Part shown: positions 1 to 50,821 of the stretch, piece after piece
How positions within the stretch are numbered: position 1 is the stretch's first letter
How the letters are laid out: every line of letters begins with the position of its first letter
Source of the DNA: Bdellovibrionales bacterium RIFOXYC1_FULL_37_79
GTDB lineage: Bacteria > Bdellovibrionota > Bacteriovoracia > Bacteriovoracales > Bacteriovoracaceae
Length of the DNA: 50,821 nucleotides
Reading direction: 5' to 3'
Assembly: GCA_001770015.1 (NCBI GenBank)
Contig: MEQB01000060.1
Location: 1-50,821 of the forward strand
Program-made: the position numbers and the translations under genes
Notes under the pieces: generated by a model
What the model saw: the letters and a program-made list of their open reading frames with translations, nothing else
Database searches by the model: none
Told to the model about the DNA's origin: nothing

Positions 1-1
1 G

Positions 2-91
2 TTCATCAAAGAAATGGTACTACACTTGATCTACGGGGCCAAACAATATTTAACTAGTTTTGTTAAAAAAAAATTCCCCAAAGTTAGCTAA
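2..91 (+). CDS. C-terminal end of an upstream gene (partial, unknown)
   Basis: Frame 2 is open from the window edge to a TAA at 89-91 and gives about 29 residues, an amphipathic helical tail (FIKEMVLHLIYGAKQYLTSF...) ending in a lysine-rich stretch. The composition looks coding and the stop is followed by an AT-rich leader for the next gene, so it is probably the 3' end of a gene that starts before the window. The fragment is too short to assign a family. Confidence 0.45.
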   Translation, partial: FIKEMVLHLIYGAKQYLTSFVKKKFPKVS

Positions 92-201
92 CCTTACTAT
101 AAAATTGTAAAAATTTCGCAGTGCGCTAATTTCTGTTTTATACAATTTCATTTTCGTTTATATTTATTAAGGCAAGGATTTAATAAACAATTGGAGTATT
201 T

Positions 202-630
202 ATGAAAAAATTATTTATTGTCGTAATATCGTTTATCATAACTTCACAGTATACTATGAGCATTGCGGGAGAAGACAAGACTATTATTGGAAATGTTGAT
301 GTTGTTAAGTTGGTTGATAAAGTAAGCATAAAACTAGGTTCTGAGCCAATTGAAGAGTTTTTGGAATCGCAAAACGTTATAATATATCATCCATATTTAG
401 AAATTACTAATTCAGAAGGTGAAGTTAGACGTGAAGGAGTAAGTGGTTTGGGAATTTGCACTCTCTTTAATTATAAGGGAGATGGCGGTTTGAGTCCTTC
501 TTTACCTTATGAGTACAACGAAAATGAAACAGCAAAATACTTTGTTTATCCAAATGGAAAAGTGAGACAACTTCCAAAAGAGGGATCAGATCTTAAAACT
601 ATCAAATATGCAAATTGCCAACGCCAATAA
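202..630 (+). CDS. Small exported protein of unknown function (142 aa)
   Basis: Residues 1-23 form a typical Sec signal peptide (MKK, a hydrophobic core, then S-I-A-G), so the product is probably periplasmic or secreted with about 120 mature residues. The mature part is acidic and tyrosine-rich and has two cysteines, one in GLGICTLF and one near the C-terminus (ANCQ), which could form a disulfide. A GGAG at 193-196 supports the ATG at 202. A stem-loop follows the stop codon, so it looks like a single-gene transcript. I do not recognise the family. Confidence 0.75.
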   Translation: MKKLFIVVISFIITSQYTMSIAGEDKTIIGNVDVVKLVDKVSIKLGSEPIEEFLESQNVIIYHPYLEITNSEGEVRREGVSGLGICTLFNYKGDGGLSPSLPYEYNENETAKYFVYPNGKVRQLPKEGSDLKTIKYANCQRQ

Positions 631-666
631 ACTTACATTTAAAATTAATTTATAACGCAAAAAAAA

Positions 667-696
667 TATTGAGCATTTTTTATAGATGCTCAGTAT
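667..696 (+). terminator. Probable intrinsic terminator after the 142-aa exported protein
   Basis: TATTGAGCAT (667-676) pairs with ATGCTCAGTA (686-695), ten base pairs including one G-T, with a 9-nt loop, followed by TTTAT. It lies 37 bases after the stop codon at 630. Confidence 0.6.
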
Positions 697-720
697 TTAT
701 AGAATAATTCCACCAACTAA

Positions 721-882
721 AAAACTTTTTATCAACTAAATGAAGAAATTGACTTTCGTAAAGAAAGTGAAAAAATGAAACGCACCAGAAAAATATTTGA
801 CACTTTTAATAAAACGTTAAAATCTGAAGACTATCACTATTTTGTCCCCCAGGTTTTAGAAGAATCTCCAATTAGTAGATAA
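721..882 (+). pseudogene. Remnant of an ABC1/UbiB-type atypical kinase gene
   Basis: An open frame without a plausible start runs from a stop at 718-720 to TAA at 880-882. It encodes about 53 residues containing QLNEEIDFRKESEK and, near the end, YFVPQVLEESPISR. These match the core of the ABC1 (AarF/UbiB/ADCK) kinase-like domain, which typically reads E-L-D-(Y/F)-R-x-E-A-x-N, then V-P-x-V and E-L-S-x-x-R-V-L. A full protein is about 430-550 residues, so only a central slice survives. The reading frame stops where the V-L of the last motif is expected, and its end overlaps the 3' end of the opposite-strand ChaN-like gene by 11 bases. The resemblance is judged by eye. Confidence 0.5.
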
Positions 883-1765
883 AAACAATATAATCCGCCA
901 GGTCTCCATAAATTGCATGTTTTTTGATCATCGATTGGATCATAACTTCTGTCATTCCCTTGGCGTTTACATGATACACCGTCGCTAAGGTTTGAGAGGG
1001 TAAAAGTCTTGATCGAATACTGGCAGGGGAGCCAAGCTTATAGGCGATATGAAAATTGCCAACAATGATAAAAAAAGGAGTGAAACTATGTTTTAAGTTT
1101 AACACCGCATAAAAACTCATGGTTTCATCCCAGACTGATTGCACTTCAAAAAGATTATTTAAAAAGGCCGGTGGAATAGGGTGGTTCATCTCTTCCATGG
1201 CTGCTTTAAACATCTTAAAATAAAGTTCGCTGCCCAGTTGAAAATGCATAGGCATAAAGGTGAACTCATAGGAGGTTAAAGAATTGATGCCCAAATTAGC
1301 GATTTTTTTGGTTAACCACTGGGGGGCATTAATACCAAAAACATGTCCTCCCGATTGATGAGCAACGCTAATCAAGGGGGCATAAAAATCAAATGAAAAA
1401 TTATTATCTCCCCAATCAATCATTTTTAAAAACTCGGTTTGGGATATCTGGCCATGCACATAGTTGTTTAAAAGCTCTTGCTCGGTCCATTTAATAAACT
1501 CAAGGCCCACGGCCACCGGCCCAACATTGGCGCTGACTGCTTCCATAATATTTTTTTGGCTTTGGTGATGGGTCAAATCATCATGTTGCTCACCAAGATA
1601 AACTACGTCATAATTATTTAAATCATTAATCATGGAATCAAAATTGATAAAGCTTTTTTTCGTGGTCGAATAAATTAATTGTTGATACTCAAAAGAAAAA
1701 AGATCAGAGGAAACCAAATTAATCAAAGTTACTAAAAGGAGCCAAAAAAATATTTTTTTTGTCAT
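872..1765 (-). CDS. ChaN-like haem-binding uptake family protein
   Basis: The product resembles the ChaN/Tiki-like superfamily (PF04187), proteins linked to haem or iron uptake. Family hallmarks are V-Y-L-G-E-Q-H-D-D followed by H-H near the N-terminus, GLEFIKW with the conserved Glu, and a late GNFHIAYK segment. The start used is the ATG at 1765, preceded by AGGG five bases upstream. It opens a clear signal peptide (MTKKIFFWLLLVTLINLV), giving 297 residues. A longer reading from 1819 has no ribosome site and puts a hydrophilic tail before the signal. The protein should act in the periplasm or at the envelope. There is no iron-uptake gene beside it, so the substrate is unproven. Confidence 0.75.
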   Translation of the reverse strand: MTKKIFFWLLLVTLINLVSSDLFSFEYQQLIYSTTKKSFINFDSMINDLNNYDVVYLGEQHDDLTHHQSQKNIMEAVSANVGPVAVGLEFIKWTEQELLNNYVHGQISQTEFLKMIDWGDNNFSFDFYAPLISVAHQSGGHVFGINAPQWLTKKIANLGINSLTSYEFTFMPMHFQLGSELYFKMFKAAMEEMNHPIPPAFLNNLFEVQSVWDETMSFYAVLNLKHSFTPFFIIVGNFHIAYKLGSPASIRSRLLPSQTLATVYHVNAKGMTEVMIQSMIKKHAIYGDLADYIVFIY

Positions 1766-1948
1766 ATTTACCCTGGGTTTGTTTATGTTGCTATTAGCAA
1801 AAAATATCTTCTTCATCAAGCGCTGTGCGTTATCAATATCCCATTATTCTGGTTTCTATCTATAAAATTTATCACACCTAAAAAGGCCTTATGGCCTACC
1901 GTGAGACAACAGAGTAGATTAATCTTTTCCGCCTAATTTGAGGAATGA

Positions 1949-2707
1949 ATGAAAAAAGAACTCGACAAAATTCAAGAAAACTTTGGAGAAATTACCGATA
2001 ATCTACAAAAACTTGGCCATAAGCTGCGCAATGATTTTGTAAACGGGACCATGGAATTAAAAGACAAAGATAACGATATCAAAATTTCAAGCGTGGAAAA
2101 TCCTAGTGGTGACAATTTTTCGTTTGAAAATAATTCCTTTCAACTCTCATCCTTGGCAGGTCTTGAATTGATCAACTCCAATCTTACCAATAATACTTTG
2201 AGTGCGGCCCACTTAAAAAACATCTCCTTGCAAAACAGTGATTTAAATCACTGTAAAATTCAAGGCAGTGTTATTAATCAGTTAAAACTTGCTGAAAGCG
2301 AAATAACTAATGCCCAGTTTAGTGCGGCTAAAGTGACCAATTGCTCCCTTGCCACCGCCAGTTCCATCAATAATTCAAAGTTAACCGGTATTAGTTTTAA
2401 GAATCTGCACATGAAAAATCATTCCACTATAATTGATTCCTCGATCAATTTATGTGCCTGGTCTGACACTTCGTTTAATAACTTGAGCTTTGAAAAAGTG
2501 GAACTGACCGGCGTCGTTTTGGATTCTGTCATTTTTGAAAACGTTATTTTCAAAAACGTCAAATGGAAGGACATTATCTTAAATAATGTTTCCATCAGCA
2601 ATGTAGAACTATCAGGTTCTGAGTTAAACCATCTGCATCTCAAAGACGAAACCATTACCGGCCAGCAAAAACTTCGGGATTTAATCAAAAAAAAGGGCCT
2701 ACTATAA
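1949..2707 (+). CDS. Pentapeptide-repeat-like beta-helix protein
   Basis: The first 45 residues or so are charged and helical and probably form a coiled coil (KKELDKIQENFGEITDNLQK). From about residue 65 to 230 the sequence cycles with a five-residue period in which L, I, V or F recurs (for example LINSNLTNN, LQNSDLNHC, FENVIFKNVKW). This is the pattern of pentapeptide repeats that fold as a right-handed quadrilateral beta-helix. The repeats are degenerate, with few canonical A(D/N)LXX units. There is no signal peptide, so it is probably cytoplasmic. The start is preceded by GAGG. A perfect 11-bp inverted repeat begins inside the last codons. The function is unknown. Confidence 0.65.
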   Translation: MKKELDKIQENFGEITDNLQKLGHKLRNDFVNGTMELKDKDNDIKISSVENPSGDNFSFENNSFQLSSLAGLELINSNLTNNTLSAAHLKNISLQNSDLNHCKIQGSVINQLKLAESEITNAQFSAAKVTNCSLATASSINNSKLTGISFKNLHMKNHSTIIDSSINLCAWSDTSFNNLSFEKVELTGVVLDSVIFENVIFKNVKWKDIILNNVSISNVELSGSELNHLHLKDETITGQQKLRDLIKKKGLL

Positions 2708-2745
2708 TTATGGTGATGAAGAAAATAGATTGACATAGTAGGCCC
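2695..2745 (+). terminator. Stem-loop spanning the stop codon of the pentapeptide-like gene
   Basis: GGGCCTACTAT (2695-2705) and ATAGTAGGCCC (2735-2745) are perfect 11-bp inverted repeats separated by 29 bases. The left arm overlaps the last codons of the upstream gene. No U-tract follows, so it may be a 3' mRNA hairpin or a binding site rather than a classic intrinsic terminator. Confidence 0.4.
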
Positions 2746-2863
2746 CACTTATGGGCTGAATGTCAGTCTAACATCAGAATATCTACAAATCTTGTAAAGA
2801 TTTCTTAAATTTAGTTAAGATGATATAGTGATTTCTTAAATATCTTAAATAGGGGATGGGTAC

Positions 2864-3931
2864 ATGAGTGATAAAGAGGGGATATCTAATATATACGCTA
2901 TTTCGCTGGAAACCATCCACTCTAGGGAAAAAGTACTTGAGTCATTTAAAAACGCCTTAACGCATATTCATTTCAGATTGCTAAAAATATTTGATAACGA
3001 AGATATTGTCGGGATTAAGGTTGATCTCCTAAATGATCCGGTTAAATCATACCAAAATGATGGCTTTTTTAAAATCATTACCGATTATTTAAAAGAAAAA
3101 AAAACCTATCCATTTTTTTGCGACACAACTAACAGATATAAGGATCGAAAAAATAATTTTATCAGTTTTTATCCCAATGCCATTCATAGCAATCTGACCG
3201 GCCTCGAGAGCGAAACTCCATTTACCACCCTTGACGGGATTAATGGCCTTTATGAAATTGTCCGTGAAGTACCTGGTGCAAAGTCGAAAAAATCCATCAC
3301 GCACCTGGCAGGCGGATTACAAAACTTGGATGGTTTGATTGTTTTTTCAAAACTAAAATGTCATAACATGGCCGGTTGCTCTGGGGCCATCATGAGTCTG
3401 GGAATGGGACTTGCGGGTAAAATGGGAAAAGTAAAACTTTTTTCAAAAAACCCTCCCCATGTTAATGAATCAAAGTGCTCATATTGTAGAAAATGCCTGC
3501 ATCGATGTCCGGTAAATGCTATTACCGTGGATGAAATTTCCCGACATGCATTCATCGACAAAACCAAATGTATCAACTGCGGCAAATGTGTCGATGTTTC
3601 AAAATTTGGTAGTATCACTTATGATTGGGACGCTGATCCGGAGCATTTCCAAACACAATTGGTGGAAAATGCGGTAGCGGCTACCTCCATGTTACATGCC
3701 AATAAACAGCTCTATATTAATTTTTTAATGGAACCTGAGGATTTGGATTTGACCTTTACAAGGGGCACTGGTTTTAAAGGTATTTTAATTTCCAAAGATC
3801 CGCTTGCCATCGACAAGGCGTCCAACGATCTGCTTGGCAATCGTTGCCAATTTGGTGAGCTTATTTTTGAATATGCCCATGAACTCAACCTAGGTAACTT
3901 GAAATATCAAATTCATCATGTAGCGTACTAA
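2864..3931 (+). CDS. DUF362-type 4Fe-4S protein with one incomplete cluster site
   Basis: The 355-residue product fits the DUF362 'Fe-S centre' family: an N-terminal DUF362 domain (GIKVDLLNDP, VFSKLKCHNMAGCSGAIMSLGMG) with an inserted two-cluster ferredoxin module. The first cluster is complete (C205, C208, C211 and C215 followed by Pro). The second has C236, C239 and C242, but the fourth position is S246 (CVDVSKFG) where C-P is usual. It may bind a 3Fe-4S cluster, use Ser as a ligand or be empty. No signal peptide is seen, so it is a cytoplasmic electron-transfer or cofactor protein. The gene stands alone, ending in a strong hairpin shared with the convergent gene. The partner is unknown. 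Confidence 0.75.
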   Translation: MSDKEGISNIYAISLETIHSREKVLESFKNALTHIHFRLLKIFDNEDIVGIKVDLLNDPVKSYQNDGFFKIITDYLKEKKTYPFFCDTTNRYKDRKNNFISFYPNAIHSNLTGLESETPFTTLDGINGLYEIVREVPGAKSKKSITHLAGGLQNLDGLIVFSKLKCHNMAGCSGAIMSLGMGLAGKMGKVKLFSKNPPHVNESKCSYCRKCLHRCPVNAITVDEISRHAFIDKTKCINCGKCVDVSKFGSITYDWDADPEHFQTQLVENAVAATSMLHANKQLYINFLMEPEDLDLTFTRGTGFKGILISKDPLAIDKASNDLLGNRCQFGELIFEYAHELNLGNLKYQIHHVAY

Positions 3932-3991
3932 ACGTATAATGAAATAACCGATGGACCGTTTTATTTAGTTTTAAATACTTAATTGCCATAT

Positions 3992-4021
3992 TACCCCATA
4001 TAATTGTTATTATATGGGGTA
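3992..4021. terminator. 13-bp perfect hairpin between convergent genes
   Basis: TACCCCATATAAT (3992-4004) pairs perfectly with ATTATATGGGGTA (4009-4021) across a TGTT loop. It lies in the 128-bp gap between the converging DUF362 and pyruvyl transferase genes. Neither strand has a long T-run, but position and stability suggest a shared transcription end or 3' barrier. Confidence 0.5.
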
Positions 4022-4059
4022 TTAACAACCTTGATATTTTTCTAAACTTAACTCACCTT

Positions 4060-5109
4060 TTATGAATTTAATATCTCGTTAACAATCTTGGTTTGCTGTT
4101 TTTTCAAAACATTAATATTGGCATATAACCGATTAATATATTTGTCTTGATCCAAGTATAGCTCACTGATCTTATGAAAAAGAATTTCTTCATGAATTTT
4201 ATCAAGACGAAAACAATTATCCTCTTCTCCTACCGACATCATATAGTCGAGACATTTGGGACGATATTCCAACATGATCGAAGGAGTATAGGCACAATGA
4301 GAAAGCACCACTGAATGAAGCTTCAGTCCGATAAACACACTCATCTTTTGGCAAATTTGAATATATTTATATGGGTCATTGTAAATAACATGCATAAACT
4401 GTTCAGTCTTGGTTTCACTTGCCAATTTTTTAGTCATTGGCAAATCGGTATCACAAACCACCAACCAATGAATTTCCCAGTGTTCTTGTTTAAGCTGGCA
4501 AACCAAGTGATTATAGAGATTACAAATAGCGATTTCACTTACCCATGCTCCGTCTTTTGAAATACCTACATTAATTCCAATCACTTTTTTTTCGGTAGCT
4601 GCTTTCTTTTCGTTGCAGGCCAAGGTAATAACCGGATCTCCAAAAATTTGCACCTGTTTTGCCCCATATTCTTCCAATAACCTTTTACCCAACGGGCCTC
4701 TTACTGCCAGATAGGATGATTTTTTCAAAACTGTCATCCAATCATCCATTTTATCACAATAATTGGTTTGGTTGACCCAAAAATAATTTTGGGCCACGCC
4801 GGTACCAATCACATTGACCTGATTAAATATTTTATAAGCATCTTGCAATGAAAATAATCCCAGACGATTAATCAAAGTCCCCCCGGCCAAAAAGGCCAAA
4901 TCATTTTTATCTGCCAAGATTTTAGCCAGCGTAGTTTCCACCATGCCACCTTGAAAATGAATCAGTTTCTTTCCAAGTAGTTTCTGGTAAGAAAAATACA
5001 ATGCCTGGTCACCAAGATTATTTATGTGAGGATAGCCTCCAACATAAAAATATTTATTTTTTCTGGTTAACAGATTAAAAAGAAATTTTAAATACCTTTT
5101 CAATCTCAT
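4060..5109 (-). CDS. Polysaccharide pyruvyl transferase family protein
   Basis: The 349-residue protein matches the PF04230 family (CsaB/WcaK-like), which adds pyruvate ketals to sugars of surface polysaccharides. Hallmarks are GGYPHINNLGDQALYFS at the N-terminus (the G-x-x-N-x-G-D-x-x motif), the central LAVRGPLGKRLLEEYG segment followed by GDPVITL, and GLKLHSVVLSH near residue 265 (the substrate-site K-L-H motif). The start codon overlaps the stop of the upstream flippase gene by four bases (ATGA), indicating translational coupling. The two probably decorate and export the same glycan. The acceptor sugar cannot be read from sequence. Confidence 0.8.
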   Translation of the reverse strand: MRLKRYLKFLFNLLTRKNKYFYVGGYPHINNLGDQALYFSYQKLLGKKLIHFQGGMVETTLAKILADKNDLAFLAGGTLINRLGLFSLQDAYKIFNQVNVIGTGVAQNYFWVNQTNYCDKMDDWMTVLKKSSYLAVRGPLGKRLLEEYGAKQVQIFGDPVITLACNEKKAATEKKVIGINVGISKDGAWVSEIAICNLYNHLVCQLKQEHWEIHWLVVCDTDLPMTKKLASETKTEQFMHVIYNDPYKYIQICQKMSVFIGLKLHSVVLSHCAYTPSIMLEYRPKCLDYMMSVGEEDNCFRLDKIHEEILFHKISELYLDQDKYINRLYANINVLKKQQTKIVNEILNS

Positions 5110-6629
5110 TTTCTAAAATTCCAAAATTGGATTAAGGGTAAATTAGAACTTTTTAAAATTCTAAGCAATAACCAAGTCAAAAAATAATAAATTAAGATTA
5201 TTACAACAATAAGGACGACCATTTCCCAAAACTCCCAAACATAAGTGCCGATCATTCCTAAAAAATAGGCCGGGATGATGATGAAAATGCCGGCCATAAA
5301 AGGCGTAATCATCTGATTTAAATAATCCATCATTTTGATATTGGCCAATTGCGAGACATAATAAGGTTGCACAATCAGTTTGTTAAAAAGCAGCGTAACC
5401 GCTGTCGCTATCGCCGCACCGATAAATCCTACTTTCAAAACCAAAACAATGCTTAAAGCAAAATTAATGACAGCCTCCCCTAGCGTGATTTTGGCAAAAA
5501 TCATATGTTTATTTTTAGCATAAAACAGGGTAATCCCGGGAAAGCTGGCCAAAGATATGGTAAATGAAAAAATCAGAATGTAAAAAATAGTGGCCGACTG
5601 GATAAATTCTTTTTTAAGCCACCATTGTAAAAAATCATCCACCACAATAACTGAAACCGTGCTCATCATGACCGTTAGAAATGAAGATATAAATAATGAC
5701 TTTAAAAATAAAATTCTCATCTCTGCATCATTTTTGGAAGATATTAAATGGGTAAATCTGGGCATCAAAATATTAAATCCGATAATGATAAACTGGGAAA
5801 TATAATTGATTAAAGCGGCACCAATGGAATAGATGGCTACCATTTCCATGTTAACTAGTTTAGCAATAATTAAATTATCCAGGTTAAACCGCAAAATATT
5901 GGCAAAAGAAATCAGTAGTGTTCCGCTGCTGTAAGACATCAACAGGCCCAGCATCTTTTTTGAAATAGCTCTAGTTTTAAATTTGATATCCGGTAGCCTC
6001 GATCCAAAATACCAAACTATCATAATTAAAAAAAATAAAAAACTCAGCAGATTGGCATAGGCCAGGCCAATCAATCCAAAGCCATTGATCAATAAAAAAT
6101 AAACCAGCATGGCCTTGATAATATGATGAATACTCTCCATTATATTCAACTCTTTAAAACGTTCATATCCATGGGCGACTGATTTAAAATTGGAAACATA
6201 AAACATAATCACCGTGGCCAGTCCCAAATAAAAAAAAGCTTTATTAAAATCCAGATAACTGTCTGCTGCAATTTCAAAAAATGCCGCAAAAATCATTCCG
6301 CCCCAATAACTGACGGGGATTAAAATTAAAGTAAAAAGAACCATTATAAAAAAAGAGGAATTAACCACTTGGTTAAGATTTTCCTCCTCACCCAACGCTC
6401 TGTATTTTGAAATATATCTTATGATCGATGAACCCAGACCGGTCGTTAAAATACCGAAATATCCCCAGACCGAAACAATGGCCACCCAGCTGCCATATCC
6501 ATTATTACCCAAAGATTTTATGAGAAACGGGGTTAACACAAGACCAATAAGAGTTTGAATGATAAGTGCGGCCCAATTAGAAATAGCACTGGTCATCAAG
6601 GAATCTTTGGTAGTTTGATTATTACTCAT
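5106..6629 (-). CDS. Wzx-type polysaccharide flippase (MOP superfamily)
   Basis: A 507-residue integral membrane protein with about 12-14 hydrophobic segments spread over its length, typical of the polysaccharide transporter branch of the MOP superfamily. The first helix region (AISNWAALIIQTLIGLVLTP) followed by GNNGYGSWVAI is characteristic of Wzx and polysaccharide biosynthesis proteins. It would flip lipid-linked oligosaccharides across the inner membrane. It is the first gene of a two-gene operon with the pyruvyl transferase and diverges from the radical SAM gene across an 81-bp gap. Confidence 0.82.
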   Translation of the reverse strand: MSNNQTTKDSLMTSAISNWAALIIQTLIGLVLTPFLIKSLGNNGYGSWVAIVSVWGYFGILTTGLGSSIIRYISKYRALGEEENLNQVVNSSFFIMVLFTLILIPVSYWGGMIFAAFFEIAADSYLDFNKAFFYLGLATVIMFYVSNFKSVAHGYERFKELNIMESIHHIIKAMLVYFLLINGFGLIGLAYANLLSFLFFLIMIVWYFGSRLPDIKFKTRAISKKMLGLLMSYSSGTLLISFANILRFNLDNLIIAKLVNMEMVAIYSIGAALINYISQFIIIGFNILMPRFTHLISSKNDAEMRILFLKSLFISSFLTVMMSTVSVIVVDDFLQWWLKKEFIQSATIFYILIFSFTISLASFPGITLFYAKNKHMIFAKITLGEAVINFALSIVLVLKVGFIGAAIATAVTLLFNKLIVQPYYVSQLANIKMMDYLNQMITPFMAGIFIIIPAYFLGMIGTYVWEFWEMVVLIVVIILIYYFLTWLLLRILKSSNLPLIQFWNFRK

Positions 6630-6710
6630 ATTTACTTGGATATTATATCATCAAATTAATTACAAAAAATATATCAATTTATTGAGAGAGCTTTTATAAT
6701 TAAACCAATC

Positions 6711-7802
6711 ATGAAGATTAAATTTTTTTGTCGCAAAATATTTTCGCTATTCACCGGAAAGAGCACCTTTTCACAAATATTCAATCAACTCATTTTAAAA
6801 TTTTCCAAGGAAACCATTCTTGTCAGATATAAACCCCTGAGGCTCGGTATTTTTGCCACTGGTAAATGCAACCTGGCATGTTCAATGTGCCTAACCCATT
6901 CCCCTTTGATCCCTGATAATCCCTTTAAATATCAGGGTTCCAAAGACATGGATCTTCCCACTTTTAAGGATATTTTAAACAAGTTCCAAGCCGCCTTACA
7001 CGTTTCGATCATTGGAAACGGCGAACCACTTTTGAATAAGGATATCTTTGAGATCATCCGTCACGCCAAAAAAAGAAAAAAAATTGTCACTTTGTTCTCC
7101 AACGGATTCATCCTTGACCAGTACTTGGATCAGTTACTCGAACATGAGATTGATTATATCAACATAAGCCTTAACGCTATCGATGAGACCCAATACCAAA
7201 GGATCACCGGCCATGATCCCTCTATATTTTTTAAATGCAAAGACAATTTAAAAAAACTTTGCGTCGAAAAGGCCAGACAAAATAAAAAAATGAATATTTG
7301 TTGTTCAATCATCGTCGATAAACAAAATTATAAATCCATGCCAGAAATGATTCGTTTTGCGGAAGAAATTGGAGTTGATCATGTCCATTTAAGTCACTTT
7401 ATGCCTTCCCCTACAGGCCCAGATCAAGTTAAAGAGCGCTGTCTTTATATAAGTGATATTGAGGCACTTTATTTAATCGAAGAACTTTCCCGTGACCGCT
7501 ACCAGGTAGCCGTCACTTTTCCCCGACTTTTAGACGGAAACTGTAATAATCGGCTATGCCGAGATAGTCTCTACTCCATAAGTATTGATGGCGAGGGGAA
7601 TGTAGGCGGATGTGAAAGACAGCTACTCAATACGATGGACCAGGGGAAATACCACGATCCCAAGGTTTTTAACAATTTCCACTTTCAAACTCTACGAAAC
7701 AAATTTATAAATGCCCAGGGGGACTTGGATACTCCTTGCCAAACCTGTTACAACAATACCACCTGCACAGAAATCACCATCCCTGCTAAAAAACATGAAT
7801 GA
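6711..7802 (+). CDS. Radical SAM/SPASM-domain protein
   Basis: A 363-residue radical SAM enzyme. The 4Fe-4S/SAM-binding motif C-x3-C-x2-C is at C53, C57 and C60 (GKCNLACSMC). Next come a G-N-G-E-P motif and a TIM-barrel body. The C-terminal part has the cysteine set of a SPASM-like auxiliary cluster (GNCNNRLC, GGCE, then CQTCYNNTTC). SPASM enzymes modify peptides, sugars or proteins. Here the next gene, a GT2 glycosyltransferase, starts eight bases before this one ends, and a glycan flippase and pyruvyl transferase diverge upstream, so a role in making or modifying a surface glycan is inferred. A TATAAT lies only 10 nt before the ATG and no good Shine-Dalgarno is visible, so the leader may be very short. 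Confidence 0.8.
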   Translation: MKIKFFCRKIFSLFTGKSTFSQIFNQLILKFSKETILVRYKPLRLGIFATGKCNLACSMCLTHSPLIPDNPFKYQGSKDMDLPTFKDILNKFQAALHVSIIGNGEPLLNKDIFEIIRHAKKRKKIVTLFSNGFILDQYLDQLLEHEIDYINISLNAIDETQYQRITGHDPSIFFKCKDNLKKLCVEKARQNKKMNICCSIIVDKQNYKSMPEMIRFAEEIGVDHVHLSHFMPSPTGPDQVKERCLYISDIEALYLIEELSRDRYQVAVTFPRLLDGNCNNRLCRDSLYSISIDGEGNVGGCERQLLNTMDQGKYHDPKVFNNFHFQTLRNKFINAQGDLDTPCQTCYNNTTCTEITIPAKKHE

Positions 7803-8814
7803 TTTAAATACCCCTAATATATCGGTGGTCGTTTGTACTTTCAATTTGAGATCTTCATTAGCTCAATTACTTGAAGGACTAAATAACCAAACCTATCCCT
7901 ATTTTGAACTTATCTTAGTCGATAACGGGCCTTTCCCTTTTAACAAAAACCATCTTGAGGCAAGCGTTTCTCCATATCATTTTCCCATTAAAATTGTCTC
8001 TCAACATAAAAACCTGGGCCCAGGAAGAGGAAGAAATTTTGGTGTTCAGCACACCTCCTTTAATGTCATCGCTTTCATAGATGACGACTGTATCCCCGAC
8101 CGCAATTGGCTAGAAATCATAAAAAGAGAAATCATTAATTCCCATAAAAAAATTATTGTCGGTGATGTTTATTCCACCATTTTCCCCTGCCCACCTTTCA
8201 TTCATGCTTTTTTAATCAACCCATACACTAAGGTTTTCATGGCCGGTAATTGTGCTTTTACCAAGGATTGGTTTCTTTACATTGGCGGATTTGATGAATT
8301 TTTAAACAACTGGGCAGAAGACTTTGAAATTGGTGAAAAAAGTATTTTAAACGGTGTTGACTTCGAATTTATTAAAGATATGCGGGTGAACCATCCTCCC
8401 GTACTCAGGCCATACCAACTGGCTGACCACCTGATGACCTATAATTTTTTAAAAAAATATTTTTATATAATCAGATATAAACAATACCAGTATAAACATC
8501 ACCTGCTTTTTCATACGATCAAAAAGGCCTTGATCAAATTAAGTTTTTGCTTGTTTTTTTTACTTTTGCCACTGCCCCATTTTTTTGGGAATATTTTAAT
8601 TCCCATTTTATTGTTTAATGTTCATTCAGCTTTTAAAGTAATCAAGGTGAAAAAATTAATAAAAGCTTATCCCTTCAGCAAGCCTATACCTGCCCGCAAT
8701 TTCCTCTATTTTATTTTGACTTTCTGGGCCATTGACCTTTTCAACCTAATCTATCTGACCACCTTTTTGATCTATGCCAAGTTGTTTCCAGACATTTATT
8801 CCCCCAATAAATAA
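7795..8814 (+). CDS. Family 2 glycosyltransferase
   Basis: A GT-A fold family 2 glycosyltransferase. The N-terminal nucleotide-sugar site ISVVVCTFNLRSSL is followed by LILVDNGP. The metal/UDP site is FIDDDCIPD at about residue 97, and the catalytic-base region is WAEDFEIGEK. The C-terminus carries hydrophobic segments (LSFCLFFLLLPLPHF and LYFILTFWAIDLFNLIYL), so it is membrane-bound. The start chosen is the ATG at 7795, which overlaps the radical SAM gene by eight bases. Upstream readings in this frame lie inside that gene and lack a GT motif. It probably adds a sugar to a lipid-linked glycan with the neighbouring flippase system. Confidence 0.85.
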   Translation: MNDLNTPNISVVVCTFNLRSSLAQLLEGLNNQTYPYFELILVDNGPFPFNKNHLEASVSPYHFPIKIVSQHKNLGPGRGRNFGVQHTSFNVIAFIDDDCIPDRNWLEIIKREIINSHKKIIVGDVYSTIFPCPPFIHAFLINPYTKVFMAGNCAFTKDWFLYIGGFDEFLNNWAEDFEIGEKSILNGVDFEFIKDMRVNHPPVLRPYQLADHLMTYNFLKKYFYIIRYKQYQYKHHLLFHTIKKALIKLSFCLFFLLLPLPHFFGNILIPILLFNVHSAFKVIKVKKLIKAYPFSKPIPARNFLYFILTFWAIDLFNLIYLTTFLIYAKLFPDIYSPNK

Positions 8815-8853
8815 CTGTTCAAAAAGTTTTTTTAGGTTTATCTTCACCCCATT

Positions 8854-10146
8854 ATGCAATCACTATATTTACTCAGTCTCATTATTTTATTTTTGTCATC
8901 CAGCTGTACCCAAAATCACCTTCCTACGGGCAACGTCATCTTTATTCATCCCGATGGCACCGGGCTTGGACACTGGAACGCCGCCAGAGCTTATCATGTG
9001 GGGCCAGATAATGATCTGAACTTTGATAAATTATCTCATCTAGCAGCTTATAGATCTCATCAAACTGATATTTTAACCACTTCATCGCATGCCGGTGCCA
9101 CCTCTCATGCTTACGGTATAAAAGTTAAGTACGATTCCTTTGGAATGGACGGCACCACCCCCATTAAATCTTTATCCAATAAACCTTATAGTGTCATGAT
9201 CGAGGCCAAAAACGCCGGGATCAATATCGGTATCATCAATTCCGGCCATCTGGCAGAACCTGGCACGGCAGTCTTTCTAACCACTGTCCCTGATCGCAAA
9301 CTAACCGATCTCATCACTGAACAATTAGTAAATCAAAATGCCAAAGTCATTTTTGGAGGAGGAGAAGAACTATTTTTACCTCCTTTTAAAATTGGTTTTC
9401 ACAAAAAACCGGGTATCCGATCAGATGGAAAAGATATTATTGAATTGGCCATCCAACTCGGCTACAAAGTCATCTACACCCGTGATCAACTTTTAGAACT
9501 ACCTCCAACCACTGCCAAAGTTTTAGGTATTTTTTCCGCCCAGGATTCCTACAATGATAAAACCGAAGAAGATTTAAAAAAAGAAAACCTTACCTGTTAT
9601 CATCCTTCTGCTCCCACTATTGCCCAAATGACCAAGAAGGCATTGGAAATACTGTCATATAACCATAAACAATTTTTTTTAGTCACTGAAGAAGAAGGTA
9701 CTGATAATTTCAGTAATAAAAATAATGCCAGTTGCATGCTGGAGGCCATGAAAAGAGCAGATGACACCGTGGGTGTGGCCCTGAATTTTCTTAAACAAGA
9801 TCCTCGCACCCTTATCTTACTGGCCGCCGATAGTGATGCCGGACACCCAACCACCTACGCCTCCACCACCCTAATGTCCAAAACTGAACCGCTACCCGCC
9901 TCCACCCTCAATGGCGCTCCACTTGACGGAGTGGAAGGTACTCAGACCCTGCCCTTTCTCAGTAAGCCTGATCGTTTTGGTACGACTCTCCCCTTCGGAA
10001 TTGCATGGGTCTCCACCTATGACAATCTGGGGTCCGTTATATCCAAGGCCCATGGTTTTAACGCCAAGTACTTACCAGTCAGTATTCAAAATACCGATAT
10101 TTTCAAACTAATCTTTAAAACTCTTTTTGGCACAAATTTGCCGTAA
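8854..10146 (+). CDS. Alkaline phosphatase family lipoprotein, zinc-site histidines replaced
   Basis: The product aligns by eye along the whole PhoA fold: D34 in HPDGTG (E. coli D51), S78 in TTSSHAGATS (the S102 nucleophile; D101 becomes Ser), NSGHLAEPGTA, FGGGEELF, SAPTIAQMTKKALEIL, E279 (E322), D284 (D327) and D326 (D369). All three zinc-binding histidines are changed: H331 to N288, H370 to S327 and H412 to about N391. The Mg and nucleophile residues remain, so it may use another metal arrangement, have another activity, or be inactive. A short signal ends in FLSSSC, a loose lipobox with Cys18. The gene follows the GT2 gene by 39 bases on the same strand, which hints at a role on a phosphorylated envelope glycan. 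Confidence 0.75.
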   Translation: MQSLYLLSLIILFLSSSCTQNHLPTGNVIFIHPDGTGLGHWNAARAYHVGPDNDLNFDKLSHLAAYRSHQTDILTTSSHAGATSHAYGIKVKYDSFGMDGTTPIKSLSNKPYSVMIEAKNAGINIGIINSGHLAEPGTAVFLTTVPDRKLTDLITEQLVNQNAKVIFGGGEELFLPPFKIGFHKKPGIRSDGKDIIELAIQLGYKVIYTRDQLLELPPTTAKVLGIFSAQDSYNDKTEEDLKKENLTCYHPSAPTIAQMTKKALEILSYNHKQFFLVTEEEGTDNFSNKNNASCMLEAMKRADDTVGVALNFLKQDPRTLILLAADSDAGHPTTYASTTLMSKTEPLPASTLNGAPLDGVEGTQTLPFLSKPDRFGTTLPFGIAWVSTYDNLGSVISKAHGFNAKYLPVSIQNTDIFKLIFKTLFGTNLP

Positions 10147-10228
10147 AACGATCCTTATCAAATTAATTAAATTTCTTATGAAAAAGCCGAAATAGCTTTG
10201 AGATTAATTACGTTAAGGATGACGAAAA

Positions 10229-11776
10229 ATGAAACACAAAAAATATTTTTGGCCTAGTATTGGATTATGTTTAACGCTACTTCTAGGCGTGATGGTCATT
10301 CAAAATCATTTTTCCACTATCACCAATTATCGATCTATTGCCTCCATCGATGATAGTAACTTGCGCTCGAATTTTTTTAATGAAGTAAAAAATATTGAAG
10401 CCATCCTGTTTTCTAATTCTGTTAAAAATGAACAAGAATGCACGACTATCTTTAACCAACTTTATCTTCGTCTTTCTAAAGTTAGAAGCAGGGACATCAC
10501 TATAGATTTCTTGGATGACGAAATGTTTTGGCTTATGGAAACGGGATTCAAATCACAACTTAGGATTCGGGAAATATTAAAAGAACTCGAAGATAAAAAA
10601 GAAAATAAACTGGTTGGCAAGGCCTGTCTTACCGAGCTTAGAAACTTTGCCAGGGCCTTACGATATGCCCAAGATTACGTTGCCACTAAAATGCTTGAAA
10701 CCCCCACCTATCAAAGACCGATAAACGGATACGTCACTCTGGAAGATACTCCTGGTCCCCATTTTTTTATTAATCCTGCTTACCAGGATAAGTTTAAATC
10801 GTGGAGGGATTTAGAATCAGGCGATATTATCGTTTCCCGGGGCAATGCCTTCACCAGTGCAGCTATTGCTAGATTCACCGCCGTTGAAACCCAATTTAGT
10901 CACCTTTCCCTGGTTTACAAAGACGGTGACAATCTCTTTACCAGCGAGGCCCATATTGAAATAGGTAATGTAGCCGCTCCATTTTCCAGTCACATAGAGG
11001 AAGAAAATTCACGCACAGTGGTCTATCGCTTCAATAATCCGGAAATTGCTAAAAGGGCCGCTAAAATAATGTATAACCGAATCTATGATAGAAATTCAGC
11101 CGATGACAATATTCCCTATGATTTTGGAATGGATTTATCAGATCATAAAATGCTATTTTGCAGTGAAGTTGCTCATCAAGGTTTTAAACTGGCCGACCCC
11201 AATACGTTTATACCCAAATATACTTCCGCATTTGATCGCTCACTTTTAACTTTTTTACAACAAGTAGGAATTAAAGTTAACCAAGATAATATCGATACAT
11301 TTCAGGCCTTTGCTCCTGGAGACATAGAGTTTGACACACGTTTTGATATGATCGCTGAATGGAAAAATTTTGATAAGCTGAAAGAATCAAGGGTCAAGGA
11401 TGTGGTCCTAACTAAAATCTTTGAATGGATTAAAAACAAGAAGTATACCTTCAAACCAGATATCTTAACCCACCTAACTAGTGACACCTTTTTTATTGGT
11501 AGAAGAACTCCTTTAATCCAAAAGCTTTTTAAAAAACACTTTCCCAAAAATATGAATTCAAAACAAATTGCAGCATTTCGGGCGCTGGATAAAGTAGGTG
11601 CTATTTTACAAAAGAAAATTGAGAACAAAGAACAGGCCAACCAGACGGTACTCACTCCCATTGAGATGTTTGAGATTTTAGAAAATTATCGAAAAGAAGA
11701 CCTCTTGAAGGCACAAGCAAATGGGCCAGCACAAAGCGATTTTCATTTTTGGCTCGTTCCTCCTACCAAAAAATAA
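10229..11776 (+). CDS. YiiX/YebB-like NlpC/P60-superfamily cysteine hydrolase
   Basis: The 515-residue protein has an N-terminal membrane anchor or signal (PSIGLCLTLLLGVMVI) and a permuted papain-fold domain in its middle. The diagnostic order is SGDIIVSRG, then FSHLSLVY with the catalytic His (H225), then YDFGMD and LFCSEVAHQG with the catalytic Cys (C311). In permuted NlpC/P60 (YiiX/LRAT-like) proteins His precedes Cys exactly this way. Such enzymes hydrolyse amide or ester bonds in cell-wall peptides or lipids. The N- and C-terminal 180-residue flanks are not recognisable. A TAAGGA precedes the ATG. It follows the phosphatase gene by 82 bases and may be co-transcribed. Confidence 0.78.
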   Translation: MKHKKYFWPSIGLCLTLLLGVMVIQNHFSTITNYRSIASIDDSNLRSNFFNEVKNIEAILFSNSVKNEQECTTIFNQLYLRLSKVRSRDITIDFLDDEMFWLMETGFKSQLRIREILKELEDKKENKLVGKACLTELRNFARALRYAQDYVATKMLETPTYQRPINGYVTLEDTPGPHFFINPAYQDKFKSWRDLESGDIIVSRGNAFTSAAIARFTAVETQFSHLSLVYKDGDNLFTSEAHIEIGNVAAPFSSHIEEENSRTVVYRFNNPEIAKRAAKIMYNRIYDRNSADDNIPYDFGMDLSDHKMLFCSEVAHQGFKLADPNTFIPKYTSAFDRSLLTFLQQVGIKVNQDNIDTFQAFAPGDIEFDTRFDMIAEWKNFDKLKESRVKDVVLTKIFEWIKNKKYTFKPDILTHLTSDTFFIGRRTPLIQKLFKKHFPKNMNSKQIAAFRALDKVGAILQKKIENKEQANQTVLTPIEMFEILENYRKEDLLKAQANGPAQSDFHFWLVPPTKK

Positions 11777-11944
11777 TCAGCTATCTACTTGATTTTAAAT
11801 GAATGAACCATCTCAAGCGGTGCGCGTTAGAACCCAGCATCATTTCTGACACCTCATAACATACGATAACTACATATTTAAACTTGGCATTTGATTTGCT
11901 TGTATCTATTTATCGAATGGCAGTAGTCACAAAAAGGAGACTAT

Positions 11945-12169
11945 ATGAAAAAAGAACTTTTGTTAATTTCAACCATTACCATACTTTGTTCTATATCTAT
12001 TGTTTTTGCTTCCCTGGATTACACTAAGGTTGAAAATCTCAAGTTAAGAAAAATAGATGGATCGATACAGGCCAAACATAAAATTTATAAAACGCTGGGT
12101 GGTATCATGAACCAAACCAAAAATCTTAGACAATATAAAGTAGCAGGCGTATCTAACAGTGATTTATAA
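11945..12169 (+). CDS. Small exported protein (74 aa), unknown
   Basis: The ATG follows a strong AAAGGAG. Residues 1-22 form a signal peptide (ELLLISTITILCSISIVFA then SL), leaving a basic mature peptide of about 52 residues (LKLRKIDGSIQAKHKIYKTL). The excellent ribosome site and the strong terminator 23 bases after the stop show that this is a real, independently transcribed gene. No family is recognised. It could be a small periplasmic or secreted factor. Confidence 0.65.
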   Translation: MKKELLLISTITILCSISIVFASLDYTKVENLKLRKIDGSIQAKHKIYKTLGGIMNQTKNLRQYKVAGVSNSDL

Positions 12170-12192
12170 TATCACATCAACTCTGTCTTTTT

Positions 12193-12222
12193 AAAAAGGC
12201 CTTTTCATTAAAGGCCTTTTTT
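12193..12222. terminator. Bidirectional intrinsic terminator
   Basis: AAAAAGGCCTTT (12193-12204) and AAAGGCCTTTTT (12210-12221) form a perfect 12-bp stem with a TCATT loop, with T- and A-runs on the two sides. It serves the 74-aa gene on the plus strand and overlaps the stop codon of the converging ABC exporter gene. The same AAAAGGCCTTT core is reused at 19756. Confidence 0.9.
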
Positions 12223-13942
12223 ATATCTCCGTTTCTTGTAACCTCACCTCGCTCCAAACATGCTCTAGGTTGGGTAAATTGATTTCCTTCAACGTACCAT
12301 CACTCATCAGCAGAATTCTATCAGCTTGCTTTGCCGTACTCACCCGATGAGTGACAATGATCGAGCAGCAGTTTTGATGGTTTTCATTAAACTGTTTCCA
12401 AAAATCACTTTCCGTCTGGGCATCCATACTGGCCGTACAATCATCCATTAAAAGCAATTGGGGTTTTCTTATAATCGTACGGGCAATGGCCAATCTTTGT
12501 TTTTGTCCCCCCGACAATAGGGAACCCTTGGCCCCTACGAGCGTATCTATCCCCTTTTGAAAGGATTTTATTTCTTTTTCGAGCAAGGAATTTTTTACAG
12601 CATCGCTTATGGACTCTTCCATAAAATCATCCCCGAGCACAATATTTCTTCTGATCGATTCAGAAAATAATATATTTTCCTGCCTGACATGGCCTAAATA
12701 TTTTAAAAAAGAATTTCTGGAAATGTTCTCCATCGGCAGACTATTGACCAGCATTTCACCACCAGTTGGCACTAAATTTCTAGATATAAGTTCAAGCAGC
12801 GTGGTTTTTCCACAGCCAACCGCTCCCATAATGGCAATCTTTTCTCCTTTTTGGATCTTAAAACTAATACTCTTTAAAATGCTCTCTTGCACATCCTCGT
12901 ATTTAAAAGAAACATTTTTAAATTCCAATTCTTTAAACTCATCTAACTTCTCTCCCATGTCTCCATCAGACAAGTTACATTGGGTTTCATCAATGTTCAT
13001 CAATCTCTCAACATATTGAAAAATTTGTTTGGAAGAGGCCCAAAAAAAACTCAGGGTATAAATGGGGTCAATGAGATTTTTTAAATACATCAGAAACATT
13101 AAAAGGGTGCCCAGAGTAATCTCGCCCTTGCTGACATAGAAACTCCCTATAAGAATCACCACCACCGTACCGAAATGATTCACCATCATGGTAAAAAAAT
13201 GCACCAATTGATTAACCTTTAAAAATTTCTTTTCTTTATTAATCCTATCCGCAATGGCGTTTTGATATTGCTGGTATTGATACTGTTCACTCAAGGTGGT
13301 TTTTACGACTTTGATCCCCGAAAAACAGGCCTCCAAAATATTATTACATCTTGAAATGCTTTTTTGTTTCTCATCAGTATAACGTAAGATTTTTTCCTCC
13401 AATTTATGCATTATATAAACCAGAAGAGGTAGTGGTAGGAAGGTAAAAAATGTCAATTTAACCGAGTAGGAAAACATCACACTTAAGGAAAAGGATAAAA
13501 TTAAAATGGCTTCCAGCGGTCTGAAGATTCCCGAGCAAGAATACCAACAAATTCTTACCCAGCTCCCATCCAAATCATCAGTCAGTCTGGTAATCAGATC
13601 ACCCGTTTTAAATTTTATAAAAAAACTATTGGCCTTTTTGGTCAAGGTTTGAAAATAATTATTTCTCATCCAGGCCGTATAAAGACCATTCATGGTGGCC
13701 CTAAGCAGAGGCAGTGCCTCCCATAAAATCTCCCGGACAAGAGATAAAAGCAAAAAGAAGAAGACCAGTTTATAAGCATGATCAACCTGATAGTCTTTAG
13801 ACAATTCATCAATGACAAATTTTAAAAAAAGTGGATAACTAATTTTAGTAGCAATGGTTAATATCGTGAAAAGAGTAATAAATAATAGCGCCAGCTTGGT
13901 GCGTTTCCAATAAGTCCAAAACCATTTAAAATATTTTAACAT
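12221..13942 (-). CDS. ABC exporter half-transporter (degenerate Walker B subunit)
   Basis: The 573-residue protein has an N-terminal six-helix exporter membrane domain (about residues 15-300) and a C-terminal ATPase domain. Walker A is GAVGCGKTT, the signature LLSGGQKQR is canonical, the H-loop is VTHRVS, but Walker B reads LLLMDD with Asp in place of the catalytic Glu. That is typical of the catalytically weak half of heterodimeric exporters such as BmrC/BmrD or TM287/288. Its start overlaps the end of the upstream partner gene by seven bases. A heterodimer exporting a lipid, drug or peptide across the inner membrane is inferred. Confidence 0.88.
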   Translation of the reverse strand: MLKYFKWFWTYWKRTKLALLFITLFTILTIATKISYPLFLKFVIDELSKDYQVDHAYKLVFFFLLLSLVREILWEALPLLRATMNGLYTAWMRNNYFQTLTKKANSFFIKFKTGDLITRLTDDLDGSWVRICWYSCSGIFRPLEAILILSFSLSVMFSYSVKLTFFTFLPLPLLVYIMHKLEEKILRYTDEKQKSISRCNNILEACFSGIKVVKTTLSEQYQYQQYQNAIADRINKEKKFLKVNQLVHFFTMMVNHFGTVVVILIGSFYVSKGEITLGTLLMFLMYLKNLIDPIYTLSFFWASSKQIFQYVERLMNIDETQCNLSDGDMGEKLDEFKELEFKNVSFKYEDVQESILKSISFKIQKGEKIAIMGAVGCGKTTLLELISRNLVPTGGEMLVNSLPMENISRNSFLKYLGHVRQENILFSESIRRNIVLGDDFMEESISDAVKNSLLEKEIKSFQKGIDTLVGAKGSLLSGGQKQRLAIARTIIRKPQLLLMDDCTASMDAQTESDFWKQFNENHQNCCSIIVTHRVSTAKQADRILLMSDGTLKEINLPNLEHVWSEVRLQETEI

Positions 13943-15741
13943 AATTCACCTTCCGGTTTAAAAGACAAATTATGTTGTTCACCTAGCTGTTTATAATAAA
14001 ATCCACTATAAACCCCTTTGGCATTTAATAACTCCTCATGCGTACCCATTTCTTTGATGACCCCGTCTTTTAAAACAATAATCTTATCCGCTTTTGCAAT
14101 GGTAGATAACCGGTGTGCCACCATGATACAGGTACGATTTTTCCTTAATTGCTCCAAACTTTTTTGAATAAGCATTTCCGTATAGGGATCAATGGAGCTG
14201 GTGGCTTCATCCAAAATGAGCAGTTCAGGAGAAAAACATAAGGCCCGGGCAAATGAGAGAAGTTGTCTTTCACCAAAAGACAGGTTCCCTCCATCCTCGG
14301 CCAGATCGGAATAAAATTGATTGGGCATTTTGGAAATAAAATCATAGGCCATCACATCTCTGGCCGATTGAATAACTCTTGCAGGCTCAATATCCTCTCG
14401 AAAAACCCTTATATTATCCAGGGCATTGCCGGGAAATAAATAAATATCTTGTAGCACTAGCCCCATAAATGATCGCAGGTTTTCCTTTTTTAAATGTTTT
14501 ATATCCTTGCCATCTATAAGGATTCTCCCCTCTATGGGCTCATAAAACCTGGTTAGAAGTGATAACAAAGTCGTCTTTCCACATCCAGTGGGGCCAACCA
14601 AGGCAATGGTTTCACCCTTTTTAATTTCAAAGGAGATATTTTTTAAAACACTTTCACCTTCCTTGTAGTGAAAGCTGACGTTTTGAAATTCTATATTCTT
14701 ACAAAACGCAGAAAGGGTCTCATACTTGGCCAGTTTTCCTTCTTCACTTGGAGTATCTAAAATATCAAAAATCTTATCAGCAGCGCCAAAAGATCTTTGA
14801 ATTTCACCAATTTGTTCGGAAATCATCACCAATGGTTGGATGGAATTACTTATATATTGAATAAACAGCCAAACTGTACCTATCGTGATGGCCTCTTGTT
14901 TGACCCAACCTACACTTTCATAAAGAATATAAGCAATAATAAGATTGGGGGTTAACATTAAAAAAAACCAAATCGCACTTCTAATGGCATGAATTTTTGC
15001 GGAATATTTCCATCTTTGTTCATTGATTTTTTTAAATTTCTCTATCCCCCAATTGATATTACATAACCCTCGAAGGGTGGGGATGCCTTTTATATATTCA
15101 CTCAAAAAGCCGGTTATCTCTGCATAAATATCCCGTTCCTTCCTAAACATGGGCCTCATTTTTTTGAAAATCAGTAAGGATCCCAGCGTAAAAACCGGAA
15201 TAATTGAAGTCGTAAGCCAGGCAAATTTGGGATTAATAGAAAACATAACCACAAAGGAGATCAAAATATTTAAAACTGCCCATAGGACTTGGAGTCCAAT
15301 CGAGGAAAAGAGCATAAAGAGCTGCTCGCAATCCGACTCGATTCTACTAATCAGCTTACCTGTATTATATTTGTCAAAAAAAGGAATCCCCAACGTGAAA
15401 ATATGACTAAGCATTTTCTTTTTTATATTGGACACGATTTCTATGCCCATGAAACCAACAATCAGTTGTTGAATAAATTCCACGGCCACACTTAAAAAAA
15501 GAATACATAAATAAATCAAGGCTATTTGGAATATTAAATCATTATTTTTGGCAGGAATGGCCTTATCCACCAGTTCTCTGAATATAAGCGGTAACAGGGC
15601 CCCCAGACCGGTTGACACTAAAACCCCCAGGATGGATAAACTAATAGAAAGCTGATGTTCTTTAAAAAAGGGGGCAATTTTTTTAAAAGTAGAAAATTTT
15701 ATTTTCCGCTTTTGCTCAACATCATCAATTGTTATAATCAT
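13936..15741 (-). CDS. ABC exporter half-transporter (catalytic subunit, degenerate signature)
   Basis: This is the partner of the following ABC gene: a six-helix exporter membrane domain, then an ATPase with Walker A GPTGCGKTT, Walker B LLILDEATSS with the catalytic Glu, and H-loop VAHRLS. Its signature motif is NLSFGERQ rather than LSGGQ. Paired with the Asp-type Walker B of the other subunit this makes one degenerate and one consensus ATP site. The start is taken at the ATG at 15741, which has AAGG upstream (601 residues). A TTG at 15777 would add 12 residues but has no ribosome site. This is the first gene of the pair. The substrate is unknown. Confidence 0.88.
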   Translation of the reverse strand: MIITIDDVEQKRKIKFSTFKKIAPFFKEHQLSISLSILGVLVSTGLGALLPLIFRELVDKAIPAKNNDLIFQIALIYLCILFLSVAVEFIQQLIVGFMGIEIVSNIKKKMLSHIFTLGIPFFDKYNTGKLISRIESDCEQLFMLFSSIGLQVLWAVLNILISFVVMFSINPKFAWLTTSIIPVFTLGSLLIFKKMRPMFRKERDIYAEITGFLSEYIKGIPTLRGLCNINWGIEKFKKINEQRWKYSAKIHAIRSAIWFFLMLTPNLIIAYILYESVGWVKQEAITIGTVWLFIQYISNSIQPLVMISEQIGEIQRSFGAADKIFDILDTPSEEGKLAKYETLSAFCKNIEFQNVSFHYKEGESVLKNISFEIKKGETIALVGPTGCGKTTLLSLLTRFYEPIEGRILIDGKDIKHLKKENLRSFMGLVLQDIYLFPGNALDNIRVFREDIEPARVIQSARDVMAYDFISKMPNQFYSDLAEDGGNLSFGERQLLSFARALCFSPELLILDEATSSIDPYTEMLIQKSLEQLRKNRTCIMVAHRLSTIAKADKIIVLKDGVIKEMGTHEELLNAKGVYSGFYYKQLGEQHNLSFKPEGELC

Positions 15742-15832
15742 ATTACCTTGAGTTTGAACGCTTTTTACCAAAACCAAATACTAAATTAATTAATGTGGTT
15801 TGTTAATCAAATTGTAAATATAACTCTATCAT

Positions 15833-17743
15833 TTAAGCAGCTTGCAAAGACGCTAAGGGGTGACTCAAATGTTGAAAATATAAAGTATTATGCGCATTTA
15901 AAATAATGATTTTCCCCTGTCTGGCACCCTTTTTTAGCAAATCTCTTGCAATGATCTGTTGATAAGCTTTGGTTATCAATTCAATCTCATTTTGAGTTAA
16001 AACATTTTTACTTCCGTGCAAAAGTAAATCATAAGTGGTTGTAAACGGCCCGTCAGCGGTCTTTGCAGGATTTATTCTAACTGCAATGGTGATTTGATTA
16101 AACTTTTTGGGATGGATTTTTTCTTTGGTAAATCCCATTACCTTTTTTCTAATTTCTTTTTCTAAACTCTCTCCATCAGAAATAAGAGAGGCCACTAAAT
16201 TATCAGGGATCCTAGCACCACTTACAAAAGTTGGCGGTAAAAAAACCAATCGATACTTTCCCGGTTTTTGCTGTGCCAGCATCGACACAAATTCTTCCTG
16301 CTTAACGTGAGTAAGTGCTACCCTTGGATAAAAAATGCCTTCGTCTCCTGAAGAAATGACTTCTTCCACTCCCATTTTTCCGCTCCCAAAGATTTCTTTT
16401 TGATTTTCAGAAAATGCCCTATTTAATTCATCTACCATTTTAGAGGCATTCAGGCCTCTTTCTTTAATCAAAGCTAACATCTCCTCCGACAACTCCTCGC
16501 CGGTTTTATCAGAAGCATCAAGTACCAACCGAATAAAATCATTTTGTAAATCTACCAACACACTGGCCCCAATCCGTCGGAAGTCAAAGCTTACCACACC
16601 TACATCTTTGATATTTTCAAAATGCCAATCATCGATTTGTTTTTCTACAAAAACCGGGGGTGCAAAAAAGTCAATCTTTTCAAAATAGCGCATTAATATC
16701 TTGTATTCTTCGTCGGTTAATTGATACTGAAATAAATGAGTCATTCCAGCATTGATATCATCAAATTTTCCTTGTGCTTTTCGGAAAATATCCATAGTTT
16801 CCACCGAGAAAACAAAGCGATCAGTTGACTTATATGGTTTAATAATTCCCTTTTCGACCAAATGAGGATAATTCCCAACGTCGGTTTGTAATTTATCTAT
16901 ATTAGAAACCTCCTTTGTGATGAATTCAACCGTTTCTTCATAACCTTCTCCCGCATCCGAATATCTAACAATCGAAGGCAGATTAAATGATTGTTTTTTA
17001 AATATCTTACGGGCCCTTCTGGCAGACAGATAGGCTTTCCAAGGACTCGTCCCCATACCAGACAAAAACCAAAAAGCCGGATCATCCAAGCCTTCACCAA
17101 AACCTTTAGCAAGTTTATGAAAATCCAGTGCAATCATTTTTGCCTTAAAATCCTTGATGGTTACTTGATATGCATAATTTATTATCTGGTGCATAATCTT
17201 ATCATCGGTAGTATTTACAACCAAGCGCAGAGATTTCCAATCCAAATAGGTATCCACTAATTTTAAATAATTATTCGCTCCCATTTGATTTTCACTCACC
17301 GCTTTTTGAATATTATTCCACAACAAAGTTCTGAAATATTTATTGATCGAAAAAGAAATATTTTTATCGAGAAAAAATTTATCATTCATGGTCTTCATGA
17401 TTGAATTTTCAAATTCCAAATAATATTCGTTCTTACTCATGACTGGATCATCACCATAAATATAACGAGTAACATAAGGTGTATTGTTACTATCTTTAAA
17501 CGTCTCTTTAAATTCCAAATCAACATTTTCTAAAAATTTTAAGACCTTGGGGCCACGGAGAAGCTCTCTTCTTTCCTCCAAAGAGAGTTTTTCTTGGACT
17601 AAAAACCTGACCAGTTCAGGACAAGTGTACGAGGTGCTATCGGAGGCCAAGAGCCGAAAACCAGTCTGTTCAACCTCATTAAACGTACTAATCGAGAAAA
17701 CCAGAAAAATGAAAAGAAATAAATTAATTTTGAAAGTTTTCAT
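15833..17743 (-). CDS. Large exported protein of unknown function (636 aa)
   Basis: The start is a good ATG after AAGGG and opens a signal peptide (MKTFKINLFLFIFLVFSIS), so the protein is exported. The remaining 600 residues are mixed alpha/beta with few cysteines. I see no catalytic motif, repeat or membrane segment after the signal. Segments such as GMGTSPWKAYLSARRARKIF and PTFVSGARIPDNLVASLISD look well structured. It lies between the ABC exporter pair (55 bp upstream end to end) and a CheY-like gene, all on the same strand, but a shared operon is not certain. I do not recognise the family. Confidence 0.75.
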   Translation of the reverse strand: MKTFKINLFLFIFLVFSISTFNEVEQTGFRLLASDSTSYTCPELVRFLVQEKLSLEERRELLRGPKVLKFLENVDLEFKETFKDSNNTPYVTRYIYGDDPVMSKNEYYLEFENSIMKTMNDKFFLDKNISFSINKYFRTLLWNNIQKAVSENQMGANNYLKLVDTYLDWKSLRLVVNTTDDKIMHQIINYAYQVTIKDFKAKMIALDFHKLAKGFGEGLDDPAFWFLSGMGTSPWKAYLSARRARKIFKKQSFNLPSIVRYSDAGEGYEETVEFITKEVSNIDKLQTDVGNYPHLVEKGIIKPYKSTDRFVFSVETMDIFRKAQGKFDDINAGMTHLFQYQLTDEEYKILMRYFEKIDFFAPPVFVEKQIDDWHFENIKDVGVVSFDFRRIGASVLVDLQNDFIRLVLDASDKTGEELSEEMLALIKERGLNASKMVDELNRAFSENQKEIFGSGKMGVEEVISSGDEGIFYPRVALTHVKQEEFVSMLAQQKPGKYRLVFLPPTFVSGARIPDNLVASLISDGESLEKEIRKKVMGFTKEKIHPKKFNQITIAVRINPAKTADGPFTTTYDLLLHGSKNVLTQNEIELITKAYQQIIARDLLKKGARQGKIIILNAHNTLYFQHLSHPLASLQAA

Positions 17744-17763
17744 TAACCCTTTTTGAAAAGTAA

Positions 17764-18156
17764 TTAAAATTTAAAAATCTTTCTAATTTTTTCTTCCAAG
17801 GTAGGAGGTGTAAACGGCTTGGCAATATAGTTGGTAACCCCAGCCGATATGGCGACCACGACTTGCTCTTTTTCGCTTTCAGCTGTAATCATCAGAAAAG
17901 GGGTCTTAGCATAATCGGTACTGGCCCGTACCAGTTTTAATAGTTCCAGTCCTGTCATATTAGGCATATTCCAATCTGAAACAATAAATTGATAGGGATC
18001 TTTTCTTTCAGTCGCCTCTTGCAGCATTTGCCAGGCCTCTTTTCCATCTTTAGCTGTTTTAATATTTTTAAACCCGATATTTTGAAGCATTCTACTGATT
18101 ATTTTTACCATAGTCGGCATATCATCAATAACGAGTACCTTCATCTCAAAATTCAT
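17764..18156 (-). CDS. CheY-like single-domain response regulator
   Basis: The 130-residue protein is a stand-alone receiver domain. The acidic pocket is D11-D12, the phospho-acceptor is D61 (IVSDWNMPNMTG), the switch Thr is T91 (LMITAES) and the conserved Lys is K113 (IAKPF). SDWNMP and TPFLMITAE closely follow chemotaxis CheY, which binds the flagellar switch. No kinase or flagellar gene is adjacent, so it may act in chemotaxis, gliding or another phosphorelay. An AGGAG eight bases before the ATG fixes the start. Confidence 0.88.
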   Translation of the reverse strand: MNFEMKVLVIDDMPTMVKIISRMLQNIGFKNIKTAKDGKEAWQMLQEATERKDPYQFIVSDWNMPNMTGLELLKLVRASTDYAKTPFLMITAESEKEQVVVAISAGVTNYIAKPFTPPTLEEKIRKIFKF

Positions 18157-18227
18157 GTTGGGGGCTCCTGTTTTTTATAAAAAACACACTCATAAAATAA
18201 TAACAAGAATTTAAAAAATAGGACATG

Positions 18228-18248
18228 AAAAACCAATGGTTTTTTTTT
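18228..18248 (-). terminator. Possible terminator after the OmpA-like lipoprotein gene
   Basis: AAAAACC (18228-18234) pairs with GGTTTTT (18238-18244) across a 3-nt loop. In the minus direction the stem ends in five T. It lies about 50 bases beyond the stop of the upstream lipoprotein gene and before the CheY-like gene. The stem is short, so confidence is modest. Confidence 0.35.
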
Positions 18249-18299
18249 GATTATATTTTTTAAACCTCATGTATAATACCGGATATTATTGGTCAGGGA

Positions 18300-19670
18300 T
18301 TACAATTCCAATATAGTGATCACGAGATCCACTCTACGGTTTTGGGAACGACCAAGGGCCGTTTTATTACTGGCGATCGGCCTGGTATCACCAAACCCAG
18401 CGGAGGATGATAGTTCATCCATGAGATATGTTTTACTAATAAAAAAATCTCTCACAGCATTTGCCCGCTTGGTGGAAAGCTCCTGGTTAACCGTCTCATT
18501 TCCAAGCGCATCAGTGTGCCCTTCAATGATCACTACGCTTTTGCCCAACTTTTTAATAACCTCTCCCACTTTCGACAGAAAAAGCTGATGATTTTCATTT
18601 AAATCGGCCTGGCCTGAAACAAATTTAAGCCCGGTCAAACGAATAATCAATCGTTCTTCCTGCTGATAAATCTCGGCTTCCGAAAGAGTCAATTCTTTCT
18701 GGATATCAGTAATGATATTTCTTATTTTTTCCTTTTTACTCAACTCCCCCACCACTTCTTTCAAGCTCGTGAGCTGATCATTCATTTGAGTTTTTTCCAC
18801 ATTGATATTTCTTCCTGCCTTGAATAGAGAATTGATATACTCATTAATCTCTTCATGTTGCTCAAAAAAACTTTTATTACGAATATCCGCAATTTCCAGG
18901 GTCTTGGAGATATTTTCAAAAAGTTTTTCATACCTTAAAACCGTTGCCTCTTTACTTTCACTATTCATTTTCTTGATATCAAGAATAATACTAAGCGCTC
19001 TTTGGGCCATAAACAGTGCTTCCTTTGATTTAGGCCCGATCGCTTTATCGTTATAACGATCTCTCTCAATTAAAGTAAAAACCTCATCATAATATTTCTT
19101 AGCTTCCTTCATCGTCACAGGTGCCAGTTCCATGCCCCCCAGTTTATGGCATTCATCCAATGCTTTTTGCGACTCTTTTAAATATTTTTCCTTAATTAAA
19201 GTTAATTCTATAGATCGGTACTGGAGGGCTAGTTTGTCAGATTTGGACTTGTTTAACTTCCCCTTGGATTCCACATCACCAGTGATATCCAGTAAATCCT
19301 CTTCCGCATCTTTAAATTTCACAGTTTCCTTATTGGCACCAACTTTAATAGCATCAATTCTCGCCTCTAATACATTAGGAATGGATTGTTTTACACCCTC
19401 AACTTTTTTAAGCGTTTCCTTGTATAATCCCACTACCGCCGTCAAATCATTCTTATTATCCTTCATATATTCTTGATGCTTTTCCAGCGCCATCTTATAG
19501 GTAGCTGGTGCAAATATTTCGGCTTCTTCGGTTTTGACTTTCTCTAACACCAAATTCAAATCACTCCCTGGTTCCACATTCACATTCTTTAAATCCACCG
19601 GATTTTTATTGGATGATGAGCAAGCAATAAAGGCAAATAATAAAATAATTAAAATACATATTCGTTTCAT
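18300..19670 (-). CDS. OmpA-family peptidoglycan-binding lipoprotein with coiled-coil body
   Basis: The start is the ATG at 19670, because a GGAG sits just upstream and the ATG at 19685 lies within that ribosome site. Residues 1-17 are a lipoprotein signal ending in LFAFIAC. The central 300 residues are highly charged and helical, probably coiled-coil or DUF4398-like helices. The last 120 residues are an OmpA C-terminal domain (IEGHTDALGN, LSTKRANAVRDFF, GFGDTRPIASNKT, SQNRRVDLVI) with the conserved residues that bind diaminopimelate of peptidoglycan. It should sit in the outer membrane and tether it to the wall. Confidence 0.88.
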   Translation of the reverse strand: MKRICILIILLFAFIACSSSNKNPVDLKNVNVEPGSDLNLVLEKVKTEEAEIFAPATYKMALEKHQEYMKDNKNDLTAVVGLYKETLKKVEGVKQSIPNVLEARIDAIKVGANKETVKFKDAEEDLLDITGDVESKGKLNKSKSDKLALQYRSIELTLIKEKYLKESQKALDECHKLGGMELAPVTMKEAKKYYDEVFTLIERDRYNDKAIGPKSKEALFMAQRALSIILDIKKMNSESKEATVLRYEKLFENISKTLEIADIRNKSFFEQHEEINEYINSLFKAGRNINVEKTQMNDQLTSLKEVVGELSKKEKIRNIITDIQKELTLSEAEIYQQEERLIIRLTGLKFVSGQADLNENHQLFLSKVGEVIKKLGKSVVIIEGHTDALGNETVNQELSTKRANAVRDFFISKTYLMDELSSSAGFGDTRPIASNKTALGRSQNRRVDLVITILEL

Positions 19671-19755
19671 TTTTAAAATCTCCATTATTAACGTTTAAAG
19701 CAACTTGCTAAAATTATAATCTGATCTTTGATGATTTGATATAGGTTTAAAAACG

Positions 19756-19782
19756 AAAAGGCCTTTTTTCAAAGGCCTTTTT
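19756..19782. terminator. Intrinsic terminator
   Basis: AAAAGGCCTTT (19756-19766) and AAAGGCCTTTT (19771-19781) form an 11-bp stem with a TTTC loop and T-tracts. In the minus direction it follows the small lipoprotein gene ending at 19816. The stem is nearly identical to the one at 12193. Confidence 0.8.
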
Positions 19783-19815
19783 ATGAATAAATAAATTGAA
19801 TTAGAGTTTATGCGA

Positions 19816-20199
19816 CTAGTACAAAAGACTCATAATTAGATTATATTCATCATCAAAATCAGTCACATGAATTTCCCATGTATTTTCGCTATCGGTGATC
19901 TTACAATCTGCTTGATAAGGATATAAACTTTTAAATAACTCAATTCTTTCTTGAGCATCTATATAATCATTAACCGAGCAATTGGGTTCACTAATCAGAC
20001 AATTATTGGCCTCTAACTGAATAACCTTACTTTCTGTTAATTTGTAGGAAGAGACATAGTTTTGCGGACAAAAATCTAACGTACTACTGGTGACTTGTTT
20101 TTTTGCATTTCCGCTAGTTGCGCTGGCTTTTTTAGCACTAGTTTTCCCACAAGCCGCTATCAGAAAAATAATCGTAATAATTGTAATAAATTTCATCAT
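19816..20199 (-). CDS. Small lipoprotein of unknown function (127 aa)
   Basis: The lipoprotein signal MMKFITIITIIFLIAAC ends in a perfect lipobox (I-A-A-C). After a Lys/Ser/Thr-rich linker (GKTSAKKASATSG) comes a domain of about 85 residues with four cysteines (DFCPQ, NNCLIS, PNCSV, ADCKI) likely to form two disulfides, ending in an acidic tail. AAAGGAGG precedes two adjacent ATGs; the second (20196) has the better spacing. A terminator follows. The family is not recognised. Being minus-strand, it lies downstream of the hydrogenase protease gene but is separated from it by 139 bp containing a possible TTGACA promoter element. Confidence 0.75.
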   Translation of the reverse strand: MMKFITIITIIFLIAACGKTSAKKASATSGNAKKQVTSSTLDFCPQNYVSSYKLTESKVIQLEANNCLISEPNCSVNDYIDAQERIELFKSLYPYQADCKITDSENTWEIHVTDFDDEYNLIMSLLY

Positions 20200-20338
20200 A
20201 ACCCTCCTTTAAAGGTATTCGTTATTAATTTACGCCTGTCTAAACGCTAGATACTCTGCAAATAAGTGACCATGATTTTGAATCTAATTTAAAGGAGTTA
20301 TCAGAGCTTATCTGTCAACTTTTTAGACAGGTAGATAA

Positions 20339-20794
20339 TTAATCTTCTAAAATTTTTGAAATGACGACCTGAAGGTATCTGGCCAGATTGGATTCCAGGG
20401 TTTTCGATAGGCCAAATTCACTTTTTATACACTCGGGTTGAATCCCCATTATCTGAATAGGAGGAAGATGATATCCAGTCTCCATGGCCAGTTTTAAAAC
20501 CTTGATGATATCCCCTTCATGACTGGTAATATTGGTGAGTTCTTTGGTAGAAACCACTAAATCAGGGGTAAACCAAATAAATTCACCAGGAGTAATTTCA
20601 AACTCTCCGGAATCTACAATAATAATTTTTTCGGTACCTTCATTTAGATAACTAAAAATATTCAGGAGGTTCCCGGATAAATCGATAGCGCTAAATCCCT
20701 GATCAAGATTTTTCGCCGTAATTTCCTCAACTACTTTAATGCCAATACTATCATCAAACATGGAGTAATTACCTACTCCCATTATATACTTCAC
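20339..20794 (-). CDS. [NiFe] hydrogenase maturation protease
   Basis: The protein belongs to the HyaD/HybD endopeptidase family (M52), which clips the C-terminus of the large subunit after nickel is inserted. The N-terminal family motif is IMGVGNYSMFDDSIG. D15 takes the place of the usual nickel-sensing Glu, IIIVDSGEF holds the second metal Asp and SHEGD the His. I start at the GTG at 20794, because GGAG lies five bases upstream and the motif begins at residue 4. Longer readings run through the terminator hairpin before it. It is the last gene of the hydrogenase operon and should mature the alpha subunit made just upstream. Confidence 0.85.
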   Translation of the reverse strand: MKYIMGVGNYSMFDDSIGIKVVEEITAKNLDQGFSAIDLSGNLLNIFSYLNEGTEKIIIVDSGEFEITPGEFIWFTPDLVVSTKELTNITSHEGDIIKVLKLAMETGYHLPPIQIMGIQPECIKSEFGLSKTLESNLARYLQVVISKILED

Positions 20795-20807
20795 CAACGC
20801 TCCAAAT

Positions 20808-20849
20808 AAAAAAAGGTGCGTGATACTCATCATAAGTATTCACGCACCT
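20808..20849 (-). terminator. Strong intrinsic terminator/attenuator inside the hydrogenase operon
   Basis: In the minus direction AGGTGCGTGAATACT is followed by a 7-nt loop and AGTATCACGCACCT (14 pairs, one bulged A), then seven T (20808-20814). It lies between the large-subunit stop (20864) and the protease start (20794), so most transcripts should end before the protease gene. Confidence 0.85.
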
Positions 20850-20863
20850 GCAGTCACAATAGA

Positions 20864-22183
20864 TTATTTAACAAATTTAACTTTTAAATAATGAGTTGAA
20901 CAGGAAATGCAAGGATCGTATGCTCTCACCAACATGGAAAGGGCCAATTCCATTTCTTGTTCGTTTTTATCTTGTTGAATCAAGATAGGCACCAGCGCTT
21001 CAAAATCCTTTTGAATATTGGCATGGTTTTGACCAGTGGGAATAATGCAATTTCCAGCGGTGCAAAAGCCTTCTTTATCAAAAGAATATTCATGGAACAA
21101 AATGCCTCTTGGAACTTCAACAGCTGAAGCACCTGTACCAAAACGTTTAGGTGGTACCAAAGGCTCATCTTTAATGCCATCTACCAATAATTCTTCAATC
21201 AGATCCAGCGTTTCATAAACACTGTGAGCACACTCAATGAGTTGAGCAGCTGAATTTAAAAATGGGTTACCACAAACCGGCTTCATTCCAAGCGCCTGGG
21301 CAATTTTTTTGGCCTGGGGATACAACTGATCATAGTTGTTATTGAAACGGGCCAAAGCTCCAGCAGCATAGCAATCAAGTTTGTTTTTACAATACTTGGC
21401 CGTTGATCTTGGATTAACGTATTCATTAGTAATTTTTCGATAATCATGAACATCATATTTTTGTTTGGTTCCGTCTGGCATAATGGTTTGCACGGTTGGG
21501 CCTAAATACATGCCGTACTCCATATCATTGGAAACCGCCATATATTCAGTTGGTCTGTTAAAATCAGGAATTTTTCCTGCGAGTGACAACACTGTTTCTA
21601 CCAGCGCATTGATCCCATCCACATTGGCAATAATTTTTTCTTTTAAAGCAACGAGTTCATTTTTGGTTGGAATTTTAGAAAAACCACCTGGCACACAAGT
21701 CGTTGGATGAGTGGTTCTACCTGCCAGCAATGATCCCCATTCATGACCCAGTCTCTTAAGTCTTAAAACCAGTTTGACTACTTCACCATGAGTGGCGACC
21801 AACGGAAAAACTGAAGGTGCACCCAAAAGATCTGGTGCCACTAACACGCCAATATGAAGCACATGGGAATCAAAATTTTCAGCATGCTTTAAAATTCTTC
21901 TAAGTTTATTGGTTTGCGGAGTGACTTGAATACCAAGTGCATCCTCGATAGCTTTGACAGCTGCCAAAGTATGCCCAACGGAACAAATTCCACAAATACG
22001 GCTGGTAATTCTTTGGACTTCTGAATAATGACGTTCTCTTACCATTGCCTCAAAAAATCTTGGGGCTTCCGGCACTTGCCATTCACACTTTTCAATATTG
22101 CCGTTTTTTATATTAACAACAATATTGCCATGGCCCTCAACTCGGGTCAAATGGTGGACATTAACATTGATATCTTTTTTCAT
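20864..22183 (-). CDS. hydA: Group 3b [NiFe] hydrogenase alpha (large, catalytic) subunit
   Basis: The 439-residue subunit carries the Ni-Fe active site. The L1 motif RICGICSVGH (C64, C67, H71) and the L2 motif DPCISCSTH (C425, C428) supply the four cysteine ligands. The eight residues after H431 (YLKVKFVK) are the likely peptide removed by the downstream protease. The N-terminal HHLTRVEGHGNI is typical. It follows the delta subunit by two bases. With the beta, gamma and delta genes it forms a soluble bidirectional NAD(P)-linked hydrogenase (Hyd/Shy/Hyh type) that oxidises H2 or evolves it from NAD(P)H; related archaeal enzymes also reduce sulfur. Confidence 0.93.
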   Translation of the reverse strand: MKKDINVNVHHLTRVEGHGNIVVNIKNGNIEKCEWQVPEAPRFFEAMVRERHYSEVQRITSRICGICSVGHTLAAVKAIEDALGIQVTPQTNKLRRILKHAENFDSHVLHIGVLVAPDLLGAPSVFPLVATHGEVVKLVLRLKRLGHEWGSLLAGRTTHPTTCVPGGFSKIPTKNELVALKEKIIANVDGINALVETVLSLAGKIPDFNRPTEYMAVSNDMEYGMYLGPTVQTIMPDGTKQKYDVHDYRKITNEYVNPRSTAKYCKNKLDCYAAGALARFNNNYDQLYPQAKKIAQALGMKPVCGNPFLNSAAQLIECAHSVYETLDLIEELLVDGIKDEPLVPPKRFGTGASAVEVPRGILFHEYSFDKEGFCTAGNCIIPTGQNHANIQKDFEALVPILIQQDKNEQEMELALSMLVRAYDPCISCSTHYLKVKFVK

Positions 22184-22185
22184 GG

Positions 22186-22947
22186 TTATACTCCCAATTT
22201 TTTAGCATCACTTCTATGGTTTGCTGTAAACATTTTGGATTTTCTTTCTGCCCATCTTTCAGGAAGCTTGCCTTTTTCCTTTAACACTTTTTTCAGTGCC
22301 ACTTCATTCGGTGAATCGACAAATCCCCGGCAGGCTTCGCAAGGAATACCATCCGCAGGACATGGGGCTCCGCAACCTGATCTGGCAACTTGTCCCATGC
22401 AATGATCACCAACGTCGTAGCGACAAATCGTCTCTCGTCTCTTACATTCAACACAAACTGGATAATTAGGTATCACCGGTGTTTTTCCATGCAACAGATG
22501 GCTTACGATATCAAGCAATTCATATTTATCCATCGGACATCCATGCACATTATAATCCACTTTAATGGCCGCAGATACTGGCAACGCTATCTGACTATCC
22601 AGATGTGGCATATTGGCATCTTTGCCATAAACATTTTGCTTATAATCATTGGTATCGTTTTTCATAGCGTTGATACCACCAGAAGTGGCGCATGACCCAT
22701 AAGCGATAACAATACTTGCTCTTTGACGAATTTTTTCAAGTCTGGCACGATCCTCTTCTCTTGAAAAACTACCTTCAACAAAAGCTATGTCTATATGATC
22801 TGCTTTCTCTGTCATGGCTTCTCGAAATTCAACGATCTCAATATGATTTAACAGTTCCAAAAAAGCGCTGTCACCATAGTTGGTTAATTCTATTTGACAG
22901 CCTTCACAGCATGTAAAATCAAAAAATGCTACTTTTGGCTTGCTCAT
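22186..22947 (-). CDS. hydD: Group 3b [NiFe] hydrogenase delta (small) subunit
   Basis: The 253-residue small subunit carries three Fe-S clusters. FDFTCCEGCQIEL (C14, C17) and AYGSCATSGG plus VHGCPMDK ligate the proximal cluster, and the C-terminal CVECKRRETIC, C-M-G and SGCGAPCP/CEAC cysteines the medial and distal ones. The start is the ATG at 22947, whose A is the last base of the gamma-subunit stop (TAATG), with GAGGAGG just before it. A longer reading from 23007 lies inside the gamma gene and is rejected. It passes electrons from the Ni-Fe site to the gamma/beta diaphorase part. Confidence 0.92.
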   Translation of the reverse strand: MSKPKVAFFDFTCCEGCQIELTNYGDSAFLELLNHIEIVEFREAMTEKADHIDIAFVEGSFSREEDRARLEKIRQRASIVIAYGSCATSGGINAMKNDTNDYKQNVYGKDANMPHLDSQIALPVSAAIKVDYNVHGCPMDKYELLDIVSHLLHGKTPVIPNYPVCVECKRRETICRYDVGDHCMGQVARSGCGAPCPADGIPCEACRGFVDSPNEVALKKVLKEKGKLPERWAERKSKMFTANHRSDAKKLGV

Positions 22948-23798
22948 TATAACGCCTCCTCTAAATTTTGAATGTCTGAGTAACGAAAAACTGGTCCATC
23001 TACGCAAACATAATTATCATTGATCTGACAATGTCCACATTTTCCCACACCGCACTTCATTCTTCTTTCCAAATCAACATAAACATTGTTTCGACTGATT
23101 CCGATTTTATCACATTCAGCAATCACAAAACGGAACATAATCGGAGGACCACAGATAATAACCCTGGTATCAGGCGTAATCGTCGTTTTCTTAAAGAGTT
23201 CGGTAATAACTCCCACATTCCCGGTCCACTTGCCATCGGTTTTGTCAACGATTTCGTGGTAATCAACATCCTTGGCCGCTTTCCATTTAGCTATGTCTTC
23301 ATGAAACATTTGCTGACTTGGATCACGAGCGCCATAAAATAGAGTGAAGTTTTTAAATTCATTTCTTCTATCAGTGATATATTGAATCATGGACCTGGTT
23401 GGACAAAGTCCAATTCCTCCGGCCACCACTAATATATTTTGATTTTGCAACTCGTTTAGGGGGAATCCAGATCCCAAAGGACCTCTTACATATAAGGAGT
23501 CACCTTCACTAAGTTTGTTTAAGGCGGTGGAAACCCTACCAACCGTTCTTATAACAATATCAAAAGTATTTTCTCGAGTTGGAGAACTGGCATACCCCAG
23601 GGGGATTTCGCCAAAACCAAACAGAGATACTTCTAAAATCTGACCTGGATTGAATTTTACTTTGGAATTATCAGCATGTCTGAGAGTAAAATGTCTTTCC
23701 GTTTTGGTAACTTGTTTTACATGCGTAATTTTGCATTCTCTAGGAAGAAAAATATTTCCTTCAGGAGCAACTTTTGAATAATCTATTGTCAAGGCCAC
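22947..23798 (-). CDS. hydG: Group 3b hydrogenase gamma subunit (FAD/NAD(P)-binding)
   Basis: A 283-residue ferredoxin-reductase-fold protein. The FAD-binding half contains FGEIPLGYASSPT. The NAD(P)-binding half starts at VAGGIGLCPTRSMI and includes IICGPPIMFRFV. The C-terminal KCGVGKCGHC and YVC cysteines bind a 2Fe-2S cluster, as in PyrK-type and HydG subunits. It starts with GTG, preceded by GGAGG inside the end of the beta gene. It couples hydride transfer to NAD(P) with the Fe-S chain. Confidence 0.92.
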   Translation of the reverse strand: MALTIDYSKVAPEGNIFLPRECKITHVKQVTKTERHFTLRHADNSKVKFNPGQILEVSLFGFGEIPLGYASSPTRENTFDIVIRTVGRVSTALNKLSEGDSLYVRGPLGSGFPLNELQNQNILVVAGGIGLCPTRSMIQYITDRRNEFKNFTLFYGARDPSQQMFHEDIAKWKAAKDVDYHEIVDKTDGKWTGNVGVITELFKKTTITPDTRVIICGPPIMFRFVIAECDKIGISRNNVYVDLERRMKCGVGKCGHCQINDNYVCVDGPVFRYSDIQNLEEAL

Positions 23799-23799
23799 T

Positions 23800-24828
23800 C
23801 TACACCTCCATGATTTTTTTAATAACGTTTACTGGATCTGCTATATCCGCAGTACAAGCTGCCGAGCAACGACCGCATCCAACACAGGCAGGTCCACCTA
23901 ATTTTTCATTCAAATAGGCTGCTTTTCTCATAAATCTGTGTCTAAATCGTTCGCCTCTGGTTTCTCTGAAATTTTCTTCCGCTCCGGCCCCCAGACTTAC
24001 TTTGGCAAAATCTTCAGTCAAACAGGAATCCCAATATCTATTTCGCATACCAGACACTTGGTTTAAATTCCATTTATCCTGTACATCAAAGCAATAACAG
24101 GTTGGACAAGTGGTATTGCATGAACCGCATGAAAAACAATCTTCGGATAAGTTTGCCCACAATTCTTGGTTCTTGAAAGAATCCCTGACTTTTTTGGCAA
24201 TCGCTTCTGAGGAATGTTTAAGCGCCTCAGGGCATTTGCTCATCATAGAAACATTGACCGTCCTGGCTTCTTCCGCCTGTCCTTCAGTGGCAGGTTTAAA
24301 ATTGCCATATCCCACCAAGGCTTCCCCTTTTTGAGTCAGACTTTGATAGTGATAACCAGCACCAATCTTGGTAATAAAACCATCATGTCCTTTAGGGGCT
24401 ACATTGGCACCAACACTCCCCCAGAAGGCCCTTTTACTTACATTTTGAACACTGGAGCCGATCACTGTGGCCGCTTTTCGTTTTGCCATATAATTTTCGT
24501 CTCGGTTATTTTCACTAAAGAGCAAATCGGTCATATCAAGCCCTTTAATATCATAGAAATGCACTCCAAACAAAACCACCGGTTGCTTGTCCACTGCTCC
24601 CTCAAATTTACTGCCATCAAAAGTTACCAGGGTCTGGCAAGTGGGGGTGAAGACTTTCTTGGGTGGAAGAATGGTAACATCAAAATCCAAGCGAAGATCC
24701 TTATTCGTTTGAATTTTACCATAGACAAATTTAGTTTTCTTTGCCACTGGCCCAATTACATTCCTTTCTGAAGCCATTTTCGAGACAAATGCATCGAAGT
24801 CATTTGCTGAAATGAAGTAATCGTTCAT
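23800..24828 (-). CDS. hydB: Group 3b hydrogenase beta subunit (4Fe-4S ferredoxin-type)
   Basis: The 342-residue subunit contains an N-terminal domain of the HydB/AsrA type (VTILPPKKVFTPTCQTL, VVLFGVHFYDIKGLDM) and two 4Fe-4S sites toward the C-terminus: CFSCGSCNTTCPTCYC and ACVGCGRCSAACTADI. It is the first gene of the operon, with GAGGAG before its ATG, followed after one base by the GTG of the gamma gene. With gamma it forms the electron-exchange module. The order beta-gamma-delta-alpha matches characterised archaeal and bacterial sulfhydrogenase operons. Confidence 0.92.
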   Translation of the reverse strand: MNDYFISANDFDAFVSKMASERNVIGPVAKKTKFVYGKIQTNKDLRLDFDVTILPPKKVFTPTCQTLVTFDGSKFEGAVDKQPVVLFGVHFYDIKGLDMTDLLFSENNRDENYMAKRKAATVIGSSVQNVSKRAFWGSVGANVAPKGHDGFITKIGAGYHYQSLTQKGEALVGYGNFKPATEGQAEEARTVNVSMMSKCPEALKHSSEAIAKKVRDSFKNQELWANLSEDCFSCGSCNTTCPTCYCFDVQDKWNLNQVSGMRNRYWDSCLTEDFAKVSLGAGAEENFRETRGERFRHRFMRKAAYLNEKLGGPACVGCGRCSAACTADIADPVNVIKKIMEV

Positions 24829-25167
24829 AAACTTTGCTCCTCTTTATTGTTAAATATTTCAATCAACTGCTAAAACGTTAACCCTTAATATGCATGGCGA
24901 TTATCATCAATCTGCGATTAGAACAGTAATCGTCCATGAATTAAAAAAGACAACCCGACTATCCTACTCGGAAATAAATCTTTGTTTAATATGATTTTTC
25001 GAGGTTTAGTATCACATATTTCCAATACACTTAAAAGCAAAAAACTTAACAAATTTTGAAATTATTTTCATGCATAATGTACATAAATAGTATGGATGTG
25101 TAGGATACCAAACTTTATTCTTCAATAATTAAGCTGTACGCCGATAAGAAAAGAAAAAAGGTACTCT
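24829..25167. promoter_or_regulatory. Divergent control region between hydrogenase and cysE
   Basis: This 339-bp stretch holds no convincing gene. It must contain the promoters of the hydrogenase operon (minus) and cysE-cysK (plus). An imperfect dyad CATGGCGATTA (24893-24903) / TAATCGTCCATG (24927-24938), with an extra GCGATTA copy inside the loop, lies about 65 bp from the hydB start. It may be an operator or a leader hairpin. No clear FNR-type TTGAT-N4-ATCAA box was found. Confidence 0.4.
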
Positions 25168-26007
25168 ATGAAATACGAACTTGCCAATAATTTATTTCGT
25201 CGTAAGCACGCCAATCGCAATCGATTTTTTGTCAGCAAAAAAAAGACTCATCAATTTTTACAAGACATTCTGGAAATTTTATATCCCCACTTTAACCAAA
25301 ATTTTATCCAAAGTGAGGATGATCTATACATCTACTTAAACAAGACCGAATTACTACTCATTCAAATACTGCACGATTTCATGCCCCATGAAGAAGCCAA
25401 GCAGATCGCCGTGACCTTTTTTTCCAACCTCGAATTTGTCAGAGACCAGCTAGACTTAGATGCCGAGGCCATATTTGTTGGTGACCCGGCTGCCACTAGC
25501 ATTGATGAAGTCATTTTATGCTACCCCGGTTTCTTTGCCATGTGCATATATCGAATTGCCAATATTTTTTACAAGGCACAGGTAAAAACCCTGCCCCGGA
25601 TTTTCAGCGAATATGCTCACGAAGTAACCGGTATTGATATTCATCCGGGCGCACAAATCGGTGAAAGAATTTGCATTGATCATGGCACTGGTATTGTTAT
25701 CGGTGAAACGTCTATCATCGGCAAAAATGTTAAAATTTATCAAGGTGTGACCTTGGGGGCGTTGAGTTTGGACAAATGCGACCAAAACACTAAAAGACAT
25801 CCCACCATTGAAGATAATTGTGTCATTTACTCCAACGCCACTATTTTGGGTGGCAAAACGATCATTGGAGAAAATTCCATCGTGGGAGGCAACGTCTGGC
25901 TTACCAAATCAATTCCCAAAAACTCTATCGTCTATCATAAATCAGATATTAAAATGGACATTATTAAACCCGACAGTGAACCGGAGGAACTTTTTTATGA
26001 AATATAA
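25168..26007 (+). CDS. cysE: Serine O-acetyltransferase
   Basis: It makes O-acetylserine from serine and acetyl-CoA, the first step of cysteine synthesis. The N-terminal half is helical. From about residue 150 the left-handed beta-helix begins with GIDIHPGAQIGERICIDHGTG (key residues D-I-H-P and the D-H pair), then VIGETSIIGKNVKIYQGVTLG and KRHPTIEDN, which is diagnostic of CysE. The next gene, cysteine synthase, starts 11 bases before this one ends, so the pair is coupled. At 279 residues it is close to the usual 270. Confidence 0.92.
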   Translation: MKYELANNLFRRKHANRNRFFVSKKKTHQFLQDILEILYPHFNQNFIQSEDDLYIYLNKTELLLIQILHDFMPHEEAKQIAVTFFSNLEFVRDQLDLDAEAIFVGDPAATSIDEVILCYPGFFAMCIYRIANIFYKAQVKTLPRIFSEYAHEVTGIDIHPGAQIGERICIDHGTGIVIGETSIIGKNVKIYQGVTLGALSLDKCDQNTKRHPTIEDNCVIYSNATILGGKTIIGENSIVGGNVWLTKSIPKNSIVYHKSDIKMDIIKPDSEPEELFYEI

Positions 26008-26923
26008 ATCCTTATTAGAATCCGTTGGTAAAACGCCGGTACTCAATATCACTTCGCTCTACCTTACTAAACTAAAAAACCAAAATATTGAAATCTGGAT
26101 CAAACTGGAAAAAAATAATCCTGGTGGTAGTATCAAAGATCGGATTGCGCTCTCCATGATTGAAGCCGCAGAACGAGAGGGAAAATTAAAACCCAATTAT
26201 GTCATCATTGAACCTACCTCCGGCAACACCGGCGTGGGACTTAGTTTAATTAGTGCCATCAAAGGATATAAGGTTATTTTAACCATGCCAGAATCCATGA
26301 GTATTGAACGCCGCAAACTGATGCAGGCGTACGGAGCAGAAATTGTATTGACTCCGAGAGCTCTGGGTATGAAAGGTGCCATCGAAAAGGCCAAAGAACT
26401 GTTACTCACCCACCCTAATGCGTGGATGCCGATGCAATTTGAAAACCTCCGCAATCCCCAAATCCACTACGAAACAACGGCCCAGGAAATTATCAACGAT
26501 TTTCCAACTGGGCCTACTCATTTAGTGTGCGGAGTTGGCACCGGCGGTCATTTAACCGGATGCAGTCAATTTTTAAAAGAGCATTTTCCTGGCATGAAAA
26601 CCTATGCCGTAGAACCCATTGAATCTCAAGTCCTTGCTGGCAAAGGGCCAGGCCCGCACTTTATACAAGGTATTGGAGCCGGTTTTATTCCGCCCATCTT
26701 AAACCGCTCTCTGATTGATCAAGTCATCGCCGTCTCCAAAGAGAAGGCCTTCTCCTTCAGCACTCTGGCGGCCCAAAAAGCCGGATTACTGGTGGGTATT
26801 TCCACTGGCGCATCTCTGGCAGCCTTGGACGAACTTCTTCCTGGCATCACACAACCGGCCCAAATCCTGCTATTTGCCTATGATACCGGAGAAAGATATT
26901 TATCCGTAGAAGGATTGTTTTAA
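25997..26923 (+). CDS. cysK: Cysteine synthase (O-acetylserine sulfhydrylase)
   Basis: A PLP enzyme that converts O-acetylserine and sulfide to cysteine. The PLP lysine is in NPGGSIKDR (about residue 42), the substrate loop is EPTSGNTGVGL, the glycine-rich phosphate site is GVGTGGHLTG, and AVEP and GISTGAS complete the pattern. The start is the ATG at 25997, with GGAGG nine bases before it, giving 308 residues, the normal length. A longer open frame back to 25808 lies inside cysE and shows no homology. Its 3' end overlaps the converging CBS gene by four bases. Confidence 0.92.
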   Translation: MKYKSLLESVGKTPVLNITSLYLTKLKNQNIEIWIKLEKNNPGGSIKDRIALSMIEAAEREGKLKPNYVIIEPTSGNTGVGLSLISAIKGYKVILTMPESMSIERRKLMQAYGAEIVLTPRALGMKGAIEKAKELLLTHPNAWMPMQFENLRNPQIHYETTAQEIINDFPTGPTHLVCGVGTGGHLTGCSQFLKEHFPGMKTYAVEPIESQVLAGKGPGPHFIQGIGAGFIPPILNRSLIDQVIAVSKEKAFSFSTLAAQKAGLLVGISTGASLAALDELLPGITQPAQILLFAYDTGERYLSVEGLF

Positions 26924-27315
26924 ATATTTTTTGATAAATATTTGACGACATCGCCGCAGCTGATTTGGCCTACCAACACCCCGGTTTTATCCACCACCGG
27001 AAAACGTCTCACCTTGGAAGTTATAAATTTTAAGGCTATCTCGTAAATATCGGCATCACATCTCACCGTTTCAATATCATTGTTCATAACATCAGACACC
27101 GTTTTCACCGCAAACTCACTATCCAATTTACCCATTAAAATTGAAAGAAGATCTTTTTCTGAGACAATGCCAATCAAATTGCTATTTTGAAGCACGGGTG
27201 CCCCGGAAATTCCATTTTTTACAAAAATTTGCATGGCCTGGTTGATATCCATTTCTGGATCAAGTGTGATCAAATTTTTTTCCATCAAATCGCTGGCACA
27301 TATAGCTTTCGGCAT
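26920..27315 (-). CDS. Two-CBS-domain protein
   Basis: A stand-alone pair of CBS domains, about 131 residues, which usually bind adenine nucleotides and act as a regulatory sensor. The first unit reads MEKNLITLDPEMDINQAMQIF...GAPVL and the second MNNDIETVRCDADIYEIALKFI...RRFPVVD, each ending in a typical V-G-x-(V/I)-S. The start is the ATG at 27315, immediately after GGGGGAG. A longer reading adds an unsupported tail. The partner protein is unknown. Confidence 0.85.
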   Translation of the reverse strand: MPKAICASDLMEKNLITLDPEMDINQAMQIFVKNGISGAPVLQNSNLIGIVSEKDLLSILMGKLDSEFAVKTVSDVMNNDIETVRCDADIYEIALKFITSKVRRFPVVDKTGVLVGQISCGDVVKYLSKNI

Positions 27316-27403
27316 AATTACTCCCCCTATGTATTTATTTTCACCATTGTAAGGCATTTTTTAAAATAATTCATACTGATAATAGGTCCAGATTAATTAA
27401 ACC

Positions 27404-27559
27404 ATGAGTGATTTATTCCTTTTTATTGTTAGCGTATTGATTTTATTAGATTCAAGATGTATTACTTTATTTCAACCATGTTTGACACTGGGCGCTATTT
27501 TAGGTATTTTAATCTTTTATTTTGAACTGATGAACACTAACAAGGCACGATTGACTTGA
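27404..27559 (+). CDS. 51-aa membrane microprotein coupled to mtgA
   Basis: A 51-residue reading frame with two hydrophobic segments (LFLFIVSVLILLD and TLGAILGILIFYFEL) linked by a short loop with two cysteines. Its stop codon TGA (27557-27559) overlaps the TTG start of the transglycosylase gene (27556-27558), the usual TTGA arrangement of translational coupling. It is probably a small inner-membrane protein that acts with, or sets the translation rate of, MtgA. No good ribosome site is visible before its ATG, so the start is less certain. No family is recognised. Confidence 0.55.
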   Translation: MSDLFLFIVSVLILLDSRCITLFQPCLTLGAILGILIFYFELMNTNKARLT

Positions 27560-28386
27560 ATAAAAAAAACTTGGCACTGCTTTTTCTTTTTTTTATTTTA
27601 ATTGTAGGAGTCTATTTTTTATTCTTCTTGTTACCTATCTTTCACGATGCCAAATTACTAAAAACTCACTACGTCACGGCCACCATTAAAAATGATCAAG
27701 TTGACTACAAACTGGTCACAAAAAGGCCTTTCAATTGGATCAGTCCCAGGCAAAACCCTCTGGCGACCAAAGCGATTATGATCAGTGAAGATTGGGCATT
27801 TTATAATCATGAAGGAGTCGATTTAAATCAAATCAAAGAAACCGTCATAGGCAATCTCCGCCAAAAAAAGAAAATTCGGGGGGCCAGTACCATTACTCAA
27901 CAACTAGTTAAAAATTTATTTCTATCCAAAGAAAAAACCATCGTCAGAAAAATCAATGAAATCATCATTGCCCTTTATCTTGAATCAGTGGTTGGAAAAC
28001 AAAAAATTTTAGAGACCTATCTAAATGTCATCGAGTACGGAAAAAACCTGTATGGGATCAATAAGGCAGCTTATTTTTATTTCCAAAAATCTTTTAGTGA
28101 ATTAAATCCCAAGGAAGCGGCCTTCCTAGCAATGCTGCTACCTAATCCTAAAAAATATTCAAGCTCTTATTTCCGCAAGGAGCTCACCCCTTACGCCAAA
28201 AAAATCATTAAAAATATCCTTAACAAGTTAACCACCGTACGGGCCATCGACCCAGGTCAACGGGATTTTTATCTCATGCAAGAATTTGATTGGGAAATCA
28301 CCCAACCACCTGCCAATCCTGAAGAAAAGGCGCAAGAAGAAGAATTAACTGCGGAAGAACAAGCTTTCCTAGATCAACTGGACTAA
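27556..28386 (+). CDS. mtgA: Monofunctional peptidoglycan glycosyltransferase
   Basis: A GT51 transglycosylase that polymerises lipid II into glycan strands at the outer face of the inner membrane. After an N-terminal membrane anchor (LALLFLFFILIVGVYFLFF), the five family motifs include SEDWAFYNHEGVD (catalytic E78), RGASTITQQLVKN, and KILETYLNVIEYG (second Glu, E153). There is no transpeptidase domain, so it is MtgA-like. The last 20 residues are strongly acidic, an unusual tail. It starts with TTG overlapping the stop of the 51-aa membrane protein. Confidence 0.9.
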   Translation: MNKKNLALLFLFFILIVGVYFLFFLLPIFHDAKLLKTHYVTATIKNDQVDYKLVTKRPFNWISPRQNPLATKAIMISEDWAFYNHEGVDLNQIKETVIGNLRQKKKIRGASTITQQLVKNLFLSKEKTIVRKINEIIIALYLESVVGKQKILETYLNVIEYGKNLYGINKAAYFYFQKSFSELNPKEAAFLAMLLPNPKKYSSSYFRKELTPYAKKIIKNILNKLTTVRAIDPGQRDFYLMQEFDWEITQPPANPEEKAQEEELTAEEQAFLDQLD

Positions 28387-28510
28387 TCATTCTTTGGTAA
28401 TAAAACGGCAAAAACGGCAAATTGATTCATTAAATATTTCAAATATCCGACAAGCTCAGTGATGATATAATAAAACAGTACTTTTCTTCTTTAATATAAA
28501 GGAGACACCG

Positions 28511-28669
28511 ATGAGCACAACAAAATTATTTTTATTTACCTTGCTTGCATTTTTGGCGATCGCTTGTTCTACATCTAATCGTGATCCGGCCCAGACCAAT
28601 TGTAACCCCGATGGTTCAACCAATGCTGGAACTCATTTTCAAGATTACGAAAGATGTAACGATCTCTAA
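28511..28669 (+). CDS. 52-aa lipoprotein, unknown
   Basis: A short gene with an AAAGGAG eight bases before its ATG. The lipoprotein signal ends in the lipobox LAIAC (Cys19), followed by a 34-residue polar mature part with two more cysteines (NCNPDG and ERCNDL) that could form a disulfide. A TATAAT at 28466-28471 is a plausible -10 element 40 bases upstream. Similar very small lipoproteins are common in this kind of genome. The function is unknown. Confidence 0.7.
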   Translation: MSTTKLFLFTLLAFLAIACSTSNRDPAQTNCNPDGSTNAGTHFQDYERCNDL

Positions 28670-28766
28670 TCTGCAATTGTTCCAAGTCATTAACATTTAT
28701 CCAAATAAGCCTTAACAATGAGTTTTTCCAATGATATCTAGCTCCCATAAGTTAAGGGGGAGTCGA

Positions 28767-29852
28767 TTGAAATATCTAATACTACTTACTGCGGTCATTT
28801 TCCTTGCCAATCAGACCTATGCACTTACCACTGAAGTTAAAGGTTTTGTAGGACTTGATATCCTTAAATTCTACAAAACCGAAAGTAGCACTCCAACCCT
28901 CCAAACCGGTATTGGAACCTTAGATCTAAAATTTTATGCTTATCACGACAATATATCTTTTAAATTAAAACTTGATTTGGATGACAGCGAAATGAACGAG
29001 GCCTACAACCTATTTGAAGAGGCCAATGCCACTTACCGCATTACCGATAGTTTTAAAATTACCGCCGGAAAAGGATTGGTTCCTTTCAATCAAAAAAGAT
29101 ACGGCATCGTAGAGAGTGCTTACCTGGATGGTGGAAGTCCGTTAGGAGGAATTAATTCTTGGAGAGATCCTGATAACAAGATTTTAATCATCCTTACCAA
29201 TGGAAGTTATAAGCAAGGCTATATGAACCATTTTACCTTTTACGGGGAAAGTAAACAAATAGAAAGAAACTCTGATGGAAGCCTTAAGATCTCTGTTGAT
29301 AAAAATGGATATGAGTCATTAAACTACAAAACCACCAAAGACTTTCAAACTAAAGATCAAAGAGGTTTTGCCAATAAACTTGAATTCTTTTTAGGGAAAC
29401 TGACCGTTTATGGTTCGGGGATTTATTATTATAATGACGCTTACCCCATGGATAGTTGGGCATTGGATGCTGGGGGAAGATACGTTACCCCGGAACTAGA
29501 AATTTGGTTAGAAACACTTTACGGTTTTTATTCCACCCACTCTGCCGCCAAATACCCCGCCTTTAAACAGTATGAAAAACTTATTCAACTAGGCATGGAA
29601 AAAAGACTTAATCAAAATTTTTTCATAGGTACTAATATCGAAGGTATGCTGGTTAAAAAACATACCTGGCAATCTCAGATGGATGATCATCGCCAGATGA
29701 AACTCGAAATAGGGCCTAAGTATTTAATTAGAGAAAATGCCTTTGTAACTTTTGGAATTGTTGGCGAGAAAAAGAAAACCTATCGAAATAGTGTATATAA
29801 GAGCACTAAACACCTGCTGGGAACCGCTCTCAAATTGTCATTTTGGTATTAA
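28767..29852 (+). CDS. Outer-membrane beta-barrel (porin-like) protein
   Basis: After a signal peptide (LKYLILLTAVIFLANQTYA) the sequence is a series of alternating amphipathic strands rich in aromatic residues, with polar turns, and it ends in S-F-W-Y, the aromatic C-terminal signature of outer-membrane barrels. Segments such as GKGLVPFNQKRYG resemble phosphate-selective (OprP-like) porins, but that is uncertain. I start at the TTG at 28767, because GGGGGAG lies four bases upstream. An ATG at 28731 would add 12 polar residues before the signal and lacks a ribosome site. aroE starts four bases after the stop. Confidence 0.72.
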   Translation: MKYLILLTAVIFLANQTYALTTEVKGFVGLDILKFYKTESSTPTLQTGIGTLDLKFYAYHDNISFKLKLDLDDSEMNEAYNLFEEANATYRITDSFKITAGKGLVPFNQKRYGIVESAYLDGGSPLGGINSWRDPDNKILIILTNGSYKQGYMNHFTFYGESKQIERNSDGSLKISVDKNGYESLNYKTTKDFQTKDQRGFANKLEFFLGKLTVYGSGIYYYNDAYPMDSWALDAGGRYVTPELEIWLETLYGFYSTHSAAKYPAFKQYEKLIQLGMEKRLNQNFFIGTNIEGMLVKKHTWQSQMDDHRQMKLEIGPKYLIRENAFVTFGIVGEKKKTYRNSVYKSTKHLLGTALKLSFWY

Positions 29853-29855
29853 GAA

Positions 29856-30620
29856 GTGTTAAAACTTGCAGTTGCTGGAAATCCTATTATTCATAGCAAA
29901 AGTCCTGGATTATTTAAATCTGCCGGTCTTCCACTTAGCTATATTAAAATTCAAACCAGCTCCGCTAAAACATTAATCGATTATCTGATTAAAAATAAAT
30001 TTGATGGCTGCAACCTGACCTCACCCTTAAAAGAGACGATCATCCCCCATCTTGATACCCTGGATAATATTGCTAAAACCATTGGGGCGGTCAACACCCT
30101 TAAAATTCAAAAAGGAAAACTAATGGGTTTCAACACCGATCCCTACGGGATTTTTGAATCTCTTAAACATTTTTCAGTAGGAGGGAAAAAAGGCCTAATA
30201 CTAGGTACCGGCGGTGCTGCTAAATCTGCCATTTATGCTCTCAAAAATCTGCAAGTTGACCTCACTATCACTGGAAGAAACGAGTCAAAATTATATGAGC
30301 TAACTAAACATTTTAGGATTTCCTCAATTCCTTGGAGTGAGGTTGAAAAAAAAATCACAGATTTTGATTTGATTATTTCCACGCTTCCTTCAATGCTAGA
30401 CTGCGCTTTAGCACTTCACATTTCCTCTAACCAGATATTTCTTGACGCCAACTATAAGGATCTATATCTGAACCAATTTCCTTATAGAATAAACGGACTC
30501 ACCTGGCTAAAAGGCCAGGCCACCAAATCGCTAGAAATTTTCACAGGAGAAAAAAATCTCTTATTGGATTTCTCATCTGAAGATAATGAACCAGATCTGG
30601 AATTGGTAATTTTGGATTAA
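29856..30620 (+). CDS. aroE: Shikimate dehydrogenase
   Basis: It reduces 3-dehydroshikimate to shikimate with NADPH in the aromatic amino acid pathway. Hallmarks are the substrate-binding GNPIIHSKSPGLF at the N-terminus, CNLTSPLKE with the catalytic Lys, GAVNTL, the nucleotide loop GTGGAAKSAI and the NTD of GFNTDPYG. At 254 residues it is slightly short of the usual 270. It starts with GTG three bases after the porin-like gene, so it is probably co-transcribed. Its 3' end lies three bases from the converging thpR. Confidence 0.9.
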   Translation: MLKLAVAGNPIIHSKSPGLFKSAGLPLSYIKIQTSSAKTLIDYLIKNKFDGCNLTSPLKETIIPHLDTLDNIAKTIGAVNTLKIQKGKLMGFNTDPYGIFESLKHFSVGGKKGLILGTGGAAKSAIYALKNLQVDLTITGRNESKLYELTKHFRISSIPWSEVEKKITDFDLIISTLPSMLDCALALHISSNQIFLDANYKDLYLNQFPYRINGLTWLKGQATKSLEIFTGEKNLLLDFSSEDNEPDLELVILD

Positions 30621-30623
30621 TCA

Positions 30624-31157
30624 TTAAAGTAGCGGATACTGTCCCTCAATCGTATATGACAACCCGTCCTCAGAATTTGTACTGGAAAAAACTTGAAAGC
30701 TTTCCACCGCAAATTCTATTTCAGTATTCATATCCACTTCTTTTAAGTATTTATTAAAATCGTCATACAAAACATCCTGGGGCCTGGCCAGAGTCACATG
30801 AGGGTGAAAATCCCTTTTATCAAAATTAATCCCCAGCTCTTCCAAAACCGTATCAATTTGTTCTTTTAATTGTTCTATACTTTTTGATTTTTCCACACCG
30901 GCCCAAATAACCCGTGGGCCCTTTTTGGATTTGGAGTAGCCAATTCCCTTGGTTTTTAGATTAAATTTTTTAATCTTGATTTGTTCCAGTTCACTTATTA
31001 ATGTCCGGTAGGAAACCCGATCCACTTCACCTAGAAAACATAAGGTGACATGCATGTTTTCGGGTTTTACCCAATTCGTATGCAAACTGTGACATTGTGA
31101 ACGAAGATGATGTTTAACACTGTCTGGTAATGAAAATCCAATAAAAATCCTCAGCAT
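30624..31157 (-). CDS. thpR: RNA 2',3'-cyclic phosphodiesterase (2H family)
   Basis: A 2H phosphoesterase of the ThpR/LigT family with both catalytic His-x-Thr motifs: MHVTLCFLGEV at residues 36-38 and HPHVTLARPQD near residue 122. It opens 2',3'-cyclic phosphates on RNA or tRNA ends. The start is the ATG at 31157, preceded by GAGG, giving 177 residues; an upstream reading adds 12 residues without support. It is a single gene that converges on aroE. Confidence 0.88.
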   Translation of the reverse strand: MLRIFIGFSLPDSVKHHLRSQCHSLHTNWVKPENMHVTLCFLGEVDRVSYRTLISELEQIKIKKFNLKTKGIGYSKSKKGPRVIWAGVEKSKSIEQLKEQIDTVLEELGINFDKRDFHPHVTLARPQDVLYDDFNKYLKEVDMNTEIEFAVESFQVFSSTNSEDGLSYTIEGQYPLL

Positions 31158-31204
31158 GAAACCTCGCTTTTCATGTAATTTATAAAAATACAATTTATTT
31201 TATT

Positions 31205-31236
31205 AAAAACGCCTGAATTACTATTTTAAATCAGGC
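31205..31236 (-). terminator. Intrinsic terminator after fbaA
   Basis: In the minus direction GCCTGATTT pairs with AATTCAGGC (six perfect G/C-rich pairs plus A/T pairs with mismatch), followed by GTTTTT (31205-31210). It lies about 100 bases past the fbaA stop. Confidence 0.6.
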
Positions 31237-31335
31237 AAAACTTATTCGTGCAGTCAGTACAAACCAATCCAGCTTATAATCATTCTGTCTTAATCGAATG
31301 ACTAAATTATATCTCAAATGTTACGAAATTAAAAA

Positions 31336-32412
31336 TTAATTTCGCCCTAATGCATTTAAATCCTCAAAAGCAATCATTAATCTTTTTACCATTGATTCTT
31401 CGGATTCCCTTAGCCATTTTCTGGGGTCATAATATTTCTTATTGGGTTTATCATCACCTTCGGGATTACCAATTTGGCCTTGCAAATAGGGTTTTTTAGA
31501 CTCATAGTAATCTTTAATGCCAACCCACGATGCCCACTGAGTATCAGTATCAATATTCATTTTAATAACACCGTAACTGATGGCCTCTCTAATTTCTTGA
31601 GTAGATGATCCTGAACCTCCGTGGAAAACAAAGTTAACCGGATTTTTGGAAGTACTATATTTCTTCGTTATATGATCTTGGGAATTTTTTAGAATGATAG
31701 GAGTTAATTTAACGTTGCCTGGCTTATAAACACCATGCACGTTTCCAAAGGAAGCTGCTATCGTAAAACGCTCACTGATGGCACTTAATTTCTGATAGGC
31801 GTAAGCGACATCTGCCGGTTGGGTATATAACTTGGAGTTTTCAATATCAGTATTGTCCACACCATCTTCTTCCCCACCCGTACATCCCAGTTCAATTTCC
31901 AAAGTCATGCCCATTTTGTCCATTCTTTTTAAATATTTTTCACAAATGGCGATATTTTCTTCCAAAGGTTCCTCTGAAAGATCCAGCATATGCGAGCTAA
32001 ACAGTGGCCGACCATATTGCTTATACCATTTTTCACCTTCATCCAGAAGGCCATCAATCCAAGGAAGTAATTTTTTGGCGGCGTGATCGGTATGCAAGAT
32101 AACCGGAATGCCATACGCCTCCGCAATAGTATGCACAAGTTTGGCACCAGCAATAGCACCTAAAATTGCACCACTTTGACCGGAGGTTGGAATTGCTTTA
32201 CCCGCAACAAACGCAGCACCACCATTGGAAAATTGAATGATCACTGGTGCTTTGGCCTTACTGGCAGCCTCTAAAACAGCGCAAATTGAATTGGTTCCCA
32301 CCACATTGACTGCCGGCAAGGCGAATCCTTCTTTTTTAGCAGCACTAAAGATTTTTTTTACATCGTCACCAAAAACTACACCTGGTTTTACCAAATCCAA
32401 TATTTTCGTCAT
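31336..32412 (-). CDS. fbaA: Class II fructose-bisphosphate aldolase
   Basis: A zinc aldolase of the E. coli FbaA (class IIA) type, 358 residues versus 359 in E. coli. It splits fructose 1,6-bisphosphate into DHAP and glyceraldehyde 3-phosphate. Seen are the zinc/catalytic loop LHTDHAAKKLLPW, LEIELGCTGGEEDGVD (zinc Glu), the zinc His in GNVHGVYKPGN, and FHGGSGSS with INIDTDTQWA-type DHAP phosphate-binding residues. An AGGAG precedes the ATG. It is a single gene between a terminator and a 225-bp upstream region. Confidence 0.95.
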   Translation of the reverse strand: MTKILDLVKPGVVFGDDVKKIFSAAKKEGFALPAVNVVGTNSICAVLEAASKAKAPVIIQFSNGGAAFVAGKAIPTSGQSGAILGAIAGAKLVHTIAEAYGIPVILHTDHAAKKLLPWIDGLLDEGEKWYKQYGRPLFSSHMLDLSEEPLEENIAICEKYLKRMDKMGMTLEIELGCTGGEEDGVDNTDIENSKLYTQPADVAYAYQKLSAISERFTIAASFGNVHGVYKPGNVKLTPIILKNSQDHITKKYSTSKNPVNFVFHGGSGSSTQEIREAISYGVIKMNIDTDTQWASWVGIKDYYESKKPYLQGQIGNPEGDDKPNKKYYDPRKWLRESEESMVKRLMIAFEDLNALGRN

Positions 32413-32637
32413 AAAATACGCTCCTTTATAAATGCGATTAATTTTTTAAAAAAACGATACACCAATCATTAAAAAGAGAAAAGGTAAAAAGCGCCAAAAT
32501 GCCGGACAAAACCAGTCAACCTTTAGGGGCTAACCCGCTTGTTCACTAGGCAAAAAAGCGTTTTCAGCAATCAGTAATTTCGATAAAGTATATTTTTGTA
32601 TATAATAGATCCATAGTTTCTATTTGAGGGCAAGTAA

Positions 32638-33042
32638 ATGGCGAAAGCATCTGAATTAAGCAATCAGGAATTAGTAGAGTTGATTGCCAAACACGAAAAA
32701 GTTTTAAGAAGGCTTTACAAAGAAAGAGATAATCGAAAAATTGCCGGTCGGGATATTTCCTTTGAAAAAGGTACTACTTCTATCAGTAAAGGATTTTCAC
32801 CTGAATTCAGTTTTGATCTTAAAAAAGAAGGCATCACCCAGGAAAACATTTTAGGTGGTAAAGAGGGAAAAAAAAACAAGGATGATCATAGTTCAACCTA
32901 CCGAATTACCCAACTGTTAAACTTGAGCGGTGAACAATTGGAAGAGCTCAATAGGGCACAAGAAAAAATCAGAAAAGAAGAGGAAAAAATAAGGGCAGCT
33001 AAAGAGAAGGAAAAAGATAAACCCAAAGGGAGATTTGGTTGA
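32638..33042 (+). CDS. Charged coiled-coil protein of unknown function (134 aa)
   Basis: A cytoplasmic-looking protein without a signal. The first 35 residues and the last 45 are highly charged helices (ELVELIAKHEKVLRRLYKER, and LEELNRAQEKIRKEEEKIRA), probably coiled coils, around a polar middle. GAGGG precedes the ATG and a TATAAT at 32601-32606 is a plausible -10 box. A secreted protease gene starts one base after its stop, so the two are likely one operon. No known family is recognised. Confidence 0.7.
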   Translation: MAKASELSNQELVELIAKHEKVLRRLYKERDNRKIAGRDISFEKGTTSISKGFSPEFSFDLKKEGITQENILGGKEGKKNKDDHSSTYRITQLLNLSGEQLEELNRAQEKIRKEEEKIRAAKEKEKDKPKGRFG

Positions 33043-33043
33043 T

Positions 33044-33964
33044 ATGAAAACATTAATATTTACATTATTTCTTATCCAAACATCACTGGTACAAGCACTG
33101 ATCACCAGCAAGTCCATTTATGGAGAAGATGATCGCTATGAGGCTTCTAATCATCCTGATCAACATCTGTTGGAACAAAGTCGCTCAGTAGCGGCCATGG
33201 TTCATGCTAACAAATTACTCTTAAGCGATAATCCCAATATTATTGATTTTAAAAAAACCACCCTGAATGAAATCCTGGAACACGGTCTTTGTCCCGGCGA
33301 ACGTTATGCCGATCAATATTCACTGGCCACCTGTTCCGGTTTTCTGATTTCCCCGGATACCATCCTCACCGCCGGCCACTGCGTGGAAAACGAAAAAGAT
33401 TGTGTCCGCTACAAATGGATATTTGATTTTGATAATCACAGTAATTATTTCACTCAAGATAATGTATATGGATGTAAGCAAGTCATCAAACAATCCCTGT
33501 ATCACAGCAGAAGAAAAATTAAAGACTTTTCTCTCGTCCAATTGGATAGGCCCGTCACCGGACGAACTCCCCTCGCATTTAATCGGGTTGATTCATTAAA
33601 ACCCTCCTCAACCCTGGCGGTAATCGGACACCCCTCGGGACTTCCCCTTAAAATAGCCAGCAATGGCAAAAAGCAAAACTGGAGTGAAGAGGAGAAAAAA
33701 CATTTCTTAACATATATATTCAAAAGATTTTGGTTTTTCCGGGCCAGTCTGGATTCCTTCGCCGGAAATTCAGGCTCACCGGTTATCAACACTAAAACCC
33801 ATCTGGTGGAAGGCATCCTGATAGAGGGTGCTCCTGACTATACACTTACTTTCGAATTCGGCGAACCATGCCAAAAGGCCATGATCTATCCTGCCCACAC
33901 TAGCGAAGCAGAGGAGGTCGTTTTTAAATTTGGCCAGCTACAATATATTAAGGATAATTTTTAA
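33044..33964 (+). CDS. Secreted trypsin/V8-like serine protease (paralogue 1)
   Basis: The signal peptide (MKTLIFTLFLIQTSLVQA) is followed by SIYGEDDR, an Ile/Tyr-Gly-Glu-Asp-Asp motif like the mature N-terminus of V8-type (S1B) glutamyl endopeptidases. The triad is His in TAGHCVEN, Asp in DFSLVQLDRPV and Ser in FAGNSGSPVIN. ATCSGFLIS and CVRYKWIFDF mark structural cysteines. I start at the ATG at 33044 (GGGAG 11 bases upstream) rather than the TTG at 33035. It resembles the proteins at 41388-42257 and 44937-45878. The gene end overlaps the converging asd by 27 bases. Confidence 0.85.
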   Translation: MKTLIFTLFLIQTSLVQALITSKSIYGEDDRYEASNHPDQHLLEQSRSVAAMVHANKLLLSDNPNIIDFKKTTLNEILEHGLCPGERYADQYSLATCSGFLISPDTILTAGHCVENEKDCVRYKWIFDFDNHSNYFTQDNVYGCKQVIKQSLYHSRRKIKDFSLVQLDRPVTGRTPLAFNRVDSLKPSSTLAVIGHPSGLPLKIASNGKKQNWSEEEKKHFLTYIFKRFWFFRASLDSFAGNSGSPVINTKTHLVEGILIEGAPDYTLTFEFGEPCQKAMIYPAHTSEAEEVVFKFGQLQYIKDNF

Positions 33965-35032
33965 CATCCGCCGCAAAGGCTCAGCGGCTCCCCAAAGTAG
34001 TTGGTCGCCGACGGTAAAAAGACTTATATAATCTTTTCCCATGCTCATTTGCTTGATTCTACCAACTGCTATATCCAAGGTACCACTAACGGCCAGCGGA
34101 GTTAAATATCGCTTGGACTCCTCCACATCGTTAGGAATCAGCTTGACCCACGAATTTGATCCGGCTATTTCTTTCTCAATCGTCTTAATGGTAATATTTT
34201 TTTTAAGTTTGATGGTGACCGCCTGGGCATGTGAACGAAAAGTGGGAACTCTTACACAAATACCGTCCACTGGAAGGATCTTTTTAAGTCCCATTATTTT
34301 ATTAAGCTCAACTTGTCCTTTCCACTCCTCTTTGGTTCTGCCATCCTCCATTTTAGCATCAATCCATGGCAAAAGATTAAAGGCCAGAGGATGACCGATT
34401 TCTCCCAGGGGAAAAGTCTTCTGTTTAATTAATTGTCTAAATTCTTTTTCCAATTTGAGCGGATGCTTTTGTTCATCAATATCAAAGGCCCGCACCTGTT
34501 TTAATAAATCACCAATTTGTTTGGCACCTGCTCCCGATATGGCCTGATAAGTCATAGTGGAAATCCATTCAATCCAATCATTTTTTATTAAATTACCAAT
34601 CCCCATCAATAACAAGCTCACTGTACAGTTGCCACCGACAAAAGTTTTTATTCCTCTTGCCAGTCCTTCCTTTATGACGTGATCATTAATGGGATCCAGT
34701 CCAATGATAACATCCTTTTCCATTCTTAAATATGAAGCTGCATCAATCCAATATCCTGTCCATCCCTTTTTTCTTAAAGACGCATAAACATCCTTGGTAT
34801 AATCACTTCCTTGAGTGGTTAAAATAATATTCATTTCATGCATTAAATCCAGATCATATGCATCTAAAAAAGTATATTGTTTATGATTGATCTTGGGACC
34901 TGGCTGATTTTTAGCGCTGGATGAAAAAAAAGAATACTGATGACTTTCTTCAAAATCTTTTTCTTTAATCATACGCTCGATTAAAGTACCCCCTACCATT
35001 CCTCTAATTCCCACAATACCTATTTTTGACAT
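33938..35032 (-). CDS. asd: Aspartate-semialdehyde dehydrogenase
   Basis: It reduces aspartyl phosphate to the semialdehyde, the branch point for lysine/DAP, threonine and methionine. Seen are the NADP loop GIRGMVGGTLIERM, the active-site Cys in GGNCTVSLL, the substrate Gln region TYQAISGAGAKQ and the base in RVPTFRSHAQAVTIKL. At 364 residues it matches the Gram-negative (E. coli-like) type of about 367. It diverges from the dapB-dapA-dapD operon over a 67-bp gap, so one control region serves the DAP pathway. Confidence 0.92.
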   Translation of the reverse strand: MSKIGIVGIRGMVGGTLIERMIKEKDFEESHQYSFFSSSAKNQPGPKINHKQYTFLDAYDLDLMHEMNIILTTQGSDYTKDVYASLRKKGWTGYWIDAASYLRMEKDVIIGLDPINDHVIKEGLARGIKTFVGGNCTVSLLLMGIGNLIKNDWIEWISTMTYQAISGAGAKQIGDLLKQVRAFDIDEQKHPLKLEKEFRQLIKQKTFPLGEIGHPLAFNLLPWIDAKMEDGRTKEEWKGQVELNKIMGLKKILPVDGICVRVPTFRSHAQAVTIKLKKNITIKTIEKEIAGSNSWVKLIPNDVEESKRYLTPLAVSGTLDIAVGRIKQMSMGKDYISLFTVGDQLLWGAAEPLRRMLKIILNIL

Positions 35033-35099
35033 ATTTCCATTCCTTCTCTTTGAGTGCTAGAATAATAGATATCAATATTTTTTAGCAAGAGAAATATCC

Positions 35100-35783
35100 A
35101 TGAAAGTGGCCATCATAGGAACGGGTAAGACTGGATCTAAAGTCGTTGAATTATTACAAGACTCAAGTCCTGGCATATTTAACACCACTAACCCGCCCAC
35201 TTTGGAAAAATTAAAAAAATTTGATGTCATCATCACCTTCGTCCCAGGAACAGCTTTTCAAAACCTCCTGAAGCTCCTGCTCGACAGCCAACTGCCAGTG
35301 GTAAGCGGTGCCACCGGTTTTAACTTTCCGAATGATTTCCATGCAACCCTGATCCATAAAAAATTAAGATGGATTCATTCCAATAACTTCAGTCTAGGTA
35401 TAAATTTAATTCAACCCATGTTAAAGGCCCTTAAAAAGACCTCCCGGCTTTTTGCTGACTATCACTTCACCCTGCATGAAACCCATCATGTCCAAAAAAA
35501 AGATGCACCCAGTGGCACTAGTCAGATGTGGCAAGCCTGGCTTGGAGAAAAAATCAATATCACCAGTGAACGCACCGGCGATGTGGTGGGGACTCACTGC
35601 CTGACTCTTAACTTAGATTTTGAAAAAATAACCCTTACCCATGAAGCCCTGGATCGGAAAATATTTGCTCAAGGGGCCATCTATGCCGCCCATGAACTTT
35701 TAACTAATAAGAACCTGGAATATGGTCTCCTGAATTTTACGACATTAGTTAAAGAAAAAATCAGCGAGGAAGAAACCTTATGA
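35100..35783 (+). CDS. dapB: 4-hydroxy-tetrahydrodipicolinate reductase
   Basis: It reduces the dapA product with NAD(P)H. Seen are the nucleotide loop AIIGTGKTGSKV, the substrate/catalytic motif ETHHVQKKDAPSGT, and the VSGATGF segment that matches the usual V-x-G-T-T-G-(Y/F). At 227 residues it is shorter than the common 240-270; the region between the nucleotide loop and VVSGATGF is trimmed. Its stop overlaps the dapA start by four bases. Confidence 0.9.
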   Translation: MKVAIIGTGKTGSKVVELLQDSSPGIFNTTNPPTLEKLKKFDVIITFVPGTAFQNLLKLLLDSQLPVVSGATGFNFPNDFHATLIHKKLRWIHSNNFSLGINLIQPMLKALKKTSRLFADYHFTLHETHHVQKKDAPSGTSQMWQAWLGEKINITSERTGDVVGTHCLTLNLDFEKITLTHEALDRKIFAQGAIYAAHELLTNKNLEYGLLNFTTLVKEKISEEETL

Positions 35784-36670
35784 ATACTAAAGAAGTAACC
35801 CTTTGGACTGCCCTCATTACACCACTTAATCGTAAAAATGAAATTGATTATGCCACTTTAAAAGAACTCTTATTATTACAACAAAAGGCCAATAATGGCG
35901 TTTTACTCCTGGGAAGCACCGGCGAAGGAGCCAATCTACCACACCAAATTAAAAGAGAAATTATTCAATATGTGGATAAGCTTAACATAGATATTCCGCT
36001 GATGGCAGGCATCGGGGGCACCAATCTACTCGAACAACTTGAATGGATCGACTTTCTGGAATCATTCCCATCAATTCACAGTTATCTAGTGGTCACTCCC
36101 ATTTATGCAAAACCAGGCAAAAAAGGACAATATTACTGGTTTAAAAAATTGCTAGATCAATCAACCAAACCTTGTATGCTTTACAATATCCCTGGCAGGT
36201 CAGGGGTCAAACTCAATCTGGAAGCGGTTATTCAACTGGCAGATCATCCCAATTTTTATGCCATCAAAGAGGCCAGCGGAAATTTATCAGATTTTAAAAA
36301 CTTCAAACAAAATCTTTACCATCTTAAAATTTATTCCGGTGATGATGGACTCTTTTATGATCATGCCCGGCTGGGGGCATGTGGACTCGTATCCGTCGCC
36401 TCTAATGTCTGGGCACCAGAAACCCATCAATATGTTAATGATTGCCTGGACAACACGCTGGAAGCAAAATCACTGTGGAGTGAAAGCTGCAATTCATTAT
36501 TTTTGGCGAGTAATCCCGTACCTGTAAAACGACTAATGTATGCGAAAAAAATGATCAAATCCCCTTACCTTTATCCCCCTCTTCATTTTGAAGATTTGGA
36601 TAACCTCGAACCAGTTTGGGAAGCTGATAAGAAAATAACTACCTGGTTTAAGACAAACCAAAAGGAATAA
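35780..36670 (+). CDS. dapA: 4-hydroxy-tetrahydrodipicolinate synthase
   Basis: A class I aldolase condensing pyruvate with aspartate semialdehyde. Seen are LLGSTGEGANL, the Tyr in MLYNIPGRSGV, the Schiff-base Lys in YAIKEASGNL and GDDGLF. At 296 residues it has the normal family length. It overlaps dapB by four bases and is followed after three bases by dapD, a tight lysine/DAP operon. Confidence 0.93.
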   Translation: MNTKEVTLWTALITPLNRKNEIDYATLKELLLLQQKANNGVLLLGSTGEGANLPHQIKREIIQYVDKLNIDIPLMAGIGGTNLLEQLEWIDFLESFPSIHSYLVVTPIYAKPGKKGQYYWFKKLLDQSTKPCMLYNIPGRSGVKLNLEAVIQLADHPNFYAIKEASGNLSDFKNFKQNLYHLKIYSGDDGLFYDHARLGACGLVSVASNVWAPETHQYVNDCLDNTLEAKSLWSESCNSLFLASNPVPVKRLMYAKKMIKSPYLYPPLHFEDLDNLEPVWEADKKITTWFKTNQKE

Positions 36671-36673
36671 AAA

Positions 36674-37417
36674 ATGTCCTGGCAAAAAATTCTTGACTCT
36701 CTGGAAAAAGGCACCATCCGATCTGCCCTCAAAGAAAATGGAAAATGGACTCCTAATATTGAAGTTAAAAAAAATATTTTGGAGGCCTTCAAAGCAGGTG
36801 AATTGGTGCTTATGGATGATGGCCATGTAGATAAACACAACTTGCGTCCACGCACCATTACTCCTGACGACAAAATAAGACTGGTACCATTTGGCAGCAC
36901 CATTCGTCGGGGCGCATATGTCAGTCCCAATGTTGTGATCATGCCCCCCAGCTACATTAATATTGGAGCTTACATCGATGAGGGCACTTTAATTGATAGC
37001 CATGTTTTGATTGGATCATGTGCTCAGATTGGCAAAAATGTTCATATTTCAGCCGGAGTTTCCATCGGAGGAGTCTTAGAACCCATAGGCCTTGCACCGG
37101 TCATTATTGAGGATAATTGTTTCATCGGAGCCGGTGCCATCATTGTGGAAGGTGTCGCTGTTTTAGAAAACGCTGTTATTGCCCCAGGAGTTACACTTTC
37201 CAAAAGCATCCCTGTCTTCGATACGGTCTTTAATAGATTGCTTGACGAATTAGAACCGATTCCACCCAATGCCGTGGTGGTTCCTGGCACACGGACGTTT
37301 AAAAACCCCACCCCTTTTATTCAACAACATAACCTGGGCCTAAACTGTGCTATCATTATTAAATATAGGGATAAAAAAACTGATGCATCCGTTGCGCTGG
37401 AAAAAGCACTCCGCTAA
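36674..37417 (+). CDS. dapD: Tetrahydrodipicolinate N-succinyltransferase
   Basis: It succinylates tetrahydrodipicolinate, which shows that the cell uses the succinylase branch to meso-diaminopimelate. A left-handed beta-helix (hexapeptide repeats IDSHVLIGSCAQIGKNVHIS and VIIEDNCFIGAGAIIVEGV) follows FGSTIRRGAYVSPN; the substrate and CoA sites are in SAGVSIGGVLEP. At 247 residues it is somewhat shorter than the E. coli enzyme (274). AAGGA precedes the ATG. The 3' end overlaps the converging TPR gene by four bases. Confidence 0.92.
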   Translation: MSWQKILDSLEKGTIRSALKENGKWTPNIEVKKNILEAFKAGELVLMDDGHVDKHNLRPRTITPDDKIRLVPFGSTIRRGAYVSPNVVIMPPSYINIGAYIDEGTLIDSHVLIGSCAQIGKNVHISAGVSIGGVLEPIGLAPVIIEDNCFIGAGAIIVEGVAVLENAVIAPGVTLSKSIPVFDTVFNRLLDELEPIPPNAVVVPGTRTFKNPTPFIQQHNLGLNCAIIIKYRDKKTDASVALEKALR

Positions 37418-39033
37418 AAAAACATATATTTCAACTCAGCCGCAAAAATACTTTGATTATAAGCATAGACTTCTTTGTTCTTAGAGGTCTGTTTGTTAAA
37501 ACTATAACTGAAATTGACATTCCATTTATTAAGATAAGTCTTGGTGAGAATAATAAAAGGACTGTAAGTAACCTCGGTTCCCCTGGTATCTTTCATTTTT
37601 TTCATATTTTTAGCAGTAATGCCTAATCCATACAACGTATCAAATTTAAACAATGAATTTGGTTTCAAAACTGTAAAACGAGAAATGATCTGGTCGCTAC
37701 TTAAGGTAACATTATTGGCATCCACTACGTTTAACCCTAGATCAATAAAATAAACCTGTCCGGTTTTTTTAAAAATCGTATGGGTTAAATAAAGTCCGTT
37801 ATCCCGGGTGCTTTTAGTGTCATCAGGTGCACTGAATTGTTTATAAAAATATTTAAAAGCCGTATTGGTACCGGCCACCATCTCCATTTTTTCGCTCATG
37901 GAAACACTTATGGTATTCCCATATTTTTTCATGGAACTATCCGCCGGTACATCTACTCTTCTTTTAGTATGATTATAAACGAGGTCGATATGAAAGCTTG
38001 CCGGCCGATCAAACATCCGATGTTCTAAAGTGGTTTTAAGCCCAGGTAAGAAAGCCTGGGTATCGTTTTGATACACTTGATAATTATCTCGATTGAGATG
38101 GCGCACATGAGAAAATAAAAATTCAGGAGCAAATACCACTCGGCTGCGATGAATTGCCTGGGTGCTAATATAGGCATTGGTATTTAATACGCCGGAAGAT
38201 TTACTCGTGGCCTTTTGATCAGCATCCGATGATTCGAGCAAGACGTTGGTATCATAACTTATTTTTTCTGAAATATACAATTCCGTCAGTTTAGTGGGAA
38301 ACGGTCTGCCATTGTAGAAAGCCTTGCGTTTTATACCATACTTTTGATTTACATTTTCTTTTCTGGCATAAATTTGATTAGCCAGATTGTTATCGGTCTT
38401 CTCTTCCAAGGCTTTATCATACATTGGAAGTACATACTGGGTGACCGTGGTTCTTACCTCGGGAGTGATTCTTTTATTATTTTTTTCAATATTACCAAGA
38501 TAAGCTTCACCAATTTGAAAATAGGCAGCTTGATTGAGTTCACTATTAACTTTTTCCTTTTCCAAAATCTGTTTGGTATAGCGAATGGCCTGCTCAAAGT
38601 TTTCCTCTGATAATTCCATATATCCCAAATAATAAAAAGACTCCGATACTTTAAATCTCTTTAAAACAGATTGTTTAAAGGATTCTTTAGCATGTTTATA
38701 ATCAAGCATGGAATAATAGGCTTGTCCCAGCTCATAATAAATATCAAGTGGGGTTGCTCCCAATTCCAAAGCGGTCTTGTACTCATTCACTGCTTGGTCG
38801 TATTTTTGCAATTTACTATTACAAATCCCTTTCCAGTAATGGGCAAGCGGCTTGAATTCCTTGGATTCAATGGCATTCAATTTATTAAGGGCGCCCTGAT
38901 AATCCCCTGAATTGAAGGTATAAAGTATTTGGGCAAAAACCTTATCGCTATCGCTCAAGGCAAACACTGCTTGGGTGCTGCTATAGATGGTTAAACTTAG
39001 CAAAATAAAATAAACAAAATATTTATTCATCAT
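37414..39033 (-). CDS. TPR protein with C-terminal outer-membrane beta-barrel
   Basis: A signal peptide (KYFVYFILLSLTIYSSTQAVFA) is followed by about five tetratricopeptide repeats between residues 30 and 200 (for example AHYWKGICNSKLQKYDQAVNEY and FYYLGYMELSEENFEQAIRY). The last 300 residues are amphipathic strands with Y/F/N-rich turns and end in E-L-K-Y-M-F-F, a barrel-closing aromatic tail. This layout resembles Slam-like and other TPR-porins. The gene follows the FecR-domain gene by five bases, so the two form one operon. It is likely an outer-membrane assembly or translocation protein. Confidence 0.78.
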   Translation of the reverse strand: MMNKYFVYFILLSLTIYSSTQAVFALSDSDKVFAQILYTFNSGDYQGALNKLNAIESKEFKPLAHYWKGICNSKLQKYDQAVNEYKTALELGATPLDIYYELGQAYYSMLDYKHAKESFKQSVLKRFKVSESFYYLGYMELSEENFEQAIRYTKQILEKEKVNSELNQAAYFQIGEAYLGNIEKNNKRITPEVRTTVTQYVLPMYDKALEEKTDNNLANQIYARKENVNQKYGIKRKAFYNGRPFPTKLTELYISEKISYDTNVLLESSDADQKATSKSSGVLNTNAYISTQAIHRSRVVFAPEFLFSHVRHLNRDNYQVYQNDTQAFLPGLKTTLEHRMFDRPASFHIDLVYNHTKRRVDVPADSSMKKYGNTISVSMSEKMEMVAGTNTAFKYFYKQFSAPDDTKSTRDNGLYLTHTIFKKTGQVYFIDLGLNVVDANNVTLSSDQIISRFTVLKPNSLFKFDTLYGLGITAKNMKKMKDTRGTEVTYSPFIILTKTYLNKWNVNFSYSFNKQTSKNKEVYAYNQSIFAAELKYMFF

Positions 39034-39038
39034 CTCCC

Positions 39039-40349
39039 CTAAGGTAGCACTCTTACAGATATTTTCAATAAAGAAATGGAATTTTGAACTGTAGTATTGG
39101 TTACAATACTGGTGGTAATCTCGGGAGGCAAGGGAATCGATCCAGATAACGGATCATTGGTAAAAATTGGTTCCTTTGGAACATTGATCATGATTTCATT
39201 TTTAGTGCCACCATCCGTAATAATCTTAACCTCCGGTTGCCCTTGCCCGATATACTGAATGGTACCATCCTCATTCATCTGATAGCCGCTGGGTGGTTTA
39301 AAACCTCCACTGGCTTCATCATAAGTTCCGTGGCTGGTAGGCACAATATAAGTATCTGTATTGGAATCATATTCACTATCTTCGGGAGGTGCCACATACA
39401 CCCCTTTTTCGATATCAATAAATCCCCCTGCCATCGGGGCAAATTCCTTAGTATCTGGATCGTAGAAACCTTCAGCCGGCACCAAGGAAGCATCTTTTTT
39501 TTCATTGTCGATAGTCTGACGAACAGTTTTATCAATATCTTCAAATTTAGTCTCACCCAAGACATTCTTCATGGATTGCTCCAATTCAGAATTTTGATTA
39601 ATAAAAGTTTTAGCATCCAGGTTTGGTGGTATTTTGGATTGATAAGATTTCACTTCTGAAGCAATTTGACGACTCTCTTCGAACAAGCTGGCACCTTTAA
39701 GGGTTTGAAACTGTGCTGGATTGATTTTTATTGGAATATTAGGTCGTCCCATTTCATTGGTACCCGCATATTGACCATGCTTTATCGAGACTGCTTTATC
39801 TTTTTCAAGCAGCAAACTCAATTGAGCCGAAGGCAAACGAAGACCCATTTCTTTGGGAATTTGCGACATCATCACCTCTCCGGAAAAGGTGAGCACTGAA
39901 GTTTTTTGAATGTTATGGTTATACATCACCATGAACTCCGTACCTCTAACACCCATGGCTGCCGTCTCAGTTTTAATATAAAGCTTGTTTTTGTCACCAG
40001 AATCCAAAGCATTTTTAAGAACGGTTGCCTTAAGCTTGCCTTTCATAACCGATAAAATACCTGCTTCATTTTGCGCAAATTTACCTATTTCCAATTTACT
40101 GTTTGGGCCCAGTGTTACCCTCGATTGATCAACAAAGATAAGTTTCACCACACTACCCTTGTCTGTTTCCAAGATGGAATTTCTTAAAACCCACGAATCG
40201 TTGGCCAGCAAAAAAGTTTTATTAATACTTGGACGAAACTCCGTGACTTTCCCCTTGAGCAAGATTACCTTTGCTACTTGTTCGTTGGCATATAGTGATT
40301 GCACCCATATGATCCAGATAAAACAAAGGCCATAAAACAATTTATTCAT
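39039..40349 (-). CDS. Exported FecR-domain protein with C-terminal tandem repeats
   Basis: The start is the ATG at 40349 after GGAG, opening a signal peptide (LFYGLCFIWIIWVQSLYA). A FecR domain spans about residues 25-145 (VTEFRPSINKTFLLANDSWV, VDQSRVTLGPNSKLEIGKF, TAAMGVRGTEFMV). From about residue 290 to 370 are four to five degenerate repeats of roughly 16 residues (GFYDPDTKEFAPMAGG, EYDSNTDTYIVPTSHG, TYDEASGGFKPPSGY), each with a Y-D and a Pro/Gly turn. The protein lacks the anti-sigma region of true FecR. It may be a surface or periplasmic protein handled by the TPR/barrel gene five bases downstream. Confidence 0.8.
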   Translation of the reverse strand: MNKLFYGLCFIWIIWVQSLYANEQVAKVILLKGKVTEFRPSINKTFLLANDSWVLRNSILETDKGSVVKLIFVDQSRVTLGPNSKLEIGKFAQNEAGILSVMKGKLKATVLKNALDSGDKNKLYIKTETAAMGVRGTEFMVMYNHNIQKTSVLTFSGEVMMSQIPKEMGLRLPSAQLSLLLEKDKAVSIKHGQYAGTNEMGRPNIPIKINPAQFQTLKGASLFEESRQIASEVKSYQSKIPPNLDAKTFINQNSELEQSMKNVLGETKFEDIDKTVRQTIDNEKKDASLVPAEGFYDPDTKEFAPMAGGFIDIEKGVYVAPPEDSEYDSNTDTYIVPTSHGTYDEASGGFKPPSGYQMNEDGTIQYIGQGQPEVKIITDGGTKNEIMINVPKEPIFTNDPLSGSIPLPPEITTSIVTNTTVQNSISLLKISVRVLP

Positions 40350-40389
40350 AAAAACTCCGTTCCTTGAAGTCTTGGTTAAAAAAATTTTC

Positions 40390-40433
40390 AATGTATGAAA
40401 AATTTTTTTTCATGTATAATGGTAATGTATGAA
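40390..40433 (+). promoter_or_regulatory. Promoter of the tyrosine recombinase gene, with direct repeats
   Basis: A perfect TATAAT (40415-40420) lies eight bases before the ATG at 40429, so transcription should begin at or next to the start codon (leaderless). AATGTATGAA occurs at 40390-40399 and again at 40424-40433 over the start, a third ATGTAT overlaps the -10 (40412-40417), and ATGAAAAA/TTTTTCAT (40395-40402/40406-40413) forms a dyad. No Shine-Dalgarno is visible. Confidence 0.45.
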
Positions 40434-41391
40434 TAATCAAATGAACAGCGTTCCAACCAAAAATTTGAAATTTTACCTTCATCTTGACTTCTTGGAAGAA
40501 TTATCTTCGCCTCACACTCGGCTTTCCTACCAAAATGATATCTTGCAGTTTCTTGATTACATTAGTAGACAATTTGAAGATATTAACACCTACCAAGATA
40601 TCGAGAAAAAACATTTCGTCCGCTTTCGAAATTATCTGCAACAAATTGGTGGCAAGCAAGGTGACCCATGTGCCCCCAAAACTATAGCCCGAAAACTGGC
40701 GGCCCTTTCCAGCTATTTTAGATTTTTATCCGAAAAAAATATCATCACCGCCAACCCTGTTTCGTCCATAAAAAGACCACGATCGGCGGTCCTGGTGCCT
40801 ACCAACGCTCTAACCAGGGAACAAGTAATAGACTTGCTTCATTCTATTGATGAAAATAAAAAAGCAGGCAAAATGCATAAAGCACTACTGGTCATGTTTT
40901 TTACGACAGGGCTTAGAAAATCAGAAATATTAAATCTTCGCAGAAAAGACTACTCTGAGTTTAATCAACACAAAATCGTAAAATATCACGGAAAGGGAGG
41001 CAAGAAAGGTCAAAAAATTCTTCACCCTTTATGCATAGACGCTCTGGATGAGTATTTAAATTGGATGAAAAATCAGTCTAGAGAACACATCCCCGAAGAT
41101 TGGCTCTTTCAACCAACTCAAAATCCATTCAACCCAACCATGTTAAATAAGCCACTCAACCCCAAAACGATCAATGAAATACTGGACTATTATGCTATGA
41201 AAATAAAGCTAACTTTCAAAATCAGTCCCCACTCTGCCCGAGCCACCTTTATTGGAGAACTGTTAGACGCTGGAGTTGACATTTATGCGGTTGCCCAAGA
41301 AGTGAACCATTCTTCGGTTAAGACCACCCAAGAATATGACAAAAGACGAAAAAATTTTCTTGATTCACCCGTATATAAATTGAAATATTAA
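40429..41391 (+). CDS. Tyrosine recombinase (XerC/XerD-like)
   Basis: A 320-residue phage-integrase-family recombinase. The N-terminal SAM-like domain (LDFLEELSSPHTRLSYQNDI) is followed by the catalytic core. Arg is in TTGLRKSEILNL, Lys in YHGKGGKKGQ, H-x-x-R in SPHSARATF, His in VNHSSVKTT and the nucleophile Tyr in QEYDKRRK. The residue pattern is that of Xer-type enzymes, but at position three of the catalytic block it has N-H rather than the usual G-H. No tRNA, att repeat or cargo gene is adjacent, so a Xer paralogue is likelier than an integrative element. The 3' end overlaps the converging protease by four bases. Confidence 0.85.
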   Translation: MNNQMNSVPTKNLKFYLHLDFLEELSSPHTRLSYQNDILQFLDYISRQFEDINTYQDIEKKHFVRFRNYLQQIGGKQGDPCAPKTIARKLAALSSYFRFLSEKNIITANPVSSIKRPRSAVLVPTNALTREQVIDLLHSIDENKKAGKMHKALLVMFFTTGLRKSEILNLRRKDYSEFNQHKIVKYHGKGGKKGQKILHPLCIDALDEYLNWMKNQSREHIPEDWLFQPTQNPFNPTMLNKPLNPKTINEILDYYAMKIKLTFKISPHSARATFIGELLDAGVDIYAVAQEVNHSSVKTTQEYDKRRKNFLDSPVYKLKY

Positions 41392-42257
41392 ATGTTTGAT
41401 GCTTGTAATGCCTGAATTCTCGTTATCCTCGTAACATCTTCGCCTCTGCATCCATCATCCCGGCAAGTATTAATTCGGTAACATGCATTGTACCGATCAT
41501 AGTTGTAATCGTCCTCTCCCCGGACCAACACACCTTCCACCACCCCGGTACGGGCATTAAAAACCGCCGAACCACTATTACCACCGAAAGAATCCAAATT
41601 GGCAACAAAGTAAAACTCATTGTCATTAGTTCTCACATTGGCATTATCCGCAATTTTCGTTGGAAGTCCTGATGGATGACCAATAATCACCAAGGACTCA
41701 AAATTTTCAATCTGACCTGTTTTTCGATACTCCAGTGGATATCGGTCGCTGACTTTTCTGTCCAGACGAATCAAAGCATAATCTTCCTTAGTAATAGGAT
41801 CAAGTTTTTGTTCAATCACTTCCGCACAATTATAGATATTGGCGACCATCACAAAATCAACTTTTCCATTATGATCTGCCTTATAATCAAACACCCAGCT
41901 AAAATCGGTACAATCCAACTTACTATTCATACAATGGCCGGCGGTCACGAGTAAATCTTCACCTACCAAAAAACCTGAACAATCCGCTGCCCCTATTTGC
42001 AAGCTAAACCTATCATCAGCGCAATAACCTCTCTCAACTAACGCCGATCCCTGCAAAAATGCCCGATCACCGTCTATTCTAATTACTGAATGATCAATAC
42101 GGGCAGCCGTTGCAATCGACAATCTTACAAACTCTCGATTATTTGAATCAACCACGTCAACCCGACTATCATCACCATAAACAACCTTATCAACCGCAAA
42201 AACATTTACACTGACAAGCATCGAAACAAGAATCAATAGTGCTGCTCCAAATCCCAT
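41388..42257 (-). CDS. Secreted trypsin/V8-like serine protease (paralogue 2)
   Basis: The signal peptide (MGFGAALLILVSMLVSVNVFA) precedes KVVYGDDSRVDVV, the same Y-G-(E/D)-D motif as the other two proteases. The triad is His in TAGHCMNSK, Asp in DYALIRLDRKV and Ser in FGGNSGSAVFN. Cysteines in CADDRFSLQIGAADCSG and in the C-terminal CYRINTCRDDGCRGEDV probably form disulfides. The C-terminal RGEDV motif is shared with the paralogue at 44937. The 3' end overlaps the recombinase gene by four bases. Confidence 0.87.
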   Translation of the reverse strand: MGFGAALLILVSMLVSVNVFAVDKVVYGDDSRVDVVDSNNREFVRLSIATAARIDHSVIRIDGDRAFLQGSALVERGYCADDRFSLQIGAADCSGFLVGEDLLVTAGHCMNSKLDCTDFSWVFDYKADHNGKVDFVMVANIYNCAEVIEQKLDPITKEDYALIRLDRKVSDRYPLEYRKTGQIENFESLVIIGHPSGLPTKIADNANVRTNDNEFYFVANLDSFGGNSGSAVFNARTGVVEGVLVRGEDDYNYDRYNACYRINTCRDDGCRGEDVTRITRIQALQASNI

Positions 42258-42364
42258 AAAGTTCCTTTTTGATTATTTATATGGGCGGATTATTTGATAA
42301 CTTGATAATAATGACAACTAACAATTTCTTACAATAAGGGTCAGGTATTTGGAAAAAAGTATAC

Positions 42365-43639
42365 TTATTTTAATAGTTTTCCCATGACAAAAGTATTTTT
42401 CACATTTCCAGGGAAAGTTTTACTTTCAAAAGGAGACCAGTTAGTCTTTGATTTTATTTCACTTTTTGTCATCTTCGTTTTATTGGTCATATTTAAAACT
42501 GTGAATGATGCAGCATATCCTTGTCGCACAAAACCAATTCCTTCCCCTAATTTTTTATAAGGCGATGAAAGTTTTTGTAAGTTCTTTAAAAATTTTCCAA
42601 TAAAAATACCTGGGTTTTCGGAAGTGGTTTTCACCAATTTACGCACGTCCATATGACAATTTTTTATCAACCAGGTGACAAACACTCCGTAAGTATCAAG
42701 ACCAGTGAGACCAGATATCCCTGACAATTTTTCCATTAAAGTGTGGGGGGCATGATCTGTGGCCAAAAAATCAACCTCTCCGTTTAAAAAAAATTCCAAT
42801 ACCCCTTCTTGATCTTCTCTGCTTCTAATTGGAGGATTCATCTGCAAAAATTTTTTTTCAAAGCTACTGAGTTTTTCATTACAAAAATAAAGATGTTGAG
42901 GAGTTACCTCACAGGTGATTTTCAAATTTTCTTTTCTGGCTTCAATGATTTTCCGTAAACCTTCCTTGGTACTAACATGGCAGATATTTGCATCAATATT
43001 AAATTTCTTAATTAAGGTAATGGCACTTTCAATAGCCTTGATTTCTGCTTCGGGAGGTCTGCGTTTCAAGTGAGTCGGTTGATCTACATTCTTCCTAAGA
43101 ATTTGTCCATCTTCGCAATGAAAACTGATCAAACAACCAGCATACCTAGAAAGTACTTCCTCCCATTCATCATCATTTATAAAAAGATCACCAACAGATT
43201 TGGTCATATATACCTTGTAAGGAACAGGAAAATGAAAAGGCCCGGTCTGACTGCCAATCCCGGCATATAAAAATACCGGAACTGACGATTTGGTTGCCAA
43301 AGAGGTTTTGGCATAATATCCTTTTTCTTCAGTCGGTGGAAACTTATTATTGGGCATATCCATAAACGCCGTAACCCCACCATTTACGGCGGATAACCCT
43401 GCGCTGGTAAAATCCTCCTTGTAATTATCTTCTCCGGTCATATCTTCTCTGGCATGAACGTGAATATCAATAAAACCTGGAAAAACCAGATCATCATCCT
43501 CGTAGTAGTAATCCACCTGGGCCTTGGCCACTAATGCATCCCCCACCTCCACAATCAGACCGGAAGACTCGTCAAAGGCAATTTGCGTACGCCTGATTTG
43601 GTCAGAATTTACAACTACACCTTCCAAATATTTTATCAT
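42365..43639 (-). CDS. pyrC: Dihydroorotase-like amidohydrolase
   Basis: A 424-residue TIM-barrel amidohydrolase of the cyclic amidohydrolase/type I dihydroorotase family. Hallmarks are the metal site FIDIHVHARED (H-x-H), the MPNN substrate segment, NICHVSTKEG with a metal His, EVTPQHLYF with another, and ATDHAPHTLMEK with the metal Asp. It should form dihydroorotate in pyrimidine synthesis; no other pyr gene is adjacent, so hydantoinase or allantoinase activity is not excluded. GAGG precedes the ATG. It starts 13 bases after the VOC-like gene. Confidence 0.82.
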   Translation of the reverse strand: MIKYLEGVVVNSDQIRRTQIAFDESSGLIVEVGDALVAKAQVDYYYEDDDLVFPGFIDIHVHAREDMTGEDNYKEDFTSAGLSAVNGGVTAFMDMPNNKFPPTEEKGYYAKTSLATKSSVPVFLYAGIGSQTGPFHFPVPYKVYMTKSVGDLFINDDEWEEVLSRYAGCLISFHCEDGQILRKNVDQPTHLKRRPPEAEIKAIESAITLIKKFNIDANICHVSTKEGLRKIIEARKENLKITCEVTPQHLYFCNEKLSSFEKKFLQMNPPIRSREDQEGVLEFFLNGEVDFLATDHAPHTLMEKLSGISGLTGLDTYGVFVTWLIKNCHMDVRKLVKTTSENPGIFIGKFLKNLQKLSSPYKKLGEGIGFVRQGYAASFTVLNMTNKTKMTKSEIKSKTNWSPFESKTFPGNVKNTFVMGKLLK

Positions 43640-43652
43640 GGCCTCATTCCCA

Positions 43653-44045
43653 TTAGTTGGTTTGAATTAAGGTTGAAAATTTCCATTTTCGATTATCGGT
43701 ATCCTCCACTTCAAAATAATGAATATTCTGATCTCCATGAATTTCTGGAATTTCAAAAAGTCTGTCAGTATTTTTCCCTGCATTTAATCTGTAATGGTAA
43801 AATTGCACTTTTTTCAAAAGATCTTCCAACGCTTCCACTGAATCCACGGAAAATTCCAAGAGGGTGTGCCGCGAATCATGCTGGACCTGATCATCATCCA
43901 CTTGTTTAAATATAAAATTGATCCCATCCATATTGATTACATATTGATTATTCGAAATGGAAACCTGCTTATCAAATATCTCAGAAATATAGTTTGATAA
44001 TGTTTTTTTATCCGTAGTATTTAAGACAATATTAGTAAGATTCAT
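43653..44045 (-). CDS. Small VOC/glyoxalase-like protein (130 aa)
   Basis: A protein of about 130 residues with the strand-helix pattern of the vicinal oxygen chelate fold: NIVLNTTDKKTLSNYISEIF at the start, INFIFKQ, FSVDSVEALEDLLKKV, and HYFEVEDTDNRKWKF at the end, like the paired beta-alpha-beta-beta-beta modules of glyoxalase-like domains. Metal ligands are not clear. The ATG at 44045 is chosen; a TTG at 44054 (AGAGA upstream) would add three residues. It is 13 bases from the dihydroorotase-like gene and probably in one operon with it. Confidence 0.55.
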   Translation of the reverse strand: MNLTNIVLNTTDKKTLSNYISEIFDKQVSISNNQYVINMDGINFIFKQVDDDQVQHDSRHTLLEFSVDSVEALEDLLKKVQFYHYRLNAGKNTDRLFEIPEIHGDQNIHYFEVEDTDNRKWKFSTLIQTN

Positions 44046-44088
44046 TATACTCAATTATCTCTTAGGAGCATTCAGGTTTCAAGAAAAA

Positions 44089-44925
44089 TTATTTTTTTAC
44101 TTTTAGGTCATTGGATGTTTTCAAAAGCTGACACGCTTTCTCGTTATGCAGATCACAAGATAACTTTAAATATTTTTGGGCGTCCTCAACCATCTTATCA
44201 AAGAGGTATTGTTCGCCTAAAACTAGGCAAGCCGCTGCATCCAACAAATCACAAGATTTTTCAAAGTAAAACTTAGCCTTTTTATTTTGGGTGTCTTTGA
44301 GGTAAGAGTAAGCCAAATAGCGACAAGGTCTGGCCAGGGATCTTTCACACATATTTAAAAATCTTTGTTGAGCCTCTTTCTTTTTGCCTTCAGCCAGTTC
44401 AAACAGGCCTACCTTTAAACAATTTTCCAACTCGTTAAGATTGCACCCTCTAATATAAGCTTCTTTCGCCTTTTTTATCTGATCTTCCTTTTCATAAAAA
44501 ATTCCAAGATAAAAACAACCCAAGGCTTCCAGGCCATCACAAGCAAGTTCGAAGAATTTTCCCGCCTCTGTTTTTTTTCCGTACTTACTTTCCCAAATAC
44601 CCAGATTGATGCAGGCCCGGTTATATTTCCCGGCACAGCTTTGCACAAAATAATCCTTGCTTTTTGTCTTCTCACCTTTTTTTATATAGATCAATCCTAT
44701 ATTATTACAGGCCTTGTAATGATTTTTTTTACAAGCAAATTCGTAATATTGTAAAGAATCATTAAGCGTATTATTTTTTTCCAAATAATAGGCATATTGG
44801 AAACAATCGGCGGCTTTTTTTTGAACATCACAATTTTGTTTAATTAAACCAATATCCGCACTACTTGCTCCCTGTCCGCTTGATAAAATCAATAACCATA
44901 CCATAAGTGAAAATATTTTTATCAC
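44089..44925 (-). CDS. Cysteine-rich Sel1/Hcp-type repeat protein
   Basis: After a signal peptide (IKIFSLMVWLLILSSGQGAS) the mature protein is about six repeats of some 36 residues, each a helix pair with two conserved cysteines (for example YYEFACKKNHYKACNNIGLIY and YFVQSCAGKYNRACINLGIWE). This is the layout of Sel1-like Helicobacter cysteine-rich proteins, in which each repeat carries an internal disulfide. It starts with GTG, supported by AGAGG upstream, and lies 11 bases after the protease gene at 44937, so the two are one transcript. It may bind peptidoglycan or peptides in the periplasm or be secreted. Confidence 0.83.
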   Translation of the reverse strand: MIKIFSLMVWLLILSSGQGASSADIGLIKQNCDVQKKAADCFQYAYYLEKNNTLNDSLQYYEFACKKNHYKACNNIGLIYIKKGEKTKSKDYFVQSCAGKYNRACINLGIWESKYGKKTEAGKFFELACDGLEALGCFYLGIFYEKEDQIKKAKEAYIRGCNLNELENCLKVGLFELAEGKKKEAQQRFLNMCERSLARPCRYLAYSYLKDTQNKKAKFYFEKSCDLLDAAACLVLGEQYLFDKMVEDAQKYLKLSCDLHNEKACQLLKTSNDLKVKK

Positions 44926-44936
44926 ATGACCTCTTT

Positions 44937-45878
44937 TTAAAATTCTGGCAACAATCTGCTTAGCCAGGATCTTTTATTAGGAGCTATATAATCAATCCCG
45001 GTTATTCTAAAGACATCTTCGCCCCGGCACTCAACCCCCTGGCATCTTTTAATATTCCAACATTGCCGGACACTATTAAAAACATAATCCCTCTCCCCTG
45101 ATAAAAAGATCCCTTCCACAAGTCCTGTACTATAATTTAAAACGGGTGCACCAGAATTGCCAATAAAAGCATCTAAATTGGTCCTAAAAAAATAAAAAAA
45201 AGTATTGTCCCTGATCTGACCATGATCTGCAATGATTTGTGGTCTTCCAACTGGGTAGCCAATTAGCACCAATTCATCATCGTCATTAATCTTTCCCTCT
45301 TTTCTAAAGGCAAGAGGGACAATCGTTTCCACTTGTCGACTCAGTTTAATAACCGCATAATCTTTTTGTACATTAGCTGACAAATTATACTCACTTTCCA
45401 AGATTTTTTCGCAGGAAAAAACATCCCGTTTAGGAACAAAAATGGGTTCATTGCTGGCCATGTTTTCCTTACTAAATCCAAACACCCATTTATATCCATT
45501 TTGACAGGCCAACTGATCTGGAATGCAATGAGAAGCGGTCACTAAAACATCATTATCTACCAGAAAACCACTACAGACAGAGTGGACCCGGCCACGATAG
45601 TTAATCTCATTTTTGCACAGTGGATAATTATCCACATAGGTAGTTTTTCTAACCAGCTCGTAGAAACTACCGAAGTCAATCATCTGATCAACCGGTATCA
45701 TAACGGCCACGGCCTTTGAGGCCTCCACAAATCTTTGATCATTGTACTCCCCTGCATAAAGAGTATTGTCTTCTCCATAAATAACTTTATCCTCAGTCAA
45801 GTAATGGGTAGAATTTATAGAAGCATGAACCAGAAAAGATAACAGAAAAAACAGAATGAATAAAAAATGCTTATACAT
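44937..45878 (-). CDS. Secreted trypsin/V8-like serine protease (paralogue 3)
   Basis: The signal peptide (MYKHFLFILFFLLSFLVHA) is followed by KVIYGEDN, the Y-G-E-D motif of this paralogue family. The triad is His in TASHCIPD, Asp in DYAVIKLSRQV and Ser in FIGNSGAPVLN. VCSGFLVDNDVLV and the C-terminal CWNIKRCQGVECRGEDVFRITG match the paralogue at 41388-42257. It is the first gene of a pair with the cysteine-rich repeat protein. Confidence 0.87.
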   Translation of the reverse strand: MYKHFLFILFFLLSFLVHASINSTHYLTEDKVIYGEDNTLYAGEYNDQRFVEASKAVAVMIPVDQMIDFGSFYELVRKTTYVDNYPLCKNEINYRGRVHSVCSGFLVDNDVLVTASHCIPDQLACQNGYKWVFGFSKENMASNEPIFVPKRDVFSCEKILESEYNLSANVQKDYAVIKLSRQVETIVPLAFRKEGKINDDDELVLIGYPVGRPQIIADHGQIRDNTFFYFFRTNLDAFIGNSGAPVLNYSTGLVEGIFLSGERDYVFNSVRQCWNIKRCQGVECRGEDVFRITGIDYIAPNKRSWLSRLLPEF

Positions 45879-46009
45879 GACAAATTACCTGGTAGTAGTT
45901 TTTGTTATGATCAATATAAGGTAGGATCGTTACCTTGTTGATGAGAAATCTTGCTAGATGTAAAAAATATATAAGTAAAACCAACTAACACACAAAGTCA
46001 TTTCAGCTC

Positions 46010-46885
46010 TTAAAAATTCCAATGAGTTACATGGTAAGCTGACCAAAACACTGCAGGATCATGTCCCCGGATAATGATGTTTTTATCCGTTAATCTATGC
46101 ATCCACCGACATAAAGTGGCCACATGTAAATATTCTCTTTGCATATCACTATCTGACTCCAAGGCGCTTAAGTAAATTAATTTTTTAAAAAAACTTTTTC
46201 TGGATATGCCCAATAGCCAGGTCTCACCAAGTCCTTCAACCAGAGTATCTATGGATTGAATTATTTTTAAATTGTGCTCGGTGGTTTTAGAAAACCCAAA
46301 GGCCGGATCAAGAATAACTCTATCTAAAAAATAATATTTTTCAAACTCACTTAAAGCACTTAAAAAATAATTCCTCAAAAAACTGATCATTTCACCACTC
46401 GGGCAATCCACAACATGGTCCATATGAAAACCAGTAAGCGTTCTATCCTTTATTCCGGTATGACAATAGACATACTTAAAATCCGGATATTTTTTCATAA
46501 GATCAATAAGCTCCTGGTCAAGCACCCCACTTACATCATTAAATATAATTTGATTATAAGGTAAATGCTCTTTAATCCATCTATAAACTTGATCAAAAAC
46601 TGCTGGTCTATAAGTATCCACAGATAGAATAATATTAGAGGGAATCAATTTATGGATTAAAGCAGGAATTAAATATTTTTCAAATCGCTTCATTTCCTCA
46701 TCTTCCACGATAGGATCATTCATAGGTGCGGTTGATTGAGCTCCAATATCAAGATACGGGGTATTCCAGGTAATCGCTTCCTCTATTCTTTTTTTAAGTC
46801 CCACATCGGAATTATATTTCCCTCCATCCGAAAAAGAATCCGGGGTGAGGTTTATCACCTGCATAAATTTAAAGAAAGAATTCAT
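46010..46885 (-). CDS. folP: Dihydropteroate synthase
   Basis: It joins pABA to the pterin pyrophosphate in folate synthesis and is the sulfonamide target. Seen are MQVINLTPDSFSDGG (pterin/PPi loop), DIGAQST, LSVDTYRP, FNDVSG, LDPAFGFSKTTEHN and LLGISRKSF; the C-terminal RGHD segment (IIIRGHDPAVF) is where R-V-H-D usually lies. At 291 residues it has normal length. Its start overlaps the ftsH stop by four bases (ATGA), so translation is coupled. Confidence 0.92.
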   Translation of the reverse strand: MNSFFKFMQVINLTPDSFSDGGKYNSDVGLKKRIEEAITWNTPYLDIGAQSTAPMNDPIVEDEEMKRFEKYLIPALIHKLIPSNIILSVDTYRPAVFDQVYRWIKEHLPYNQIIFNDVSGVLDQELIDLMKKYPDFKYVYCHTGIKDRTLTGFHMDHVVDCPSGEMISFLRNYFLSALSEFEKYYFLDRVILDPAFGFSKTTEHNLKIIQSIDTLVEGLGETWLLGISRKSFFKKLIYLSALESDSDMQREYLHVATLCRWMHRLTDKNIIIRGHDPAVFWSAYHVTHWNF

Positions 46886-48801
46886 GTAGTAGGCAAGATA
46901 TCAGGAACTTTATTTCTTACAGTTTCTTTCGTATTTTTAAGAGATTCATCAGTTTGAACAGGTTGATTGGACATATCCTCAACTTTGTTAAAAGTGGGCA
47001 CCCCAATATCTTCACCTCTGACCAATGCTTTAATTTGTTCATAATCAAGGGTTTCCCAAACAATCAGAGCTGTCGCTATTTTTTCCAACGCAGTCTTGTG
47101 ATCCGTAAGAATTTTTCTAGCCAGCTTATGATTTTCATCAACAATTTTAAAAACCTCTTCATCAATTTGATTGGCCATTTTTTCCGAGTAATCTAATTGC
47201 TCCCCTTGGGCAAATGGACTAAAAGCACTCTTTTTAAAATTAATCGGCCCCAATCTTTCACTCATACCCCACTGACAGACCATAGTACGGGCCAGCAGCG
47301 TTGCTCGCTCAATATCATTGGAAGCCCCGTTGGTGATCTCCCCCAACACGATTTCTTCGGCACTTCTTCCTCCCATGAGGGAAGCTATAAAATTATTGGC
47401 CTTCTCTCTGGTGAGGTTATGCATTTCTTCATCAGGTAAAAATTGGGTGACCCCCAAGGCGTGTCCCCTGGGAACAATACTCACTTTGTGGATAGGATCA
47501 GCCTGAGGCAAATTCATACCAACCAGCACATGTCCCGCTTCGTGATAAGCGGTTACTCTTTTTTCTTTATCCGAAATAATCATCGACTTTCGTTCAGGGC
47601 CCATCAACACTTTATCTTTAGCAAATTCAAAATCATCATCCTCTAAGTGTTTTTTACTCATACGGGCCGCTTGCAAAGCAGCCTCATTGACTAAATTAGC
47701 TAAATCGGCACCCGTGAAACCAGGAGTACCTTTGGCAATATTTTCCAAGTTTACGTTGACCTCAAGTGGCGTTTTCTTGGTATGAACTTTCAAAATACCA
47801 AGTCTTCCTCTTACATCAGGAAGTCCCACCGTCACACGTCGATCAAATCTGCCCGGTCGCAAAAGAGCCGGATCAAGAACATCCATGCGGTTGGTAGCAG
47901 CGATTAAAATGACTCCTTCGTTTGATTCAAACCCATCCATCTCAACCAAAAGTTGATTTAAGGTTTGTTCTCTTTCATCATGCCCTCCACCAAGACCTGA
48001 ACCTCGATGTCTACCTACTGCATCTATTTCATCCACAAAAATAATACAAGGAGCATTTTTCTTGCCCTGTTCAAAAAGATCTCTAACTCGAGAAGCACCA
48101 ACCCCTACAAACATTTCAACAAAGTCCGATCCTGAAATGGAAAAGAATGGCACTCCCGCTTCCCCTGCTACAGCTCTCGCTAAAAGGGTTTTACCAGTAC
48201 CAGGAGGACCAACCAAAATCACACCCTTTGGAATTTTTCCACCTAGAGCTGTATATTTCTTAGGTTCTTTTAAAAAATCCACCACTTCTTTTAATTCTTC
48301 CTTGGCCTCATCAACGCCGGCAACATCTGAAAAAGTAAATTTCTGTTCAGAGGCATTAAGCATCTTTGCCCGGGATTTTCCAAAACTCATGGCCTTTCCG
48401 CCACCCATTTGAATTTGTCTAAGAAAAAAATAAAAAATCACAATGATTAAAATCATCGGTCCCCAGGTCAAAAGTAAGGAAGCATAAAATGGCTGCTTTT
48501 CCTCTTCCTCATAATTAGGGGTAATTCCATTTTTTCGAAGAAGATTAAAACTGGTCTCTCCGGTATCACCGGTTACTTTAAACCGCACCATGTTGTCATA
48601 GCCCTCAACAAATTGGCCTAGAATGGTTTTATCACCTTTAAAGGTAACTTCTTTAACTTTTGATTGCTCCACCAATGTTATAAATTCTGAATATGAAATT
48701 TGTTTATAATCTTTTTTGCCTTCGGTAAAAACTCTAACTGCCAACGCCAGTAAAAGAAAAATGACTATCCATAAAGTTAAGGTATTTTGTTTTGATTTCA
48801 T
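46882..48801 (-). CDS. ftsH: ATP-dependent zinc metalloprotease FtsH
   Basis: A hexameric inner-membrane AAA+ protease that degrades misfolded membrane and regulatory proteins. It has two membrane helices (about residues 8-23 and 112-130) with a periplasmic domain between them, Walker A GPPGTGKT (about residue 199), Walker [11 protein letters not shown], pore [10 protein letters not shown], second region of homology RPGRFDRR and the zinc-protease motif HEAGH (about residue 422). The start is the ATG at 48801 with AAGGG upstream (639 residues). It heads an operon with folP. Confidence 0.96.
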
Positions 48802-48943
48802 CCATATCCCTTTCAATTAGGTGCATTATACATTCTAAATTTTACAAACCGAACAAGCAACTTTCTTATTTTAAAACTTTAAAATATAATGCTAAAAATG
48901 GTATCAAACCTAATAACTGTCAAGGTAATAAGGGCCGCAAATC

Positions 48944-49462
48944 ATGAAAAAATCACCACATTATTTTATTTTCAAAAATAAACTCGGTTATCTTGCACTA
49001 GTTTTTGACTCCACCACGATCAAAAAAATCTATCTTCCGTTTAACAATATTAACCAGTTAAAGAAGAATATTCTTGTGGATTATCCAGAAATCTCGCAAT
49101 CAAAACCAAATCCACAAATGAAAAAACTTATGCATAAAATAAACCTTCATTTGAGAGGAGAAATTCAAACCTATCATGAGTTTAAAATTGATCTATGCAA
49201 AGAAACTCCCTTCCAACAAACGACCCTTTTAACGACAAGAAAAATTCCCATTGGCAAAACTCTCAGTTACCAAGCATTGGCCGAAAAAATCAATTCACCC
49301 AAAAGTTGTCGTGCTGTCGGGGCGGCACTTTCCCAAAACCCACTGCCTTTGATTATCCCTTGCCACCGAATTGTCTCGAAAAAAGGTATAGGTGGATTTA
49401 CCGCAGAACTGGGAATTGAATTAAAAAAATATTTATTGCGACTAGAAAATCATGACATTTAG
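48944..49462 (+). CDS. ogt: Methylated-DNA-[protein]-cysteine S-methyltransferase
   Basis: A suicide DNA-repair enzyme that removes the methyl group from O6-methylguanine onto its own Cys. The acceptor motif is IPCHRIVSKKGIGGF near the C-terminus, with YQALAEKINSPKSCRAVGAALSQNP forming the helix-turn-helix and Arg finger, as in Ogt/AGT. There is no AdaA part. At 172 residues it is close to Ogt length. AAGGG lies 10 bases before the ATG. Its end overlaps the converging tilS by 21 bases. Confidence 0.9.
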   Translation: MKKSPHYFIFKNKLGYLALVFDSTTIKKIYLPFNNINQLKKNILVDYPEISQSKPNPQMKKLMHKINLHLRGEIQTYHEFKIDLCKETPFQQTTLLTTRKIPIGKTLSYQALAEKINSPKSCRAVGAALSQNPLPLIIPCHRIVSKKGIGGFTAELGIELKKYLLRLENHDI

Positions 49463-50764
49463 TAGATGATGCCGATTTTTTTCTTCTCCCCACTTTAAAA
49501 GCAACCGATAGGGATTGCCAAACCAGTAACTGTTTTCTTTAGCATAGCTCAAACTTTTTATAAAAAGATCATCCAATTTCTTTTGTCCATTTAAAATTCT
49601 ATGCAGTCGATCCCCTTGGCCAAAAGCATAAAAGACCGGTTTATTTTCGTTGTGTATTTTTTCATTTAATACTTTTTTGTAATAATTAAAAGAGATCCTT
49701 GGAATATGCGCATCTTTTAGGCTACCAAACATCTCTTCATCATATTTAGCAAATATTTCCTCATCAATGCTGTCATGGCCAAAATATATCATCCCGTAAA
49801 AAAGATGTGCTTTAACTCCTCCTGAAAAAATAAGTGGACCTCTTTTATAGCTTAAGTTTGCTTCAATGAGTTTTCTTAACTGTTTCCGCAAAACACCTCT
49901 TTCATTCTGCGAGAGCTTTTGAATAATACTAAGCATCTGAGTTTCTACTTCATTAAAGTCATGTTTATATTCCGGATGAACAATATAGACTCCATTAAAC
50001 GAATCCATTTTTACCACAAATTCCTGACTTTGATTGAGGCAAATTCTAGATAACCTATATATGCGGGCCAGATCATTGGCCCGATAAACGTAATGTTTCA
50101 GAGCACACGGAAATTTTTCGTGAACCAGTTTAATAATATTGTGGCGGATGTAATTCCTTTCAAATTTTACATCATCATTAGTACTATCATTTCTAAAAGG
50201 TATATTAAATTTAAAAATAAACTTTTCAATTTGAGCACGGGTTAGACACATAAAAGGACGAGCAATATTCCGCTTTATCAGTGGTATCCCCAAAGTATTT
50301 TTATAACTTCCAGTCTTAAACTGACTCATCAATGACCACTCAAATGAGTCGTCGATATGGTGAGCCGTATAGATAAAATCCTTCTCGGAAGAGTTATTTT
50401 TAAAAATATCATAACGCATTTTACGCGCACGATGTTCGACATTTTTTCCATTTAAATTATCCAGGCCAAAAATCTGGCAAGGAACATTTAAAAAGGCACA
50501 TGTTTTTTTAACTAAAGCTCCATCTTTGAAAGAATCAGTACGAAGTTTATGATCAATATGAATAACCCGAACCTCTTTAAATCTGCCTTTTTTACATAAA
50601 TGGTAAAGGACAAAAAGCAAAAGCATGGAATCCTTGCCTCCCGATACTCCAAGCACAGCTTTTTTAGATTGAGGGTAAAGGTTTGCTTTTAACATAAAAT
50701 CATCCACCCACTTAATGAGTGGATGATTTTCATAAACCGGATTTTTAAGATGATCTAAATTCAC
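49442..50764 (-). CDS. tilS: tRNA(Ile) lysidine synthetase
   Basis: It converts C34 of tRNA(Ile2) anticodon to lysidine, which is essential for reading AUA. The PP-loop motif VLGVSGGKDSMLLL is at about residue 38-50, followed by VIHIDHKLR, YTAHHIDDSFEW and RPFMCLTRAQIEKF, all diagnostic of TilS. It starts with GTG (50764) and is 440 residues long, including a C-terminal domain not clearly seen as the usual TilS_C. The neighbouring ftsH and folP genes are found with tilS in many proteobacteria and Bdellovibrio relatives. Confidence 0.92.
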   Translation of the reverse strand: MNLDHLKNPVYENHPLIKWVDDFMLKANLYPQSKKAVLGVSGGKDSMLLLFVLYHLCKKGRFKEVRVIHIDHKLRTDSFKDGALVKKTCAFLNVPCQIFGLDNLNGKNVEHRARKMRYDIFKNNSSEKDFIYTAHHIDDSFEWSLMSQFKTGSYKNTLGIPLIKRNIARPFMCLTRAQIEKFIFKFNIPFRNDSTNDDVKFERNYIRHNIIKLVHEKFPCALKHYVYRANDLARIYRLSRICLNQSQEFVVKMDSFNGVYIVHPEYKHDFNEVETQMLSIIQKLSQNERGVLRKQLRKLIEANLSYKRGPLIFSGGVKAHLFYGMIYFGHDSIDEEIFAKYDEEMFGSLKDAHIPRISFNYYKKVLNEKIHNENKPVFYAFGQGDRLHRILNGQKKLDDLFIKSLSYAKENSYWFGNPYRLLLKWGEEKNRHHLLNVMIF

Positions 50765-50821
50765 ATCAGTTATTAATCCTATATTTTATAAAATGTCGAT
50801 AAAAAGGTAATTGACATGACC

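Follow-up and report, generated by a model that had tools for sequence, protein, structure and literature searches.

How might an alkaline phosphatase work once every histidine that binds zinc in the E. coli enzyme is gone? The question is raised by one open reading frame in the 50,821-nucleotide stretch of DNA analysed here (the window), from contig MEQB01000060.1 of Bdellovibrionales bacterium RIFOXYC1_FULL_37_79. An earlier note, made by eye, had described its product as a PhoA homologue that keeps the fold and the nucleophile while losing the zinc-binding histidine set. That observation is confirmed, and it proves stronger than first stated. PhoA is the textbook two-zinc enzyme; a clade built in this way would show a bimetal centre changing its metal, and decades of work on PhoA metal-site mutants gain in it a natural point of comparison.

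An alkaline phosphatase fold with its zinc histidines replaced

The reading frame (8854-10146, plus strand) is intact, begins with ATG and encodes a protein of 430 residues, P0001; on the opposite strand of the same interval, stops interrupt the frame. P0001 matches the alkaline phosphatase family PF00245 (6e-37, 128 bits; gathering cut-off 24.4). Its score against the NCBIfam PhoA equivalog NF007810 is 67.8 bits, below the curated cut-off of 540, and it has no Pfam match to Sulfatase PF00884. The N-terminus carries a hydrophobic export signal, in which the AlphaFold model makes residues 2-14 helical, followed by Cys18. This is the sole PF00245 gene of the 4.36-Mb, 96% complete host genome, in which a profile search detected neither PhoX nor PhoD; one strong PF01663 gene is present. 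With no other PF00245 protein, PhoX or PhoD beside it, P0001 could stand alone.

An AlphaFold2 model of P0001 was built on 38 members of the clade described below (mean pLDDT 94.4, pTM 0.92), and an earlier one built on 3 sequences (pLDDT 48) was set aside. The predicted fold is that of alkaline phosphatase across the whole chain, with model residues 22-427 lying on PhoA 39-449. Alkaline phosphatases account for every one of the 50 structural matches listed (Z 42-46, rmsd 2.0-4.0). The E. coli and Vibrio enzymes match at Z 44-46 with an rmsd of about 2.4 over ~350 residues, and identity to E. coli PhoA is 26% across 356 aligned residues. Searching PDB sequences with the clade profile returned none that belongs to the clade; the best, the Vibrio enzyme (134 bits), has His at both the H331 and H370 positions.

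Residue pairs were taken from a MAFFT alignment, a profile-profile alignment by hhalign and the structural alignment, whose end-points place D34/D51 and D390/H412 in gap-free register; all three agree. As the earlier note had proposed, PhoA D51, S102, E322, D327 and D369 are retained as D34, S78, E279, D284 and D326, H331 has become N288, H370 has become S327 and D101 has become S77. Its assignment of H412 to about N391 has to be moved by one residue, to D390. Otherwise its account of the zinc site was right, and it had passed over four further positions: D153, T155 and K328, replaced by E135, G137 and N285 in a rebuilt Mg-site region, and R166, retained as R148. Thus, where PhoA ligates M1 with D327, H331 and H412, P0001 has D284, N288 and D390; at M2, D51, D369 and H370 correspond to D34, D326 and S327; and at the Mg site M3, D51, T155 and E322 correspond to D34, G137 and E279. 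Residue 138, a Thr or Ser one position beyond G137, could stand in for T155.

All of these positions lie on the plus strand. The HPDG motif (residues 32-35, 8947-8958) contains D34, the M2/M3 ligand. The segment S77-H85 (9082-9108) contains the nucleophile and ends at the equivalent of PhoA W109. EPGT (residues 135-138, 9256-9267) takes the place of the PhoA Mg-site segment D153-A-T155-P, and the phosphate-binding R148 lies at 9295-9297. EEEGTDNFSN (residues 279-288, 9688-9717) spans E279, D284, N285 and N288, and is followed by D326-S327 (9829-9834) and D390 (10021-10023).

A single-origin clade with invariant replacements

Are these substitutions peculiar to one genome? Single-sequence scans of genome contigs and viral contigs found no close relative, nor did the one genome of the host genus examined contain a relative. 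Within the host's own family, relatives are at most about 33% identical, and those aligned are canonical. A phylum-wide search recovered two relatives, 44-45% identical to P0001 and with identical substitutions. The alignment of these three sequences was then searched against one-genome-per-species DNA, giving 326 loci, the best 80 of them being read. The resulting set comprises 84 sequences including P0001, with a mean pairwise identity of 53% and a minimum of 38%. Its hosts are Nostocales and other Cyanobacteria, Ignavibacteria/Melioribacter, Zixibacteria, Latescibacterota, KSB1, Verrucomicrobia, Gemmatimonadota, Planctomycetes (Phycisphaerae), Neomarinimicrobiota, Meiothermus and more. All 38 aligned members match PF00245.

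Of 13 positions equivalent to PhoA catalytic residues, 12 are invariant among the 84 members (hypergeometric p = 4e-12). N at 288, S at 327, D at 390, E-P-G at 135-137 and the S78 and R148 that correspond to S102 and R166 occur in 84/84, and the substitutions never revert. The sole varying position is the D101 equivalent, T or S in 82 members. Two other PF00245 proteins (L111 and L112) depart from the canonical D101-S102 motif with SS and ES, so that D101 appears less strict than the histidines. Two search patterns fall within the HPD and EEEGTD segments and so partly select for invariance at those sites; with the pattern stretches excluded, 9 of 10 positions never vary, compared with 36 of 390 overall (p = 2e-9). 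Canonical alkaline phosphatases retain H331 and H370 in 26/26 sequences and H412 in all 25 ungapped ones (one row is gapped), and never replace T155. Since the substitutions are invariant in 84 sequences while 26 canonical enzymes keep their histidines, chance is excluded.

The same counts bear on two readings in which the gene product is no working enzyme. That the host carries a degenerate pseudogene or a sequencing artefact, for which nothing speaks except the unusual residues, is refuted by the intact frame and by 83 relatives from other genomes with identical substitutions. A pseudoenzyme, which would bind phosphate or another ligand with a dead active site, is unlikely. Every zinc histidine and D101 are lost, and such a pattern marks dead enzymes in other families; but the nucleophile, the arginine and the acidic ligands, including the equivalents of R166 and E322, are invariant over many phyla, one fixed residue substitutes for each loss, and conservation is far higher at active-site positions than elsewhere in the protein, the reverse of the relaxed catalytic site that a pseudoenzyme should have. 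Read from these alignments, the loss of the histidines is not decay, and the earlier suggestion of a pseudo-enzyme is disfavoured. Of 30 carrier genomes, 20 contain no PF00245 gene besides the P0001-type one.

A maximum-likelihood tree of 66 sequences places all 41 variant rows on one side of one branch (length 1.55, support 100/100). The His-less variant is monophyletic and arose once. The nearest canonical row is the Paenibacillus 'EEE' alkaline phosphatase WP_110045669.1 (support 100/96). This protein and its Priestia counterpart WP_047932879.1 share with the clade the VEEE(A/G)(T/I)D segment and a compact length of ~420 residues; unlike the clade, they possess all three zinc histidines, D101, S102, D153 and T155. 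We found no Pfam or NCBIfam model or PDB entry that sets the clade apart, and no description of it in a literature search that lay mostly outside subscription journals. Within the alkaline phosphatase family it is a widespread and apparently undescribed lineage.

The nature of the metal centre

What could such a site do? We consider it somewhat better than an even bet that P0001 is an active serine-nucleophile phosphohydrolase with all-oxygen sites of the Mg/Mn/Ca type; its activity, its phosphomonoester chemistry and its metal we infer from the residues described above. With the PhoA fold, the S78 nucleophile and R148 kept, the exported protein would hydrolyse its substrate through a PhoA-like phospho-serine intermediate. 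M1 would be built from D284, N288 and D390, and M2 from D34, D326, S327 and S78. Both would prefer Mg2+, Mn2+ or Ca2+ to Zn2+, because both have oxygen ligands only. In coordination chemistry, oxygen-only sites of Asp, Asn and Ser favour Mg, Ca or Mn over Zn, and in sulfatases, which belong to the same superfamily, Asp/Asn serve with Ca2+.

Why prefer this account? It is the simplest reading, since the nucleophile, the arginine and the carboxylates are kept and each histidine has given way to a single invariable oxygen ligand (N, S or D) and not to a scatter of residues. A metal-switched phosphatase had been among the possibilities first offered for this protein, and it fits best of them because the oxygen ligands, the nucleophile and the R166 and E322 equivalents are present in 84/84, its catalysis and its metal being the putative parts. 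Against it, Zn2+ can also bind oxygen ligands, and crystal structures of PhoA mutants lacking a single histidine show an intact fold (H412N, 1ali; H412Q, 1hqa; H331Q, 1hjk); the failed Ca2+ lead and the Pho-box result, both described below, count against it too. For the clade as a whole, we give an even chance to a phylum-spanning class of PhoA fold in which a Zn2-His centre became all-oxygen in a single event, allowing Zn-independent phosphate release.

The all-oxygen reading is most exposed at three histidines that might form an unforeseen new site: H32 (8947-8949), H69 (9058-9060) and H85 (9106-9108). H32 and H85 are present in 84/84 members and H69 in 83/84; none is conserved in canonical alkaline phosphatases, where these positions are respectively aliphatic, varied and Trp or another aromatic. 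An ordinary zinc phosphatase, holding Zn at M1 and M2 through Asp, Asn and Ser or through these histidines, gains from this conservation and from the place of H32 in the model, on the same strand as D34 and two residues ahead of it. We nevertheless judge it quite unlikely: H32 and H85 align to PhoA I49 and W109, which are not ligands, and we know of no zinc site of Asp, Asn and Ser alone in this family.

Could the chemistry have shifted along with the metal? An active enzyme with this fold, whether hydrolase or transferase, might act on phosphodiesters or sulfate esters, or transfer phosphoryl groups to an acceptor, with its metal sites changed too and possibly a single metal, as in sulfatases. 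All three metal sites are indeed altered jointly, including D101, D153, T155 and K328, and the serine in place of H370 resembles the Asn found there in sulfatases. Metalloenzyme PF01676 is matched by 11/38 members, and PF00884 weakly by 3/38 (best 1.7e-4). Arylsulfatases (PF00884) belong to the alkaline phosphatase superfamily and combine an all-oxygen Asp/Asn Ca site with a formylglycine nucleophile, whereas just these three clade members show even a weak match to their profile and S78 lies outside any formylglycine motif; the sulfatase-like alternative raised initially is therefore supported at the superfamily level only. The 38/38 matches to PF00245, the invariant R166 and E322 equivalents typical of the phosphomonoesterase PhoA, and a search for acceptor-pathway genes co-occurring with the clade, which found none, also make shifted chemistry unlikely.

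An all-oxygen PhoA-like enzyme would have functional parallels elsewhere. The Ca/Fe-dependent PhoX and PhoD, whose folds are unrelated to that of PhoA, possibly share its role in Zn-free phosphate release. PhoA-aty, from cyanobacteria and dinoflagellates, resembles it by description, as an alkaline phosphatase whose reported metals are Ca/Mn/Mg instead of Zn: Ca2+ restored activity and Zn2+ did not, and no active-site or structural model is said to apply (PMC6723241). An Arthrospira alkaline phosphatase is described as Ca-dependent and Zn-inhibited (PMC8533315, citing Asencio 2012). The two Arthrospira-like genomes examined (phycocyanin alpha 99% identical) contain PhoX and PhoD and no PF00245 gene; PhoX or PhoD would account for that enzyme, and this lead to Ca2+ was dropped.

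The distinction matters for environmental surveys. Marine phosphorus-gene surveys take PF00245 as PhoA (PMC8812569) and describe the PhoA family as zinc-using (PMC5454538). If the all-oxygen reading is true, clade members would be counted in PF00245-based surveys as Zn-dependent 'PhoA', and Zn/P co-limitation would be read differently from metagenomes.

Genomic context, regulation and distribution

Does the neighbourhood point to a substrate? Upstream of P0001 lie a radical-SAM gene and then a GT2 glycosyltransferase gene, 40 bp away, so that the gene does directly follow a glycosyltransferase, as had been noted. Downstream, at 83 bp, is a C92-like (YiiX) gene, and upstream on the other strand are a polysaccharide pyruvyl transferase gene and a flippase-like gene. 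Across about 78 loci of the clade we found no recurring neighbour gene, so the link to glycans does not extend to the family, and the proposal of phosphoglycan transfer, which rested on the neighbourhood, falls away. At three Ignavibacteria-type loci (L032, L033, L035), a gene judged from its sequence to be purine-permease-like lies 70-121 bp upstream on the same strand. It may hint at nucleotides as substrate there, although three loci are too few to matter.

Regulation by phosphate was sought through the Pho-box. Upstream of the cyanobacterial clade genes it is not significantly enriched (p = 0.07), and outside the Cyanobacteria the signal is confounded by AT-rich intergenic DNA. Nostoc all2843, a possible member of the clade, is strongly induced under P starvation (PMC7564538).

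How did the gene reach its present host? P0001 pairs in the tree with a verrucomicrobial sequence and not with its two own-phylum relatives, and only 3 of 291 genomes in the phylum carry the gene; together, this placement and this rarity suggest acquisition by horizontal transfer. Among Cyanobacteria, 19 of 194 carry a clade member. Three cyanobacterial proteins (L125, L130, L143) are about 1100-1155 residues long and contain two tandem alkaline phosphatase domains. In the tandem proteins read, both domains are His-less and are followed by C-terminal RTX-type GGxGxDx repeats; in the tree, each domain falls into a group of its own, and the two groups are sisters. From this architecture, the three are presumably secreted by a type I system.

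Elsewhere in the window, a 636-residue exported-looking protein with no Pfam match (15833-17743) lies beside two ABC exporter genes, and positions 20339-23007 hold a [NiFe]-hydrogenase cluster encoding a maturation protease, a large subunit and a small (q6-type) subunit.
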